The position numbers and the translations under genes are program-made. DNA of 44,859 nt. It comes from Actinomycetota bacterium (lineage in GTDB: Bacteria; Actinomycetota; Humimicrobiia; Humimicrobiales; Humimicrobiaceae). The stretch spans positions 1 through 44,859 of the forward strand of contig JAPLCN010000154.1 of NCBI GenBank assembly GCA_026392215.1, given 5' to 3'. Below the pieces are notes generated by a model. It was not told where the DNA came from. It did not search any database and saw only the letters and a list, made by a program, of their open reading frames with translations. Shown here piece after piece: positions 1 through 44,859 of this stretch. How positions within the stretch are numbered: position 1 is the first letter of the stretch; every line of letters starts with the position of its first letter.

Positions 1-227
1 ACAGCGCCTCTTTTAGACTTTCTCTTTTGAATCTTTGGAGGATATGAATTATTTTTATTGTAATTTTCCATTTATAGTCAAACTTTAATCTTAATTCTCA
101 AAATAAAGACTTATTCTATCACTTTTAAAAATAATGATTATTTTTACCGGGGATAGTAATTATTTTTTCGGAGGCTAAAGGATCCTAACCGTAATGTCTG
201 AATTGATAAATCGGGTTTTGTAAACAC
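1..227. other. Non-coding left edge
   Basis: AT-rich sequence before the Z1 gene promoter. I see no reading frame of family-like quality, RNA gene or repeat here. Confidence 0.5.
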
Positions 228-255
228 TTGCTTTTCCCTGTTAGACTTCTATAAT
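228..255 (+). promoter_or_regulatory. Sigma-70-type promoter of the Z1 gene
   Basis: TTGCTT (228-233), a 16-base spacer and a perfect TATAAT (250-255). The predicted transcription start is near 262, giving a leader of about 65 nt before the ATG at 328. Its presence implies that the Z1 gene is transcribed on its own here rather than as the tail of an operon. Confidence 0.55.
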
Positions 256-327
256 GGTCTTTTTGAAGAGTCCAGATTTATTTTTTAAGCTATGCTGAAT
301 AGTAACAAAGGATGAAATATTAAAAAT

Positions 328-2526
328 ATGGCAGTTATAGAAAGAGAATTTTGTAAATACATAACTACTAAAAGAAGCGATTCTGATGATTTAAAGTCTT
401 GTATTTTTGAGACTGTAGAGAAGCTACTTGTTAATAACACTGATGTTCATAGGCCCGGCATGCTTCTTGGTAAAATTCAGAGTGGAAAAACAAGAGCATT
501 CATTGGCGTGATCGCGCTGGCGTTTGATAACGGTTACGATATAGCCATTATTTTAACAAAGGGCACTAAAGTTTTAGCACGACAAACTTATGAAAGATTG
601 AGGAAGGATTTTTACGAATTTTACCAAGCAGATAAAGTAGAGATTTGTGATATTATGCATCTTCCACAGAATTACACCGGTTATGAGTTACGTAAGAAAT
701 TAATTATTGTTGTGAAGAAAGAAACAAATAACATGAGGAGGATAATTACAGCACTGGTTGAGACATATCCTGATTTAAGTCAAAGAAAATTGTTAATTAT
801 TGACGATGAGGCAGATTATGCAAGTATAGGATTTCATATGAATAGAAACGAAGGCGTTATTGAAATCAATAAGATAGCTGAACAAATTAATGACCTGCGG
901 GGAAAAATTGCTTCCTACGACTTTTTACAAGTTACGGCGACACCTTACTCCTTGTATTTACAACCGGATGAATTAATAACCGAACAACGGGATAGAATTT
1001 TTAAGCCAGTACGACCTGCCTTCACTGTTTTGCTTCCCATATATGAAGGTTATATTGACGGTGAATATTATTTTGGAGAGAGCCAAGATAAAGATTCATC
1101 CGCTTTTTATATTTATCAATCTGTACCACGAGATGAGCTCGATGTCCTAAGAGGAAGAAGAGCGGATAGAAGATCTTTTAGGTTAGAAGAGGTGTTAGAA
1201 AGCCCTAGAACACAAATATTAAGGAAAGCACTAATAAACTTCATAGTGGGCGCTTGTGTTAGAAGAATTCAACAAGAAAAGCAAGGGGAAATAGTTAATA
1301 AATATAGCTTCATCGTTCATACAGAGTCTTCAAGGGCTTCGCATGCTTGGCAGGAAGAGATAATTATTAAGATAAAAGAATTATTAAGACAAAGTGTGCT
1401 TAATAATCAAAGCCAAAAACTTTTGAATAACTTAATCAGAGAATCCTACAGCGATATTTCGCGCTCAGTTAAGTTGATTAAAGGCTTTTTACCATCATGT
1501 GAAGAGGTTGCCGAGAAAGTTCGTTGGATTCTAAAAGAAGATTGTTTAATGATTACTAAGGTTAATTCCGAGAGGGAGGCAGAAGAATTACTTGACGAAG
1601 GTGGTCAATTGCGCCTTCGGGCGCCGTTAAATATTTTTATTGGCGGTCAAATTCTTGAACGAGGTCTTACTATTGAAAATTTAATTGGTTTTTACTACGG
1701 AAGAAGACCACAGAAATTTCAACAAGATACTGTACTGCAACATTCTAGAATGTACGGCAACCGCTCGAAAGAAGATTTGGCCGTGACGCGTTTTTATACC
1801 GATCCAGCAATCTATGATGCTATGAAACGTATTTATGAATTGGACATAGCGCTTCGCGAGGCTTTTGAGAAAGGCGCGCAAGAGGCAGGCGTAGCTTTTA
1901 TTCATACGGACTCTTCTAATAGAGAGGTACCTTGTTCACCGAATAAAATTTTATTATCAACAACGACCATTTTAAAACCTTTCAAACGATTACTTCCAAT
2001 TGGCTTTCAAACGAATTATAAAACCAATATCAAGAATTTTTTAGAAGCAGTTGATAAAACCATCGAAGGCTTGCTGCCTAGTACAAAAAAAGGAGAACCA
2101 TTTTTAATCAAGATAGATATCGCAAAATCCATTATTGATAATATTGCTGGTATGTTTAGAGATGGACTATCGTGGGACGTTAAAGCATTCAAGGCCAGTA
2201 TGGAATATCTTTCTGAAAATACCGACGAACCAACAATGAAAGGAAAAGTGTGGTGTTTAGTACGAACAGATAGAAACGCTTCACGGCTTAAAAGAGATTA
2301 TAGTTACTATGATGCTCCGGATAAAGCGCAGACCGAAGGAGTCATTGCAAAACAAACAGCTATTGATATACCGATGGTAATGTTTTTTAGACAAAATGGT
2401 CTCAAGGAACAAGGATGGATGGGGTCGCCTTTTTGGTGGCCAGTTCTCGTTGCCCCCAAGAATACTAAAACCGTGATATATTCAAGCAATTTAATTGATG
2501 TTCAACCGGAAGTAGTACCAGCCTAA
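328..2526 (+). CDS. Z1 domain SF2-type ATPase/helicase, orphan
   Basis: A 732-residue protein of the Z1 family (PF10593), whose members are superfamily-2-like ATPases often found in restriction-modification and other anti-phage gene sets. Seen in the sequence: Walker A GKIQSGKT at 48-55, DDEAD (motif II) at 159-163, TATP (motif III) at 203-206, GGQILERG at 439-446 (motif V region) and QHSRMYGNR at 471-479 (motif VI arginines). All helicase motifs are intact and the length suits the family. The ATG start follows AAAGGA about 14 bases upstream; an ATG at 312 reaches a stop at once. Usual partners such as a methyltransferase, a GHKL/HSP90-like ATPase or a nuclease are absent downstream, where only recombinase and radC debris is found. 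Any partner would have to lie left of the window. Confident on family, unsure of role. Confidence 0.85.
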   Translation: MAVIEREFCKYITTKRSDSDDLKSCIFETVEKLLVNNTDVHRPGMLLGKIQSGKTRAFIGVIALAFDNGYDIAIILTKGTKVLARQTYERLRKDFYEFYQADKVEICDIMHLPQNYTGYELRKKLIIVVKKETNNMRRIITALVETYPDLSQRKLLIIDDEADYASIGFHMNRNEGVIEINKIAEQINDLRGKIASYDFLQVTATPYSLYLQPDELITEQRDRIFKPVRPAFTVLLPIYEGYIDGEYYFGESQDKDSSAFYIYQSVPRDELDVLRGRRADRRSFRLEEVLESPRTQILRKALINFIVGACVRRIQQEKQGEIVNKYSFIVHTESSRASHAWQEEIIIKIKELLRQSVLNNQSQKLLNNLIRESYSDISRSVKLIKGFLPSCEEVAEKVRWILKEDCLMITKVNSEREAEELLDEGGQLRLRAPLNIFIGGQILERGLTIENLIGFYYGRRPQKFQQDTVLQHSRMYGNRSKEDLAVTRFYTDPAIYDAMKRIYELDIALREAFEKGAQEAGVAFIHTDSSNREVPCSPNKILLSTTTILKPFKRLLPIGFQTNYKTNIKNFLEAVDKTIEGLLPSTKKGEPFLIKIDIAKSIIDNIAGMFRDGLSWDVKAFKASMEYLSENTDEPTMKGKVWCLVRTDRNASRLKRDYSYYDAPDKAQTEGVIAKQTAIDIPMVMFFRQNGLKEQGWMGSPFWWPVLVAPKNTKTVIYSSNLIDVQPEVVPA

Positions 2527-2593
2527 GTATAAGAGGCGAGATTTAAACACTTAAATTCTAATTATTTGTGCCATACATTTTTTCTTATTTTTT

Positions 2594-2782
2594 CCACCCC
2601 ACACACTAAGGCATACATACGCCACACAATACTACAAACAGACAAAAGATATTGAAACCTTGAGGCGCATTCTGGGCCATTCAGATATCAGCACTACACA
2701 AATATATATAACACTTGCAAATATAGACGTTGAAAATGGAATGAATCAATTTATTGAAACTAATGTTTGGGAAACGGTTTAG
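2594..2782 (+). pseudogene. 3' remnant of a tyrosine recombinase (integrase)
   Basis: In frame with the TAG at 2780-2782 the sequence encodes the C-terminal catalytic third of an XerC/D-type phage integrase: HTLRHTYAT with box-II His and Arg, then LRRILGHSDIS with the second His, then TTQIYITLANID containing the tyrosine nucleophile. There is no start codon and no N-terminal or core-binding domain, so this is a truncated relic. It lies just after the Z1 gene and resembles a second, shorter tail at 5103-5201. Confidence 0.8.
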
Positions 2783-2853
2783 GAAACTTTAATTTATGAA
2801 ACGTTATAGGGACTTTACAGTATTTTAATAGCATTTTAAAAAGGAGATAAACA

Positions 2854-3172
2854 ATGAATGAAATGAATGAAGCAGAAAATAATAAAATTATAAATTATCT
2901 TAATGAGGAAAACGCAGAGCTTAATAAGAAAGACGCTGAATTTAGCTGTTTGCTTAACCCGGGAAGTTTTCAAAGCTGCTATTTTAGCCAATTCCACCAG
3001 TGTAGTTTTTCTTCACAACCACCCGTCAGGAGGCACCGAACCAAGCAACGATGACACCCAAATCACTGACAGGCTTTGCAAAGCCGGCACTATTTTTGGA
3101 ATTAATATCTTAGACCACCTGATTATTACCAGCAATGATTATTTTTCTTTTAAACAAAAAGGGCTGATTTAA
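2854..3172 (+). pseudogene. radC: Frameshifted radC (JAB/MPN domain) remnant
   Basis: A strong AAAAGGAGAT ribosome site precedes the ATG at 2854. That frame reads about 30 acidic, lysine-rich residues and then loses similarity to anything. From about 2937 a frame shifted by +1 gives the RadC C-terminal domain: TLNLAVCLTREVFKAAI, the JAMM metal motif HNHPSG followed by an Asp, and ILDHLIITSNDYFSFKQKGL, ending at the TAA at 3170-3172. RadC is normally about 220 residues, and its helix-hairpin-helix half is missing. RadC-like genes commonly accompany integrative elements, which fits the recombinase relics on both sides. Either a fusion by deletion or a gene broken by frameshift; non-functional RadC in both cases. 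Confidence 0.75.
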
Positions 3173-3400
3173 GCGGCCCTTCAAATATAAAAATCAACCA
3201 CTTTCGAGGTTGATCTATCCAGTTTGTCCAAAACTTTTCTTCTACCTTTGGATTATATCATATTTTAATTTTTAAATGACACACAAGATTATCATTCTTG
3301 ACATTCTGTCCAGAAATTGATAAGAATTACTGGTAGATTAGAACACCTGTTGCTTTGACTCTGTTTTCTTTTTTTATATAATTTCTTACCGGGAGAAAAT

Positions 3401-4036
3401 ATGATTTTTAAACAAATAGAATCCGGAGGCGACCGGAATTACGCATACCTCATTGCCTGTGAAAAGATAAAGGAAGGTGCACTGGTAGACCCTTCTCCGG
3501 ATCCCTTTATGGTTATTAAAGCGATAAAGGAAGAAGGGGTAGAAATAAAATATGTAATAAATACCCATTCCCATTTAGACCACTCGCAGGGAAATGAAAA
3601 GTTTCGCGGAGCCGGAAGAGACAAACCTATAACTTTTATTAATTGCGGCCCGGGCACTGAAGTAAGAGATGGCGAATCTTTAAATCTGGGTGAGCTTAAA
3701 CTTGGATTTATTCATACCCCGGGCCATACCGCAGATTCGATCTGTATAAAAGTGAAGGATAAACTGATCACAGGAGACACCCTATTTGTAGGGAAAGTGG
3801 GGGGCACTTACAGTGAGGGCGATGCAAGAACGGAGTTTGAAAGCTTAAAAAAAATTGTGGCCCTTGACCCCGATACCGAAGTGTGGCCTGGACACAATTA
3901 TGGAGTAAAGCCATGCTCCACGATAAGATTTGAACTTGAGAATAACCCCTTTATAAAAAGGCTGGGGGATTTCAGTGAATTTTTATGGCTGAAACAAAAT
4001 TGGGCCCGATATAAACAGGAACACGGGATAAAATAA
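3401..4036 (+). CDS. MBL-fold metallo-hydrolase, glyoxalase II-like
   Basis: A 211-residue metallo-beta-lactamase-fold hydrolase. The dinuclear metal motif THSHLDH lies at 55-61, followed by the HTPGHT metal His, the bridging Asp in ITGDTLF and a late GHN histidine, the arrangement of hydroxyacylglutathione hydrolase (GloB) and persulfide-dioxygenase-like proteins. No signal peptide, so cytoplasmic. GGGAG sits 5-10 bases before the ATG. The protein is slightly shorter than classical GloB (about 250), and the long C-terminal glutathione-binding helices are reduced, so glutathione need not be the substrate; a thioester or lactoyl-type substrate is possible. It stands alone between recombinase relics and may be cargo of a former mobile element. 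Confidence 0.8.
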   Translation: MIFKQIESGGDRNYAYLIACEKIKEGALVDPSPDPFMVIKAIKEEGVEIKYVINTHSHLDHSQGNEKFRGAGRDKPITFINCGPGTEVRDGESLNLGELKLGFIHTPGHTADSICIKVKDKLITGDTLFVGKVGGTYSEGDARTEFESLKKIVALDPDTEVWPGHNYGVKPCSTIRFELENNPFIKRLGDFSEFLWLKQNWARYKQEHGIK

Positions 4037-4243
4037 TTGCAGGTTTTCTTTGATTTGTTTTCGGCTTTTTTATTGTTGTTTTAATTAAAGCTCTTTTAAC
4101 ATAATATCCTCCGCAGAAAAACCGGCTCTTCTTGAACCGGAGCGGAAAGGACGATTTCAAGTTTTTAGCAGGCAAAGCCCGCTAGCAAAATCATAACCAA
4201 TTTTAATCTTTGGCGGCAAATTCTTACACTTGCCAAATTTAAA

Positions 4244-5014
4244 TTAAGCTTCATAAATAAGATTACTTTCCAGCGGGATGTCTGTAATCCACTGCCTAAT
4301 AATTTTATTGAATAGGTCAGCTTCTGTCCATGGAAAGGTATGATTTACAGTACGCACCAAGACACCTTTCGCATGTGGAATGGCGTTTGCTAAGTTCCTT
4401 ACCGATTGCCTCATAGCGTTTGGTTCTTTTGCCCCCGCAATAACCAATACAGACGTTTTCAAACTCGATAGGCCCGATGGCAATTTTAAGTCGTATGCCA
4501 TGCCATAAATTTTTTGAAGATCCGTAGCAGTCAGTCGTTGCGCGTCTTTGATAAAATTTTGTTGATCAGACGACTCTTTAAATATCAACTTTGCTTGTAA
4601 TTCAAGAATTTTTTTGTATTTGACTAACCAAACGGTCAATCTGTACACCCATGGTTTATGAAGCCACAGCATCATTTTTGTTGGCCGGTATAGCGCACTT
4701 GCTATGACTGCATAATTTATAATGTCAGGTTTGATGTTTAATAACTCAACTGCTACTTTCGCTCCTAACGAGTGCCCCACGACAATAACTTTATTGTGCC
4801 CATTTTTTTCTATGAGTTCAGCTACTTTCTGCGCACAGTCTCTTAAAGAGATCAGAGGCTCATTACTTTTCCCGTGACCAGGCAAGTCAGGTACTAGGCA
4901 GTGGTAATCCTTAAAATATTCTACCTGTTTTTTCCATACCCAACCGCTCATTCCGCCGCCGTGAAGAAAAACTATTGTAGGGGCGTTTTTTACGCCGATT
5001 TCCTGTATGTGCAT
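4244..5014 (-). CDS. Alpha/beta hydrolase
   Basis: A serine hydrolase of the alpha/beta fold, 256 residues from the ATG at 5014. It has the oxyanion motif HGGG near 18-21, a DLPGHG turn, the nucleophile elbow GHSLG, a late acidic residue in AGAKEPN and the catalytic His in VNHTF. A cap region between the elbow and the acid is rich in Trp and Leu, as in lipase/esterase or C-C hydrolase relatives; the substrate cannot be told. A TTG at 5029 would add five residues, but AAGGA abuts it directly, too close to serve it, so the ATG is preferred. No signal peptide. It lies opposite to and between two recombinase tails, apparently as a single-gene unit. Confidence 0.85.
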   Translation of the reverse strand: MHIQEIGVKNAPTIVFLHGGGMSGWVWKKQVEYFKDYHCLVPDLPGHGKSNEPLISLRDCAQKVAELIEKNGHNKVIVVGHSLGAKVAVELLNIKPDIINYAVIASALYRPTKMMLWLHKPWVYRLTVWLVKYKKILELQAKLIFKESSDQQNFIKDAQRLTATDLQKIYGMAYDLKLPSGLSSLKTSVLVIAGAKEPNAMRQSVRNLANAIPHAKGVLVRTVNHTFPWTEADLFNKIIRQWITDIPLESNLIYEA

Positions 5015-5102
5015 ATTTTGATTATCCAATCCTTATTATATATTTGGGTTATTATGGTAATACTCTACCATTTCTCACACCTCTGTTGAAGGAATATTTT
5101 TG

Positions 5103-5201
5103 ATGAAAGCACATTCAGACATCAGCACCACCACAATATACATCACTCTCGCCAACATAGATGTAGAAAACGGCATGAAGTCATTTAAAGGCTTTTTATA
5201 A
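5103..5201 (+). pseudogene. Second 3' remnant of a tyrosine recombinase
   Basis: Thirty-two codons ending at TAA 5199-5201 encode AHSDISTTTIYITLANID and then VENGMKSF, the last helix of a tyrosine recombinase with the nucleophile Tyr. The match to the tail at 2594-2782 is nearly residue for residue over HSDISTT-IYITLANIDVENGM, while codons differ at third positions, so the two are diverged homologues rather than a recent duplication. The Arg-His box is missing, so it cannot be active. Confidence 0.75.
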
Positions 5202-5242
5202 ATTGCTTTTTAGTGTTAAAATTTTCCGCATAAGGTGAAAAA

Positions 5243-6538
5243 ATGAAAAAGAAATTTTTATTGGCAATATTTATTATCTTGGCTGTAGTGCTTGTTTTTA
5301 CAGGTTGCCAGAAAATAACTCAAGCAGATGTTGATAGGCAGGGTACTAGATGGTTGGTTCTACTTTATAAAATCACTGAAGGTGGAAGCGATGCGCAAGC
5401 ATATGAGCTTATATCGGGAGTGGAAGAAACCTTAAACCAAGAGTTTGGAAATGGTGAAAAAACTTACGTAGAACTTGTTAATACGGGGAGTATAAAAGAT
5501 AAATATCGAATTTTAGTTAGGCAAAATAAGCTTATGGAAGAGGCTTTGGTAAAACTCAAAGGAAAAGAAGCTTTAATGGAAATTGAAGGGAAATACTCTC
5601 TTGAAAAAGTTAATGGGGAAATAACTCAAACATATGATGATAGTCTTGCATCTCAATACCAGTTCTCAGCTCCTCAAAAAGAAGCTAAGGAAGAACAAAT
5701 CGTAATAAACTTAACCACCACTGAAGTAGAGTTTATTGCCAAATTAAAAGAGCAGGGATATGTAAAGAGCGAATGGGCATTTAACTTTGTGCTAAAAAGA
5801 GAAGAAAAAAAAAAAAAAATTGAACCGGGAGGATACAATGTTTCAAAAGGAATGAATGCCTGGCAATTAGCGGATACCCTGGTTAATCATCCATACCAGA
5901 AATGGGCTGTAATACCGGAAGGATTAAGAGCAACAGAAATCGCAGAAAAACTGCAAGAGAAACTCGGTTGGGCAAATACAACAAAAGCAGAATTTTTTCT
6001 TAATAGTAAAGAAGGTTACCTCTTCCCGGATACTTACCTGCTCAATTTAGATTACACAGGAAAAGATACGGCAAAAAGAATGGAAAGCCTATTCAATGAA
6101 AAAACGGCTGACCTTTTCAAACAAGCAACGGAAAATAACATTCGAAACGACACCTTGATTGTTCTCGCCTCTATTGTCCAAAGAGAAGCGGCCAACGAAA
6201 AAGAAATGCCTTTAATCGCTGGAATAATTTGGAATAGATGGTTAAAAGATATGAAGTTTGAGATAGACGCAACTATCCCATACGCATTAGGAGAACCGGG
6301 CAATTGGTGGCCGATTATAAAACCGGAGGATACTAAATTTGATTCGCCCTACAATACTTATCTTTACAAAGGACGGCCGCCAGCTCCAATCTGTAATCCA
6401 GGATTGGCAGCAATTAATGCAGTGATTAATTCAGAAAAAAGTGAATACCTTTACTACTTGCACGATAGTGAAGGGCAAATCCATCTTGCTAAAACTTACG
6501 AAGAACATATTGCAAACATTGAGAGATACCTAAAATAA
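5243..6538 (+). CDS. mltG: Endolytic murein transglycosylase MltG-like lipoprotein
   Basis: MltG (YceG-like) cuts nascent peptidoglycan strands at the outer face of the cytoplasmic membrane. This 431-residue protein starts with a lipoprotein signal: KKK, a hydrophobic stretch and a lipobox VFTGC with Cys22 as lipidation site, instead of the usual single membrane helix. Residues 30-190 are an unfamiliar extension. From about 195 it follows MltG: PGGYNVSKGM (LysM-like part), the VIPEGLRATEIAEKL repeat, GYLFPDTY, ASIVQRE with the predicted catalytic Glu315 (aligned with the ET of the Escherichia coli IVEKET), and the signature SPYNTYLYKGRPPAPICNPG. The gene is not beside alaS/ruvX as in many genomes, so it may be an extra copy. 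A 15-A run lies in the linker before the LysM-like part. Confidence 0.85.
   Translation: MKKKFLLAIFIILAVVLVFTGCQKITQADVDRQGTRWLVLLYKITEGGSDAQAYELISGVEETLNQEFGNGEKTYVELVNTGSIKDKYRILVRQNKLMEEALVKLKGKEALMEIEGKYSLEKVNGEITQTYDDSLASQYQFSAPQKEAKEEQIVINLTTTEVEFIAKLKEQGYVKSEWAFNFVLKREEKKKKIEPGGYNVSKGMNAWQLADTLVNHPYQKWAVIPEGLRATEIAEKLQEKLGWANTTKAEFFLNSKEGYLFPDTYLLNLDYTGKDTAKRMESLFNEKTADLFKQATENNIRNDTLIVLASIVQREAANEKEMPLIAGIIWNRWLKDMKFEIDATIPYALGEPGNWWPIIKPEDTKFDSPYNTYLYKGRPPAPICNPGLAAINAVINSEKSEYLYYLHDSEGQIHLAKTYEEHIANIERYLK
5805..5819 (+). repeat. A15 homopolymer inside mltG
   Basis: Fifteen consecutive A encode the end of EEKKKK and the first base of the following Ile codon, at about residue 190. 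Such tracts are prone to replication or transcriptional slippage. The frame as given is open to the end of the gene. Confidence 0.9.
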
Positions 6539-6666
6539 TAATGGCAAAAAGTCTTTCAAAAGCTTTTTATAAAAAATAGATTAATTTATCATATTTTATT
6601 TATTTACAAGTTTAAATAAGCCTTTTAAGTATTTTAATTATTGATAATTTTTTAGTTAAGCTAATC

Positions 6667-7419
6667 TTACTTCCTATCTTTGACAAAGATATAAGTAGTG
6701 ATTGACAATATAATCAAGGCAAAAATTATAATTACACCTGTGTCAGTTAGGTAGTTGGTTTCAGTTTTTAGGACTATGCCCCGAAGTAAATTAACAGAAT
6801 AAGTTACAGGATTAATATAGATAAGAGGTTTGAGCCATGCCGGAACCCTGTCTATTGGATACAATGCGCCACTTAAGAAAAATAAAGGCATAACTAGAAA
6901 ATTGTTTATAGTTCCGAAGCCTTCAAAAGATGTCATCTTTGAAGCTATCATTATCCCCAGAGAAGTAATAGATAAAGCTACAATAAACATTCCCAACATA
7001 GTAAGGATTATCTGTATAAAAGACAAATGCAAACCAACCAGTGGGAAAAATGCCAGGACTATAATTCCCTGTATGGTGGCAATTATACTACCACTTAAGG
7101 TTTTTCCAAACACAATTGATGCCCTTGACATTGGTGCTACCATGATTTCCTTTAAAAATCCAAATTCCCTATCCCAAATAATTGACGTCCCGGACATTAT
7201 GGATGCAAATAATATATTCATCACAATCATTCCAGGAAATATATATTGTGTATATGTAAAACCCTCGGGAGCATTAAAAGAACCTCTTAAGCCAGTTCCC
7301 AGAAGAAAAAGCCAGATAACAGGTCGTACAATCGAACCATAAAGCTGGCTCTTTTGCCTGAAACTCCTTATTATATCTCTTTTTGCAATAGTAATGCTGT
7401 CTAAAATACCTGTAATCAA
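6667..7419 (-). CDS. ABC-2 type transporter permease (DrrB-like)
   Basis: A 250-residue integral membrane protein of the ABC-2 permease family (drug or lipid exporters such as DrrB). I see about six hydrophobic segments; the amphipathic start with KRDIIRSFRQKSQLYGSIVRPVIW is typical, as is the late FFLSGALYPIDRVPAWLKPLIYINP turn before the last helices. Translation starts at a TTG whose bases overlap the stop of the ATPase gene (TTGA, 4-base overlap), with AGGAGG nine bases upstream, so coupled translation is likely. It is the third gene of marR-ATPase-permease and should be the membrane half of the exporter. The substrate is unknown. Confidence 0.9.
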   Translation of the reverse strand: MITGILDSITIAKRDIIRSFRQKSQLYGSIVRPVIWLFLLGTGLRGSFNAPEGFTYTQYIFPGMIVMNILFASIMSGTSIIWDREFGFLKEIMVAPMSRASIVFGKTLSGSIIATIQGIIVLAFFPLVGLHLSFIQIILTMLGMFIVALSITSLGIMIASKMTSFEGFGTINNFLVMPLFFLSGALYPIDRVPAWLKPLIYINPVTYSVNLLRGIVLKTETNYLTDTGVIIIFALIILSITTYIFVKDRK

Positions 7420-8390
7420 GTTCTACGCCTCCTCTTTACTGAATCTCTGAGCTTATCTCTTTTACTTGCTTCCTCCTCCCTGATCTTCCGACCAGTTAAT
7501 TTAATAAAGACATCTTCAAGAGAAGGCTTTTTAATATCTGCACTTAAGATCCTTCCACCTGCTATTTCAAATAATTTGGGCAGAAATGTTTTACCATTAC
7601 TAACAGGTACTTCCAATGTACCGTTATTAAATGTTGTTTCTATATTGAATTTCTCTTTTACCAGTATAGAAAATCCTATATTATTATCAGTAACAAGAGT
7701 TATTATGTCATTTTGAATGCTCCTTTTTAAATTTTCCGGAGTATCAAGTGCAATAATATTTCCATGATCCATTATTGCAATTCTGTCGCAAATTTCAGCC
7801 TCTTCCATATAGTGAGTGGTTAGAAACATGGTCAGTTTTTGCTTATCCCTCAGATCCACAAGATACTGCCATATATACTTCCTTGTCTGGGGGTCAAGTC
7901 CAATGGTAGGTTCATCTAGAAAAAGTACTTTGGGGGTGTGAATGATACCTCTTGCAATTTCAAGTCTCCTTTTCATTCCACCTGAAAAGTTTATTACTAT
8001 TTCTTTTTTCCTTTCTGATAGATCCACCAAATCAAGAGAATTATTTATTCTGTTTTTAATTTCTCTTGATGGAACATGATAAAACTTTGAGTGAAAATAC
8101 AGGTTTTCCCAGGCAGTCAGCCTTTCATCAAGGCTAGGATCCTGGAATATAATACCTACCGATTCCCTTACCTTGTTCTGCTCTTTCTCTACATCAAAGT
8201 TGTTTATAGTTGCAGTGCCTCCATCCTTCTTGAGAATGGTAACAAGTATTTTTATTATTGTAGATTTTCCAGCGCCATTTGGACCAAGCAGTCCAAATAT
8301 TTCCCCTTCCTCAACATCAAAGGAAACTTCTTTTACTGCCTTGATTTCACCAAAGCTTTTTTTTAGTTTTTCAACATGAATTATATTCAA
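7416..8390 (-). CDS. ABC transporter ATP-binding protein (DrrA-like)
   Basis: A 324-residue ATPase with Walker A GPNGAGKST (36-44), signature FSGGMKRRLEIARG, Walker B VLFLDEPTIGLDP and the H-loop TTHYMEEAE. The roughly 80-residue C-terminal extension is typical of the DrrA/daunorubicin-resistance group, which pairs with ABC-2 permeases. The start is TTG, preceded by AAGGAAGG at nine bases; no in-frame ATG lies nearby. The gene follows marR by 15 bases and overlaps the permease by four. Known members export antibiotics or lipids; regulation by a MarR protein suggests a response to a small toxic compound. Confidence 0.92.
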   Translation of the reverse strand: MNIIHVEKLKKSFGEIKAVKEVSFDVEEGEIFGLLGPNGAGKSTIIKILVTILKKDGGTATINNFDVEKEQNKVRESVGIIFQDPSLDERLTAWENLYFHSKFYHVPSREIKNRINNSLDLVDLSERKKEIVINFSGGMKRRLEIARGIIHTPKVLFLDEPTIGLDPQTRKYIWQYLVDLRDKQKLTMFLTTHYMEEAEICDRIAIMDHGNIIALDTPENLKRSIQNDIITLVTDNNIGFSILVKEKFNIETTFNNGTLEVPVSNGKTFLPKLFEIAGGRILSADIKKPSLEDVFIKLTGRKIREEEASKRDKLRDSVKRRRRT

Positions 8391-8405
8391 ATTCTTAAAC
8401 CTTCC

Positions 8406-8882
8406 TTATTTATTCCGATTAATATCTTCACTTTCTCCATCTTTTTTCTCAAAATATGTAAATGCATTTTTAGCCATCCTTCCAAGTAATTCAGAAACTA
8501 ATTTTTTTTCATCCTCAGAAAATCCTCCCGAAAGTACATCAGTCCAGTTTCGTAATATGCTATGGATTTCAGACTTTATATCAAAAGCCTTTTGGGTTAG
8601 AAAAACTTTGAAAGCCCTTCTATCTTCAGAATTAATATTTCTTTTAACATAACCTTCCTTCTCAAGCTTCTTTATTGCTTTAGCAGTTGTAGCTTTATCT
8701 ATTTTAAGGTGATTGGATATTTCTTCTTGGCTAATGCCATCTTTTTTATACAATGCAAGTAGAAATACATACTGCCCGCTCCCAATATTAAATTGATCCA
8801 CCTGCTTGCTTATATGGCTCTGGCCATATCTGTAGAGGATAGAAATCCATCTTGTAATTGACCGATCATGTGTTTTTAGCAA
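8406..8882 (-). CDS. MarR family transcriptional regulator
   Basis: A winged-helix repressor of about 158 residues. Residues from LLALYKKDGISQEEISNHLKIDKATT through LEKEGYVKR and the wing around NSEDRRAFKV match MarR, flanked by dimerisation helices. An ATG at 8897 would add five residues, but the ribosome site AAAGGAG (8894-8888) lies inside that extension. It is placed five bases before the TTG at 8882, so TTG is the likely start. The gene heads the exporter operon and very likely represses it through the inverted repeats around its promoter, releasing DNA when it binds the ligand. Confidence 0.88.
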   Translation of the reverse strand: MLKTHDRSITRWISILYRYGQSHISKQVDQFNIGSGQYVFLLALYKKDGISQEEISNHLKIDKATTAKAIKKLEKEGYVKRNINSEDRRAFKVFLTQKAFDIKSEIHSILRNWTDVLSGGFSEDEKKLVSELLGRMAKNAFTYFEKKDGESEDINRNK

Positions 8883-8902
8883 TAAAACTCCTTTCATAAA
8901 AT

Positions 8903-8959
8903 AAATAGTTGCAAATGCAACCGTATTATATTAAATATTAGTTTTATTTGCAACTATTT
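8903..8959 (-). promoter_or_regulatory. marR-exporter promoter with paired MarR-type operators
   Basis: On the minus strand a -35 TTGCAA (8953-8948), a 17-base spacer and -10 TATAAT (8930-8925) form a good promoter. A perfect 14-bp inverted repeat frames it: AAATAGTTGCAAAT at 8903-8916 and its exact complement ATTTGCAACTATTT at 8946-8959. The inner copy is itself a palindrome, GTTGC-AAAT-GCAAC (8908-8921). One site covers the -35, the other the transcription start, the classical layout for an autorepressing MarR protein. Confidence 0.75.
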
Positions 8960-9406
8960 ATAAATGATTTGTCTTTTTAATTATCTAAATCATTTTCTTT
9001 TTTTAACGCGAGAGCTTAGCTCAGAACCTGCTTTTAAAAGTCAAGGTTGTTCTAGTTTTGCGAGCATAAATCGCTTCTCTATTTATACCTCAGTTATGAA
9101 ATTGTCATCAGTATGGGGAGTTTAACATCTTCAATTGTTCACCCCCAAACTCTTGATCTGGAATATGCTTCAGGAAAATATTTTAAAATTATCCTTAATT
9201 TAGCTACTATTTAGGGTAAAATAGAGGCAAGATGATTAATTACTGTAAAAATATTTATTTAATAGGATGAGAGAATATTAGTAGTATAATGTAGTAGAAT
9301 CAATAGTTTGATCTTGTTTGTATAAAATGTTCTATTTAAGAGATGGGTTTACAACCCGTTATTAAAAGATATTAAAAAGATTTTTAAATTAAAAAAAGGA
9401 AAAAAT
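8960..9406. other. Intergenic region between divergent units
   Basis: About 450 bases without a convincing gene. A small hairpin GGGTT-TAC-AACCC lies near 9343-9356, shortly before the next gene, and an AGGA lies about eight bases before its ATG. I recognise no riboswitch. Confidence 0.4.
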
Positions 9407-10633
9407 ATGGCAACTAAAAATGTAATTAATTTTTTGCCAATTGAAGAAATAAAAAATATTCTTCCAATAAGTGATTGGCAGAAAATTGGAGAATTTTCAA
9501 AAAAGAGGGCAATAATTGAAGCTCAAACCCATAACCACACAATCAAACTACTTGGTCTTGAATCAAAAAAATTTGTAACAGATCCTGAATTATTTATAAA
9601 ATCTCAACTTTTATTAAGTGCATATTACGGATTTGACAGACCATGCATTGATTATGATTTCTATAATATTGAATCTGAAGCTTTGGGACAGGAAATGATT
9701 TATAGAAATGGATTTTTACCTGAAGTAAATTCTGCAAAACCATTGATAGCCGAAAAAAGGGATTTATACAAATTAAAGCCCAATATCAGCAAAGATAAGG
9801 CAAGATTTAGTTTTGTGCTGGGAATTAACAAGCTTTTTAAATCAATTCTTGATATTACTCCAAAAATCAGATTTTGCGGACCTTATAGTATAGCAGTTAA
9901 TTTAAGAGGTTATAAAGATCTTATGTTTGACATGGAAGATGATAAAAAGTTTGTAAAAGACCTTTTTAACTTTCTTACTGATGAAGTAATTATCCCCTGG
10001 GTTGAGCTCCAAAAAAAAGAGTTGGATAATCCACTCGTTACAGCAGGAGGCATAGAAGCAACTGCAACTTTTCCAAATATTTCAACCAGGACGATGGATG
10101 AATGGATAATTCCATATTATGAACATACTAAACAAAAATTAAATAATGTTACCTTTACAACTTGCTGCGGCGGAATATCAAACTTTAAAAATTCGGAAGA
10201 CTTCTTTTTCTATCAACTGTCAACATATCCAGGAATTATCAAAGGATACGAATGGGATATTAAAAGCAAAGGATTTAAAGTTTTTAACGATTATGCAAAA
10301 AAGAACAATCTAAACTTAAGACTGGGCATAAGCGCACAAACACTTCTTTCTATTAAAACAAAGGAAGTGCCGATGTTGGTTAGGCGATATTTGGAAGAAG
10401 GGGGAGCCGGCTTAAACTATTATTCAATATTTTTATCTGATATTGATCCGGATACTAATCCCTACATAATCAGCTCTATAGTTCAAGCGGTAAAGAAGTT
10501 TGGCGTTTTTCCGATTATTGGCAAAATTAAAGAACTTTCTTTTATCCCAGAACATAAAGATTTCAAAGACTGGCTGACCTTGTCTTTGAAATCTATGATT
10601 AATCCCTTTCTTTTCCAGCAAATAAGCAAGTAA
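9407..10633 (+). CDS. Uroporphyrinogen decarboxylase (URO-D) family protein, MtaA/CmuA-like methyltransferase
   Basis: A 408-residue member of the URO-D fold group that includes corrinoid:coenzyme methyltransferases (MtaA, MtbA, CmuA), which move methyl groups with a zinc-activated thiol. Family-like features are the N-terminal helical part ending in FDRPCIDYDFYNIESEALGQ, a GPYSIAVNLRG segment, a GGIEATATFPNIS strand and a Cys pair at 253-254 in TTCCGG where relatives carry the His-x-Cys zinc ligands. The replacement of His by Thr makes exact chemistry uncertain. It is cytoplasmic, with no signal peptide. No corrinoid protein or second methyltransferase is adjacent, so it is an orphan. The start is supported by AGGA. 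Not hemE by sequence character. Confidence 0.75.
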   Translation: MATKNVINFLPIEEIKNILPISDWQKIGEFSKKRAIIEAQTHNHTIKLLGLESKKFVTDPELFIKSQLLLSAYYGFDRPCIDYDFYNIESEALGQEMIYRNGFLPEVNSAKPLIAEKRDLYKLKPNISKDKARFSFVLGINKLFKSILDITPKIRFCGPYSIAVNLRGYKDLMFDMEDDKKFVKDLFNFLTDEVIIPWVELQKKELDNPLVTAGGIEATATFPNISTRTMDEWIIPYYEHTKQKLNNVTFTTCCGGISNFKNSEDFFFYQLSTYPGIIKGYEWDIKSKGFKVFNDYAKKNNLNLRLGISAQTLLSIKTKEVPMLVRRYLEEGGAGLNYYSIFLSDIDPDTNPYIISSIVQAVKKFGVFPIIGKIKELSFIPEHKDFKDWLTLSLKSMINPFLFQQISK

Positions 10634-10665
10634 TATTACTTAATTAAAGCGCTATTTTATTTTTA

Positions 10666-11664
10666 TTACTTTGTTGATCCCGAGCGGGCAAAAAACACTA
10701 TAAGTTTTATGAAATCAACAATAATACCTATCCCTGTACCAACAATTATTATCACAAGCACCGAAATTGTTATGGATGGTGCAGAAATCCTTAAACCCGC
10801 AAAGGGAATACCTGAAAAATCAAATGGAAATAATTGAAGGAGAGTAGCTGTGGCAGCAATAAAAAACAAGTTAGTTATAATTGCTATTATTTTAACAAGA
10901 TAAAACCTTTCATAAATAATAAGAATTATATTTCCCAGAATTCCAATACCAATGCTTATTGTAAAAAAAGGAAGCCAATATTTAATATTATCCGTAAATA
11001 TCGGAATAATTTTTAAAGTCTCAACACCGTTTATTGTTACATGATTGTAAAAAGCAATAAACCTGTAAAAAAAATTAACAAATATCAACCATGCAAGACT
11101 GAAAAAGATTGCAAATACATAGCCCATTATTCTTCCTGCCCTTGGCGACTTAAAATAACTGTCAAATCTACCATCAAATTCATTTGAAGATTTCTTAAAA
11201 TCCCTTTTGTTTGAAGAATCGTAGTTTATATCTTTGCTGTTTACTGTCTCAGAATGTATTTCCTTCTCAGATTGAATTACCTGTTCAATATTATTTTCTT
11301 CATTTAATTTTTTTTTTGAATCTTCGTTCTCAGGAGTGCCGACGTCATGTGATTCATTTTTTAAATCTTCCTTCTGTGAAGAATCTCCTTCTTTCCCTTT
11401 GTCTCCCCTGAAATAATCCGAAACACTTTCCCCAAAGTTATGCGCTGCCTTACCAACATCTTTAAACTTTCCTTTTACTTCATCATCTTTAAATCTTGAC
11501 GCAAATGTTTTTGCAGATTCCTTTGCGCTTTCACCGAATTCCCTGGCTTTGTTTTTTAATTCCGGATCATTAAAAATCTCGGCAACTGCACTTCCAAATT
11601 CTTTCAGCATGTCCCCAAAGTTTTCTGCAGCCGATTTTTTATCTGATGGTTTTTCTTCTGCCAT
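10666..11664 (-). CDS. Hypothetical membrane protein with long charged N-terminal region
   Basis: A 332-residue protein of unknown function. The first 80 residues form amphipathic helices (repeated AKEF/AKESAK-type motifs) resembling apolipoprotein/late-embryogenesis-type or YtxH-like sequences. Residues 85-170 are highly charged and probably disordered. Roughly 175 onward holds four membrane helices: GYVFAIFFSLAWLIFVNFFY, WLPFFTISIGIGILGNIILI, a third after YLVKIIAII and a fourth near the C-terminus. GGAG lies six bases before the ATG. Its neighbour converges from the other strand, so it is likely a single-gene unit. The stress-related look is a hint only. Confidence 0.7.
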   Translation of the reverse strand: MAEEKPSDKKSAAENFGDMLKEFGSAVAEIFNDPELKNKAREFGESAKESAKTFASRFKDDEVKGKFKDVGKAAHNFGESVSDYFRGDKGKEGDSSQKEDLKNESHDVGTPENEDSKKKLNEENNIEQVIQSEKEIHSETVNSKDINYDSSNKRDFKKSSNEFDGRFDSYFKSPRAGRIMGYVFAIFFSLAWLIFVNFFYRFIAFYNHVTINGVETLKIIPIFTDNIKYWLPFFTISIGIGILGNIILIIYERFYLVKIIAIITNLFFIAATATLLQLFPFDFSGIPFAGLRISAPSITISVLVIIIVGTGIGIIVDFIKLIVFFARSGSTK

Positions 11665-11922
11665 TTTAATCTCCTGCCTTACTTTTATAATAAAATAATA
11701 ATATTACTGAATATGAATAAAAATATTTGATACTTTTAAATACTTTGATCTATTGTAAATTAAACAACCAAAGGTAATTTATTATTTTAACATATTGAAG
11801 AATTATTATTAAATATCAAGCTGATAGCCGGCTTAAGTATTATTGTAATATGATATGGGAGTTCATATATTTTCTTGTTTTAAATTTTTTATTTCAAATA
11901 TCCGCATTGAAAACAATAAAAG

Positions 11923-11963
11923 AAATAACGCCGGTATTACTTTTAATAACGCCGGCGTTATTT
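11923..11963. terminator. Bidirectional terminator-like stem-loop
   Basis: AAATAACGCCGG (11923-11934) pairs perfectly with CCGGCGTTATTT (11952-11963). The downstream arm is part of an 18-bp perfect palindrome, AATAACGCCGGCGTTATT (11945-11962). T-rich sequence follows on both strands (TTTTTAATTT on plus, TCTTTTATTG on minus). It is placed to end transcription of the minus-strand gene at 12039. Confidence 0.6.
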
Positions 11964-12038
11964 TTAATTTCTATAATTAAATAAACTCAACAATCAAAAT
12001 ATAAAAGAACTCACAAATAAAATTTCTGCCGTTTACTC

Positions 12039-12299
12039 CTATGAGCTCAACGCACCTGCAAAATTAGCTAAAAGCACTACTGCAACTATTGCATAAATTA
12101 TCCAGCCAATCAATGCTAAAATACCTAGAACCAGTCCAGCAATACTCATTCCTTTTCCAGCCGGGCTTGAAAGTCCTTTTTTAATCCTGTTAAGCTCTAT
12201 AGCTGCAAGTATTATCGGAACTATTGCTAAACCTAAGATACCTGTTACCAGTGCAGCAATTGAAAATCCGCTAGCACCCTGCTTTTGTACGTCATCCAT
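12039..12299 (-). CDS. DUF4190 domain membrane protein
   Basis: An 86-residue protein with two membrane helices. The layout matches DUF4190: GFSIAALVTGILGL, a helix to AAIELNRIKKG, then GKGMSIAGLVLGILALIGWIIY and a hydrophobic end. The family has no known function and is common in Actinobacteria and Firmicutes. AAAGGAG lies just before the ATG. It is monocistronic, with a stem-loop about 75 bases downstream. Confidence 0.82.
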   Translation of the reverse strand: MDDVQKQGASGFSIAALVTGILGLAIVPIILAAIELNRIKKGLSSPAGKGMSIAGLVLGILALIGWIIYAIVAVVLLANFAGALSS

Positions 12300-12587
12300 T
12301 AATGTCTCCTTTCATTTTTTAATTGCTTTGGTTTTTATTTACCTTCTTTTTTTGAGAATGATATTCTTAAAGTTAAATTGTTTTTCTAATTTTTAATTTA
12401 ATACTTAGATAATATAATTTAAGCAATAAACAATTGCAGTATTTCTATAAAAATATTATAAATAAAAATAAATATAAAAACAAAGTATTTTTTATAAATT
12501 CCAATATAATGTTTAATTTTTTCAATTCGAGCAGTTAAATTTAAGGAAACAATTTCCGTGCTTAGCTTATAAGCACAAGAAGGAAAT

Positions 12588-13172
12588 TTAAGTAATGTTA
12601 ACCATTATCCGGCGTTCAAATTTAATTGTTTTTAAATTAACCCTGTCCAGCAGCTCAGTGAAGTCGTTTGTCCGCAACTTTTTTGATGCTTCAATAACTA
12701 TGTTTGCACATGCCCTGGCATCTTCTTTTGCGTTATGATGTTTAAAACTGAAATTCAGATGTTCGGCAACGGTATTTAGTTTATAATTTTCAAAACCTTT
12801 CCAGACTTTTCTGGACAGATTGACCGTACAGGCATAATTTAATTCGGGATAGTCTAATTGGTATACATCAAGAAGCTTTCTTAAAACTTCGGTATCAAAA
12901 CTTGCATTGTGGGCAATTACAGTATTACCTTCAAGATATTTTTTAATAGTCGGCCATAGCCTGTAAAATTCCGGTTTTTTTTCAACATCTTTCTCTGATA
13001 TTCCGTGGATATGGGTATTAAAGGGGCGGAAATATAATTCCGAAGGCTTGATAAGCCAATACATGTTTTTTGTTATTTCGTTATTTTCAATTATTGCCAC
13101 TCCAAGAGCACATGCACTTGAAAGCTTCTCATTTGCGGTCTCAAAATCTATGGCAGTTAGCTTATCAATCAT
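12588..13172 (-). CDS. DEDDh 3'-5' exonuclease (DnaQ/epsilon-like)
   Basis: A 194-residue exonuclease of the DnaQ-like RNase T/epsilon superfamily. All five catalytic residues are visible: Asp9 and Glu11 (AIDFET), Asp93 (HNASFD), His146 and Asp151 (HHNAKEDA). It therefore should bind two metals and remove nucleotides from 3' ends of DNA or RNA. No BRCT, UvrC-like or helicase domain is fused. The size fits stand-alone family members found in many Gram-positives. No strong ribosome site is visible before the ATG. No clear operon partner. Confidence 0.88.
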   Translation of the reverse strand: MIDKLTAIDFETANEKLSSACALGVAIIENNEITKNMYWLIKPSELYFRPFNTHIHGISEKDVEKKPEFYRLWPTIKKYLEGNTVIAHNASFDTEVLRKLLDVYQLDYPELNYACTVNLSRKVWKGFENYKLNTVAEHLNFSFKHHNAKEDARACANIVIEASKKLRTNDFTELLDRVNLKTIKFERRIMVNIT

Positions 13173-13311
13173 TATTTAATTTTATTTTTTCAAAAGTATG
13201 CGATTCTTAATTTAAAAATAATATATTGTTTGTTTTAGTAATATTGCAACTATTTAAAAATAATATTAATTATTTTACCATATTAATTAATTTAAAATGA
13301 ACACTTGCTGC

Positions 13312-13773
13312 TTATTTTTTATTGATAAGTTCAAAACCCTTTTCAGCGGCAAAGGCAACAAATTTAGGGCAGATTCTCTCGTGGATTTTATCATTTGAAA
13401 ATTTATTTTGTCCTTCTTCTGTAAGAAGATCACACCCTGTCAATTCCCTGCATGTAATAGATCCAAATTCTTTTTTAAACTCTTCAATAAGAATTGCAAC
13501 CTTGCCATATATTTTTAATTTTGAGTCTAAATCTTTTGGACTGGTTCTTCCTTCAACAATACCCATAGCCATTACTGCACCGCTTAACGCACCACAAATA
13601 TTTCCATATTTTGACACTCCTCCTCCGAAACCTGCAGCAGCTTTTGGAACTGAATCCGATTTTATTTTTAATGTCACTATTATCGCCAGCAATACAGATT
13701 CGGCACAGTTAAATCCGGAAGTAAAATTAGCTTCAGCGCCCTCTTTTATATTAATTTCTTTGTTTTTCGCCAT
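13312..13773 (-). CDS. C_GCAxxG_C_C family protein
   Basis: A 153-residue protein of the C-GCAxxG-C-C family (PF09719), named for its spaced cysteines. Visible are FNCAES with Cys23, GNICGALSGAV (the CGAxxG core), a CRELTGC pair and ICPKFVAF. The pattern suggests a metal- or Fe-S-linked redox role in anaerobes, but no member has a settled function. AAGG lies eight bases before the ATG. Single-gene unit between AT-rich gaps. Confidence 0.85.
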   Translation of the reverse strand: MAKNKEINIKEGAEANFTSGFNCAESVLLAIIVTLKIKSDSVPKAAAGFGGGVSKYGNICGALSGAVMAMGIVEGRTSPKDLDSKLKIYGKVAILIEEFKKEFGSITCRELTGCDLLTEEGQNKFSNDKIHERICPKFVAFAAEKGFELINKK

Positions 13774-13949
13774 CTTTAACCTTTTTTGATATTAAGTAAT
13801 ACAATACAGATATTATAAAAATATATTCTAAATTACAGTTATCTTACTTTTTAAAAATATTAAAATGATAAACAAATTTGAATTAAATAATTATGCTTTG
13901 ATATTATAAACTTAAAATTAATAAAGCAAATAATATTATTATATTAATT

Positions 13950-14171
13950 GCGTATAATTATCAATGTGTCGGTTATCAGAAAATAAGCGATTATCTTGAA
14001 AACTTATATAATTCATAAAACTTTGAAACAGAAGGCTTTCTGAAAAAATGCTTCAACCAGATGAATCTGATTGAAGCTGACGAAAAACATTATGACATAT
14101 TACTGTCCCCCGAAGAAATAAGAAAACTCGAAATTATAATCTTTGAAGTAAAAGAAAAATTCAGCAAATAA
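13950..14171 (+). pseudogene. Possible decayed small gene
   Basis: One frame reads GYQKISDYLENLYNS, a TAA at 14016, then a further 50 residues (NFETEGFLKKCFNQMNLI ... LLSPEEIRKLEIIIFEVKE) to TAA at 14169-14171. The composition is protein-like, with amphipathic helices, but there is no start codon with a ribosome site and the family is not recognised. It overlaps the end of the opposite-strand SDR gene by 11 bases. Confidence 0.25.
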
Positions 14172-15183
14172 TTTTTTTAAAAAGACCGCTATGGTTTTTA
14201 AACCATTCCAGAGTTCTTTTAAATGCCTCTTCCTTTGAGACAATGGGTTTGTATCCAAAGTCAGAAGTTGCTTTATGGTGAACAAATGTGTGATCAACGC
14301 ATGTCTGAATAACTGCAAATCTATTGAAATTAGAATAAGGATTGAATTTCTCATTTATCATACTTAAAAAATATGCTACGGGATAGGGGATAGATTTTTG
14401 GGGGGGATTTAATCCCAATCCTTCCAGAAAAGGCTCCATAAAATCAAACAGATTCGTAGCGGGATGATGGTCCGTAATAAAATAAAAATTTCCGGCTACC
14501 GGAGATCCACATACAAGATGCTTTGCGGCAAGTATGTGGGAATATGCGGCATTTTCGGAATATACATGGCTGAATTTTGCCAGACCGTTTCCTAATCTGA
14601 AATTTGATTTTTCCATTGCAGCTTTTATTATGTTGGGAAGATGGTATTTATCACGGGGACCATATATGCCGGCAGGCCGTATAGAGCAGGTCAGGAGTCT
14701 ATCATCATTGGCCTGCAATACCATTTTTTCCGCAATGATTTTTGTCCGGCTGTAAGGGTCTTTCGGTTCCTTTGCCGGGTAAGGCAGAGATTCATCACCG
14801 TCAACAATCGGTTTTCTGCCATCTACAACAACGTCCATTGAGCTTGTAAAGACAAGTTTTCCAATACCCGATTCCTTACATGTGTCAATAATCAGTTTAT
14901 TACCCTTGACATTAACTTCATCATAAACATGCTCCGGTGTTTTCGGATTCCATACTGCTGCGGCAGTCTGAAAAACAATATCTATATCTTTACAGGCTTT
15001 TCTTACATCCTCAGGATTACGTATGTCTCCGATATATTCTTCAAAACGGCTGTCATTTGCCGAAACCAGATCAAGTATTCTGACTTCTTTGCCTTCATTA
15101 AGGAGCTGAAGTGCAATCTCATAGCCAAGCATGCCGGAACCGCCTATTACCAGGCATCTGAAGAACTGATCATTATTTTTCAA
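14161..15183 (-). CDS. NAD(P)-dependent epimerase/3-beta-HSD-like extended SDR
   Basis: An extended short-chain dehydrogenase/reductase of 340 residues. The Rossmann motif GGSGMLG (Gly14, Gly17, Gly20) binds the cofactor, Asp38 at the end of beta-2 points to NAD(H), and the catalytic Ser114/115, Tyr144 and Lys148 (YSRTK) are in place. The region TCSIRPAGIYGPRD and the sequence around FSHVYSENAAYSHILAAKHL resemble sterol 4-alpha-carboxylate dehydrogenase/3-beta-hydroxysteroid dehydrogenase relatives. The start is TTG with no clear ribosome site. It lies 24 bases after a ferredoxin gene and an Fe-S protein gene on the same strand, so the three probably act together in an electron-linked reduction. 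Substrate unknown. Confidence 0.85.
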   Translation of the reverse strand: MKNNDQFFRCLVIGGSGMLGYEIALQLLNEGKEVRILDLVSANDSRFEEYIGDIRNPEDVRKACKDIDIVFQTAAAVWNPKTPEHVYDEVNVKGNKLIIDTCKESGIGKLVFTSSMDVVVDGRKPIVDGDESLPYPAKEPKDPYSRTKIIAEKMVLQANDDRLLTCSIRPAGIYGPRDKYHLPNIIKAAMEKSNFRLGNGLAKFSHVYSENAAYSHILAAKHLVCGSPVAGNFYFITDHHPATNLFDFMEPFLEGLGLNPPQKSIPYPVAYFLSMINEKFNPYSNFNRFAVIQTCVDHTFVHHKATSDFGYKPIVSKEEAFKRTLEWFKNHSGLFKKIIC

Positions 15184-15207
15184 ATTCGTATTTTTTTCAT
15201 AAGGGTC

Positions 15208-15465
15208 TTATTGTTTCACTTTTATTGCATTTTCCGGGCAATTTTTGACGCAATTCATGCAAAGGGTACAGAGGGACGGCCACTGCGGCGTAACCCTCCA
15301 TTTTTGAGGATCAAAAGGGTCGGGTTCTTCTGCGCCAAGTGTCTGATGAAGTAAAAATACGGCAGGCGCGCATGTCTGCAGACATTTACAGCATCCTCTG
15401 GGATCAATACCGTTTCCGTCTCCGCATCTGGAATAATCAATTGTTATTTTTGTCTTTTTTGTCAT
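15208..15465 (-). CDS. Small ferredoxin-type 4Fe-4S protein
   Basis: About 85 residues from the ATG at 15465, with nine cysteines. The first set is SRCGDGNG...GCCKCLQTC; the second is a standard CTLCMNCVKNCP cluster-binding motif near the C-terminus. An upstream TTG at 15519 would add 18 residues and overlap the preceding gene by 43 bases without a ribosome site, so the ATG is preferred. The first set is unusual in spacing and resembles the ferredoxin half of acyl-CoA reductase-like partners. Likely electron carrier for the neighbouring SDR or Fe-S protein. Confidence 0.75.
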   Translation of the reverse strand: MTKKTKITIDYSRCGDGNGIDPRGCCKCLQTCAPAVFLLHQTLGAEEPDPFDPQKWRVTPQWPSLCTLCMNCVKNCPENAIKVKQ

Positions 15466-15476
15466 CTGAAAATAAT

Positions 15477-16346
15477 TTAATACCTGCCCCGGACTTCCGG
15501 TATCGTATCTCTGGGGCAAAGATAAAGAGCATCATTAGGACATACATGACGGCATACACCGCAGCCGTAGCATTTATCAAGATTTACTTTGACATTTTTA
15601 TTTAACGGATTAATTTCAATTGCTTTAAACGGGCATTTTTGCATACAGGCTCTGCAGTCATCACATCTGCCATGGTTAAGCTGAATTACGTATTCGGCTT
15701 TATGAATCGACATAATGCCAAAATCAAAACGCGGGCGTATTCCTGCACATTCGGGATTTTCACAGGAACACAGGTTATTTATATAAGGAAATGGGCCAAA
15801 CCATATGGTTCCTATGTATCCTTTTTTATTATGCGCTATAAACCGGTCAACAGCTTCTTTACGTGTAAGATGAAACTTGCCTTTTTCAGGTATGAAGCGG
15901 GGAAGTTTGCTTATTATTTCCGACATTACACCGAAATTAATACAGCATGCTTCTTTTATTCCACGGCTCATATACCGGCACATGCAGTTTTTTTCTATGA
16001 TTGGTTCCGCTGCGCATTCTTCAAGAATTGCAATTGCATCTTCAAGAGGGACAACCTGCCCGATGTGACCTTCAGGTTTAAACGGGTCACTTGGAGGCCT
16101 GGTATTATGAAGCATATTCCCTGCAATATTTTTTATAATTCTGCCGATTACCGGCATACGAAGCCTGTAGTCTAAACCTACTGCGTTGAAACCATGGACC
16201 TTCCGCATTGATACCTGCTCGAAGTTTTTATATTGTTCCAGTAAAAAATCACGGAGATTATACTGTTCTGCTATCTTGTCCGAGTAATGTTTAGCGTTCA
16301 GATACCACTTTCCGCCTGCACCATGTTTCATACAGAGGTCGCACAT
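15477..16346 (-). CDS. Cysteine-rich 4Fe-4S dicluster protein
   Basis: A 289-residue protein with 19 cysteines. The C-terminal part has two classical 4Fe-4S motifs, CDDCRACMQKCP and CYGCGVCRHVCP. Upstream are an N-terminal MCDLC, a CMCRYMSRG...CC segment and a CSCENPEC segment that could hold another cluster or metal. The middle (LPRFIPEKGKFHLTRKEA) is not a domain I can name. The ATG is preceded by AGGATATTT. It heads the minus-strand set with the ferredoxin and the SDR. Such proteins occur in anaerobes, but I know of no assigned function; it is probably an electron-transfer adaptor or a small reductase. Confidence 0.75.
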   Translation of the reverse strand: MCDLCMKHGAGGKWYLNAKHYSDKIAEQYNLRDFLLEQYKNFEQVSMRKVHGFNAVGLDYRLRMPVIGRIIKNIAGNMLHNTRPPSDPFKPEGHIGQVVPLEDAIAILEECAAEPIIEKNCMCRYMSRGIKEACCINFGVMSEIISKLPRFIPEKGKFHLTRKEAVDRFIAHNKKGYIGTIWFGPFPYINNLCSCENPECAGIRPRFDFGIMSIHKAEYVIQLNHGRCDDCRACMQKCPFKAIEINPLNKNVKVNLDKCYGCGVCRHVCPNDALYLCPRDTIPEVRGRY

Positions 16347-16445
16347 AAATATCCTATACCCTTATATTATTAAGTAATAAGAAAAGATGATACATAAAGT
16401 CAATAATATTTGTCAATGAATTGCTTGTAATTTGTCACTTACGAA

Positions 16446-16497
16446 TTAAAAGTGAACCGTTTTTATTGAATTTATGTTTTAAAAGTGAACCGTTTTT
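16446..16497 (+). repeat. Paired 19-bp direct repeats, possible IS21-type element end
   Basis: Two identical copies of TTAAAAGTGAACCGTTTTT lie at 16446-16464 and 16479-16497, 33 bases apart start to start. Multiple short repeats at the tips are typical of IS21-family elements, and the sequence begins with TG (16433). No transposase gene remains. The gene fragment directly after it suggests that an insertion followed by deletion removed the rest. Confidence 0.5.
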
Positions 16498-16498
16498 T

Positions 16499-16696
16499 GA
16501 AGAAGCGTCTCTGGCTTTAAAATTTACACTCTCCCAACCTGTGACTACCGCAATATCTCCGGGACATTCTGAATTATTATGGTGGGCATGCGATATTGCC
16601 GATAAATTCAAACCTATAGCTGAAGAAGAAGCATTGGTGCTGAAAGAAAATGCAAAAAAGCTTAATACCATATTTTCAGGATTATTACCTTGCTAA
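16499..16696 (+). pseudogene. 3' fragment of an aldo/keto reductase
   Basis: The frame encodes the last 65 or so residues of an aldo/keto reductase: ALKFTLSQPVTTAISPGHSE, then ELLWWACDIADKFKPIAEEE and a final helix before the TAA. AKRs are about 300-330 residues with the Tyr/Lys/His catalytic set in the missing N-terminal part. The fragment starts immediately after the paired repeats. An ATG further upstream at 16421 only runs through the repeats. Confidence 0.8.
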
Positions 16697-16832
16697 TTGA
16701 AACCCTTGTTCATTGAAAAAGCGTTAAAAATTATAAAATATTTACTTCTGTTAATTAATATAGATGTAATTCTTGCAAAACGCAAAATGAGTATGTCTGA
16801 ACTTAGTGTCTCCAACTGATTCAAAAATCTGA

Positions 16833-16861
16833 TTGACAATCAATGGTAAGCCTGTTATTCT
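16833..16861 (+). promoter_or_regulatory. Consensus promoter of a short transcript
   Basis: Perfect -35 TTGACA (16833-16838), 17-base spacer, -10 TATTCT (16856-16861). Predicted start near 16868. No long gene follows; transcription should run only to the terminator at about 17045. Confidence 0.55.
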
Positions 16862-16867
16862 ATAATT

Positions 16868-17045
16868 AATTCTTGGAACAGAAGGCAACAGTCAGAATTG
16901 GCAGAAGTTACAGTCGAAAGAATGTAAAGTATGTTGATTTCGAAACAGTCCTGAGAAAAGTTCTAAGAAGAGACCCCAAGATGTTAAGTAACCTAAGGTC
17001 ATAAGACTAAGGCTATGGTGAAAGATAACTTGGGGTTTTTCTTTT
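16868..17045 (+). ncRNA. Candidate small RNA of about 175 nt
   Basis: A compact unit with its own promoter and an intrinsic terminator, and with no conserved protein. A TTG-started frame (16873-17004, 43 codons, basic, with VDFETVLRKVLRRDPKM) is open, so a small protein cannot be excluded, although no ribosome site is visible. I compared the sequence by eye with tmRNA, SRP RNA, RNase P, 6S/6C and common riboswitch cores and recognised none. The interior shows short complementary segments (GTCATAAGAC, CATA/TATG). Confidence 0.35.
16974..17045 (+). terminator. Intrinsic terminator of the small transcript
   Basis: CCCCAAG (16974-16980) pairs with CTTGGGG (17029-17035), followed by TTTTTCTTTT. 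The 48-nt loop is long and probably folds internally, so the hairpin may also be the last domain of a structured RNA. Confidence 0.55.
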
Positions 17046-17162
17046 CAAACATTTATTTGCCTAAGGATTTTCTTTCCGGTTTTTATAACTTCTATAACGT
17101 ATTCGCTGGAATAGCAGTGTTTCTTTTTAACTAAAGCAAGATTAAAATTTGATTTAGCAGTT

Positions 17163-17348
17163 CTACTTTATTATGCCTCTGTGTCTTCGTTTTTCATCAA
17201 GTTCATCCATAACTATTTTGCGAATCCGTACTGATTTGGGTGTGACTTCAACAAGTTCACTATCGTCAATATATTCCAGAGCATCGTCAAGAACCATTAC
17301 CCTTGGAACATTAAAATGTTCTGCACTACCCTCTCCTTTAGAACGCAT
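17163..17348 (-). pseudogene. typA: 3' fragment of typA/bipA GTPase gene
   Basis: About 60 residues match the C-terminus of the ribosome-associated GTPase TypA/BipA: NMRSKGEG, then FNVPRVMVLDDALEYIDDSE, LVEVTPKSVRIRK and a basic end. TypA is about 600 residues with an N-terminal GTPase; nothing of that remains. Similarity may reach a few codons further upstream (to about 17360). The fragment faces a region of other gene tails. Confidence 0.8.
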
Positions 17349-17638
17349 GTTTATATGGATTTCTAAACTTAAAAGAGATTCCTTAAAGTATAAGTATGCC
17401 TAAAAACCGGTTATACTTACAATAAAGTTTGCCTGATTATATTACCGGGACTGTTTTGTAATATCCTAAACTCTACTAAAATATGAAATTAAAACCCGGA
17501 TTTTAAAAGAATTAAATATTTTGTTTGCGACTTTATCAGCTCCCACTTCTAGAGGATATTTTAAAATTATGTATTTTTAAAAAAAAGTTATAAAATGTTT
17601 TTATCATCTTAAAACGTATAATAAATCAACTGCACTTT

Positions 17639-19786
17639 TTGCTTATTAAGAAAAAAATGAAAAAGACCGAAAAACTATATAAGGAAAAATTAATCAAATA
17701 CCGTACTGACTACATGGAACTTGCTGATAACATTACTGATCTTTTTTTTACAATGGATGAGAATTTAAATTATATATATTGGAATAAGGCGTCATCAGTT
17801 TTTTTAAATCTTTCTTTAAAAGAAGTAGTTGGAAAAAATATTTATGATATTTTTCCAAATTTTAAAAACACTGATATTGAAGAAGTTTATTTAGATGTTT
17901 TAAAAACAAAAAAAAATAAAAATATTAAAACATTTTTTAATATAAACAATAAACAATATTTTTTCGATATCCGTGTATACCCAATAAAAAAAGGTCTAGC
18001 GGTTTTAGCTAAGGATATTACAAAAGAAAAACTTGCCCAAGATGCTTTAAATAAGATTGAAGAAATATATTGTGAATTCTACGAAAAATCCCCGCTTGGT
18101 TATCAGTCTCTCGATGCTAATGGGAACATTTTAATAATTAACGATACATGGCTTGAACTTCTAGGTTATGAAAAAGAAGAGGTAATTGGTAAATGGATTG
18201 GTGACTTCCTTACCCCTGAATATAAGGAGATCTTCAGTTTAAACTTCTCTCAATTCAAATCAATTGGCAAGATTCACTCTGAATTCAAAATGATTTGCAA
18301 AAATAAAGATATTAAGTATTTAAACTTTGATGGCAAAATAGTATATAACCCGGATGGTTCGTTAAAGCAAACTCATTGCATTCTTTACGACATAACTGAA
18401 CGTAAGAAAATAGAGGAAAGGCTCAAGCAACAAACAGATGCCATGGAAGCAACAGTAGATGGTATAGCTATTCTCAATAAAGAAGAGAAGTACGTGTATT
18501 TAAACGAAGCTCATGTCAAGATTTATGGTTATGGCAGTCCCATGGAGCTTATTGGAAAATCATGGAGTATTTTATATGATTGTGACGAATTACAACGCTT
18601 TGGAAACGATATTTTGCCTAAGTTCAGGGGAAAGGGGCATTGGCAAGGTGAAGCTATTGGTATGAAAAAAGATGGGAGCAAATTTTTCCAAGAGGTATCC
18701 TTAACAGCCCTGCATGATGGTGGGTTGATTTGTATTGCCCGTGATATCACTGAGCGTAAAAAATTAGAAGAAGAAATTCTCTACTTAGGCTATCATGATC
18801 AGCTAACTGGACTCTATAATCGCAGATTTTTTGAGGAAGAAACAAAACGCCTCGATAGCTCACGGCAGTTGCCTCTGTCTATCATTATGGCAGATTTGAA
18901 TGGTTTAAAACTAACTAATGATACTTTCGGACATAGTGAAGGTGATATTATACTTAAAGAGACTGCAATGATACTAAAAAGAGTTTGCAGATCAGAGGAT
19001 ATTTTAGCTCGGTGGGGTGGAGATGAATTTATAATACTTCTTCCAAGAACTTCAATTACAGATTCAGAAGAGATTGCAGAAAGAATAAAAAAAGAATGCA
19101 GCAAAAAAACTAACCAAAAAATACCTTTAAGTCTATCAATTGGAGTAGCAACAAAAATAGAAGCAGGGCAGGATATACAAGCAGTTATTATAGATGCTGA
19201 AGACAATATGTATAAAAATAAGCTTTTTGAAAAACAAAGCATATCAAGCTCAATTTTAACTGCGTTTAAACAATCACTTTATGAGAAAAGCAATGAAACC
19301 ATTGAGCAAACTAATAGAGTTATCAATCTTGCTATGAAATTAGGAAAATCAATTAAACTACATTCCAGCCAGTTAGATGATCTTTGTCTTCTTGCATCAC
19401 TTCATAATATAGGTAAAGTTGCAATTCCTGAAAATATATTAATGAAAGAAGATAAATTAACAGAAAAAGAGTGGAAAATTATAAAAAGACATCCCGAGAT
19501 AGGTTTTAATATTGCTCGATCATTTCCACAAATTGCACATATTGCTAAATTTATACTTTCTTGCCATGAAAACTGGGATGGATCCGGTTATCCTCAAGGA
19601 CTTAAGGGCGAAGAAATCCCAATAATCTCCAGGATTATTTTTATAATTGATATTTATGAAACTATGGTAAGTGGAAGAATATATAAAAAGCCAAAGAGTA
19701 AGATTGAAGCAATAAAAGAACTTAAAAGATGTGCAGGTACCCAGTTTAATCCAGAACTAGTTAATAAGTTTATAGAAATAATATAA
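17639..19786 (+). CDS. PAS-PAS-PAS-GGDEF-HD-GYP c-di-GMP signalling protein
   Basis: A 715-residue soluble sensor. Three PAS domains lie at about 22-130, 140-262 and 268-382. The GGDEF diguanylate cyclase domain spans about 385-540 with GGDEF at 460-464 and the product-inhibition I-site RSED at 451-454, five residues before it, so synthesis of c-di-GMP is likely. The HD-GYP phosphodiesterase domain spans about 545-715 with HENWDGSGYP and GLKGEEIP present, but the signature HD is His589-Asn590 and the later Asp-x-Tyr-Asp is DIYET. Loss of the Asp that bridges the metals suggests a weakened or sensory-only domain. The start is uncertain: TTG at 17639 has no ribosome site, and ATG at 17657 is an equal alternative. 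Monocistronic, cytoplasmic. Confidence 0.9.
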   Translation: MLIKKKMKKTEKLYKEKLIKYRTDYMELADNITDLFFTMDENLNYIYWNKASSVFLNLSLKEVVGKNIYDIFPNFKNTDIEEVYLDVLKTKKNKNIKTFFNINNKQYFFDIRVYPIKKGLAVLAKDITKEKLAQDALNKIEEIYCEFYEKSPLGYQSLDANGNILIINDTWLELLGYEKEEVIGKWIGDFLTPEYKEIFSLNFSQFKSIGKIHSEFKMICKNKDIKYLNFDGKIVYNPDGSLKQTHCILYDITERKKIEERLKQQTDAMEATVDGIAILNKEEKYVYLNEAHVKIYGYGSPMELIGKSWSILYDCDELQRFGNDILPKFRGKGHWQGEAIGMKKDGSKFFQEVSLTALHDGGLICIARDITERKKLEEEILYLGYHDQLTGLYNRRFFEEETKRLDSSRQLPLSIIMADLNGLKLTNDTFGHSEGDIILKETAMILKRVCRSEDILARWGGDEFIILLPRTSITDSEEIAERIKKECSKKTNQKIPLSLSIGVATKIEAGQDIQAVIIDAEDNMYKNKLFEKQSISSSILTAFKQSLYEKSNETIEQTNRVINLAMKLGKSIKLHSSQLDDLCLLASLHNIGKVAIPENILMKEDKLTEKEWKIIKRHPEIGFNIARSFPQIAHIAKFILSCHENWDGSGYPQGLKGEEIPIISRIIFIIDIYETMVSGRIYKKPKSKIEAIKELKRCAGTQFNPELVNKFIEII

Positions 19787-19868
19787 ACTTAGCGCGTAAT
19801 TTAACCAGAAAAATTTTTGAATTAAATGTAATATTTTTATTTCACAATATATAGTATATTATTAAAAT

Positions 19869-20384
19869 ATGAAAAATGATGAGATAATTTTAAAGATAAT
19901 AAATAAATTTAATATGATTCCACTTAAGGATGAAGGCGGTTATTTTACAGAAACTTACAGATCAAAAGAAAAAATTGAAGTTAAAAATTTGCCATTAAGA
20001 TATAAATCAGAAAGATGTTTTTTAACTTCAATACTTTATCTTATTACCCCAGAGCACTATTCGTTTTTGCACAAAATTTTTTCTGATGAGATTTTTCACT
20101 TTTATCTTGGGGATTCAGTTATAATGTTAAATTTATTTGAGGATGGTTCATCAAAAATAGTAAAAATGGGTAGTGATATTTTTGCAGGTGAAAATATTCA
20201 GCATATAGTTCCAAAAAATACCTGGCAGGGGGCAAAGCTTGAAGAAGGTGGGAGTTTTGCTTTGCTAGGTACAACAGTTTCACCTGGCTTTGAATTCGAA
20301 GATTATATCTCTGCAAAACCTTATAAAGACGAAATTTTAAAGAAATATCCGGCTTTTAATTCTTTAATTAATGAATTAATTTAA
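19869..20384 (+). CDS. Cupin domain protein (DUF985/Cupin_5)
   Basis: A 171-residue cupin of the DUF985 family (YML079-like). Typical features are EGGYFTETYRS, then TSILYLITPEHYSFLHKIFSDEIFHFY with possible metal-ligand His/Glu, a GDSVIMLNLFEDGS turn and FALLGTTVSPGFEFEDYI near the end. Members are small beta-barrels of unknown biochemical role; some bind sugars or nucleotides. No ribosome site is apparent before the ATG. It sits between two c-di-GMP genes without tight spacing, so no functional link can be argued. Confidence 0.85.
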   Translation: MKNDEIILKIINKFNMIPLKDEGGYFTETYRSKEKIEVKNLPLRYKSERCFLTSILYLITPEHYSFLHKIFSDEIFHFYLGDSVIMLNLFEDGSSKIVKMGSDIFAGENIQHIVPKNTWQGAKLEEGGSFALLGTTVSPGFEFEDYISAKPYKDEILKKYPAFNSLINELI

Positions 20385-20409
20385 AAATTTAAATAAAGAT
20401 TAATAAGTT

Positions 20410-20583
20410 GTGAAGATTTATATGTTACTTTCCGTAATTGTTTTTGCAAATTACGTAATTTACGGTGCTTTCAATACAAAAGTCAGCATAATCGTCATTG
20501 TAAATTATTTTTTATCCGGTATATCTTTGACAATAATAAAAGAGTTTTTTAAGAAAAAGGAAAAAACATTACAACAGATTTAG
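20410..20583 (+). CDS. Small two-helix membrane peptide, possibly the broken N-terminus of the next gene
   Basis: From GTG 20410 (or ATG 20422) the frame encodes MLLSVIVFANYVIYGAF, then VSIIVIVNYFLSGISLTIIKEFF and a KKKEK tail before TAG. Two membrane helices followed by a basic linker are what a membrane-anchored sensor would have before its first PAS. The downstream PAS-GGDEF frame opens at 20553, in the -1 frame across an A6C run (20561-20567). Either a real small protein or the anchor of a frameshifted gene. Confidence 0.4.
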   Translation: MKIYMLLSVIVFANYVIYGAFNTKVSIIVIVNYFLSGISLTIIKEFFKKKEKTLQQI

Positions 20584-22163
20584 AAAAAATAAAAAATGAC
20601 ATACTTTCTTTAACTTCCCGGAATGAACTTCTGGAAAAAATACTGACAAGTATTCCTTCGCTTGTTTACGTTAGAGATATCAACTTAAAATTTTTAATAG
20701 TAAATATCGCTTTTGAAAACTTTGTCGGTAAAAAAGCAAAGGATATAATAGGAAAAACCGATTTCGATCTTTATCCCGAAAACATCGCAAGAAAAATGGC
20801 TGAAGATGACATGGAAGTAATTAATAAAGATTGTGCTAAATTAAACATAGAAGAAAACATTTCAATGCCTGACGGAAGAAATATCTGGCTAAATGCAAAT
20901 AAAACTCCTTACCATGATAAAAACGGCAAAGTATGCGGAATAATAGGTATTTCCAATGATATTACTGAAATAAAAAAGATAAACATTCAGGTGGAGACTA
21001 TTCTTGACAGCTTCCCATATAAAGCATGGCTAAAAGACAAAGAAGGGCGTTTTCTTGCAGTAAATGAGCTTTTAGCAAAAGCCGTCTCAAAGAGTAAAAA
21101 TGAAATGATAGGAAAAACAGATTTGGATTTGGATATATATCCTGAAGAACATGCAAAAAGATTCAGGAAAGATGATTTCGAAATAATGAAGCAAAAAAAA
21201 GCAAAATTATTTGAAGAGCTTTCTTATGCTGACAATTTGTTAAAGCTTCATGAAACATATAAAGCTCCTGTTATAAATGAAGCAGGTAAAGTAATTGGCA
21301 CAACAGGTTATACCAGAGATATAAGTGGAATACAAAAAAGTCTTTTTGAATCAAAAAAACAAATAAACTTTTTTGATTCCATAATCGATAATATTCCCAA
21401 TATGCTTTTCTTAAAAGATGCAAAGGAATTAAAGTTTAAAATGGTAAATAAAGCAGCCGAAGATCTTATAGGTCTCTCAAGAAATGATATTATCGGGAAA
21501 ACAGATTACGATGTTTTCCCTAAAATGATTATAAGTACAAAAAAAATTCCTATTCTTGATGAAAACTGCGAACCCTTGTATCTTCTCGGGATTTCCGAGA
21601 ATATCACTGAAAAAAGACAATTGGAAAAAACAATTAAAAAATTTGCTTATTTTGATGAAATAACCGGTCTTCCAAACAGAAACCTTTTTAAGGACAGGTT
21701 CAAGCTTGCAGCAGAACGGGCTAGAAGAAATAACAAAAAAATGATGATTGTCATGTTGGACTTTGATAAATTTAAAGTAATCAATGATAAATATGGACAC
21801 GACATCGGTGATAAGCTGCTTAAAAGTTTTGCAGGCAGACTAAAAAAGATAGTAAGAAAGACAGATACTATTGCAAGATTTGGCGGTGATGAATTTGTAA
21901 TGGTTTTAGGAGATTTCTCTTATACTGAAGATATGGAAAAATTTGCCAAAAAAGTACTTGATGTGTTTAAGGAGCCTTTCAAAATCGATAAATTAAAATT
22001 AAACATAAATGGAAGCATAGGTATTTCAGTCTTTCCTAATGATTCCTTAAATCAGTCAGACCTCGTAAAGTTTGCCGATTCTGCTATGTATGAAGCAAAA
22101 ATGAGTGGCGGAAATAATTATAAATTTTACTTAAGCATCAGTCAATTGTTTTTTGAAAGTTAA
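20568..22163 (+). CDS. PAS-PAS-PAS-GGDEF diguanylate cyclase with unresolved start
   Basis: The frame holds three PAS-like domains and a C-terminal GGDEF. The I-site RKTD lies five residues before GGDEF, so the cyclase looks active and product-inhibited. The first ATG (20796) would cut the first PAS in half. Upstream codons clearly continue it: NELLEKILTSIPSLVYVRDI, then IIGKTDFDLYPENIARKMAE. Between the stop at 20550-20552 and that ATG there is no ATG, GTG or TTG. The only placed start is an ATT at 20568, seven bases after AAGGA; otherwise the gene is fused to the membrane peptide by a frameshift. The third PAS is shortened: DVFPK runs directly into STKKIPILDEN, missing about 35 residues. 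Confidence 0.75.
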   Translation: MTTDLEKIKNDILSLTSRNELLEKILTSIPSLVYVRDINLKFLIVNIAFENFVGKKAKDIIGKTDFDLYPENIARKMAEDDMEVINKDCAKLNIEENISMPDGRNIWLNANKTPYHDKNGKVCGIIGISNDITEIKKINIQVETILDSFPYKAWLKDKEGRFLAVNELLAKAVSKSKNEMIGKTDLDLDIYPEEHAKRFRKDDFEIMKQKKAKLFEELSYADNLLKLHETYKAPVINEAGKVIGTTGYTRDISGIQKSLFESKKQINFFDSIIDNIPNMLFLKDAKELKFKMVNKAAEDLIGLSRNDIIGKTDYDVFPKMIISTKKIPILDENCEPLYLLGISENITEKRQLEKTIKKFAYFDEITGLPNRNLFKDRFKLAAERARRNNKKMMIVMLDFDKFKVINDKYGHDIGDKLLKSFAGRLKKIVRKTDTIARFGGDEFVMVLGDFSYTEDMEKFAKKVLDVFKEPFKIDKLKLNINGSIGISVFPNDSLNQSDLVKFADSAMYEAKMSGGNNYKFYLSISQLFFES

Positions 22164-22227
22164 AATTCCTCACTTTTACAAATATTTTTCCTGATGGAAA
22201 AGACTGGTAATATCAAAACATTTTCTG

Positions 22228-22443
22228 TCATTTAGTTACTATAATTTTGCCTTTCATAAAAGTATGGATGCTGCAGATATAGTCATAAGTTCCTTCCTTG
22301 CTGAACGTAAAACTGAATTTTCCTCCACTGGACATATCGCCGCTGTCAAATGGTGCTGAACTGTTTGTAACAGTATGGGAATAGCTGTCTTTATTGATCC
22401 AGGTTGAATTCGAATAATAAAAATCCTTATTGACTTTAAAGTA
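22228..22443 (-). pseudogene. Decayed plastocyanin/amicyanin-like cupredoxin
   Basis: The minus strand reads STWINKDSYSHTVTNSSAPF, then FDSGDMSSGGKFSFTFSKEG and TYDYICSIHTFMKGKIIV before a TGA at 22230-22228. The four type-1 copper ligands are all visible (His in SHTV, Cys in YIC, His in SIH, Met in TFM). The first strands and any signal peptide are missing: VNKDFYYSNSTW lacks the expected loop of about 12 residues, and a stop closes the frame upstream. No start codon. A relic of an exported copper protein. Confidence 0.7.
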
Positions 22444-22540
22444 ATTATATATTTAAATATATAAATATATTTTAAAACACAATATTGTAGTTAAAAATAT
22501 TTATTAATTCTTAAGAGTATGAAAAAACAGGAGATTCAAC

Positions 22541-23371
22541 ATGGAAGAAGAAATTATAAAAAAAGCTGTCAGGGAAAATTATGCAAAAGCTGCAACAGGT
22601 AGCTCATGTGGTTGCGGATCCATAACCAACTGTTGCGGACAGGTTGACATGGCTGAAGAAATCAGCACCGGTATCGGATATTTTGAGGAAGATCTGGCAA
22701 AATTACCCAAAGGATCCAATTTGGGTTTGGGTTGTGGAAATCCAATAGCGATGGCCTCCTTAAAAAAAGGCGAGGTTGTTCTGGATTTAGGTTCCGGAGC
22801 GGGAATAGATTGTTTCCTGGCCGCTGAAAAAGTTGGACCTGAGGGTAAAATCATAGGTGTCGATATGACCCCTGAAATGCTGGAAAAAGCCAGGGAGAAT
22901 GTTAATAAAAGCAATTATAAAAATGTTGAATTCAGATTGGGAGAAATTGAGAACCTGCCGGTTGCAGATAGTACTATAGATATAATAATTTCAAATTGTG
23001 TGATTAATCTTGTTCCAGATAAAGACAGAGTTTTCTCGGAAGCATTCAGGGTCCTTAAACCAGGCGGAAGGATAATGGTATCTGATATTGTTTTATTAAA
23101 AGAATTACCTGAAATTATTCAGAACAATATGTCTGCTTATGTTGGCTGTATTTCCGGTGCAATCATTAAAGACAATTATTTGAATGCTATCAAATATGCC
23201 GGTTTTAAAGATGTAAAAATTATGGACGAAGCAGTTTTCCCGCTTAATTACATCATAGGTGATGAAACAGCTTTAATAGTTAAAAACAAATTGAACTTAT
23301 CTGAAAACCAGATAAAGGATGTAGAGAATTCCATTGCAAGCATAAAGGTTTATGCACTAAAATCTTATTAA
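22541..23371 (+). CDS. arsM: Arsenite S-adenosylmethionine methyltransferase ArsM
   Basis: ArsM methylates As(III) stepwise with SAM, giving methylated and volatile arsenicals. The 276-residue protein has the SAM motif DLGSGAGID (82-90) and the conserved cysteines expected to bind arsenic: Cys31/32 (NCCG), Cys65 (GLGCGNP), Cys153 (SNCV) and Cys203 (VGCISGA). AGGAG lies about seven bases before the ATG. No arsR or arsenic transporter gene is adjacent, so control is not visible; the gene seems to be a single unit between a cupredoxin relic and an opposite radical SAM gene. Family assignment is strong. Confidence 0.95.
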   Translation: MEEEIIKKAVRENYAKAATGSSCGCGSITNCCGQVDMAEEISTGIGYFEEDLAKLPKGSNLGLGCGNPIAMASLKKGEVVLDLGSGAGIDCFLAAEKVGPEGKIIGVDMTPEMLEKARENVNKSNYKNVEFRLGEIENLPVADSTIDIIISNCVINLVPDKDRVFSEAFRVLKPGGRIMVSDIVLLKELPEIIQNNMSAYVGCISGAIIKDNYLNAIKYAGFKDVKIMDEAVFPLNYIIGDETALIVKNKLNLSENQIKDVENSIASIKVYALKSY

Positions 23372-23566
23372 AACTGTTTAGTTTTCGGCGGATGATTGTT
23401 ACTAAAATTGTTCAAAAACCCAGGTCAATATAAATTTAAACGAAATTAGGGTGAAATAATCCAACATAAAACGAATTATTCCACCCCATACCCGGAACTA
23501 TTTAGATAATATGTTTATGTAATTATTTCTTGTTCTTATATATTGATTTCATGTATATAAATTTTT

Positions 23567-23594
23567 ATTGCCGGCAGTTCATGCTACCGACAAT
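23567..23594. terminator. Stem-loop between convergent genes
   Basis: ATTGCCGGCAG and CTACCGACAAT flank a six-base loop. On the minus strand all 11 positions pair (two G-U). A TTTTT-containing stretch follows on the plus strand. It may end transcription of the convergent arsM and radical SAM genes. Confidence 0.4.
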
Positions 23595-23655
23595 AATTTT
23601 TATTGCGTCAGATAATATTTATATGAAAATTAATAGGATAGAACCTATAATTTAA

Positions 23656-25260
23656 TTACCATGTATAAAGCTTGCTAAAATGTATTCCCATTATTGAGGA
23701 TCCTATTACATAAGGTATGGCTGACGGGCGTCTAAATAAACTCCACAATAACAGTGCCCAATAATAGCGCTGTCCTTCGTATCTGACACCTGAAAGCCAG
23801 AGTGAAGAAAATAAAGCTTTTATATGATAGATTCCAAAGTTAGGTGTTTTTCTTATAGGTGGTTTGAATTCTTTTAAAAAAGTCTTTACACGCTGATAAT
23901 AATCTTTTGGAGAATATATGGTCTTCATAATATTTTTATAACCTTCAATTAAAGTATTTTTATCCATTTTAGGTTTGAAGTTAAGATCAATGGCAGTATT
24001 ACTGCCCGACGACTCATTAACAAGTCTGCCGGTATCTTTGAGTCGCTGATAAAGCTTTGTTTTAGGCAAAGCATTCAAGAGGCCTACCATCGCTGTCACA
24101 ATTCCGCTCTTCTGTATAAATTCAATTTGATTCTGAAAAATTGAGGGTTTATCATTATCGAAACCCACAATAAAACCACCCTGAACTTCAAAACCGGCAT
24201 TTTGCAGTTTTTTAATTACAGACACCAAATCACGATTTTTATTTTGAAACTTATTACACTCTTCAAGACTTTTATTATCAGGACTTTCAATGCCAATAAA
24301 TAAAGTTGTTATACCTGCTTTAACCATTAAACTGATTAATTCAGGTTTATCAATAAGATCAATAGAAACCTGGGTATTAAACAGGAATGGTTGATGCCTT
24401 TTCTTCTGCCAATCAATAATTGCCGGAAGAATTTCTTTCTCAAGTTCAACTTTGTTGCCTATAAAGTTATCATCCACAAAGAAAACACCACCTCGCCAAC
24501 CCCATTGATATAATGCTTCCAGTTCATTTATTACCTGTTTTTTAGTTTTAACTCTCGGAAGTCTGCCATTAAGTCTGACGATATCACAAAATTCACAGTT
24601 AAAAGGGCACCCCCGTGAAATCTGAAGGCACATTGAATTATAATATTTCTTATTTATCAAATCCCACTCTGGTATTATGGATTTACGAATATCGGGAAAA
24701 TTTTTAACTTCGTAAATATTTTTTGTCTTCCCTGAATTTAAATCACTTAAGAATTCATATAGGTTTTCCTCTGCCTCACCTAAAACAAGATAATCGACAT
24801 CCTCGGTAAATTCTTCCCATCCTGTAGTAAATAAGGGACCTCCTGCAACAATTGGCTTACTTAAATTTTTGACTTTTTTAATAACTTCACCTACTGATTC
24901 TTTCTGAACAATCATCGCACTGATAAAAACTATGTCTGCCCAAGCAATATCTTCATCCTTAAGCCTGTCAACATTCATATCAATAAGTTTCTTTTCCCAC
25001 TGCGAAGGAAGCATTGCTGCAACAGTCAATAATCCAAATGGCGGATAAGCTGCTCTTTTACCTATCAACCTTAAAGTATTCTTGAAACTCCAAAAAGAGT
25101 TCGGATATTGAGGATATACCAGCAAGACTTTTTTATCAGATTTATCTATCTTATTTATCTCTGCAGTAACCCCGCCTGATTTTATTTTGACTTCATCTGT
25201 AATTGGATCTGCAGTCTCACAATCCAATGCTTTATCAACATTAGTTTTTGAATTAGTCAT
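23656..25260 (-). CDS. B12-binding-domain radical SAM protein (DUF4070 type)
   Basis: A 534-residue radical SAM enzyme with an N-terminal cobalamin-binding-like domain (about 40-190: KKVLLVYPQYP, then a GGPLFT loop) and a radical SAM core with the cluster cysteines Cys218, Cys222, Cys225 (CPFNCEFC). The C-terminal part has the character of DUF4070, which often follows this core in methylases or ring-forming enzymes acting on lipids or other hydrophobic substrates; the last 60 residues contain aromatic, membrane-leaning stretches. A 40-residue acidic leader precedes the B12 domain, and no ribosome site is seen before the ATG, so the start may be later. It lies alone on the minus strand. Substrate unknown. 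Confidence 0.88.
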   Translation of the reverse strand: MTNSKTNVDKALDCETADPITDEVKIKSGGVTAEINKIDKSDKKVLLVYPQYPNSFWSFKNTLRLIGKRAAYPPFGLLTVAAMLPSQWEKKLIDMNVDRLKDEDIAWADIVFISAMIVQKESVGEVIKKVKNLSKPIVAGGPLFTTGWEEFTEDVDYLVLGEAEENLYEFLSDLNSGKTKNIYEVKNFPDIRKSIIPEWDLINKKYYNSMCLQISRGCPFNCEFCDIVRLNGRLPRVKTKKQVINELEALYQWGWRGGVFFVDDNFIGNKVELEKEILPAIIDWQKKRHQPFLFNTQVSIDLIDKPELISLMVKAGITTLFIGIESPDNKSLEECNKFQNKNRDLVSVIKKLQNAGFEVQGGFIVGFDNDKPSIFQNQIEFIQKSGIVTAMVGLLNALPKTKLYQRLKDTGRLVNESSGSNTAIDLNFKPKMDKNTLIEGYKNIMKTIYSPKDYYQRVKTFLKEFKPPIRKTPNFGIYHIKALFSSLWLSGVRYEGQRYYWALLLWSLFRRPSAIPYVIGSSIMGIHFSKLYTW

Positions 25261-25655
25261 AATAATTTATAAGTATTATTTTTAATAAATGTTTTAAAAA
25301 AATACTTTAAGGGGTTAAAAATAAATTGTGAATAGTTGTTATTAAAGCAGTTTAAGAATTATACTTGAATATTATATGTATCGTTTTTCTTTAAAATAAA
25401 GAATATCTAAATAATCCAAGCCAATAAATTTTAGCTTCTAAAAATGTTCAAACCGTAAATTTAAAAAATAACCTGCCAGAACTTCTAATAATCTATTTTA
25501 TATAATCACTTTCAATAATGCCTTAACTTATTTCAATTACTTCTTTTTGTCTCAAAGTAAGTTTATAAAACTTAATGGAAAAAATTATATTCCTTTATTA
25601 ATAAAAAATCCATAAATTATTTAGATCTTCTGTCTGTTACCTATTCCTGATTTTT
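25261..25655. other. AT-rich intergenic region
   Basis: Nearly 400 bases with no convincing gene, repeat or RNA. It marks the boundary before the higher-GC helicase operon. Confidence 0.5.
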
Positions 25656-25673
25656 TTGTTTTTAATACTTACA

Positions 25674-25841
25674 ATGGAAGATTATGGTGTGTATTCATGC
25701 TTTATACTTATGAGATCCAAAAGACATTCTTATAAATACCATGGTTATTTTGGAGTTGATGTAGAAAATGTGTGGGAAGTAACCCAAAAAGATTTGCCTT
25801 TTTTAAAAGAGCAAATAGGTAAAATATTAGATGATTTTTAG
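25674..25841 (+). CDS. Doubtful small ORF
   Basis: About 55 residues from ATG 25674 (MEDYGVYSCFILMRSKRHS ... VWEVTQKDLPFLKEQIGKIL). The end looks like a folded-protein tail, but there is no ribosome site and I recognise no family. It may be a gene remnant at the edge of the helicase operon. Confidence 0.25.
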   Translation: MEDYGVYSCFILMRSKRHSYKYHGYFGVDVENVWEVTQKDLPFLKEQIGKILDDF

Positions 25842-25914
25842 AATGAACTGAAAAATTCTAAGAAATAGAAATGCAGATAATAATTTTTTATTTCTTGACC
25901 CAAAAAATGAGTCT

Positions 25915-26973
25915 CTAACAAAGCGGACATTTTTCGCTGCACATGGAGCAGAGCAGATGGAGATGATTACAAAAGTAGATGTTTGTAATACTCTTTCCGC
26001 AACCTTGGCAAACAAGAGGATCCAATGCCTTGGTAACAGGGTTATAGATCAAGGAAACATTTTCCCGAGTCCTTCTAATAAAGATGTTATAAAGGACTTT
26101 AACGGCTGGCGTATTGATCAGCATGACCGCACAGGGCTCTACATTTATCTTAATGCTGTATTTTTTAAACAGATCGTCCCTTTTTCTTTCGAGTTCATCA
26201 GGTAGAAGGTCTATTTTTTCACGCCTTTCTTTTATCAACTCCTCTGAAAGACGAGGCCTTTCAAGGTTTTTTTCCATTTCTTTTTCCAGGGCATGATAAT
26301 ATTCTTCAAGATTTGCCACATCCCTCCTGAAGCGCCTTGTCATGGTTTCATGGAAGGAATTTAATTCGTCCATCAGGATCCCTTTTGATTGCTCTTTAAT
26401 ACATTTCATAACCCTTTCCAATTGCCCATCTTTCCAGATGGGCTTTTGAAGAGGAATAAAATTTTTTCCAGCGGCAGAGAACAACTCTGCCATGTGGGGG
26501 ATATAGGCCCCTGTTTCCAGATTAAAAACAAGACTCACTAGACCCTGCTTTTGCTCATCGCTTTGAGCCGTATACCGGCAGGTCAGGAAGATGTATGCGG
26601 TGTTAATTTTTGCCCGGCTCTCCGTTTTGCCCACCGATTTGGAAAAAAAGAACTGCTCCTGGATCAGACTGTCAAAACCCTCTCTTTTTAGATAGTCAAA
26701 CTGAAGCTGGCAGGCCAACAAAGGTACATCTCCACAAACTGCATCTACCATTTTTTCGAGCAGGGAGGAGCCGTAATTGATAGAATAAACCCCTTCTGAT
26801 TCAGGGTCTGATCCGGTATTTATATTAATATGCTCAGAGGTCCCGAAAACCTCTGACAAATTTTCAGGCAGGAGAGCTTCAAATCCATGCTCATTTCTTT
26901 CCAGCACTGCCCCCTGATTCTCGAGAAATCTACAGGCAAATTCTTCCAGTTCTTGATTGGATTTAGAGTTCAT
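25915..26973 (-). CDS. Unrecognised protein with C-terminal RING-like zinc finger
   Basis: A 352-residue protein whose main body I do not recognise. Residues 1-200 are a mixed alpha/beta region. Residues 205-290 are a helical, charged, likely coiled-coil region (YYHALEKEMEKNLERPRLSE). The last 31 residues hold C-x2-C-x9-C-x3-H-x2-C-x2-C-x3-C-x2-C (Cys322, 325, 335, His339, Cys342, 345, 349, 352), the order of ligands of a C3HC4 RING or treble-clef finger, with one spacer a residue short of the usual minimum. The ATG at 26973 overlaps the end of the helicase gene by 11 bases and has GGTGA upstream; an ATG at 27000 is less likely. It is the last gene of coiled-coil, SNF2 helicase, finger protein. 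Translational coupling implies a shared complex. Function unknown. Confidence 0.75.
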   Translation of the reverse strand: MNSKSNQELEEFACRFLENQGAVLERNEHGFEALLPENLSEVFGTSEHININTGSDPESEGVYSINYGSSLLEKMVDAVCGDVPLLACQLQFDYLKREGFDSLIQEQFFFSKSVGKTESRAKINTAYIFLTCRYTAQSDEQKQGLVSLVFNLETGAYIPHMAELFSAAGKNFIPLQKPIWKDGQLERVMKCIKEQSKGILMDELNSFHETMTRRFRRDVANLEEYYHALEKEMEKNLERPRLSEELIKERREKIDLLPDELERKRDDLFKKYSIKINVEPCAVMLINTPAVKVLYNIFIRRTRENVSLIYNPVTKALDPLVCQGCGKSITNIYFCNHLHLLCSMCSEKCPLC

Positions 26974-29305
26974 AATTTTCACCAAAAAGTTTTTTATCAA
27001 GCTCTTTGGACTTTTGATAGCTGGTTTTGGCCCTCATTAACCTGCTTCCCAGTTGTCCAAAGGCTGTTTTTATTTCTTCTTCAGATCTTGAATTCACCCA
27101 GATGTCATAAACCGTTTCAGAAAAGTCCTTCTCCTCCTTGATCCGCCCCAATATCATGTCAATCTCTCCAATCACCATCTCAAACATGTTGATTTTCCTA
27201 TCCAATATCTCAAGAATATAATCCTCCACACTTCCTGCAGCGCACAGGTTGTAAATCATAACCTCTTGTTCCTGCCCGATACGGTGTATCCGGCCGATTC
27301 GCTGTTCGATCTTCATTGGGTTCCAGGGGAGATCATAATTGAGCATCTGATGGCAGAATTGGAGGTTGCGGCCTTCACCGCCAATTTCTGTGGTGAGCAG
27401 AATATCCTTGTCCTCCTTGAAGCTCTGAATTTGTTCATCCTTGCTGCGGTTATCCATCTTACCATGAAATAGTGAATGGCTGATCCCTTTGCTTGCCAGA
27501 AATTCAGACACATGATCCAGTGTGCCATGGTACTTGACAAAGAGGATCATTTTGCCTGGATAGGATCTAATAAGCTTAAAAAGCAGCCTGTCTTTGCTGG
27601 TAGTATGTATAGAGCAGCAAAGATTGTTTATGGCATAGAGCTTCTTTTTGTGTTCGAGGAGCATATCTCGCCTTGCAAGAATTCGGGAAAGGGTTAATCT
27701 CACTGCGCGAGGTGAAGAACCCGCCTCAGCCAGGAGATTTTTTAGCAGTAATGTATGACCTGAGCCATTGGTCTCATTTATATCTTTTATCAGGGTAGTG
27801 ATTTTTTGATACAGCTCGATTTCCAAAGAGTCTGGGACCACCTTTATGGTCTGAGCAAACCGGGGAGGGATATCAATCTTTGCAAAGGCCCTGGTATTTC
27901 GTACCATGACCTGTCCAAGAAGGTCTTTGAGGTGGCTGCGGTTTCGGGGATCAGTGGGATCTCCGCGGGTCATGAATTTTTCGCGAAAGTCGGAGGCTGT
28001 CTTTAACTGACCTGGTTTGAGAAGGGTAACGAGATTGTAAAGCTCCATCAGATTGTTTTCCACAGGTGTCGCCGTAAGGAGAAGTAAAAACCTTTTTTTC
28101 AAGGCATTGATAAGTTTCCAGTTTAACGTGTTTCGATCCTTTAGGTGGTGTGCCTCATCAACTATGACCATGTCATATTCCCTTTGGGTGACTATGGGAA
28201 AATTCTTCTTTGACTTAGCAAGATTGATGGATGCAAGAATAAAGTCTTCTTTCCAGAAGGACTGCTCCCGGGTGTGGTAACCAGGATCATCTGTGGATGG
28301 AAAGTTAAGTCCGAATTTGACCTTCAGTTCCTCCTTCCATTGGCTTACAAGTGGTGTTGGTGTTAGTATAAGGGCGCTTTTTACCATACCCCTCTGAATA
28401 TATTCCTTAAGTACCATAAGGGCCTCTATAGTCTTGCCCAGTCCTACCTCATCCGCCAACAAGGCCCGGCCATGAAAGGTCTTCAAGATTTTTCTGGTAG
28501 TCTCTTCCTGGAACCAGAATGATCGAACGTTTTTCAGACTATTAAAACAGATAAGACTTTCAAAGGTCTCTTTAAAACGGATTCGATGTCCTTCTAGCGT
28601 AAGTTGGTAGTTCTCCAGAGAGGTAAGGTGCCCATCTACCAGGGATTCTTTGAAGGCCACTGGGTCCACCTGAATGTATATAGGGATTTCTGGGAGGGGG
28701 CTTTTATCTACATGATCTCCAGGGACATCGGCGTTTTCGGGATAAGCAACGATTTCTTTGGGTTCTTTTTGCCTATTTTCATTCTTGGACGTTTCAATAA
28801 GCGAGTTTATGGCCGCCAGCTTTTGTGTTGTTTCCAACTGGGCTTGGCAATGTTTCTGGCTTTTAATAAGGGATTCTCTCAGGGCCTTCTTTCCGCGTGC
28901 CTTTATCTTTGAAATGCTCTTTAAAGTTTCTTGAATAACACATAGTGCCTGTTTGTATTTACCATTCTCCTCCAGCAGCTGGCATAAAAGCGGCATTTGG
29001 CCAGATTTTATAAGTCCATGATTGTAAAGGCCCAAAAGCGCATTGAGTTCTATGTCGGACCTTTTCATCAAATATCCAAGACGGCCCATTTCCTGAAGGC
29101 ATTCTTCATTCTTTGGATCCAAACGCAGAACCTTTTCCAGGTAAAAGAGCGCCTTATCCAACTGGCCCTTATCCTCAAACCCGAGGGCTTTATAAAAAAG
29201 AGGCTCAGTCTTTTCCCGAAGAAGAGCCCTGACCGGTCTCTCTCGGCGTTCTTTCTGTTTAATCTTCCTCTTGGCCTTTTTCTTTTCCTCTTTTGTCCTG
29301 GGCAT
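26963..29305 (-). CDS. TPR and SNF2/RapA-like ATPase (DEAH helicase)
   Basis: A 780-residue Swi2/Snf2 translocase. The N-terminus is very basic (KKKAKRKIKQKERRER), followed by a TPR-like helical repeat at about 33-75 (ALFYLEKVLRLDPKNEECL) and further helices to about 200. The motor has DEVGLGKT (285-292), DEAH (383-386), LLTATPVENN and, near 640-680, GGEGRNL ... QRIGRIHRIGQ. All ATPase motifs are intact. The closest known group is bacterial RapA/HepA-type SNF2 proteins that remodel nucleic acid-protein complexes; several SNF2 proteins also serve in phage defence. GAGG precedes the ATG. It follows the coiled-coil gene by 24 bases and overlaps the finger-protein gene. Bases are visibly richer in G+C than in core genes. 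Confidence 0.9.
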   Translation of the reverse strand: MPRTKEEKKKAKRKIKQKERRERPVRALLREKTEPLFYKALGFEDKGQLDKALFYLEKVLRLDPKNEECLQEMGRLGYLMKRSDIELNALLGLYNHGLIKSGQMPLLCQLLEENGKYKQALCVIQETLKSISKIKARGKKALRESLIKSQKHCQAQLETTQKLAAINSLIETSKNENRQKEPKEIVAYPENADVPGDHVDKSPLPEIPIYIQVDPVAFKESLVDGHLTSLENYQLTLEGHRIRFKETFESLICFNSLKNVRSFWFQEETTRKILKTFHGRALLADEVGLGKTIEALMVLKEYIQRGMVKSALILTPTPLVSQWKEELKVKFGLNFPSTDDPGYHTREQSFWKEDFILASINLAKSKKNFPIVTQREYDMVIVDEAHHLKDRNTLNWKLINALKKRFLLLLTATPVENNLMELYNLVTLLKPGQLKTASDFREKFMTRGDPTDPRNRSHLKDLLGQVMVRNTRAFAKIDIPPRFAQTIKVVPDSLEIELYQKITTLIKDINETNGSGHTLLLKNLLAEAGSSPRAVRLTLSRILARRDMLLEHKKKLYAINNLCCSIHTTSKDRLLFKLIRSYPGKMILFVKYHGTLDHVSEFLASKGISHSLFHGKMDNRSKDEQIQSFKEDKDILLTTEIGGEGRNLQFCHQMLNYDLPWNPMKIEQRIGRIHRIGQEQEVMIYNLCAAGSVEDYILEILDRKINMFEMVIGEIDMILGRIKEEKDFSETVYDIWVNSRSEEEIKTAFGQLGSRLMRAKTSYQKSKELDKKLFGENYEL

Positions 29306-29329
29306 ATACTGACCTCACTAAACGCTTAA

Positions 29330-30397
29330 TTATTTCTCCTGGGACTGCCTTCTGGTCTGTTCTGAAGCCAGTTGCTGCAGACTTGCAAATGATTTAAGGT
29401 TTGATGATCCCTCAACGGACTTAACGGCGATATCCTGAACCTTTTGATAGGATTTCTCCAATTGTCCTGAAAGGTTAGCAATCTGCCCGCTCTGCTCTTT
29501 TACAGTTTTTTCAAGAGACTCGATTCGAGTTTTGAGCACGTTTCGTTCGCCTTCAAATTCTTTTCTTATTAATTCCTCTCTATTTTTTGCTTCAAGCGTA
29601 ATTCTTTCTGATGTCTCCTTAATTGTTTTGTTGACAGCTTCTTTGATTTCATCGGGAAAGGCAATAACCTTCTTTTGTAATTCCGCTAATTCTTCTTCCC
29701 TTTCGGAGACTGCTTTTTCTCTCCCAGTAAGCTCTTTTTCCATATACTCTTTTTTCAACTGAATCTCTTTTTCTGTTTTTGCCTTCTCATCTTCAAACTT
29801 ATCTTTTGCCAACCATTGTTCCCGCTTAAAGGTATAGCCATATTCTTCCTTTTCTCTTTCTCGTCTTTTTGCCTCTGCTGCATCTCTTTCTTTGATCTCT
29901 GCTTCAAGCCCTTTTTTCTCTTTTCCCCACTCCTCACGAGTTGTGCTGATTTCCCGGTTCAATTCTTCCTTTCGGGCAGTCATTTCCAATTCAAATTCCT
30001 GGCGCTTCTTATTCTGCGCTTCTATTAATGCTGCAAGTGTCTCTGCTGATCTTTCTATCTCATATAATTCTTTAAGCTCCTCATCTTTAATTTCAATAGC
30101 TTTCTGAATTTGATTGAATTTACTGACCTCTTCCTCCAGTCCATCGGAAATACTGGTTAGTCTTTTTCCTATTTCCAGCTTCAGATTGCCGATCTCTTTA
30201 ACAACCCCCTCTGAAGATAAGGTCTCTGCCACTTCCACAACCTCTCTCTTCTTTTTTTCTTCAATCTTTTTTTCTGGTTTCAGTTCAGCTTCACTCTTCT
30301 CTTGCAATTGTTTCAGAAGCGCATGATAAGCATCAAGCATCTCCTTTTTCGTCTTTGACATAGATAGTTCCCTGACCATTATTTTTTCCTCTGCCAT
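29330..30397 (-). CDS. Long coiled-coil protein, first gene of helicase operon
   Basis: A 355-residue, strongly charged protein (many Glu, Lys, Arg). Apart from the first 30 residues and a Ser/Gln-rich tail it reads as near-continuous alpha-helix with heptad-like spacing, for example KERDAAEAKRREREKEEYGY and EREEELAELQKKV, with a possible break at FPDEIKEAV. No enzymatic motif, signal peptide or membrane helix. AAAGGAG lies five bases before the ATG. It could be a scaffold, a sensor rod or an SMC-like arm, but without an ATPase of its own. Its tight linkage to the SNF2 gene suggests a partner role. Family not recognised. Confidence 0.75.
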   Translation of the reverse strand: MAEEKIMVRELSMSKTKKEMLDAYHALLKQLQEKSEAELKPEKKIEEKKKREVVEVAETLSSEGVVKEIGNLKLEIGKRLTSISDGLEEEVSKFNQIQKAIEIKDEELKELYEIERSAETLAALIEAQNKKRQEFELEMTARKEELNREISTTREEWGKEKKGLEAEIKERDAAEAKRREREKEEYGYTFKREQWLAKDKFEDEKAKTEKEIQLKKEYMEKELTGREKAVSEREEELAELQKKVIAFPDEIKEAVNKTIKETSERITLEAKNREELIRKEFEGERNVLKTRIESLEKTVKEQSGQIANLSGQLEKSYQKVQDIAVKSVEGSSNLKSFASLQQLASEQTRRQSQEK

Positions 30398-30581
30398 GAT
30401 TTCTCCTTTCTTTCATTGATAGTTTAATACAAATCAAAAGATGGAACAAGTACTAAAGAATTTGATCTTGAAATTTAACCATAAGAATTTAAAAAACAGC
30501 TAAGTATCGATAAAAAATCAGTTCGGAGAGAGTAATTGACAAGGAGCTGTGGAATTGAGCCGCTGTTAGCTGATGTTTCCC

Positions 30582-30911
30582 CTACTCGTTTAATAATAAG
30601 TCAATATTTTCTAATATTTCTTTCAAAATTTCTTCTGATGTTTTTTCAATGAAAGCTGCATTCCTGGATTTCCAATCAAGACTTCTAATTTGATCGGATA
30701 AAATTACACCTTCAATTATACTATTTATTCTGACTTCAAAAGGGTAGTCCTTTATTTTACTTGTGATGGGACAAATTATTGCTAAATTTGATTTTTGATT
30801 ATATTCTTTTTTAGAAAGAACAATTCCTGGTCTTCTTCCTTTTTGTTCATGGCCTTTTTGAGAATCAAATTCCAACCAGATAATATCTCCACGATCAGGA
30901 ATGTATGACAT
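30582..30911 (-). CDS. mazF: MazF/PemK-family toxin endoribonuclease
   Basis: A 109-residue toxin that should cut mRNA. Family marks are GDIIWLEFDSQKGHEQKGRRP with the catalytic Arg region, GIVLSKKEYN, ICPITSK (Thr50/Ser51) and RSLDWKSRNA. The ATG directly follows the TAA of the antitoxin gene, with AGGAG inside the antitoxin's end, giving coupled translation and higher antitoxin yield. No damage seen. Confidence 0.93.
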   Translation of the reverse strand: MSYIPDRGDIIWLEFDSQKGHEQKGRRPGIVLSKKEYNQKSNLAIICPITSKIKDYPFEVRINSIIEGVILSDQIRSLDWKSRNAAFIEKTSEEILKEILENIDLLLNE

Positions 30912-31151
30912 TTACCACTCCTCTTTCCCATGGGGAGATCCAAAATCTATTTCACCATGTTGATTCTCATTAGTAATTAATTGAATTAGGTCATTTAAAG
31001 ATTTCTTTTTTTTTGCTGGTCTAATAATTATTTCATTTTCTTTTCTTTGAATATCGACAATGCTTCCATCAAGTAAATGCAATTCTTTTGCATAAACACT
31101 TGGTATTCTAAGTCCTAAACTGTTTCCCCATTTCTGAACACTGGTTTGCAT
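30912..31151 (-). CDS. mazE: MazE-family (AbrB-fold) antitoxin
   Basis: A 79-residue AbrB-fold DNA-binding antitoxin. The start QKWGNSLGLRIPS is diagnostic of MazE, followed by the basic beta-strand region VDIQRKENEIIIRP and an acidic tail that would block MazF. AGGAG lies five bases before the ATG. It heads the two-gene operon and probably represses it with MazF through the inverted repeat overlapping the promoter. Confidence 0.93.
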   Translation of the reverse strand: MQTSVQKWGNSLGLRIPSVYAKELHLLDGSIVDIQRKENEIIIRPAKKKKSLNDLIQLITNENQHGEIDFGSPHGKEEW

Positions 31152-31175
31152 ATCATCTCCTGTTGCAATGTTTAA

Positions 31176-31215
31176 TGTTTAGTCATAGTATAAACATAAA
31201 TTGAGGAAATATCAA
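31176..31215 (-). promoter_or_regulatory. mazEF promoter with operator-like repeat
   Basis: On the minus strand -35 TTGATA (31215-31210), 17-base spacer, -10 TATACT (31192-31187). An inverted repeat TGTTTA/TAAACA (31196-31191 and 31181-31176) overlaps the -10, with a further TAAACA copy at 31174-31169, suited to MazE-type autoregulation. Confidence 0.55.
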
Positions 31216-31422
31216 GGGCGTTATTATGTATAAATGCGTTATTCTGCAACTTACCCTATTTTACCTAAAATAATAGTAAAAGGAATTTAAGTGGCCCTCC
31301 AGAATCGATTTAAAGACATGACAAGCAACTGTCTATACAAAATATTTATTGATAATCAAAACAGGAAGGAGAAAAAAATGGGTTAAAATATAAAAATACA
31401 AAATTAAAGTAATGTTACATTT

Positions 31423-32196
31423 TTAAAGACACGCATGATAATTATCATCGACGAGATTGACCCTTTTCAGCAGCTCCTCGTCTTTTAAAAGCTCCATTAC
31501 AAGCATATCTGCCGCTATATTATGGTCTTCGTCGAACAAAACCGCCCTGTCGGAAACTTCTGGCACAAGATTAAGGTTGTGCGTTGCAAAAATCAGAGTT
31601 TTACCCGCGTCTCCGAGAGTATGCAGCAACCTTAACAGCCAACTTTGTGATCTTGGATCAAGGCTGCTTGTGGGTTCGTCCAGAATCAGCACATCAGGGT
31701 TTAAAATCAGCACACTTGCGATCGCAACCTTCTTTTTCTCCCCGCTACTTAGTTTATACGGCGTTTTTTCAAGCAGATGTTCTATGTCAAGCATTTGGGC
31801 CGTTTCGTTTATACGCTGCTTCACCAGCTCCTGTGAAAGCCCAAACTGGAGCGGACCAAAGGCAAGCTCCTCATACACTGTACTGCAAAAAAGCTGAATA
31901 TCTGAATCCTGAAAAATAAAACCGATCTTACGGTGATAAACTTTTGAAAATTTATCACTGAAATTTTTCTGCTCTATTTTATCCCCGAAAGCAGTAAATT
32001 CTCCGCTTTGCGGAAAAATCAGCCCGGATAGAATTTTGAGCAAAGTGGTTTTTCCGCAGCCGTTTGCGCCTAAAATGCTTATCCTCTCACCTTCAAAGAT
32101 TTCAAGGCTTAAATCATTAAGCACCGGCTCCTTTTCAGAATAGGCAAACGCTATACTGTCCAATTTAAAGAGCGTGTTTTTTTGTTCAGTAATCAA
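31423..32196 (-). CDS. nikO: ECF transporter ATPase, nickel type (CbiO/NikO)
   Basis: A 257-residue ABC ATPase with Walker A GANGCGKTT (43-51), signature LSSGEKKKVAIASVL, Walker B VLILDEPTSSLDP and the H-loop ATHNLNL, close to CbiO/NikO. It powers uptake through NikQ and NikMN. The TTG start overlaps the stop of nikQ by four bases (TTGA). Last gene of the nikMN-nikQ-nikO operon. Confidence 0.9.
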   Translation of the reverse strand: MITEQKNTLFKLDSIAFAYSEKEPVLNDLSLEIFEGERISILGANGCGKTTLLKILSGLIFPQSGEFTAFGDKIEQKNFSDKFSKVYHRKIGFIFQDSDIQLFCSTVYEELAFGPLQFGLSQELVKQRINETAQMLDIEHLLEKTPYKLSSGEKKKVAIASVLILNPDVLILDEPTSSLDPRSQSWLLRLLHTLGDAGKTLIFATHNLNLVPEVSDRAVLFDEDHNIAADMLVMELLKDEELLKRVNLVDDNYHACL

Positions 32197-33128
32197 AACA
32201 GATGTTCCCCTGCAATCAGTATTAATACGATGATAACATTATTTATTATAAAAAAAATGTCAGTGCCTTTAACTTTAAATTTATCACAACTGACCGGCCT
32301 GCCGGTAAAACCACGACAGCGCATGGCGTCGTAAATCTCTTCGCTCAAATAATGGGATTTGATGAACATATGGGCAACGCTGTGCCCCATGAACCTGCGG
32401 TTGTCGCTGGTGTCAAGCTTGCCGACTGTTCTGAGATATCTTGCCTCCATCATATCACACGCCATGGCCGAGATCACGAAAATATAGCGGTAAGCCATAT
32501 TTAAAACTGATATGAAAAGTAGCGGCACATGCATTAAAGCAAGAGCGCTCGTAATCTTAGACCATCTTGTCGTCAGCAACAGCAGAAATCCGAAAGAAAG
32601 CGATATGCCTGCGCGCAATGCGATCCGCAGCGCGACTTCTATTCCGTTCATGGAAAAATAGAGACCACTTTGAAGGCCCATGACTCCGGGCCTTAATACA
32701 GTGACAAGCGGGCTGCCTTTAACAAACAAGCTTGTGACACCGGGAATAGAAAAAACAAGCACCAGCACAGGGATATAAAGCCACGACCTTCTGATATAGT
32801 CCTTCAGTTCAAGCCCGGACAATTTCGCGTATAGAAGCGGAATCACAGCCAAAATCAAAAGTACGACTATATTTGAGGTAAAGCTGGAAAGCACCATGTA
32901 GAAAATGAGGGTTAATAGCTTAACCCTCGGATCGATACTTTGCAAAAACAGCGGCTTCCCCGCAAACTTCTCACAGAATAACTCATTTTCAAACACTTCT
33001 GAAATATGCTTGAGAGTTTTTCTTATGAAATGTGTCTTTGAAGCGGATGCTTCCATATCATTATATAAGTTTTTTTCAAGTAGCCAAGCCGGGATATCAG
33101 AATAAATGTTGTTTCTCTGTTCAGTCAA
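32193..33128 (-). CDS. nikQ: ECF transporter coupling protein, nickel type (CbiQ/NikQ)
   Basis: A 311-residue T component with about five to six membrane helices. The two coupling motifs that touch the ATPases are present: MMEARYLRT and MRCRGFTGRP. About 60 soluble residues precede the first helix, longer than in typical CbiQ. The start is TTG, two bases after the nikMN stop, and AGGTAA lies upstream. Works with the NikO ATPase dimer and the NikMN substrate unit in the cytoplasmic membrane. Confidence 0.9.
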   Translation of the reverse strand: MTEQRNNIYSDIPAWLLEKNLYNDMEASASKTHFIRKTLKHISEVFENELFCEKFAGKPLFLQSIDPRVKLLTLIFYMVLSSFTSNIVVLLILAVIPLLYAKLSGLELKDYIRRSWLYIPVLVLVFSIPGVTSLFVKGSPLVTVLRPGVMGLQSGLYFSMNGIEVALRIALRAGISLSFGFLLLLTTRWSKITSALALMHVPLLFISVLNMAYRYIFVISAMACDMMEARYLRTVGKLDTSDNRRFMGHSVAHMFIKSHYLSEEIYDAMRCRGFTGRPVSCDKFKVKGTDIFFIINNVIIVLILIAGEHLF

Positions 33129-33130
33129 CT

Positions 33131-34165
33131 TTACTTGTTACCTTTCTGCGCTCTCAAAATCAATTTTGAAGTGAGTATAATCAGCCCTGATATCAGCACG
33201 ATGCCGACAACAGCTGACAATATATATCCAAGCGTAGTACCGACCCGGCTGACGCCAAGCGCCGGCAGTGAGTAATCAGGTATTAATGCGTGCCATTTGT
33301 CGGCCATCGCGGCAAAGCCTTTTGGTATGTAGCCGAGTTTATCTTTGATTTCGTCGGTGCCCCATTCGCCCCATGCGGTGCCAGTCGCTAGCAAGCCAAT
33401 TGGCGTGAGTACCACCAAAACAGCAAGAGAAATCAAAATAGCCTTATATTTTTTAAAGGACAGCACAGCCGGTTCATCAGCCAGAATTGGCTGATTTTGG
33501 CCAAAAAGCTGCGGGGCAAATTTAATTATGTAAGCAATTGCAGCCGTAGTAACGATACCTTCAAGCGGTCCTGCAAACACTGTGTGGGCTAGCGCCATGG
33601 AGGGAATTGAAACGGACAGCGGATACGGGCTGTAAAGCGGTGTGCCGTTTGCCGCTTTGAAAAGTAGCGGCTGAATGCCAAGCTCAAACCCAGCGAAAAT
33701 GGCCGCTATGTTAAGCCCAACGTAGCTGCCGATAAATGTGCCTACTAAGTTTCTGCTGCTTCCAAGTTTGGATTTTCCGGCAATCAATTTATAAAGATAA
33801 TAGCCTGTAAACGGCATAACCACAGCCATATTCAGACAGTTTATGCCAAAAGAGATGATACCGCCATCCCCAAAAACAAGTGCCTGAATGAGTAATGCCA
33901 TAGAAACCGAGATTGTCGCCGCCCATGGGCCCAAAAGAATTGCAATGAAAACCGCCCCCACAGCATGCCCCGAGCTTCCTCCGGCTACCGGCACGTTAAA
34001 CATCATGATCAAGAAAGAAAATGCCGCGCAAAGCGCAAGTGCAGGAATTCTTTTGCTGCTTAAGGTCTTTTTCACCTTTCTGAAAGCCACGGCCCAAACC
34101 GGCACCATACCGGCTAAAACCGGGATTGTTGTCTGCAGACTCAAATATCCATCAGGAATATGCAT
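33131..34165 (-). CDS. nikM: Nickel/cobalt ECF substrate-binding protein, CbiM-PDGLE (NikMN) fusion
   Basis: A 344-residue fused substrate component. The N-terminal MHIPDGYLS, whose free amino end and His2 bind the metal, is intact, as is the downstream GGSSGHAVGA. CbiM/NikM covers about 1-215; the rest is the PDGLE-type NikN part (LTPIGLLATGTAWGEWG and LPDYSLPALG) with two helices. The operator upstream has the form of a nickel-responsive NikR site, which favours nickel over cobalt. ATG start with AAAAGG upstream. High G+C (34 of 60 bases at 33241-33300) compared with core genes suggests acquisition. Confidence 0.92.
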   Translation of the reverse strand: MHIPDGYLSLQTTIPVLAGMVPVWAVAFRKVKKTLSSKRIPALALCAAFSFLIMMFNVPVAGGSSGHAVGAVFIAILLGPWAATISVSMALLIQALVFGDGGIISFGINCLNMAVVMPFTGYYLYKLIAGKSKLGSSRNLVGTFIGSYVGLNIAAIFAGFELGIQPLLFKAANGTPLYSPYPLSVSIPSMALAHTVFAGPLEGIVTTAAIAYIIKFAPQLFGQNQPILADEPAVLSFKKYKAILISLAVLVVLTPIGLLATGTAWGEWGTDEIKDKLGYIPKGFAAMADKWHALIPDYSLPALGVSRVGTTLGYILSAVVGIVLISGLIILTSKLILRAQKGNK

Positions 34166-34193
34166 TGTTTTCCTTTTTTTATAATATTGATAA

Positions 34194-34224
34194 TCGTGTT
34201 ATCTTTTTATAATTCATAACACGA
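34194..34224 (-). promoter_or_regulatory. NikR-type operator
   Basis: A perfect inverted repeat TCGTGTTAT (34194-34202) / ATAACACGA (34216-34224) with a 13-base spacer. The core GTGTTAT-N13-ATAACAC corresponds to the GTGTTAC-N13/14-GTAACAC NikR signal known from non-enterobacterial genomes. It begins just downstream of the -10 box and covers the transcription start, so bound NikR would block the promoter when nickel is plentiful. Confidence 0.75.
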
Positions 34225-34226
34225 AT

Positions 34227-34255
34227 ATATTAGCATTTAACATAAAACACTGCAA
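34227..34255 (-). promoter_or_regulatory. nikMNQO promoter
   Basis: On the minus strand -35 TTGCAG (34255-34250), a 17-base spacer and -10 TAATAT (34232-34227), with the start predicted near 34220, inside the operator. Confidence 0.6.
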
Positions 34256-34352
34256 TAATTAAAGTTATAGAAATAATTAAAAATTTTAATTAGTGAAAGA
34301 ATAAGATGGAGTTCGAATTAAATTTTCATATAAAGAGGGTTAAAAAGCTATC

Positions 34353-35330
34353 TTAAGGCATCAGAATATCCTGATTTATTTTTACGATCTTATCAGGATA
34401 ACTTTTTCTTTTAATATATTCGTTAATATTTTCACCATTAATTTCAAAATCCGGAGCTACTTCTGATAAAGGCATCATTACAAAATTTCTTTCAGATAAT
34501 CGCGGGTGAGGCACTTTTAATATATCTGAATTTATACATATATCTTCAATATATAATATGTCTATATCTATAATTCTTGGGCCATTTTTTACAGGCTGAC
34601 TTTCTCTGCCCATTTCATATTCTATATTTTTTACATAGCCAAGCACAGTGAAAGGATTGGCTGAACTTTTTACTGCAGCCTTGATAGCCAGGTTATAAAA
34701 ATTATCCTGACCTTTAAAATACATAGGCTCTGTTTCGTATATAGAAGAAACTTCCAGAATCTTAAAAATATCCGATTTGAAAATAAGATATAAAGCCTTC
34801 TTAATATTTTCAAGCTTGTTGCCTTTGTTAGTCCCTATAGAAAGATAAACAATCCTATAACCTTTTTTAGAAACCTTCTTAGTGCCGGAAAATAAGCCGG
34901 AATCTTTAATTTTTTCAAACTTAATATTATCCTGGTTTTTGCCCTCAAATTCATTATCTGGAGATTTTTTATTTACCGCCAGCTTGTAAGTAACGCCTAC
35001 GCTATCAAGCTTTTCCTTAATGGGAGGATTTATCTTTTCAACCCTGACTTTCACATTACTTATTAGCGGAGACAACTTTGAAATTCTGACAGATATTTCC
35101 TCTGCAAGGGTTTCAAGCAAATCAAACTTATTTTGTGAGTTGATTTCTTTTATTATTTCAATAGCATCAGAATAATTTACAGTTTCAGATAAATTATCAC
35201 TTCCGGAAAAACTGTCTTTATTTATCTTTATTTCAATATTATAAACAAAATACTGGCCTTCCTGTTTTTCTTCAGGCTTTACTCCGTGATATCCGTATAA
35301 ACTTAAATTTTTAACAAATATTTTAAACAT
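34353..35330 (-). CDS. folBK: Bifunctional dihydroneopterin aldolase/HPPK (FolB-FolK)
   Basis: A 325-residue fusion catalysing two steps of folate synthesis: aldol cleavage of dihydroneopterin, then pyrophosphorylation of hydroxymethyl-dihydropterin. FolB covers 1-118 (NLSLYGYHGVKPEEKQEGQ, then NPPIKEKLDSVGV). A charged linker of about 35 residues follows. FolK covers about 157-325 with LSIGTNKGNKLENI, NGPRIIDIDILY and PHPRLSERNFVMMPL, the HPPK signature. Last gene of tilS-hpt-ftsH-folE-folP-folBK, 32 bases after folP. Confidence 0.95.
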   Translation of the reverse strand: MFKIFVKNLSLYGYHGVKPEEKQEGQYFVYNIEIKINKDSFSGSDNLSETVNYSDAIEIIKEINSQNKFDLLETLAEEISVRISKLSPLISNVKVRVEKINPPIKEKLDSVGVTYKLAVNKKSPDNEFEGKNQDNIKFEKIKDSGLFSGTKKVSKKGYRIVYLSIGTNKGNKLENIKKALYLIFKSDIFKILEVSSIYETEPMYFKGQDNFYNLAIKAAVKSSANPFTVLGYVKNIEYEMGRESQPVKNGPRIIDIDILYIEDICINSDILKVPHPRLSERNFVMMPLSEVAPDFEINGENINEYIKRKSYPDKIVKINQDILMP

Positions 35331-35362
35331 TATTTTAAAAACGGTAATTCTTATTCTTACTT

Positions 35363-36571
35363 TTAAACATTTTGAATTGCTTTTACCAGGCTTATAGCCC
35401 TGATGGTTTCCTTTACATCATGAACTCTTAATATGTTTGCTCCACTTAAAACACAAACTGCGGCTGCGGCAAGGCTTCCCTCCAGCCTATCCTTTGGCTG
35501 CAAATTTAATAGAGCGCCTGTAAAAGATTTTCTTGACGCTCCTATTAAAACAGGATAACCAAGTGATTTAAAATCAGCTAATTTTTTTATAATTGTAAAA
35601 TTATGGTCAAGAGTTTTTCCAAAACCAAGCCCCGGGTCAATAATAATATTTTCAGGCTTTATTCCTGCTTGCAATGCTGCCGCGCTCTGATTTCTGAAAA
35701 AATCATAAATTTCACCAACCACGTCTCCATAAACAGGATTTTCCTGCATATTTTGAGGAGTTCCCTTCATGTGCATCAGAATAAGGCAAGCCCCTGAATC
35801 AGCAGCTGTTTTTTTCATATTCTCATCAAACACAAGACCACTGATGTCATTTATTATGTCAGCTCCTTCTTTTATTGCTTTACCTGCAACTTCGCTTCTA
35901 TATGTATCAATCGAAACTAAAATATCATAATTTTTCTTTATGTAACTTATTACTGGAATTGTTCTTTCAAGCTCCTCTTTTATGCTTGCCGGTTTGGAAC
36001 CTGGCCTGGTTGACATGCCCCCTATATCAATAATATGAGCTCTGTCCTGAACAATTTCATCTGCTCTTTTATACGCATTTTCCAACTTGTAACATTGTCC
36101 GCCATCAAAAAAGGAATCAGGAGTTACATTAACAATTCCCATAATTAAAACTTCTCTTTTAAGGTCAAATTCTTTTTGCCCTATCCTTAAAATATTTTGG
36201 GTTTCGTTTTTTTGGCGATTATTTAAAAACTCATCCAGCTCCAGCGACAACATTTTTAATCCGAATGGCTGCAGCTTAATTTTATCTATAAGATTTCTTA
36301 TATTTTTTTTAGTTCCAAAAATAATGACATCAGATTTATCTCCGGAGCAGTACAATGCATCCCTTGAAGTAGCGACATCACCATTTCTTGCAAGCATTTC
36401 CTGCTTTAATATATTTGCAGCCCTGTTATTAACACCGTCTACCCTGATTGCAATATTAACGATCTTGCCTGACATTATTTTTGCACCAGGAGGTGTTGTG
36501 CCGATTTTTACAAATTCGCTTAAAGCATCCAATTCATTATTAATAAATATCTGCCTTATTTTATGAGCCAT
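35363..36571 (-). CDS. folP: Dihydropteroate synthase with N-terminal extension
   Basis: FolP joins hydroxymethyl-dihydropterin pyrophosphate to p-aminobenzoate; it is the sulfonamide target. The catalytic TIM barrel occupies about 138-402: IMGIVNVTPDSFFDGG, IIDIGGMSTRPGS, SIDTY, IINDISG, ILMHMKG, IIDPGLGFGKT and GASRKSF. Residues 1-130 form an extra domain (NIAIRVDGVNNRAANILKQE and VATSRDALYCSGDKSDVIIF), which gives 402 residues instead of about 280. Such long forms occur in Clostridia and Chloroflexi. The ATG lacks a clear ribosome site. Confidence 0.95.
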   Translation of the reverse strand: MAHKIRQIFINNELDALSEFVKIGTTPPGAKIMSGKIVNIAIRVDGVNNRAANILKQEMLARNGDVATSRDALYCSGDKSDVIIFGTKKNIRNLIDKIKLQPFGLKMLSLELDEFLNNRQKNETQNILRIGQKEFDLKREVLIMGIVNVTPDSFFDGGQCYKLENAYKRADEIVQDRAHIIDIGGMSTRPGSKPASIKEELERTIPVISYIKKNYDILVSIDTYRSEVAGKAIKEGADIINDISGLVFDENMKKTAADSGACLILMHMKGTPQNMQENPVYGDVVGEIYDFFRNQSAAALQAGIKPENIIIDPGLGFGKTLDHNFTIIKKLADFKSLGYPVLIGASRKSFTGALLNLQPKDRLEGSLAAAAVCVLSGANILRVHDVKETIRAISLVKAIQNV

Positions 36572-36811
36572 GTTTTATCTTTTAGTTTTAATAAAAAATA
36601 ATATAAAAAAACAAAATAAATAAAAATAATAATAAAATAAGCTAAAATTAAGCTTGCAAGACAATTAATATTAAGTCAACAGACAAAAAGATTTCAGATT
36701 ATTTTACTATTGTAAAACAGGAAAAATGAAAATATAAAAAATTTAAAAAAAATAATTATTACTTCAGGCTTATGGCTTGCTTTCTATTTAAAATATGTCC
36801 GGCAGCTTAAG

Positions 36812-37378
36812 TTACCTGTTATCCTTAATTAATGCAAATGCTTCAGCCCTTGAGGCTGCATTTCTCCTGAACAAACCTCTTACAGCGGAAGTTATTGTAA
36901 CAGTTTTTGGCTTCTTGACACCCCTCATGCTCATGCATAAATGCTCTGCTTCAACAATTACAAGAACCCCTCTGGCTTCCAGTTTTGTTACAAGTGTATC
37001 AGCCACTATGGTTGTCAGCCTTTCCTGAACCTGGGGCCTTTTTGCAACGATATCAATCAGCCTTGTAATCTTAGACAAGCCTACTATCTCACCTTTGGCG
37101 TTGGGAATATAAGCCACATGTGCTTTCCCGATAAAAGGTATCAGATGATGTTCGCAGACGGAGTAAAACGGGATATCTTTAATTACAATAATCTCATCAT
37201 GATTTTCATCAAACATTGATTTTATAACAGCAGAAGGGTCCTGATTTATGCCTGAAAATATTTCTTCATACATATCAGCAACCCTTCTTGGAGTATCTTT
37301 AAGGCCTTCTCTTTCAAGATCTTCTCCAATGCCTTTTAAAATTAATTTTACGCCATCTTCAATTAATTTTTTATCCAA
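36812..37378 (-). CDS. folE: GTP cyclohydrolase I (FolE, type IA)
   Basis: A 188-residue FolE that opens the GTP ring to make dihydroneopterin triphosphate, the first folate step. Zinc ligands Cys75, His78 ([10 protein letters not shown]) and Cys148 (EHLCMSMRG) are present, together with [22 protein letters not shown]. The start is TTG with AGGG five bases upstream. It follows ftsH by 44 bases and precedes folP by about 240 bases of AT-rich sequence without a visible terminator. Confidence 0.96.
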
Positions 37379-37422
37379 CTAAGCCCTATTTCTATTATTT
37401 TAAATTAGTTTTAGCGTCTTTT

Positions 37423-39366
37423 TTAAATTTCCTGATCTTCTTTTTCTGAACTTGCCTCACTTATATTTGCTGCAGGTTCTGCTACAGATTTTTTTGCAGA
37501 TTTTCTCATCCTTTTTGGTTTTTCTTCTATATTTTCTATAGATCTGAAACCTTCTGATTTATTGGTATTAAGTTTTCCAAGTATTTCAACAACTTCAGCT
37601 TTATTTAAAGTTTCTTTTTCAATTAATATTTCAGAAAGCTCCTTGAGAATTGCGCTGTTTTCAATTAAAAGCTCCTTAGCTTCATTAAAGCTGTTTTCAA
37701 TTATTATATGGACCTCATCATCTATAACAGATGCAACCTTATCGCTGTAATGAGGCCTTGAAATCAGCTGGTTGCCTAAAAATACTTCATCTGTTTCACC
37801 TTTATATGCAACCGGTCCTAATTTATCACTCATTCCAAAGTCAGTGATCATCTGCCTTGCAAGCTTTGTAGCCTTGTCTATGTCATTTTCAGCACCGCTT
37901 GTAATATCATTAAATACAAGCTCCTCTGCTACCCTGCCGCCAAGTAACATCTTTATATTGTCAAGCAGTTCAGTCCTGGATTTAAGAAACCTGTCTTCTT
38001 CAGGCAAGGTGATTGTATATCCAAGAGCTCTTCCTCTTGAAATAATTGATATTTTATAAACCGGATCTGTGTTAGGCAGAATATAAGCAAGCAAAGCATG
38101 GCCCGACTCGTGAAAAGCAATGATTCTTTTCTCCTTTTCAGAAATAACCCTGGTTTTCTTTTCAGGCCCGGCAATAACTCTTTCAATTGCCTGATCTATT
38201 TCAAACATGGATACTTTCTTCTTATTATGCCTTGCTGCAAGAAGTGAAGCCTCATTAAATAAATTTGCAAGATCTGCGCCAGTAAACCCGGGTGTCTGTT
38301 TTGCAATGGTCTTAAATATTACATCCTTATCCAATGGCTTTCCTCTGCCGTGAACTTCAAGTATTTTTTCTCTGCCTATAAGGTCAGGCCTGTCTACCAT
38401 TATCTGCCTGTCAAACCTTCCCGGCCTTAGCAAAGCAGGGTCTAAAATATCCGGCCTGTTTGTTGCAGCAATTAATATTACTGTGCTCTCTACGTCAAAA
38501 CCATCCATTTCCACAAGAAGCTGGTTTAAGGTTTGTTCACGTTCATCATGGCCGCCTCCAATTCCTGCACCTCTGTGCCTTCCGACTGCATCAATTTCAT
38601 CCATAAAAATAATTGAAGGCTGAGTGGCTTTTGCCTGTGCAAATAAATCCCTGACTCTTGAAGCGCCTACGCCTACAAACATTTCAACAAATTCTGAACC
38701 GGAAATACTGTAAAATGGAACCCCGGCCTCCCCGGCAACTGCACGCGCAAGCAATGTTTTGCCGGTTCCCGGAGGACCATAAAGCAGAACTCCTTTGGGT
38801 ATTTTAGCCCCCATTGCTTTAAATTTTCCCGGATTTTCCAGAAACTCCTCAATTTCCTTCAGCTCTTCAACTGCTTCGTCGACTCCGGCAACATCTTTAA
38901 AAGTAATTTTGTTTTTCCCTTTGCTTGCTACTCTAGCCTTGCTTTTTCCAAACTGCATAACTTTTGAGCCGCCCCCCTGCATCTGGTTAAACAAAAAGAA
39001 AATAAGGCCGAACATTATTAAGAACGGAAGAGCACCAACCAGAAGCTGAATCCATATTGACTGTTTCTGGTTATCAACTTTAAAAGGAATATTTTTATCA
39101 ATCAAATACTTTGAGATATCATAGTTCGTCAAAAATGACACTTTGAACTTTGTATTATCCTTTAATGTGCCTTCAATTGTCCTATCGTCCCCTTTTACTA
39201 CAAGAGAAGTGCCGGTGTTTATTTCACTCTTGTCAACTTTAGCCATAAATTCTGTCAAGGTTAAATCCTTAACCTGCGGTGTCAGGAACAGCGGGTTCCT
39301 GAAGATAAAAAACATCACCACTATAAGTAATATTAAAAGCAATATATTTTTTAAATTTCTTTTCAA
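37423..39366 (-). CDS. ftsH: ATP-dependent zinc metalloprotease FtsH
   Basis: A 647-residue membrane AAA protease that degrades misfolded and regulatory proteins. Two N-terminal membrane helices (about 7-25 and 107-127) flank an extracytoplasmic domain. The AAA module has GPPGTGKT (197-204), [11 protein letters not shown] and the arginine-finger region [19 protein letters not shown]. The zinc site is HESGH (419-423) with the later Asp in [10 protein letters not shown]. The C-terminal 60 residues are Lys/Ser-rich. The start is TTG with AGGAG about ten bases upstream. Confidence 0.97.
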
Positions 39367-39497
39367 ATTAAATCAACTCCTGTTTATTTAGATTCACTTT
39401 CCCTTATTTAAGAAGCGCTAATACTCTACGCAAAAATCTGCAAATATTTTTAAAAATATTTATCCCAAATTAAAGCTAGTTATACATGATATAATAT

Positions 39498-40061
39498 TTA
39501 AACTGTATTTTCAATATATCCGATATATGGCAGGTTCCTGTAATTTTCAGCATAATCCAAGCCATATCCTACTACAAATTTGTTTGGTATATCAAAACCT
39601 TTATATTTGATTTTATTTTTAAATTTTCCCGGAACATCCTTGTCAAGCAAAGCACAGATCTCAACACTTTTCGGATTTCTTGCTTCAATATTTTTTACCA
39701 GATAATTAAGAGTTCTTCCGGAATCAATTATATCTTCTATTATTAATACATCCATGTTTTCAATGCTGTAATCCAGGTCCTTTGTAATTCTTACAACCCC
39801 GGAGCTGACCATCGAATCGCCGTAGCTTGAAACCGCCATAAAATCAAAAATTACCGGAATAGATATTTTTCTGCACAAATCAGCTATAAAAATAAAAGAG
39901 CCTTTTAAAACAGCAACCAGTACTGGAGTCCTGCTTGCATAGTCTTTGGAAACCGCAGCGCCAAGCTCTTCTACCTTTTTCCGCAGGACTTCTTCAGAAA
40001 ATAATATAGTTATATTATCCTTCCAGTCATTTTTTTCATTTTCAGAAGCAAATTGTTCCAT
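39498..40061 (-). CDS. hpt: Hypoxanthine phosphoribosyltransferase
   Basis: A 187-residue purine salvage enzyme that makes IMP/GMP from hypoxanthine or guanine and PRPP. LKGS (52-55) and the PRPP loop EDIIDSGRT (109-117) are intact, as is the base-binding end KFVVGYGLDYAENYRNLPYI. Between tilS and ftsH, a conserved order. Confidence 0.95.
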   Translation of the reverse strand: MEQFASENEKNDWKDNITILFSEEVLRKKVEELGAAVSKDYASRTPVLVAVLKGSFIFIADLCRKISIPVIFDFMAVSSYGDSMVSSGVVRITKDLDYSIENMDVLIIEDIIDSGRTLNYLVKNIEARNPKSVEICALLDKDVPGKFKNKIKYKGFDIPNKFVVGYGLDYAENYRNLPYIGYIENTV

Positions 40062-40279
40062 AACACCTCATTTATTAAAAAAATTAATAATAAAAAATAA
40101 AAATCAAGATAATAAGTAATTATATTACAAAATAAATAAATTACTCCCAAATAATTAAAAAACAAGCGGTTTTATTTTCACGCAAATCAATATATCAAGT
40201 TAGTTCTTAATTAATAAGAATAAATGTAAGGAAAATAAAAATTTTAAACTTAAAGCATTATCACTTAATTATTTTTAAA

Positions 40280-41845
40280 TTAATCTTCAATTAACTTTAA
40301 ATAAAGCAAGATTCTTGTTTTATCTTCAAATTTTACCCTGTCATTAATTCTTAAATTTCCCACCCAGATAATTTTTTCAGAGTCGCAAAAAACAGGTACT
40401 GAACTCCTTAAATAAAAAGGTACCCTTAAGTCAATAAAAAAATCCTGCAGCTTTTTTTCTTTATTCATTCCAAGCGGGGTGAATTTATCCCCTTCATGCC
40501 AGCTTCTGACAATGACAGGAAATTTTATATTATTTATATCCATGTATGCTTCATTGTTTCCTGAATGCATAATGAATTTTTTATCAATTTCCTCTGCCTT
40601 AAAAACTTTAATTTGCAGTTTAAGACCCGATTCATTAATATTTTTAATAATTTCATGGACTGTATTTAATTGCGGATTTTTATTTAAAGTTTTTAAGTCA
40701 ACTTCTTTCCCTTCATTTGTCTTTAATAAAGCAGCAATTTCATCTTCATCAATTGCAGCAAATACTTTATTTAAGTTTTCCGGTTTTACATTTAACTGGT
40801 TATTTTTAAATAAATCCGAAAGGTTAATCTTGCTGCTGTCATAAATATATATAAACTCTCCTTCTTTTATAAAAAATATTCCGCCAGGCAGGCTAATTTT
40901 CTTATTCTCCCCGCCGTAATAGCAGAATTTAAGAATACCTCTCACATTTGCAGAAATAATATCTTTGGCATCTCCTTTGACGAGTTCCATTAATTTAAAA
41001 ATCAAGGCAGTTTTTAAACAACCATCCAGATTTTTGATATAAGAGACAGATATCTTTATAAATCCCTTATCATAGACATCCTTTATGTCGGCGCCTTGTT
41101 TTTTTTGAATTTCTTTAATGATTTTCAGAACTTTATTTTCAATATACTCACTGTTTAATCTTAAATTTTCAATTGTATTTAATATATTGCCTTTAAAGCC
41201 ATTCCCAAATTCATTTTCCAGATAAGGAATTAAATTATTCCTTATCTTATTTCTGAAATATTTGTTTTCCAGATTTGTCCTGTCAATGCAATAACTTATA
41301 TTGTTGGAATTTAAAAAATCAGCTATATCTTTTTTAAAACTTAATATAAGCGGCCTTATTGTTTTCCCATTTACTGGCTTTATGCCACCCAAACCCCTTA
41401 GCCCCGCGCCTCTCATTAGATTCATAACAAATGTCTCCAGATTATCATCTGCATTATGGGCAACTGCTATTTTTTTTATAGAATTTTCAACACAATATTT
41501 TTCAAGCAGGCTTTTCCGGAGAAGACGGGCGCCTTCCTGAAAATTCAATTTCCTTTCAAGACACCACTTCAAAACATTTATCTTTTCGCTGAAGAGTTTT
41601 ATGTTTAATTTAGAGCACAAATCCTCTACAAAACCGGCATCTCTGGTGGAGTCTCCGCTTCTTGTTGAATGGTCAAGGTGGAAAGCATAAAGCTTTAAAT
41701 TATATTTACTTTTTATGAGGTTAAAAAAGTAAATAAGAAATACTGAATCAGGCCCCCCTGAAACAGAAATCAGGACAGAATCTCCCGGACTTAGCATATT
41801 GTACTTTTCAACAGCTTTTACCGAATCAGAAATTAATTTAAGCAT
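40280..41845 (-). CDS. tilS: tRNA(Ile)-lysidine synthetase TilS
   Basis: TilS modifies the CAU anticodon of tRNA-Ile2 to lysidine. The ATP-binding P-loop SGGPDS lies at 29-34, followed by HLDHSTR, a substrate part with NADDNLETFVMNLMRG and GGIKPVNGKTIRPL, and the C-terminal TilS_C domain with ILRINDRV-like sequence. At 521 residues it is longer than E. coli TilS (about 430) and similar to Gram-positive forms. A gap of about 220 bases separates it from hpt. Start ATG. Confidence 0.93.
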   Translation of the reverse strand: MLKLISDSVKAVEKYNMLSPGDSVLISVSGGPDSVFLIYFFNLIKSKYNLKLYAFHLDHSTRSGDSTRDAGFVEDLCSKLNIKLFSEKINVLKWCLERKLNFQEGARLLRKSLLEKYCVENSIKKIAVAHNADDNLETFVMNLMRGAGLRGLGGIKPVNGKTIRPLILSFKKDIADFLNSNNISYCIDRTNLENKYFRNKIRNNLIPYLENEFGNGFKGNILNTIENLRLNSEYIENKVLKIIKEIQKKQGADIKDVYDKGFIKISVSYIKNLDGCLKTALIFKLMELVKGDAKDIISANVRGILKFCYYGGENKKISLPGGIFFIKEGEFIYIYDSSKINLSDLFKNNQLNVKPENLNKVFAAIDEDEIAALLKTNEGKEVDLKTLNKNPQLNTVHEIIKNINESGLKLQIKVFKAEEIDKKFIMHSGNNEAYMDINNIKFPVIVRSWHEGDKFTPLGMNKEKKLQDFFIDLRVPFYLRSSVPVFCDSEKIIWVGNLRINDRVKFEDKTRILLYLKLIED

Positions 41846-41959
41846 TATATAAACTATTTAAATCTTTAAATTCATAAAAACTATTTTTATCACTTATTTC
41901 CATCAATAATATTTTTTTGTTTGCCACTTATCTTTGCCAAATTCATATCCCGATAAGAT

Positions 41960-42751
41960 TTATTCAAAAACCTTTCTGCTGATCCTTTTTATTGAATTTG
42001 ATTTTCCTGTTGCCTCATCAATATCAATGACTACTCCATTTATCCAGTTGTCTGAATCTGCGACACTAAACCTTTGGGGCAGCATATTAATGAACCTGTC
42101 TACTATTATTTCCTTTTTAACTCCAATGACAGAGTTGCGAGGCCCGCACATGCCTACATCTGTTATGTATGCAGTTCCCTTGGTGAGCACTCTTTCATCT
42201 GCAGTCTGTACATGGGTATGCGTCCCTATAACTGCGCTGACCCTGCCATCAAGATACCAGCCTATTGCCACTTTTTCGCTTGTAACTTCAGCATGAAAGT
42301 CAAGTATTACAATCTGCGTCCTCTTATTTACAAAACTTAAAACCTTATCAGCTGTTCTGAACGGACAGTCAAAATTGTCAATAAAAACCCGGCCGCATAA
42401 ATTAAAAACTGCCACTTCATGCCCCTTTGTTTTTTTATTAGAAAAAATATAACAGCCATTGCCAGGAGTGTCAGGAGGATAGTTTGCCGGTTTGATTAGT
42501 CTCGGCTCTGTTTCAAGGTAACCAAAAATTTCTTTCTTTTTAAAAATATGGTTACCGCTGGTAATTACGTCTACCCCAAGCCCTAAAAGAGTGTCACTGA
42601 TTTCAGGCGTTATTCCGATTCCGCCTGCAGCATTTTCTCCATTAACAATTACCACATCAGCTTTTTCTTCTTTAATTAAAGCATCCAGATCGTTTTCAAG
42701 ACATCTTCTTCCCGGACTGCCGATAACATCTCCCAAAAATAAGACAATCAA
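41960..42751 (-). CDS. ymdB: YmdB-type metallophosphoesterase (TIGR00282 family)
   Basis: A 263-residue calcineurin-like phosphoesterase of the YmdB family; Bacillus YmdB is a 2',3'-cyclic nucleotide phosphodiesterase. Metal-binding residues are Asp8 (FLGDVIG), Glu39-Asn40 (NGENAAGG), Asn67-His68 (SGNHIF), then DFHAEVTSEK and GTHTHVQTAD. The start is TTG with AGAGG upstream. In Firmicutes it usually follows rny (RNase Y); here it is preceded by a lipoprotein gene at 27 bases. Confidence 0.92.
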   Translation of the reverse strand: MIVLFLGDVIGSPGRRCLENDLDALIKEEKADVVIVNGENAAGGIGITPEISDTLLGLGVDVITSGNHIFKKKEIFGYLETEPRLIKPANYPPDTPGNGCYIFSNKKTKGHEVAVFNLCGRVFIDNFDCPFRTADKVLSFVNKRTQIVILDFHAEVTSEKVAIGWYLDGRVSAVIGTHTHVQTADERVLTKGTAYITDVGMCGPRNSVIGVKKEIIVDRFINMLPQRFSVADSDNWINGVVIDIDEATGKSNSIKRISRKVFE

Positions 42752-42778
42752 TTTTACCTCTATTCTATTTTTAAATTT

Positions 42779-43261
42779 TTAATCCCAAAAATTAATTTTC
42801 CAGCTTCCATCTTCGTCTTTCACTAACGATATGACCAAGTCTTTATAAACTTTTTCTTCATTATCATAGCTGTCAATCAAATCAATGCCTACATTTGCAA
42901 TATTATTTTTAACTTCTACCCAGTTAATTTTAATTTCAACAATTTTAGTTACATTTTTTAATTCTTTTCTAAAATCATCAATATTATGGTCTGATTTATC
43001 CTGGGTTGATATCAGGTTGAATGCTTCTTCCAATTTCCCTGCTTCCAGATATTTAAAGAAATTATCAACCACATTAACGGCGGCATTCATTGCATCATCG
43101 CCTGATAATTTATTTTTCAGGAGAGTCTTAATGTCAACTTTTTTACTGCATCCTGCCATAAATGTAACCAGGCTTAACATAATAAGCAATATGCTTATAT
43201 AGACCAGAATTGATTTGGCTTTCGGATTATAAGTTTTCAAGCTGAAATTTCTCTGCATCAT
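42779..43261 (-). CDS. Small lipoprotein, NTF2/DUF4878-like
   Basis: A 160-residue protein with a lipoprotein signal (membrane stretch at 17-35, lipobox FMAGC, Cys38). The mature part (DAMNAAVNVVDNFFKYLEAGKLEEAFNLIS ... DGSWKINFW) has the helix-then-sheet pattern of small NTF2-like or DUF4878 lipoproteins. No catalytic motif. A second ATG immediately follows the first. It runs into ymdB with a 27-base gap. Confidence 0.65.
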   Translation of the reverse strand: MMQRNFSLKTYNPKAKSILVYISILLIMLSLVTFMAGCSKKVDIKTLLKNKLSGDDAMNAAVNVVDNFFKYLEAGKLEEAFNLISTQDKSDHNIDDFRKELKNVTKIVEIKINWVEVKNNIANVGIDLIDSYDNEEKVYKDLVISLVKDEDGSWKINFWD

Positions 43262-43563
43262 AATGATTTAAATTATAATTTAAAAGTCATAATTAATAAA
43301 TTACATTCAAAGCGATATGCAGTAATTCTGCACCATTATAAAAAATAAGGGCAGCACCTGTTAAGAACCGGATTAATGTTTTGGTTGCTAAGCCTATATA
43401 CTTTATTGCTTATCCTGGTTTAAGCGCCAGCATTAGAAGACATTATGTCAAGTGCAGTCGCCAAATCAATTCCAATATGTTTAAATGCAGCAAATATTTT
43501 TAGCAGATTATAAAAGAGGTAACAAGTAATAATTGTTATTAAGATGTTTAGAATTTTGAAAAT
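43262..43563. other. Intergenic region upstream of the lipoprotein gene
   Basis: About 300 bases. I see no gene, repeat or RNA apart from the tRNA gene that follows. Confidence 0.5.
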
Positions 43564-43640
<77 letters not shown>

Positions 43641-43665
43641 ATGCAATGATAATAACAGAAATATT

Positions 43666-43693
43666 ATTATAAATAATTTTCATAATTATGCAA
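43666..43693 (-). promoter_or_regulatory. Promoter of the tRNA-fMet gene
   Basis: On the minus strand TTGCAT (43693-43688), 16-base spacer, TATAAT (43671-43666), about 25 bases before the mature 5' end of the tRNA. Confidence 0.6.
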
Positions 43694-43789
43694 GTAGAAA
43701 TTATCCTTGACGACATGGACAAAATAACTAATTACTTTTGAACTTCTTAAGGTAGAAAAAAAATAAAGAGCGTAATATGCCTTATTCTT

Positions 43790-44512
43790 TCACTTACTAT
43801 TTAAATCTTCTTCAGAATTCTTAATTTTAATCATGGTTGAACGGCTGAATTCTTTTTTTGCAAATAACTTGGCAAACAATGATTGCTCTTCGCTAAGAAC
43901 TGTTTCTATTGTTGTTAAATCAAGCCTTAAAAGCGGAAAGTATTCATCATTTTTTTTAATAAGAAAGCCATTTTTAATCAGAAATTTTAATGGAATCAAA
44001 TGCAGATTTTCAAATTCCTCATCTGACATATTATCATTTTGTCTTTTAGCTATCGTTTCAAGGGATTTTATTCCAAGTTTTAATGAATCCTTTTCAACAG
44101 AAAGAAGCAGTCTCTCAGGGGCTCCGAAATCCCGATATTGGGGCTCAACAAACATACAGGCAATAAAAATGCTGTTATTGTCAGGTGGGTAAACACTGAA
44201 TTCCTTTAATTTAGGAAATAAATAATAATTTCCATAAATAACCATGCCTTTAATTTCGTTTTTATTTATATAAGCAATTTTAATCTTCCCGCCATTTCTG
44301 ATAAAGGTTTTGAATTCATTGCCATGATTCTTGCGATTTTTTATCTCAAAAAGTTTTGATCTGAAGAAATCTAAAAATTTGGGGGATTTCTGAAACTCTT
44401 TAACGAGGCTTATCCTGTTGCATTCAAACCAGTAAGTGCAAGTCTGGCATCTCAATTTCAGCTTTGAAATATCTTCAAATTCAATGTCTATTATTTTTAT
44501 ATTTAAATCCAT
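43790..44512 (-). CDS. GNAT-family N-acetyltransferase
   Basis: A 240-residue protein with the GNAT fold: IKGMVIYGNYYLFP (strands), SIFIACMFVEPQYRDFGAPERLL for the acetyl-CoA-binding region and LKFLIKNGFLIKKNDE at the end. An N-terminal Cys22-x2-Cys25-Thr-Tyr-Trp motif resembles the CxxC-Y/F-W start of actinobacterial GNAT proteins. The usual R/Q-x-x-G-x-G/A loop is degenerate (QYRDFGAPERL). AAGGAG lies about eight bases before the ATG. Substrate unknown; single gene. Confidence 0.8.
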   Translation of the reverse strand: MDLNIKIIDIEFEDISKLKLRCQTCTYWFECNRISLVKEFQKSPKFLDFFRSKLFEIKNRKNHGNEFKTFIRNGGKIKIAYINKNEIKGMVIYGNYYLFPKLKEFSVYPPDNNSIFIACMFVEPQYRDFGAPERLLLSVEKDSLKLGIKSLETIAKRQNDNMSDEEFENLHLIPLKFLIKNGFLIKKNDEYFPLLRLDLTTIETVLSEEQSLFAKLFAKKEFSRSTMIKIKNSEEDLNSK

Positions 44513-44662
44513 AATTATTTCTCCTTATCATATATTATATCTTATCCTGCAGGTTGAACAACTTTTTAAGATTCGTTTAGACAATTTAAGGATTACTGCT
44601 GCTCCCAAAACCTGATAAAACATTTTATTTTTAATTATTTTATGACAGTTTAAAATAGCTTG

Positions 44663-44692
44663 TTGACAAAATCATAGTATTATATTTAATAT
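44663..44692 (+). promoter_or_regulatory. Promoter of the tRNA-Arg gene
   Basis: Perfect -35 TTGACA (44663-44668), 18-base spacer, TAATAT (44687-44692), about 28 bases before the tRNA. Confidence 0.65.
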
Positions 44693-44720
44693 AAGTTTAC
44701 TTTTTTACTTAGTTCATCGT

Positions 44721-44797
44721 GTCCCTGTAGCTCAGAAGGATAGAGCAAAGGATTCCTAATCCTTGTGTCGGCAGTTCGATTCTGCCCAGGGACACCA
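44721..44797 (+). tRNA. tRNA-Arg (CCT), CCA encoded
   Basis: A 77-nt tRNA with acceptor GTCCCTG (44721-44727) / CAGGGAC (44787-44793), anticodon stem AAGGA/TCCTT with loop TTCCTAA (anticodon CCT), T-arm with GTTCGATTC, discriminator A and encoded CCA (44795-44797). Confidence 0.95.
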
Positions 44798-44859
44798 GAT
44801 CATGCCAGGATAAAAAGATTAAAAAAATATAATATTTGTCAATAGAAAATTATTTGTAG

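Follow-up and report, generated by a model that had tools for sequence, protein, structure and literature searches.

How an operon-like cluster of three tightly spaced genes around a Swi2/Snf2 (SNF2) ATPase should be understood, and which of its products actually belong together, is the question raised by a locus in an Actinomycetota genome (assembly GCA_026392215.1). The stretch analysed here, referred to as the window, comprises 44,859 nucleotides of contig JAPLCN010000154.1. A preliminary description, made from the letters of the window alone, had proposed a three-gene operon encoding a defence or repair complex, formed by a coiled-coil protein, an SNF2 ATPase with TPRs and a protein ending in a RING-like finger.

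Gene organisation and base composition

The three minus-strand open reading frames are present as claimed, with a 24-base gap between the first two and an 11-base overlap between the last two. The first (29330..30397, minus strand) encodes a protein of 355 aa, the coiled coil of which is real and which we judge to be a neighbour outside the conserved unit. The second (26963..29305, minus strand) encodes a Swi2/Snf2 ATPase subunit of 780 aa that combines a basic N-terminus, a TPR-like region and a RecA1-RecA2 motor and ends shortly past the helicase core. The third (25915..26973, minus strand) encodes a partner subunit of 352 aa counted from the ATG, or 361 aa from an upstream TTG, which is a RapA-type C-terminal half carried as a gene of its own; the stop of the SNF2 gene and the start of the partner gene share the 11 bases at 26963..26973 (minus strand). 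The raised G+C content reported for these genes was borne out, with 44.0% for the SNF2 gene, 42.2% for the partner gene and 39.5% for the coiled-coil gene, compared to 34.7% for the window and 30.2% for mazEF. The presence of mazEF beside the genes was established by Pfam, and a cbi-like transporter and a radical-SAM gene were also recognised nearby in the window. An arsenite methyltransferase gene is located at 22541-23371 (352.5 bits, over the NCBIfam subfamily cut-off of 263).

The SNF2 motor protein and its relatives

The SNF2 motifs are intact (I, II, III, V and VI at residues 285, 383, 411, 642 and 669), as had been read from the translation, and they lie in a helicase core at 27158..28510 (minus strand; approximately residues 266-716, placed by Pfam and motif positions). 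With its SNF2-type helicase motifs and its Pfam matches to SNF2-rel_dom (E 2e-36) and Helicase_C (E 4e-23), the protein qualifies as a Swi2/Snf2 ATPase (SF2). The TPR in its N-terminal extension was recovered as well, as a TPR_2 match at residues 35-66 (E 9.8e-6) that falls just below Pfam's curated cut-off, within a TPR-like stretch at 29078..29203 (minus strand; residues 35-76). Shorter cyanobacterial relatives, among them an SNF2 protein of 569 aa, lack this stretch.

The nearest named models are DrmD_b (233 bits, cut-off 950) and RapA (208 bits, against 576 for the NCBIfam equivalog NF003426), both far under cut-off, followed by DrmD (205 bits, cut-off 610), and the best PADLOC and NCBIfam matches of the motor are to DrmD (E about 1e-69). 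Judged by sequence, the motor is nearest to the defence families (DrmD, BrxHI/BrxHII) and to RapA. A tree built from helicase cores, in which few fused (single-chain) rows are represented, places the SNF2s having a partner together (support 86/82; 88% of bootstrap trees) and separates them from RapA (100/100) as well as from the DrmD-like enzymes. The split into two genes likely arose once, support for this being moderate and the fused comparison set small. The copy of the window falls within those of Desulfobacterota, a contig from Desulfobacteraceae being one of its near neighbours. This placement implies transfer between phyla, and the raised G+C content is consistent with it.

Conservation and spread of the SNF2-partner pair

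When the third protein was used as query, 14 public loci were found; profile searches detected it in 11 of the 397 Actinomycetota genomes and in 21 of the 297 from the Desulfobacula phylum, and tblastn located it on cyanobacterial and Rhodovastum plasmids. Each of the 44 distinct loci reached by way of the partner has an SNF2 gene of the same family immediately upstream and in the same orientation, a count that comprises loci with readable upstream sequence and excepts degraded fragments and contig edges. The reverse search gave the same picture, as the partner follows the SNF2 gene in 12/12 haloarchaeal plasmids examined and in all 16 Desulfobacterota loci with downstream sequence, two further loci reaching contig ends. 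The SNF2 reading frame ends at or near the start of the partner, and the 11-base overlap recurs in many bacteria (an offset of -7 bases being repeated across loci), from which we infer that the two genes are translationally coupled. Distances among the SNF2s correlate with those among the partners (r=0.931, n=42; permutation maximum 0.224 in 2000 permutations), a value that shared descent inflates and that therefore indicates joint inheritance rather than contact.

The conserved unit thus consists of two genes, the SNF2 gene and its partner, without a constant third gene. This pair has spread horizontally and is found in bacteria of sediments as well as in cyanobacteria and haloarchaea, often on plasmids or next to antiviral genes; its cyanobacterial copies are carried on mobilizable plasmids, and several Desulfobacterota copies are situated among housekeeping genes. 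Degraded partner fragments with stops or gaps were seen in four genomes whose relatives have intact copies (L039/L042 in G009, L108 in G513, L109 in G684 and L113 in G405), which indicates that losses of the pair occur besides gains. Viral contigs yielded distant SNF2s only, the partner not being detected in them.

Identity of the partner protein

The AlphaFold model of the partner (pLDDT 84.8, built with 17 sequences) shows, in order, an alpha+beta domain, strands, two long helices (184-236 and 244-272) and strands again. In a Foldseek search of this model against the PDB four matches were below E 0.001, all of them to E. coli RapA (E 1.8e-6 to 1.3e-5, probability 1.00), and the next match had an E of 0.21; against viral structures Foldseek gave no match. 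The TM-scores to RapA are low (0.31-0.35, rmsd 11-13), meaning that the match covers a chain of domains and not one rigid arrangement, and identity to RapA C-termini is weak (10-18%). Alignment by hhalign of a profile of 22 partners with the C-terminal halves of RapA, DrmD and related single-chain enzymes reached E 1.9e-6 (score 57.8, 246 columns) and spans residues 7-277 of the window partner. In a control with an earlier, seven-sequence RapA/DrmD_b profile, the score was 50.0, compared to at most 23.4 for 60 column shuffles, 22.8 for the reversed profile and 17.2 for the helicase half. The family profile is needed for this result, since hhalign of the partner with a single RapA sequence was not significant. 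The partner profile found nothing significant among PDB sequences, and Pfam and NCBIfam gave sub-threshold matches only, some of them driven by coiled coil and those to DrmD falling at the DrmD C-terminus.

On the combined model and profile data, we identify the partner as the C-terminal half of a Swi2/Snf2 ATPase of the RapA/BrxHII type, separated from its motor. Its domain layout agrees with the one published for RapA and BrxHII in PMC12839542. Domain 1 (26644..26955, minus strand; approximately residues 7-110) is predicted to be alpha+beta and, by model and alignment, matches the degenerate REase-like domain described there, and the modelled segment at 26041..26634 (minus strand) is laid out as the same source gives it for the C-terminal domain of RapA/BrxHII. 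The degenerate-REase and sheet/coiled-coil domains of the RapA-type C-terminus are both present, on a separate protein. No invariant putative nuclease residue was found in the partner alignment, which makes the partner probably non-catalytic.

The partner of the window ends in a predicted zinc-binding tail (25918..26010, minus strand; residues 322-352) with a CxxC...CxxC core, a four-Cys zinc ribbon that is usual in the family. The two CxxC motifs are kept in 37 of 43 complete homologues, among which the remaining RING-position ligands are variable; some relatives end right after the second CxxC, and cyanobacterial partners lack the tail altogether. The tail is consequently not a RING finger, despite the C3HC4 ligand order first read in it. 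In two haloarchaeal loci (L060 and L061) the partner is greatly extended at its C-terminus (676 and about 1245 aa; unannotated in L061), and an annotated restriction endonuclease is encoded downstream in both loci (of the Mrr type by Pfam in L060).

Genomic context

Annotated genes for a DUF1156 methylase and/or a DUF499 ATPase lie beside the haloarchaeal pairs in 8/12 loci, one of which was counted on its DUF1156 gene, its ATPase being labelled only AAA+. The haloarchaeal pair apparently takes the place of the helicase in a BREX-related DUF499/DUF1156 system. Neither DUF1156 nor DUF499 family members were found in the host genome of the window, so that membership of such a BREX-related (DUF499) system applies in part to the haloarchaeal relatives and not to the window pair. 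Outside the haloarchaea the pair is orphan or loosely associated. Membership in DISARM, Zorya, Dpd or BREX on the strength of PADLOC matches was rejected, given that every model of this kind is matched by the SNF2 core and that the companion genes are absent.

A particular arrangement was observed on one contig of genome G035 (C2, L155-L157), both ends of which encode the same ORF. It carries two SNF2-partner pairs that have diverged and are separated by 13 kb. Heme-biosynthesis genes flank one of them; the other lies upstream of DUF1156/DUF499 genes, and the BREX-related-like locus near this second pair has other large ORFs in the helicase position.

Comparison with known systems

RapA (HepA) has a motor of like fold, and the partner resembles the C-terminal region of RapA in fold and profile. 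RapA, however, is one chain of ~960 aa, whereas two chains are found here, the motor chain of 780 aa being without the C-terminal half; in addition, RapA has a Tudor-like N-terminus where Pfam finds only TPR-like matches in the SNF2 protein, the zinc tail is found here, and the two occupy separate branches of the tree. DrmD of class 1 DISARM is similarly alike in motor and in the profile of its C-terminal half (DrmD_b subset) but is a single chain of about 870-1150 aa. At the window locus drmA, drmB and the DISARM methylase are lacking, with no second helicase or DNA methylase gene adjoining the pair, and no DrmA, DrmB or DrmC was recognised beside the pair.

According to PMC12839542, BrxHII of Type-3 BREX and the helicases of DUF499 systems have the same order of a Swi2/Snf2 motor, a degenerate REase and a sheet/coiled-coil domain. 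BrxHII carries these domains in cis, compared to in trans here, and the pair is therefore not a BrxHII; moreover, BREX-type loci differ from the window and from most bacterial pairs, which have no adjoining ATPase or methylase. ArmA of ARMADA, as described in PMC12458937, has a BrxHII-like RapA/Swi2-Snf2 motor that is needed for phage defence, and ATPase mutants lose protection, but it is a single chain in a four-gene system with a YprA helicase, unlike the two-gene pair. What is known of the single-chain relatives from these two sources places them in defence: DrmD in DISARM, BrxHII in Type-3 BREX, the helicases of DUF499 systems and ArmA in ARMADA (PMC12839542, PMC12458937).

A split form of this helicase is undescribed in the literature searched, which included the available parts of the two closest papers and left supplementary data and most subscription papers outside its scope. 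While the kind of motor was already known, what is new is that it consists obligately of two chains, how widely this form occurs and what the partner is.

Proposed function and alternative explanations

The explanation that we favour, with a probability of about 0.62, is that the pair constitutes a two-subunit, split Swi2/Snf2 ATPase of the RapA/DrmD/BrxHII type, probably serving conflict with mobile DNA. SNF2 would be the motor, and the overlapping downstream gene would supply what in single-chain relatives is the C-terminal half of the same polypeptide: a degenerate nuclease-like domain followed by a sheet/coiled-coil domain, to which a zinc tail is added here. The two proteins may form a complex in which SNF2 would translocate on double-stranded DNA and the non-catalytic partner would contact and sense DNA or a bound protein. 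With less certainty, this motor may serve conflict with phages or plasmids, like its relatives in DISARM, Type-3 BREX, BREX-related systems and ARMADA. The DUF1156/DUF499 neighbours in haloarchaea, the mobilizable cyanobacterial plasmids and the sparse occurrence (11/397 and 21/297) argue for such a role, which we judge more likely than not. Counting against it are the absence of DUF1156 and DUF499 from the host genome of the window, which leaves this copy with no known methylase or nuclease partner, and the position of several Desulfobacterota pairs and of one G035 pair among housekeeping genes. Of the defence or repair complex that was proposed at first, defence remains as the most likely class of function; the inclusion of the coiled-coil protein and the RING/Rad5-like nature of the third protein do not. 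A more far-reaching version, which we put forward tentatively and consider rather improbable, is that the pair in itself makes up an entire antiviral or anti-plasmid system of two genes that needs no methylase, no ATPase and no dedicated nuclease. An obligately split RapA-type motor would strip or stall foreign DNA or its transcription, and the system would be older than its use in haloarchaeal BREX-related loci.

The main rival explanation, possible at perhaps one chance in four, holds that the pair is a split RNA-polymerase-associated remodeller which, like RapA, frees or recycles stalled RNA polymerase and has no part in defence. The only significant structural matches of the partner are indeed to RapA, the NCBIfam RapA model is among the best for the SNF2 protein (208 bits), some copies of the pair are located among housekeeping genes (several in Desulfobacterota and one of the two in G035), and when the host genome was searched with the SNF2 protein, no second strong match that could be RapA emerged. 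Against this, two Desulfobacterota genomes encode a full-length RapA besides the pair, the SNF2s are split from RapA in the tree with full support, and a patchy, plasmid-borne distribution is ill-suited to a housekeeping factor. Moreover, the Tudor-like N-terminal domain, which in RapA controls activation by RNA polymerase (PMC8501970), was not found in the SNF2 protein by Pfam at E 1, TPR-like matches occupying its place.

A true three-protein defence or repair complex that includes the coiled-coil protein, as first proposed, is very unlikely and was rejected on co-occurrence. Coiled-coil partners are found in some defence systems, and the spacing of the genes is tight in the window and in one other genome (G033), but these are the only 2 of 49 pair loci in which the coiled-coil gene adjoins the pair, the other 47 being without it, although the available upstream sequence is short in several. 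The three genes therefore do not form a conserved operon: that they would rarely be found together had been named beforehand as the outcome speaking against the proposal, and this is what we find for the three, while SNF2 and partner are essentially always together. Four full-length copies of the coiled-coil gene (75-88% identical) occur elsewhere without the pair, in G002, G003 (twice) and G034. About 60-75 bases upstream of the gene are common to 4/6 copies in mostly different contexts (window 30398-30480 and the flanks in L044, L045 and L046), most of the copies without the pair having this stretch just ahead of the start, and downstream similarity ends at or just past the stop codon, G033 excepted. 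This suggests that the coiled-coil gene and its own control region may move as one unit. The protein is similar to phrog_29668 along almost its entire length (E 9e-39), and its relatives are found in Bacillus phage G, in Lysinibacillus phages LysYB1/2 and on a cyanobacterial megaplasmid; gp268 of phage G shows this near full-length likeness with no SNF2 gene annotated beside it. With this match, and with the third protein identified as a RapA-type C-terminal half, the earlier statement that two of the proteins are of no known family no longer applies. The coiled-coil gene is a recent, chance neighbour of the pair.

Small toxin-antitoxin-like genes adjoin the coiled-coil family in 6/6 loci read (mazEF at 30582-31151 in the window, and L044-L048). 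Elsewhere these are PIN, DUF433-like, BrnT-like and nucleotidyltransferase/HEPN-like ORFs, most of them judged by eye.

As doubtful as the three-protein complex, or slightly more so, is a two-gene maintenance element of plasmids and islands, the targets of which would be replication or partition and not invaders: cyanobacterial copies adjoin ParA/ParB-like or relaxase genes on mobilizable plasmids, but many copies are located on long Desulfobacterota and Actinomycetota contigs with no replication genes recognised nearby. Finally, a Rad5/HLTF-like role in DNA-damage tolerance, with SNF2 paired to an E3-like protein of RING type, is highly improbable and was rejected on conservation. In its favour are the order of Cys and His residues near the C-terminal end of the window protein and very weak RING-type matches (Sina_RING E 6.6). 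Against it, the family does not conserve the eight C3HC4 ligands of such proteins, just the two CxxC motifs being widely kept, its cyanobacterial members have no finger, and the rest of the protein is a RapA-type C-terminus.

Conclusions

The motor family of the RapA/BrxHII type is central to several defence systems, and a partner that is encoded separately lets the role of its C-terminal half be probed directly, by adding or omitting it in trans. In bacterial and archaeal plasmid annotations, the 'hypothetical protein beside SNF2-related protein' receives a testable assignment, and a misleading RING annotation is removed.

Follow-up and report, generated by a model that had tools for sequence, protein, structure and literature searches.

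A native NikR-type operator probably retained before a nickel transporter operon of clostridial origin in the Humimicrobiaceae

When a transporter operon of foreign composition stands directly behind a regulatory site of a recognisable kind, the question arises as to whether the switch and the pump arrived together or have different histories. The locus that raises it here belongs to the genome of an uncultured member of the Humimicrobiaceae (Actinomycetota), a draft of 207 contigs rated 96.5% complete, and the window, by which we mean the whole stretch of DNA analysed, is its contig C92, with a length of 44,859 nucleotides. An initial annotation had described in it a NikR-type operator on a laterally acquired nikMNQO operon for nickel. 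The features that the argument needs are the following.

34353..35330, minus strand: folBK, native left-hand anchor of the slot ftsH-folE-folP-folBK
34166..34352, minus strand: leader from the folBK stop to the nikM start, with promoter, operator and possible ribosome-binding site, probably native
34250..34255, minus strand: weak -35-like TTGCAG, 17 nt upstream of TAATAT, seen by eye and not listed by the consensus scan
34227-34235, minus strand: extended -10 TGCTAATAT, ending 4 nt upstream of the operator, conserved in G001, G003, G004 and G024
34196..34222, minus strand: NikR-type operator GTGTTAT-N13-ATAACAC, minus-strand reading GTGTTATGAATTATAAAAAGATAACAC, a match to the consensus in the accessible part of PMC545781
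34216-34222 and 34196-34202, minus strand: operator half-sites
34170-34175, minus strand: possible ribosome-binding site AAGGAA, inside the nik leader
33131..34165, minus strand: nikM-nikN fusion (CbiM domain and PDGLE), S-component of an ECF nickel transporter, apparently of clostridial origin
32193..33128, minus strand: nikQ, ECF T-component
31423..32196, minus strand: nikO, ECF ATPase

The palindrome is where the initial annotation had placed it, without a mismatch, between the conserved -10 element and the nikM start at 34165, and the motif scan returns this one perfect copy both in the window and in the whole genome. With up to three mismatches allowed, the window gives five matches against 2.58 expected, a number reached by 13 of 100 shuffles, and the four that are not exact all carry three mismatches, which is the level of chance; a wider NikR regulon was also sought throughout the genome at up to two mismatches, where nine matches stand against nine for the reversed-pattern control. 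With one exact site, and looser matches equal to the control, no wider NikR regulon is claimed for this genome. The nik promoter is absent from the output of a generic sigma-70 consensus scan, and it is called because the extended -10 is conserved in relatives, TGnTAATAT being the form common to three congeners (G001, G003 and G004) and to G024.

In the accessible part of PMC545781, the delta-proteobacterial NikR consensus is GTGTTAC-N13/14-GTAACAC, the Desulfovibrio site has the form GTGTTAt-N13-GTAACAC, and in Geobacter a NikR site lies ahead of an operon named nik(MN)QO for its fused gene, a name that fits the window operon equally. The window site resembles the operator described there in its half-site, its spacing, its inverted orientation and its place before a nik ECF operon, with inverted half-sites that fit GTGTTAY/RTAACAC at 13-14 nt from each other; it differs in belonging to another lineage and in having T instead of C at position 7 of both half-sites, and the genome differs from the system outlined in that part of the source in that it has one exact site and none ahead of a hydrogenase. 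Judged by its letters, the window site is a variant of the published delta-proteobacterial NikR operator.

As regards the pump, the ECF nik genes announced as nikMNQO are present, but as three genes, M and N forming one protein, and the component set is complete: M (CbiM), N (PDGLE), Q (CbiQ) and O (ABC). The best PDB match of the window NikM is the NikM-type ECF nickel transporter 4m58/4m5b, with which it shares the MHIPDGYL start, the conserved His67 region and the set of CbiM, PDGLE, CbiQ and ATPase, and its identity to the best 80 relatives listed is 45-73% (best segment), transport being a predicted function. Met1, His2 and His67, which we take to be the metal site as in the 4m58 structure, occupy invariant columns of the NikM alignment and are also seen in the alignment with 4m58. 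The G+C content of the nik genes exceeds that of the neighbouring folate genes, as had been claimed (0.42-0.48 against 0.30-0.38: nikM 0.479, nikQ 0.426 and nikO 0.422; folBK 0.304, folP 0.359 and folE 0.384), with GC3 values of 0.44-0.49 against 0.26-0.32; but since the window holds a second block of raised G+C, at 25915-30397, this property alone does not single out the nik genes.

The origin of the pump was sought among the best 80 NikM loci listed from the genome collection. The closest of those listed are an Oscillospiraceae MAG (73%), a Ruminococcaceae isolate (69%) and other Clostridia (57-61%), and the order M, Q, O is the same in four of the five closest clostridial loci (L126-L129), the fifth, L125, being a short contig with matches to M and Q only. 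In a maximum-likelihood tree of 54 NikM rows (NikM only, using 36 of the 80 collection loci and leaving out G005 and G025), the window protein is sister to the Oscillospiraceae sequence (100/98), inside the Clostridia, and the 14 native NikM rows of the family form a separate clade (100/100 with the outside row G041, 99/97 without it). On the evidence of this tree, the window transporter is foreign and clostridial. Two more family genomes, G002 and G021, were found with a NikM of this type; it falls in a different, mostly clostridial clade (100/99), and the nik(MN)QO of these two genomes looks like a separate acquisition. A search of the window genome yielded a single NikM, with no second, native copy, and in the five closest listed clostridial relatives the operator is absent from the 350 nt upstream, even at two mismatches.

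The distribution of the site in the family is of another kind. In a survey of 35 family genomes with the exact pattern GTGTTAY-N13/14-RTAACAC, and the reversed pattern as control, the site occurs in 22, once in each, and the control in one. All 19 genomes with a NikM match have one exact site, which lies directly upstream of NikM in 18, while in G005 it is followed by two other ORFs, with a CbiM farther away; the first NikM loci examined gave the site at 17 of 17 in the family against none of 13 outside it, so that the repeat is kept in related nik operons, where its absence would have told against the initial annotation. Among the 16 genomes without a NikM match, 13 have no site and three have it before other uptake-like genes; in G017, G019 and G029 it stands before FmdE-type genes followed by a solute-binding protein (the G017 gene being recognised by its likeness to that of G029).

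The slot itself indicates how a clostridial pump could have come to lie behind a site proper to the family. In the congeners G001, G003 and G004, as well as in G024, low-G+C genes follow one another in the order folBK, nikM, nikN, nikQ, nikO, coaX, dus; in other words, a native nikMNQO stands behind folBK in three of the four congeners, in the same slot where the window genome has folBK and then the foreign nik(MN)QO. Of the 30 family genomes in which folBK was matched, seven have NikM within 1500 nt behind it, some being interrupted by contig ends, and the slot is taken as ancestral for the genus rather than for the family as a whole. Over the 45 nt upstream of the operator, 33 positions agree with G003 and 31 with G004, values that none of 2000 shuffles reaches, whereas the matches to G002 (17/45) and G021 (15/45) are those of chance; the likeness to G024 is marginal (22/45, p 0.037), and that to G001 is 12/45 in register, with p 0.041 when gapped or shifted. 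The stretch from the operator to the ATG resembles that of G003 (p 0.005) and of no other congener. In the window genome, G001, G003, G004 and G024, TGnTAATAT ends 4-6 nt before the operator, a position for which G002 and G021 have no extended -10 but instead a TTGACA that begins 18-19 nt before the operator.

On the other side, the coaX-dus pair of the window genome is found on a separate contig, C126, where the stretch ahead of coaX is similar to the spacer between nikO and coaX in G003 (score 106, shuffle maximum 56) and in G004 (81, maximum 64), and not to that in G001 or G024. The DNA downstream of the window nikO shows no similarity to the native spacers, for which reason the right junction is not placed, and remnants of native nik genes, sought behind nikO at 30901-31500, gave chance-level matches only. 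With the native coding region apparently gone and both flanks surviving, the left flank, with its promoter and operator, now appears to drive the foreign operon. The claim of lateral acquisition divides: it stands for the transporter, placed by the tree inside the Clostridia, but not for the operator, which would belong to the native leader.

The reading we favour, and consider well supported, is that the genome's own NikR has its operator here, that promoter, operator and ribosome-binding site were inherited from the lineage's own nikMNQO operon behind folBK, and that a clostridial nik(MN)QO took the place of the native coding region in situ, the left junction falling on the nikM start codon or beside it. 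The coding region was, in short, probably swapped under the native switch, and we infer that the operator, as part of the lineage's own leader, and the acquired transporter are of different histories.

The most serious alternative, although we regard it as unlikely, is that the foreign operon brought operator and promoter along in a single cassette, a course that G002 and G021, both of which carry operator, nikR and nik(MN)QO together, may have followed. The exact operator does occur before a NikMN gene outside the family, in one of 79 listed loci (L162, of Rummeliibacillus; L164, identical to G002's own contig, is not counted among the non-family loci), and with one mismatch before that of L169; but it is the five nearest listed relatives of the window pump that are without it, and the window leader matches the native leaders of its own genus, extended -10 included, and not the TTGACA-type leader of G002 and G021. 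A somewhat lesser probability is given to an assembly chimera in which a native folBK leader had been joined to a foreign operon. This would agree with a draft in so many contigs, where the other half of the native slot lies on another contig; however, start codon, ribosome-binding site and reading order are all intact across the join, the search of so nearly complete a genome yielded no NikM but the one behind it, and low-G+C genes (mazEF) resume beyond the far side of the nik operon.

The NikR that the initial annotation predicted outside the window is encoded on another contig of the genome, C153 (E 7.5e-28). The protein reaches 171 bits against the NCBIfam NikR equivalog, whose cut-off is 105, contains a NikR_C domain (E 8.7e-28) and an RHH_1 match of 19.9 bits, just below the cut-off of 20.5, and over residues 5-137 matches the solved NikR 2bj1 (7.6e-35). 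In an alignment of NikR from 26 of 28 loci (the rows for G014 and G031 were left out), it has the RFGVS strand and, in YDHH and QHIHLDHHNC, the set His, His, His, Cys, which we take to be the high-affinity nickel ligands, with positions after E. coli NikR. Its neighbourhood, a radical SAM-type protein, a methyltransferase, nikR and an endonuclease-III-type gene (names read from sequence), is identical in G001 and G004, and this synteny common to congeners marks nikR as native. In the family, eight genomes have nikR but neither exact site nor NikM match, and in three with the site (G003, G006 and G019, assemblies 77-87% complete) NikR was not found.

[NiFe] hydrogenases and CODH require nickel. 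The check that had been proposed on nickel enzymes came out in part: the genome encodes the large subunits of two [NiFe] hydrogenases and, above the NCBIfam cut-off, the catalytic subunit of a CODH, but the exact motif lies upstream of none of them, the genome's single exact site being that of the nik operon. It could still be thought that another regulator reads the palindrome, or that the pump is for cobalt, given that NCBIfam names the window NikM 'cobalt transporter CbiM' and that sequence gives no certain metal specificity. We hold this to be very improbable, firstly, because the operator equals a consensus form of NikR in the accessible part of PMC545781; secondly, because in G002, G012, G013, G021, G026 and G027 the operator-nikM unit has nikR, whole or in part, as its neighbour; and finally, because the Rfam scan of the window at gathering scores gave two tRNAs and no riboswitch. 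The operator and nikR point to nickel rather than cobalt as the transported metal. That a native operon diverged in place, without any transfer, scarcely deserves credence, for while slot and leader are like those of the native operon, the tree places NikM inside the Clostridia, far from the 14 native rows, and MN is fused and its G+C raised.

If the site is indeed the operator of the native NikR, its position and the known biology of NikR predict how it would work. With nickel plentiful, Ni-NikR would occupy both GTGTTAT half-sites and shut off nik(MN)QO, and as the operator covers the transcription start expected right behind the extended -10, it would do so by blocking the polymerase; with nickel scarce, NikR would release the operator and the ECF pump would feed the CODH and the [NiFe] hydrogenases. 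That NikR binds and represses, that nickel is the cargo and that a recombination step made the replacement are all presumed from the arrangement described.

Xenologous gene displacement in situ and mosaic operons are known concepts. The present case resembles such displacement in that foreign genes occupy an ancestral locus and no native copy was found: the phylogeny of NikM is foreign, and ancestral locus and leader are kept on the left side. It is unlike the usual displacement in that the break separates the control region from the coding region in its entirety, and in that the chromosome is also rearranged on the far side. The congener G002 offers a different outcome, its slot being empty, with coaX directly after folBK, its native nikR locus a broken remnant without the DNA-binding part, and nikR, operator and nik(MN)QO together on another contig.

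A separate observation concerns the closest listed clostridial nik operons, which have no operator in the 350 nt upstream and whose leaders bear small hairpins with an AYGAA loop, often in tandem before a terminator. At least one such hairpin lies within 200 nt before NikM in 17 of the 80 listed leaders, where letter shuffles predict 2.9, and eight leaders have two or more, where they predict 0.08; tandem pairs with an AYGRA loop followed by T's occur in 10 of the 80, with five elsewhere in 842 kb on both strands, and five scrambled-loop controls in the same leaders gave 0, 1, 0, 0 and 0. In an alignment of 12 sequences (11 distinct), C, A, G, A, A and G of the first loop region do not vary, nor do most positions of the second. 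Over ten pairs, the share of cells that pair is 89.7%, where shuffles give 70.7%, and covariation scores 0.633, compared with 0.278 when shuffled (reached by 0 of 500) and at most 0.164 when slid, figures that lean towards structure, as the aligned sequences were chosen for having such hairpins; seven pairs changed on both sides, a number that 86 of 500 shuffles reach.

An RNA model of the element, searched in the order of G062, matched seven of 295 genomes at E <=0.05: two training genomes, G268 before nikMN, G103, and three (G127, G129 and G271) set aside as not before such genes. In G103 three copies lie ahead of nikMN and a fourth, matched weakly (E 0.014), ahead of a monomeric [FeFe] hydrogenase. 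Extended to the wider class, the search gave matches at E <=0.01 in 19 of 381 genomes; once G067 (training) and G478 (nine matches in a CRISPR-like repeat array) had been dropped, there were 17 genomes with 20 elements between them. Of these elements, 12 stand before CbiM (one at a distance of 518 nt), four before an ECF S-component, two before FmdE and one before a methyltransferase, and one, in G389, is kept in the count though nothing was found behind it. Most genomes of the order and class searched are without a match. At its cut-offs, Rfam 15 matched the element in none of the 14 loci scanned; relaxed, it gave for the L125 leader rli61 at E 0.9 (17.9 bits, cut-off 50) and BtsR1 at E 1, and for those of L135, L128 and L171 other families far below their cut-offs, with no rli61. 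A literature search that included the accessible part of PMC2667541 brought up nothing recognisable as an AYGAA-loop element, a search too limited to call the element unpublished.

ANTAR targets were considered for comparison. In the accessible part of PMC3369931 the rule for them is a hexaloop whose first position is A and whose fourth is G; the clostridial leaders are like these in having two small hairpins, the second overlapping the terminator (in several leaders, by eye), and unlike them in that the loop is an AYGAA pentaloop closed by C-G (CAYGAAG). ANTAR proteins as readers of the hairpins were therefore rejected, the hexaloop rule as worded there failing, and ANTAR having been found in eight of ten genomes and not in two drafts that have the element.

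The AYGAA-loop element is a candidate RNA switch. Tentatively, and with rather less than even confidence, we propose that the nik(MN)QO of the source clade is under a hitherto undescribed antitermination RNA built of two CAYGAAG-loop hairpins, perhaps a riboswitch for nickel, that would also stand before FmdE-type genes, further CbiM pumps, ECF S-components of unassigned function and one [FeFe] hydrogenase; when the operon was transferred, this RNA leader would have been dropped and the coding region fused at its start codon to the native NikR promoter-operator, with a change in the logic of control.

The case is made of known things, a NikR operator, an ECF pump and a displacement in place; what the analysis adds is that switch and pump have separate histories, and the greater novelty lies in the relatives' leader RNA. 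One genus would thus present its nickel module in three states: a native pump, a swapped pump under the native switch, and a separate cassette of pump plus regulator with the old regulator broken. The comparison has exposed a conserved clostridial leader RNA that may sense nickel, and, within the family, the single NikR site before genes of other kinds helps to assign the FmdE-linked transporters to nickel. For the organism itself, the locus would be a natural example of a metal pump replaced while its switch was retained, that is, of a new machine under an old control.

The tandem hairpins known from the leaders of clostridial nikMN relatives, whose loops read CAYGAAG with the closing C-G pair, were found in the following extracted loci (L-numbers), in some of which the gene downstream encodes an ECF S-component:

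L125:605-664, tandem hairpins
L127:5875-5937, tandem hairpins
L128:5882-5952, tandem hairpins
L135:5841-5911, tandem hairpins
L191:233-314, tandem hairpins (Syntrophobacteraceae)
L250, near 1506, tandem hairpins
L272, L274 and further loci, tandem hairpins
L252:842-1381, downstream S-component (PF12822)
L261:931-1455, downstream S-component (PF12822)
L262:821-1369, downstream S-component (PF12822)
L263:911-1447, downstream S-component (PF12822)

Except for L191, the hosts of the tandem hairpins are Clostridia. The hairpins show compensatory changes and often overlap a terminator, and an Rfam scan of 14 loci gave no hit to them that reached its cut-off; downstream lie nickel/cobalt-type pumps, FmdE genes and one [FeFe] hydrogenase. 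The four PF12822 S-components are unassigned. Three of them contain an internal PMHIPVLL or similar motif, and all four could possibly be new metal S-components. In Desulfosporosinus (L187), where nikM carries the tandem hairpins, a cobalamin riboswitch (L187:2295-2485) lies downstream of nikM and ahead of further ORFs, a placement hinting that parts of the pump are under separate control.

In the window, a low-G+C mazEF-type toxin-antitoxin pair (30582-31151; PemK and MazE domains) directly adjoins the downstream side of the foreign nik(MN)QO operon. A second block of raised G+C (25915-30397; GC3 0.37-0.49), which includes an SNF2 helicase and two proteins with no Pfam match, was possibly also acquired.

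Elsewhere in the family, the congener G002 retains only a broken remnant of its native nikR (L122:466-640), lacking the DNA-binding part, and carries a second nikR on another contig, together with nik(MN)QO. G005, of the same family, differs in what follows the operator (L059:2128-5739): first come two ORFs and then, farther away, a CbiM with nikQ-like and nikO-like genes, an arrangement resembling nikKLMQO. At L209, L214 and L225, the family's NikR operator stands ahead of FmdE-type genes, and the next genes encode binding proteins of the SBP_bac_5 or Peripla_BP_2 type; this suggests that the operator also serves different kinds of nickel uptake system.
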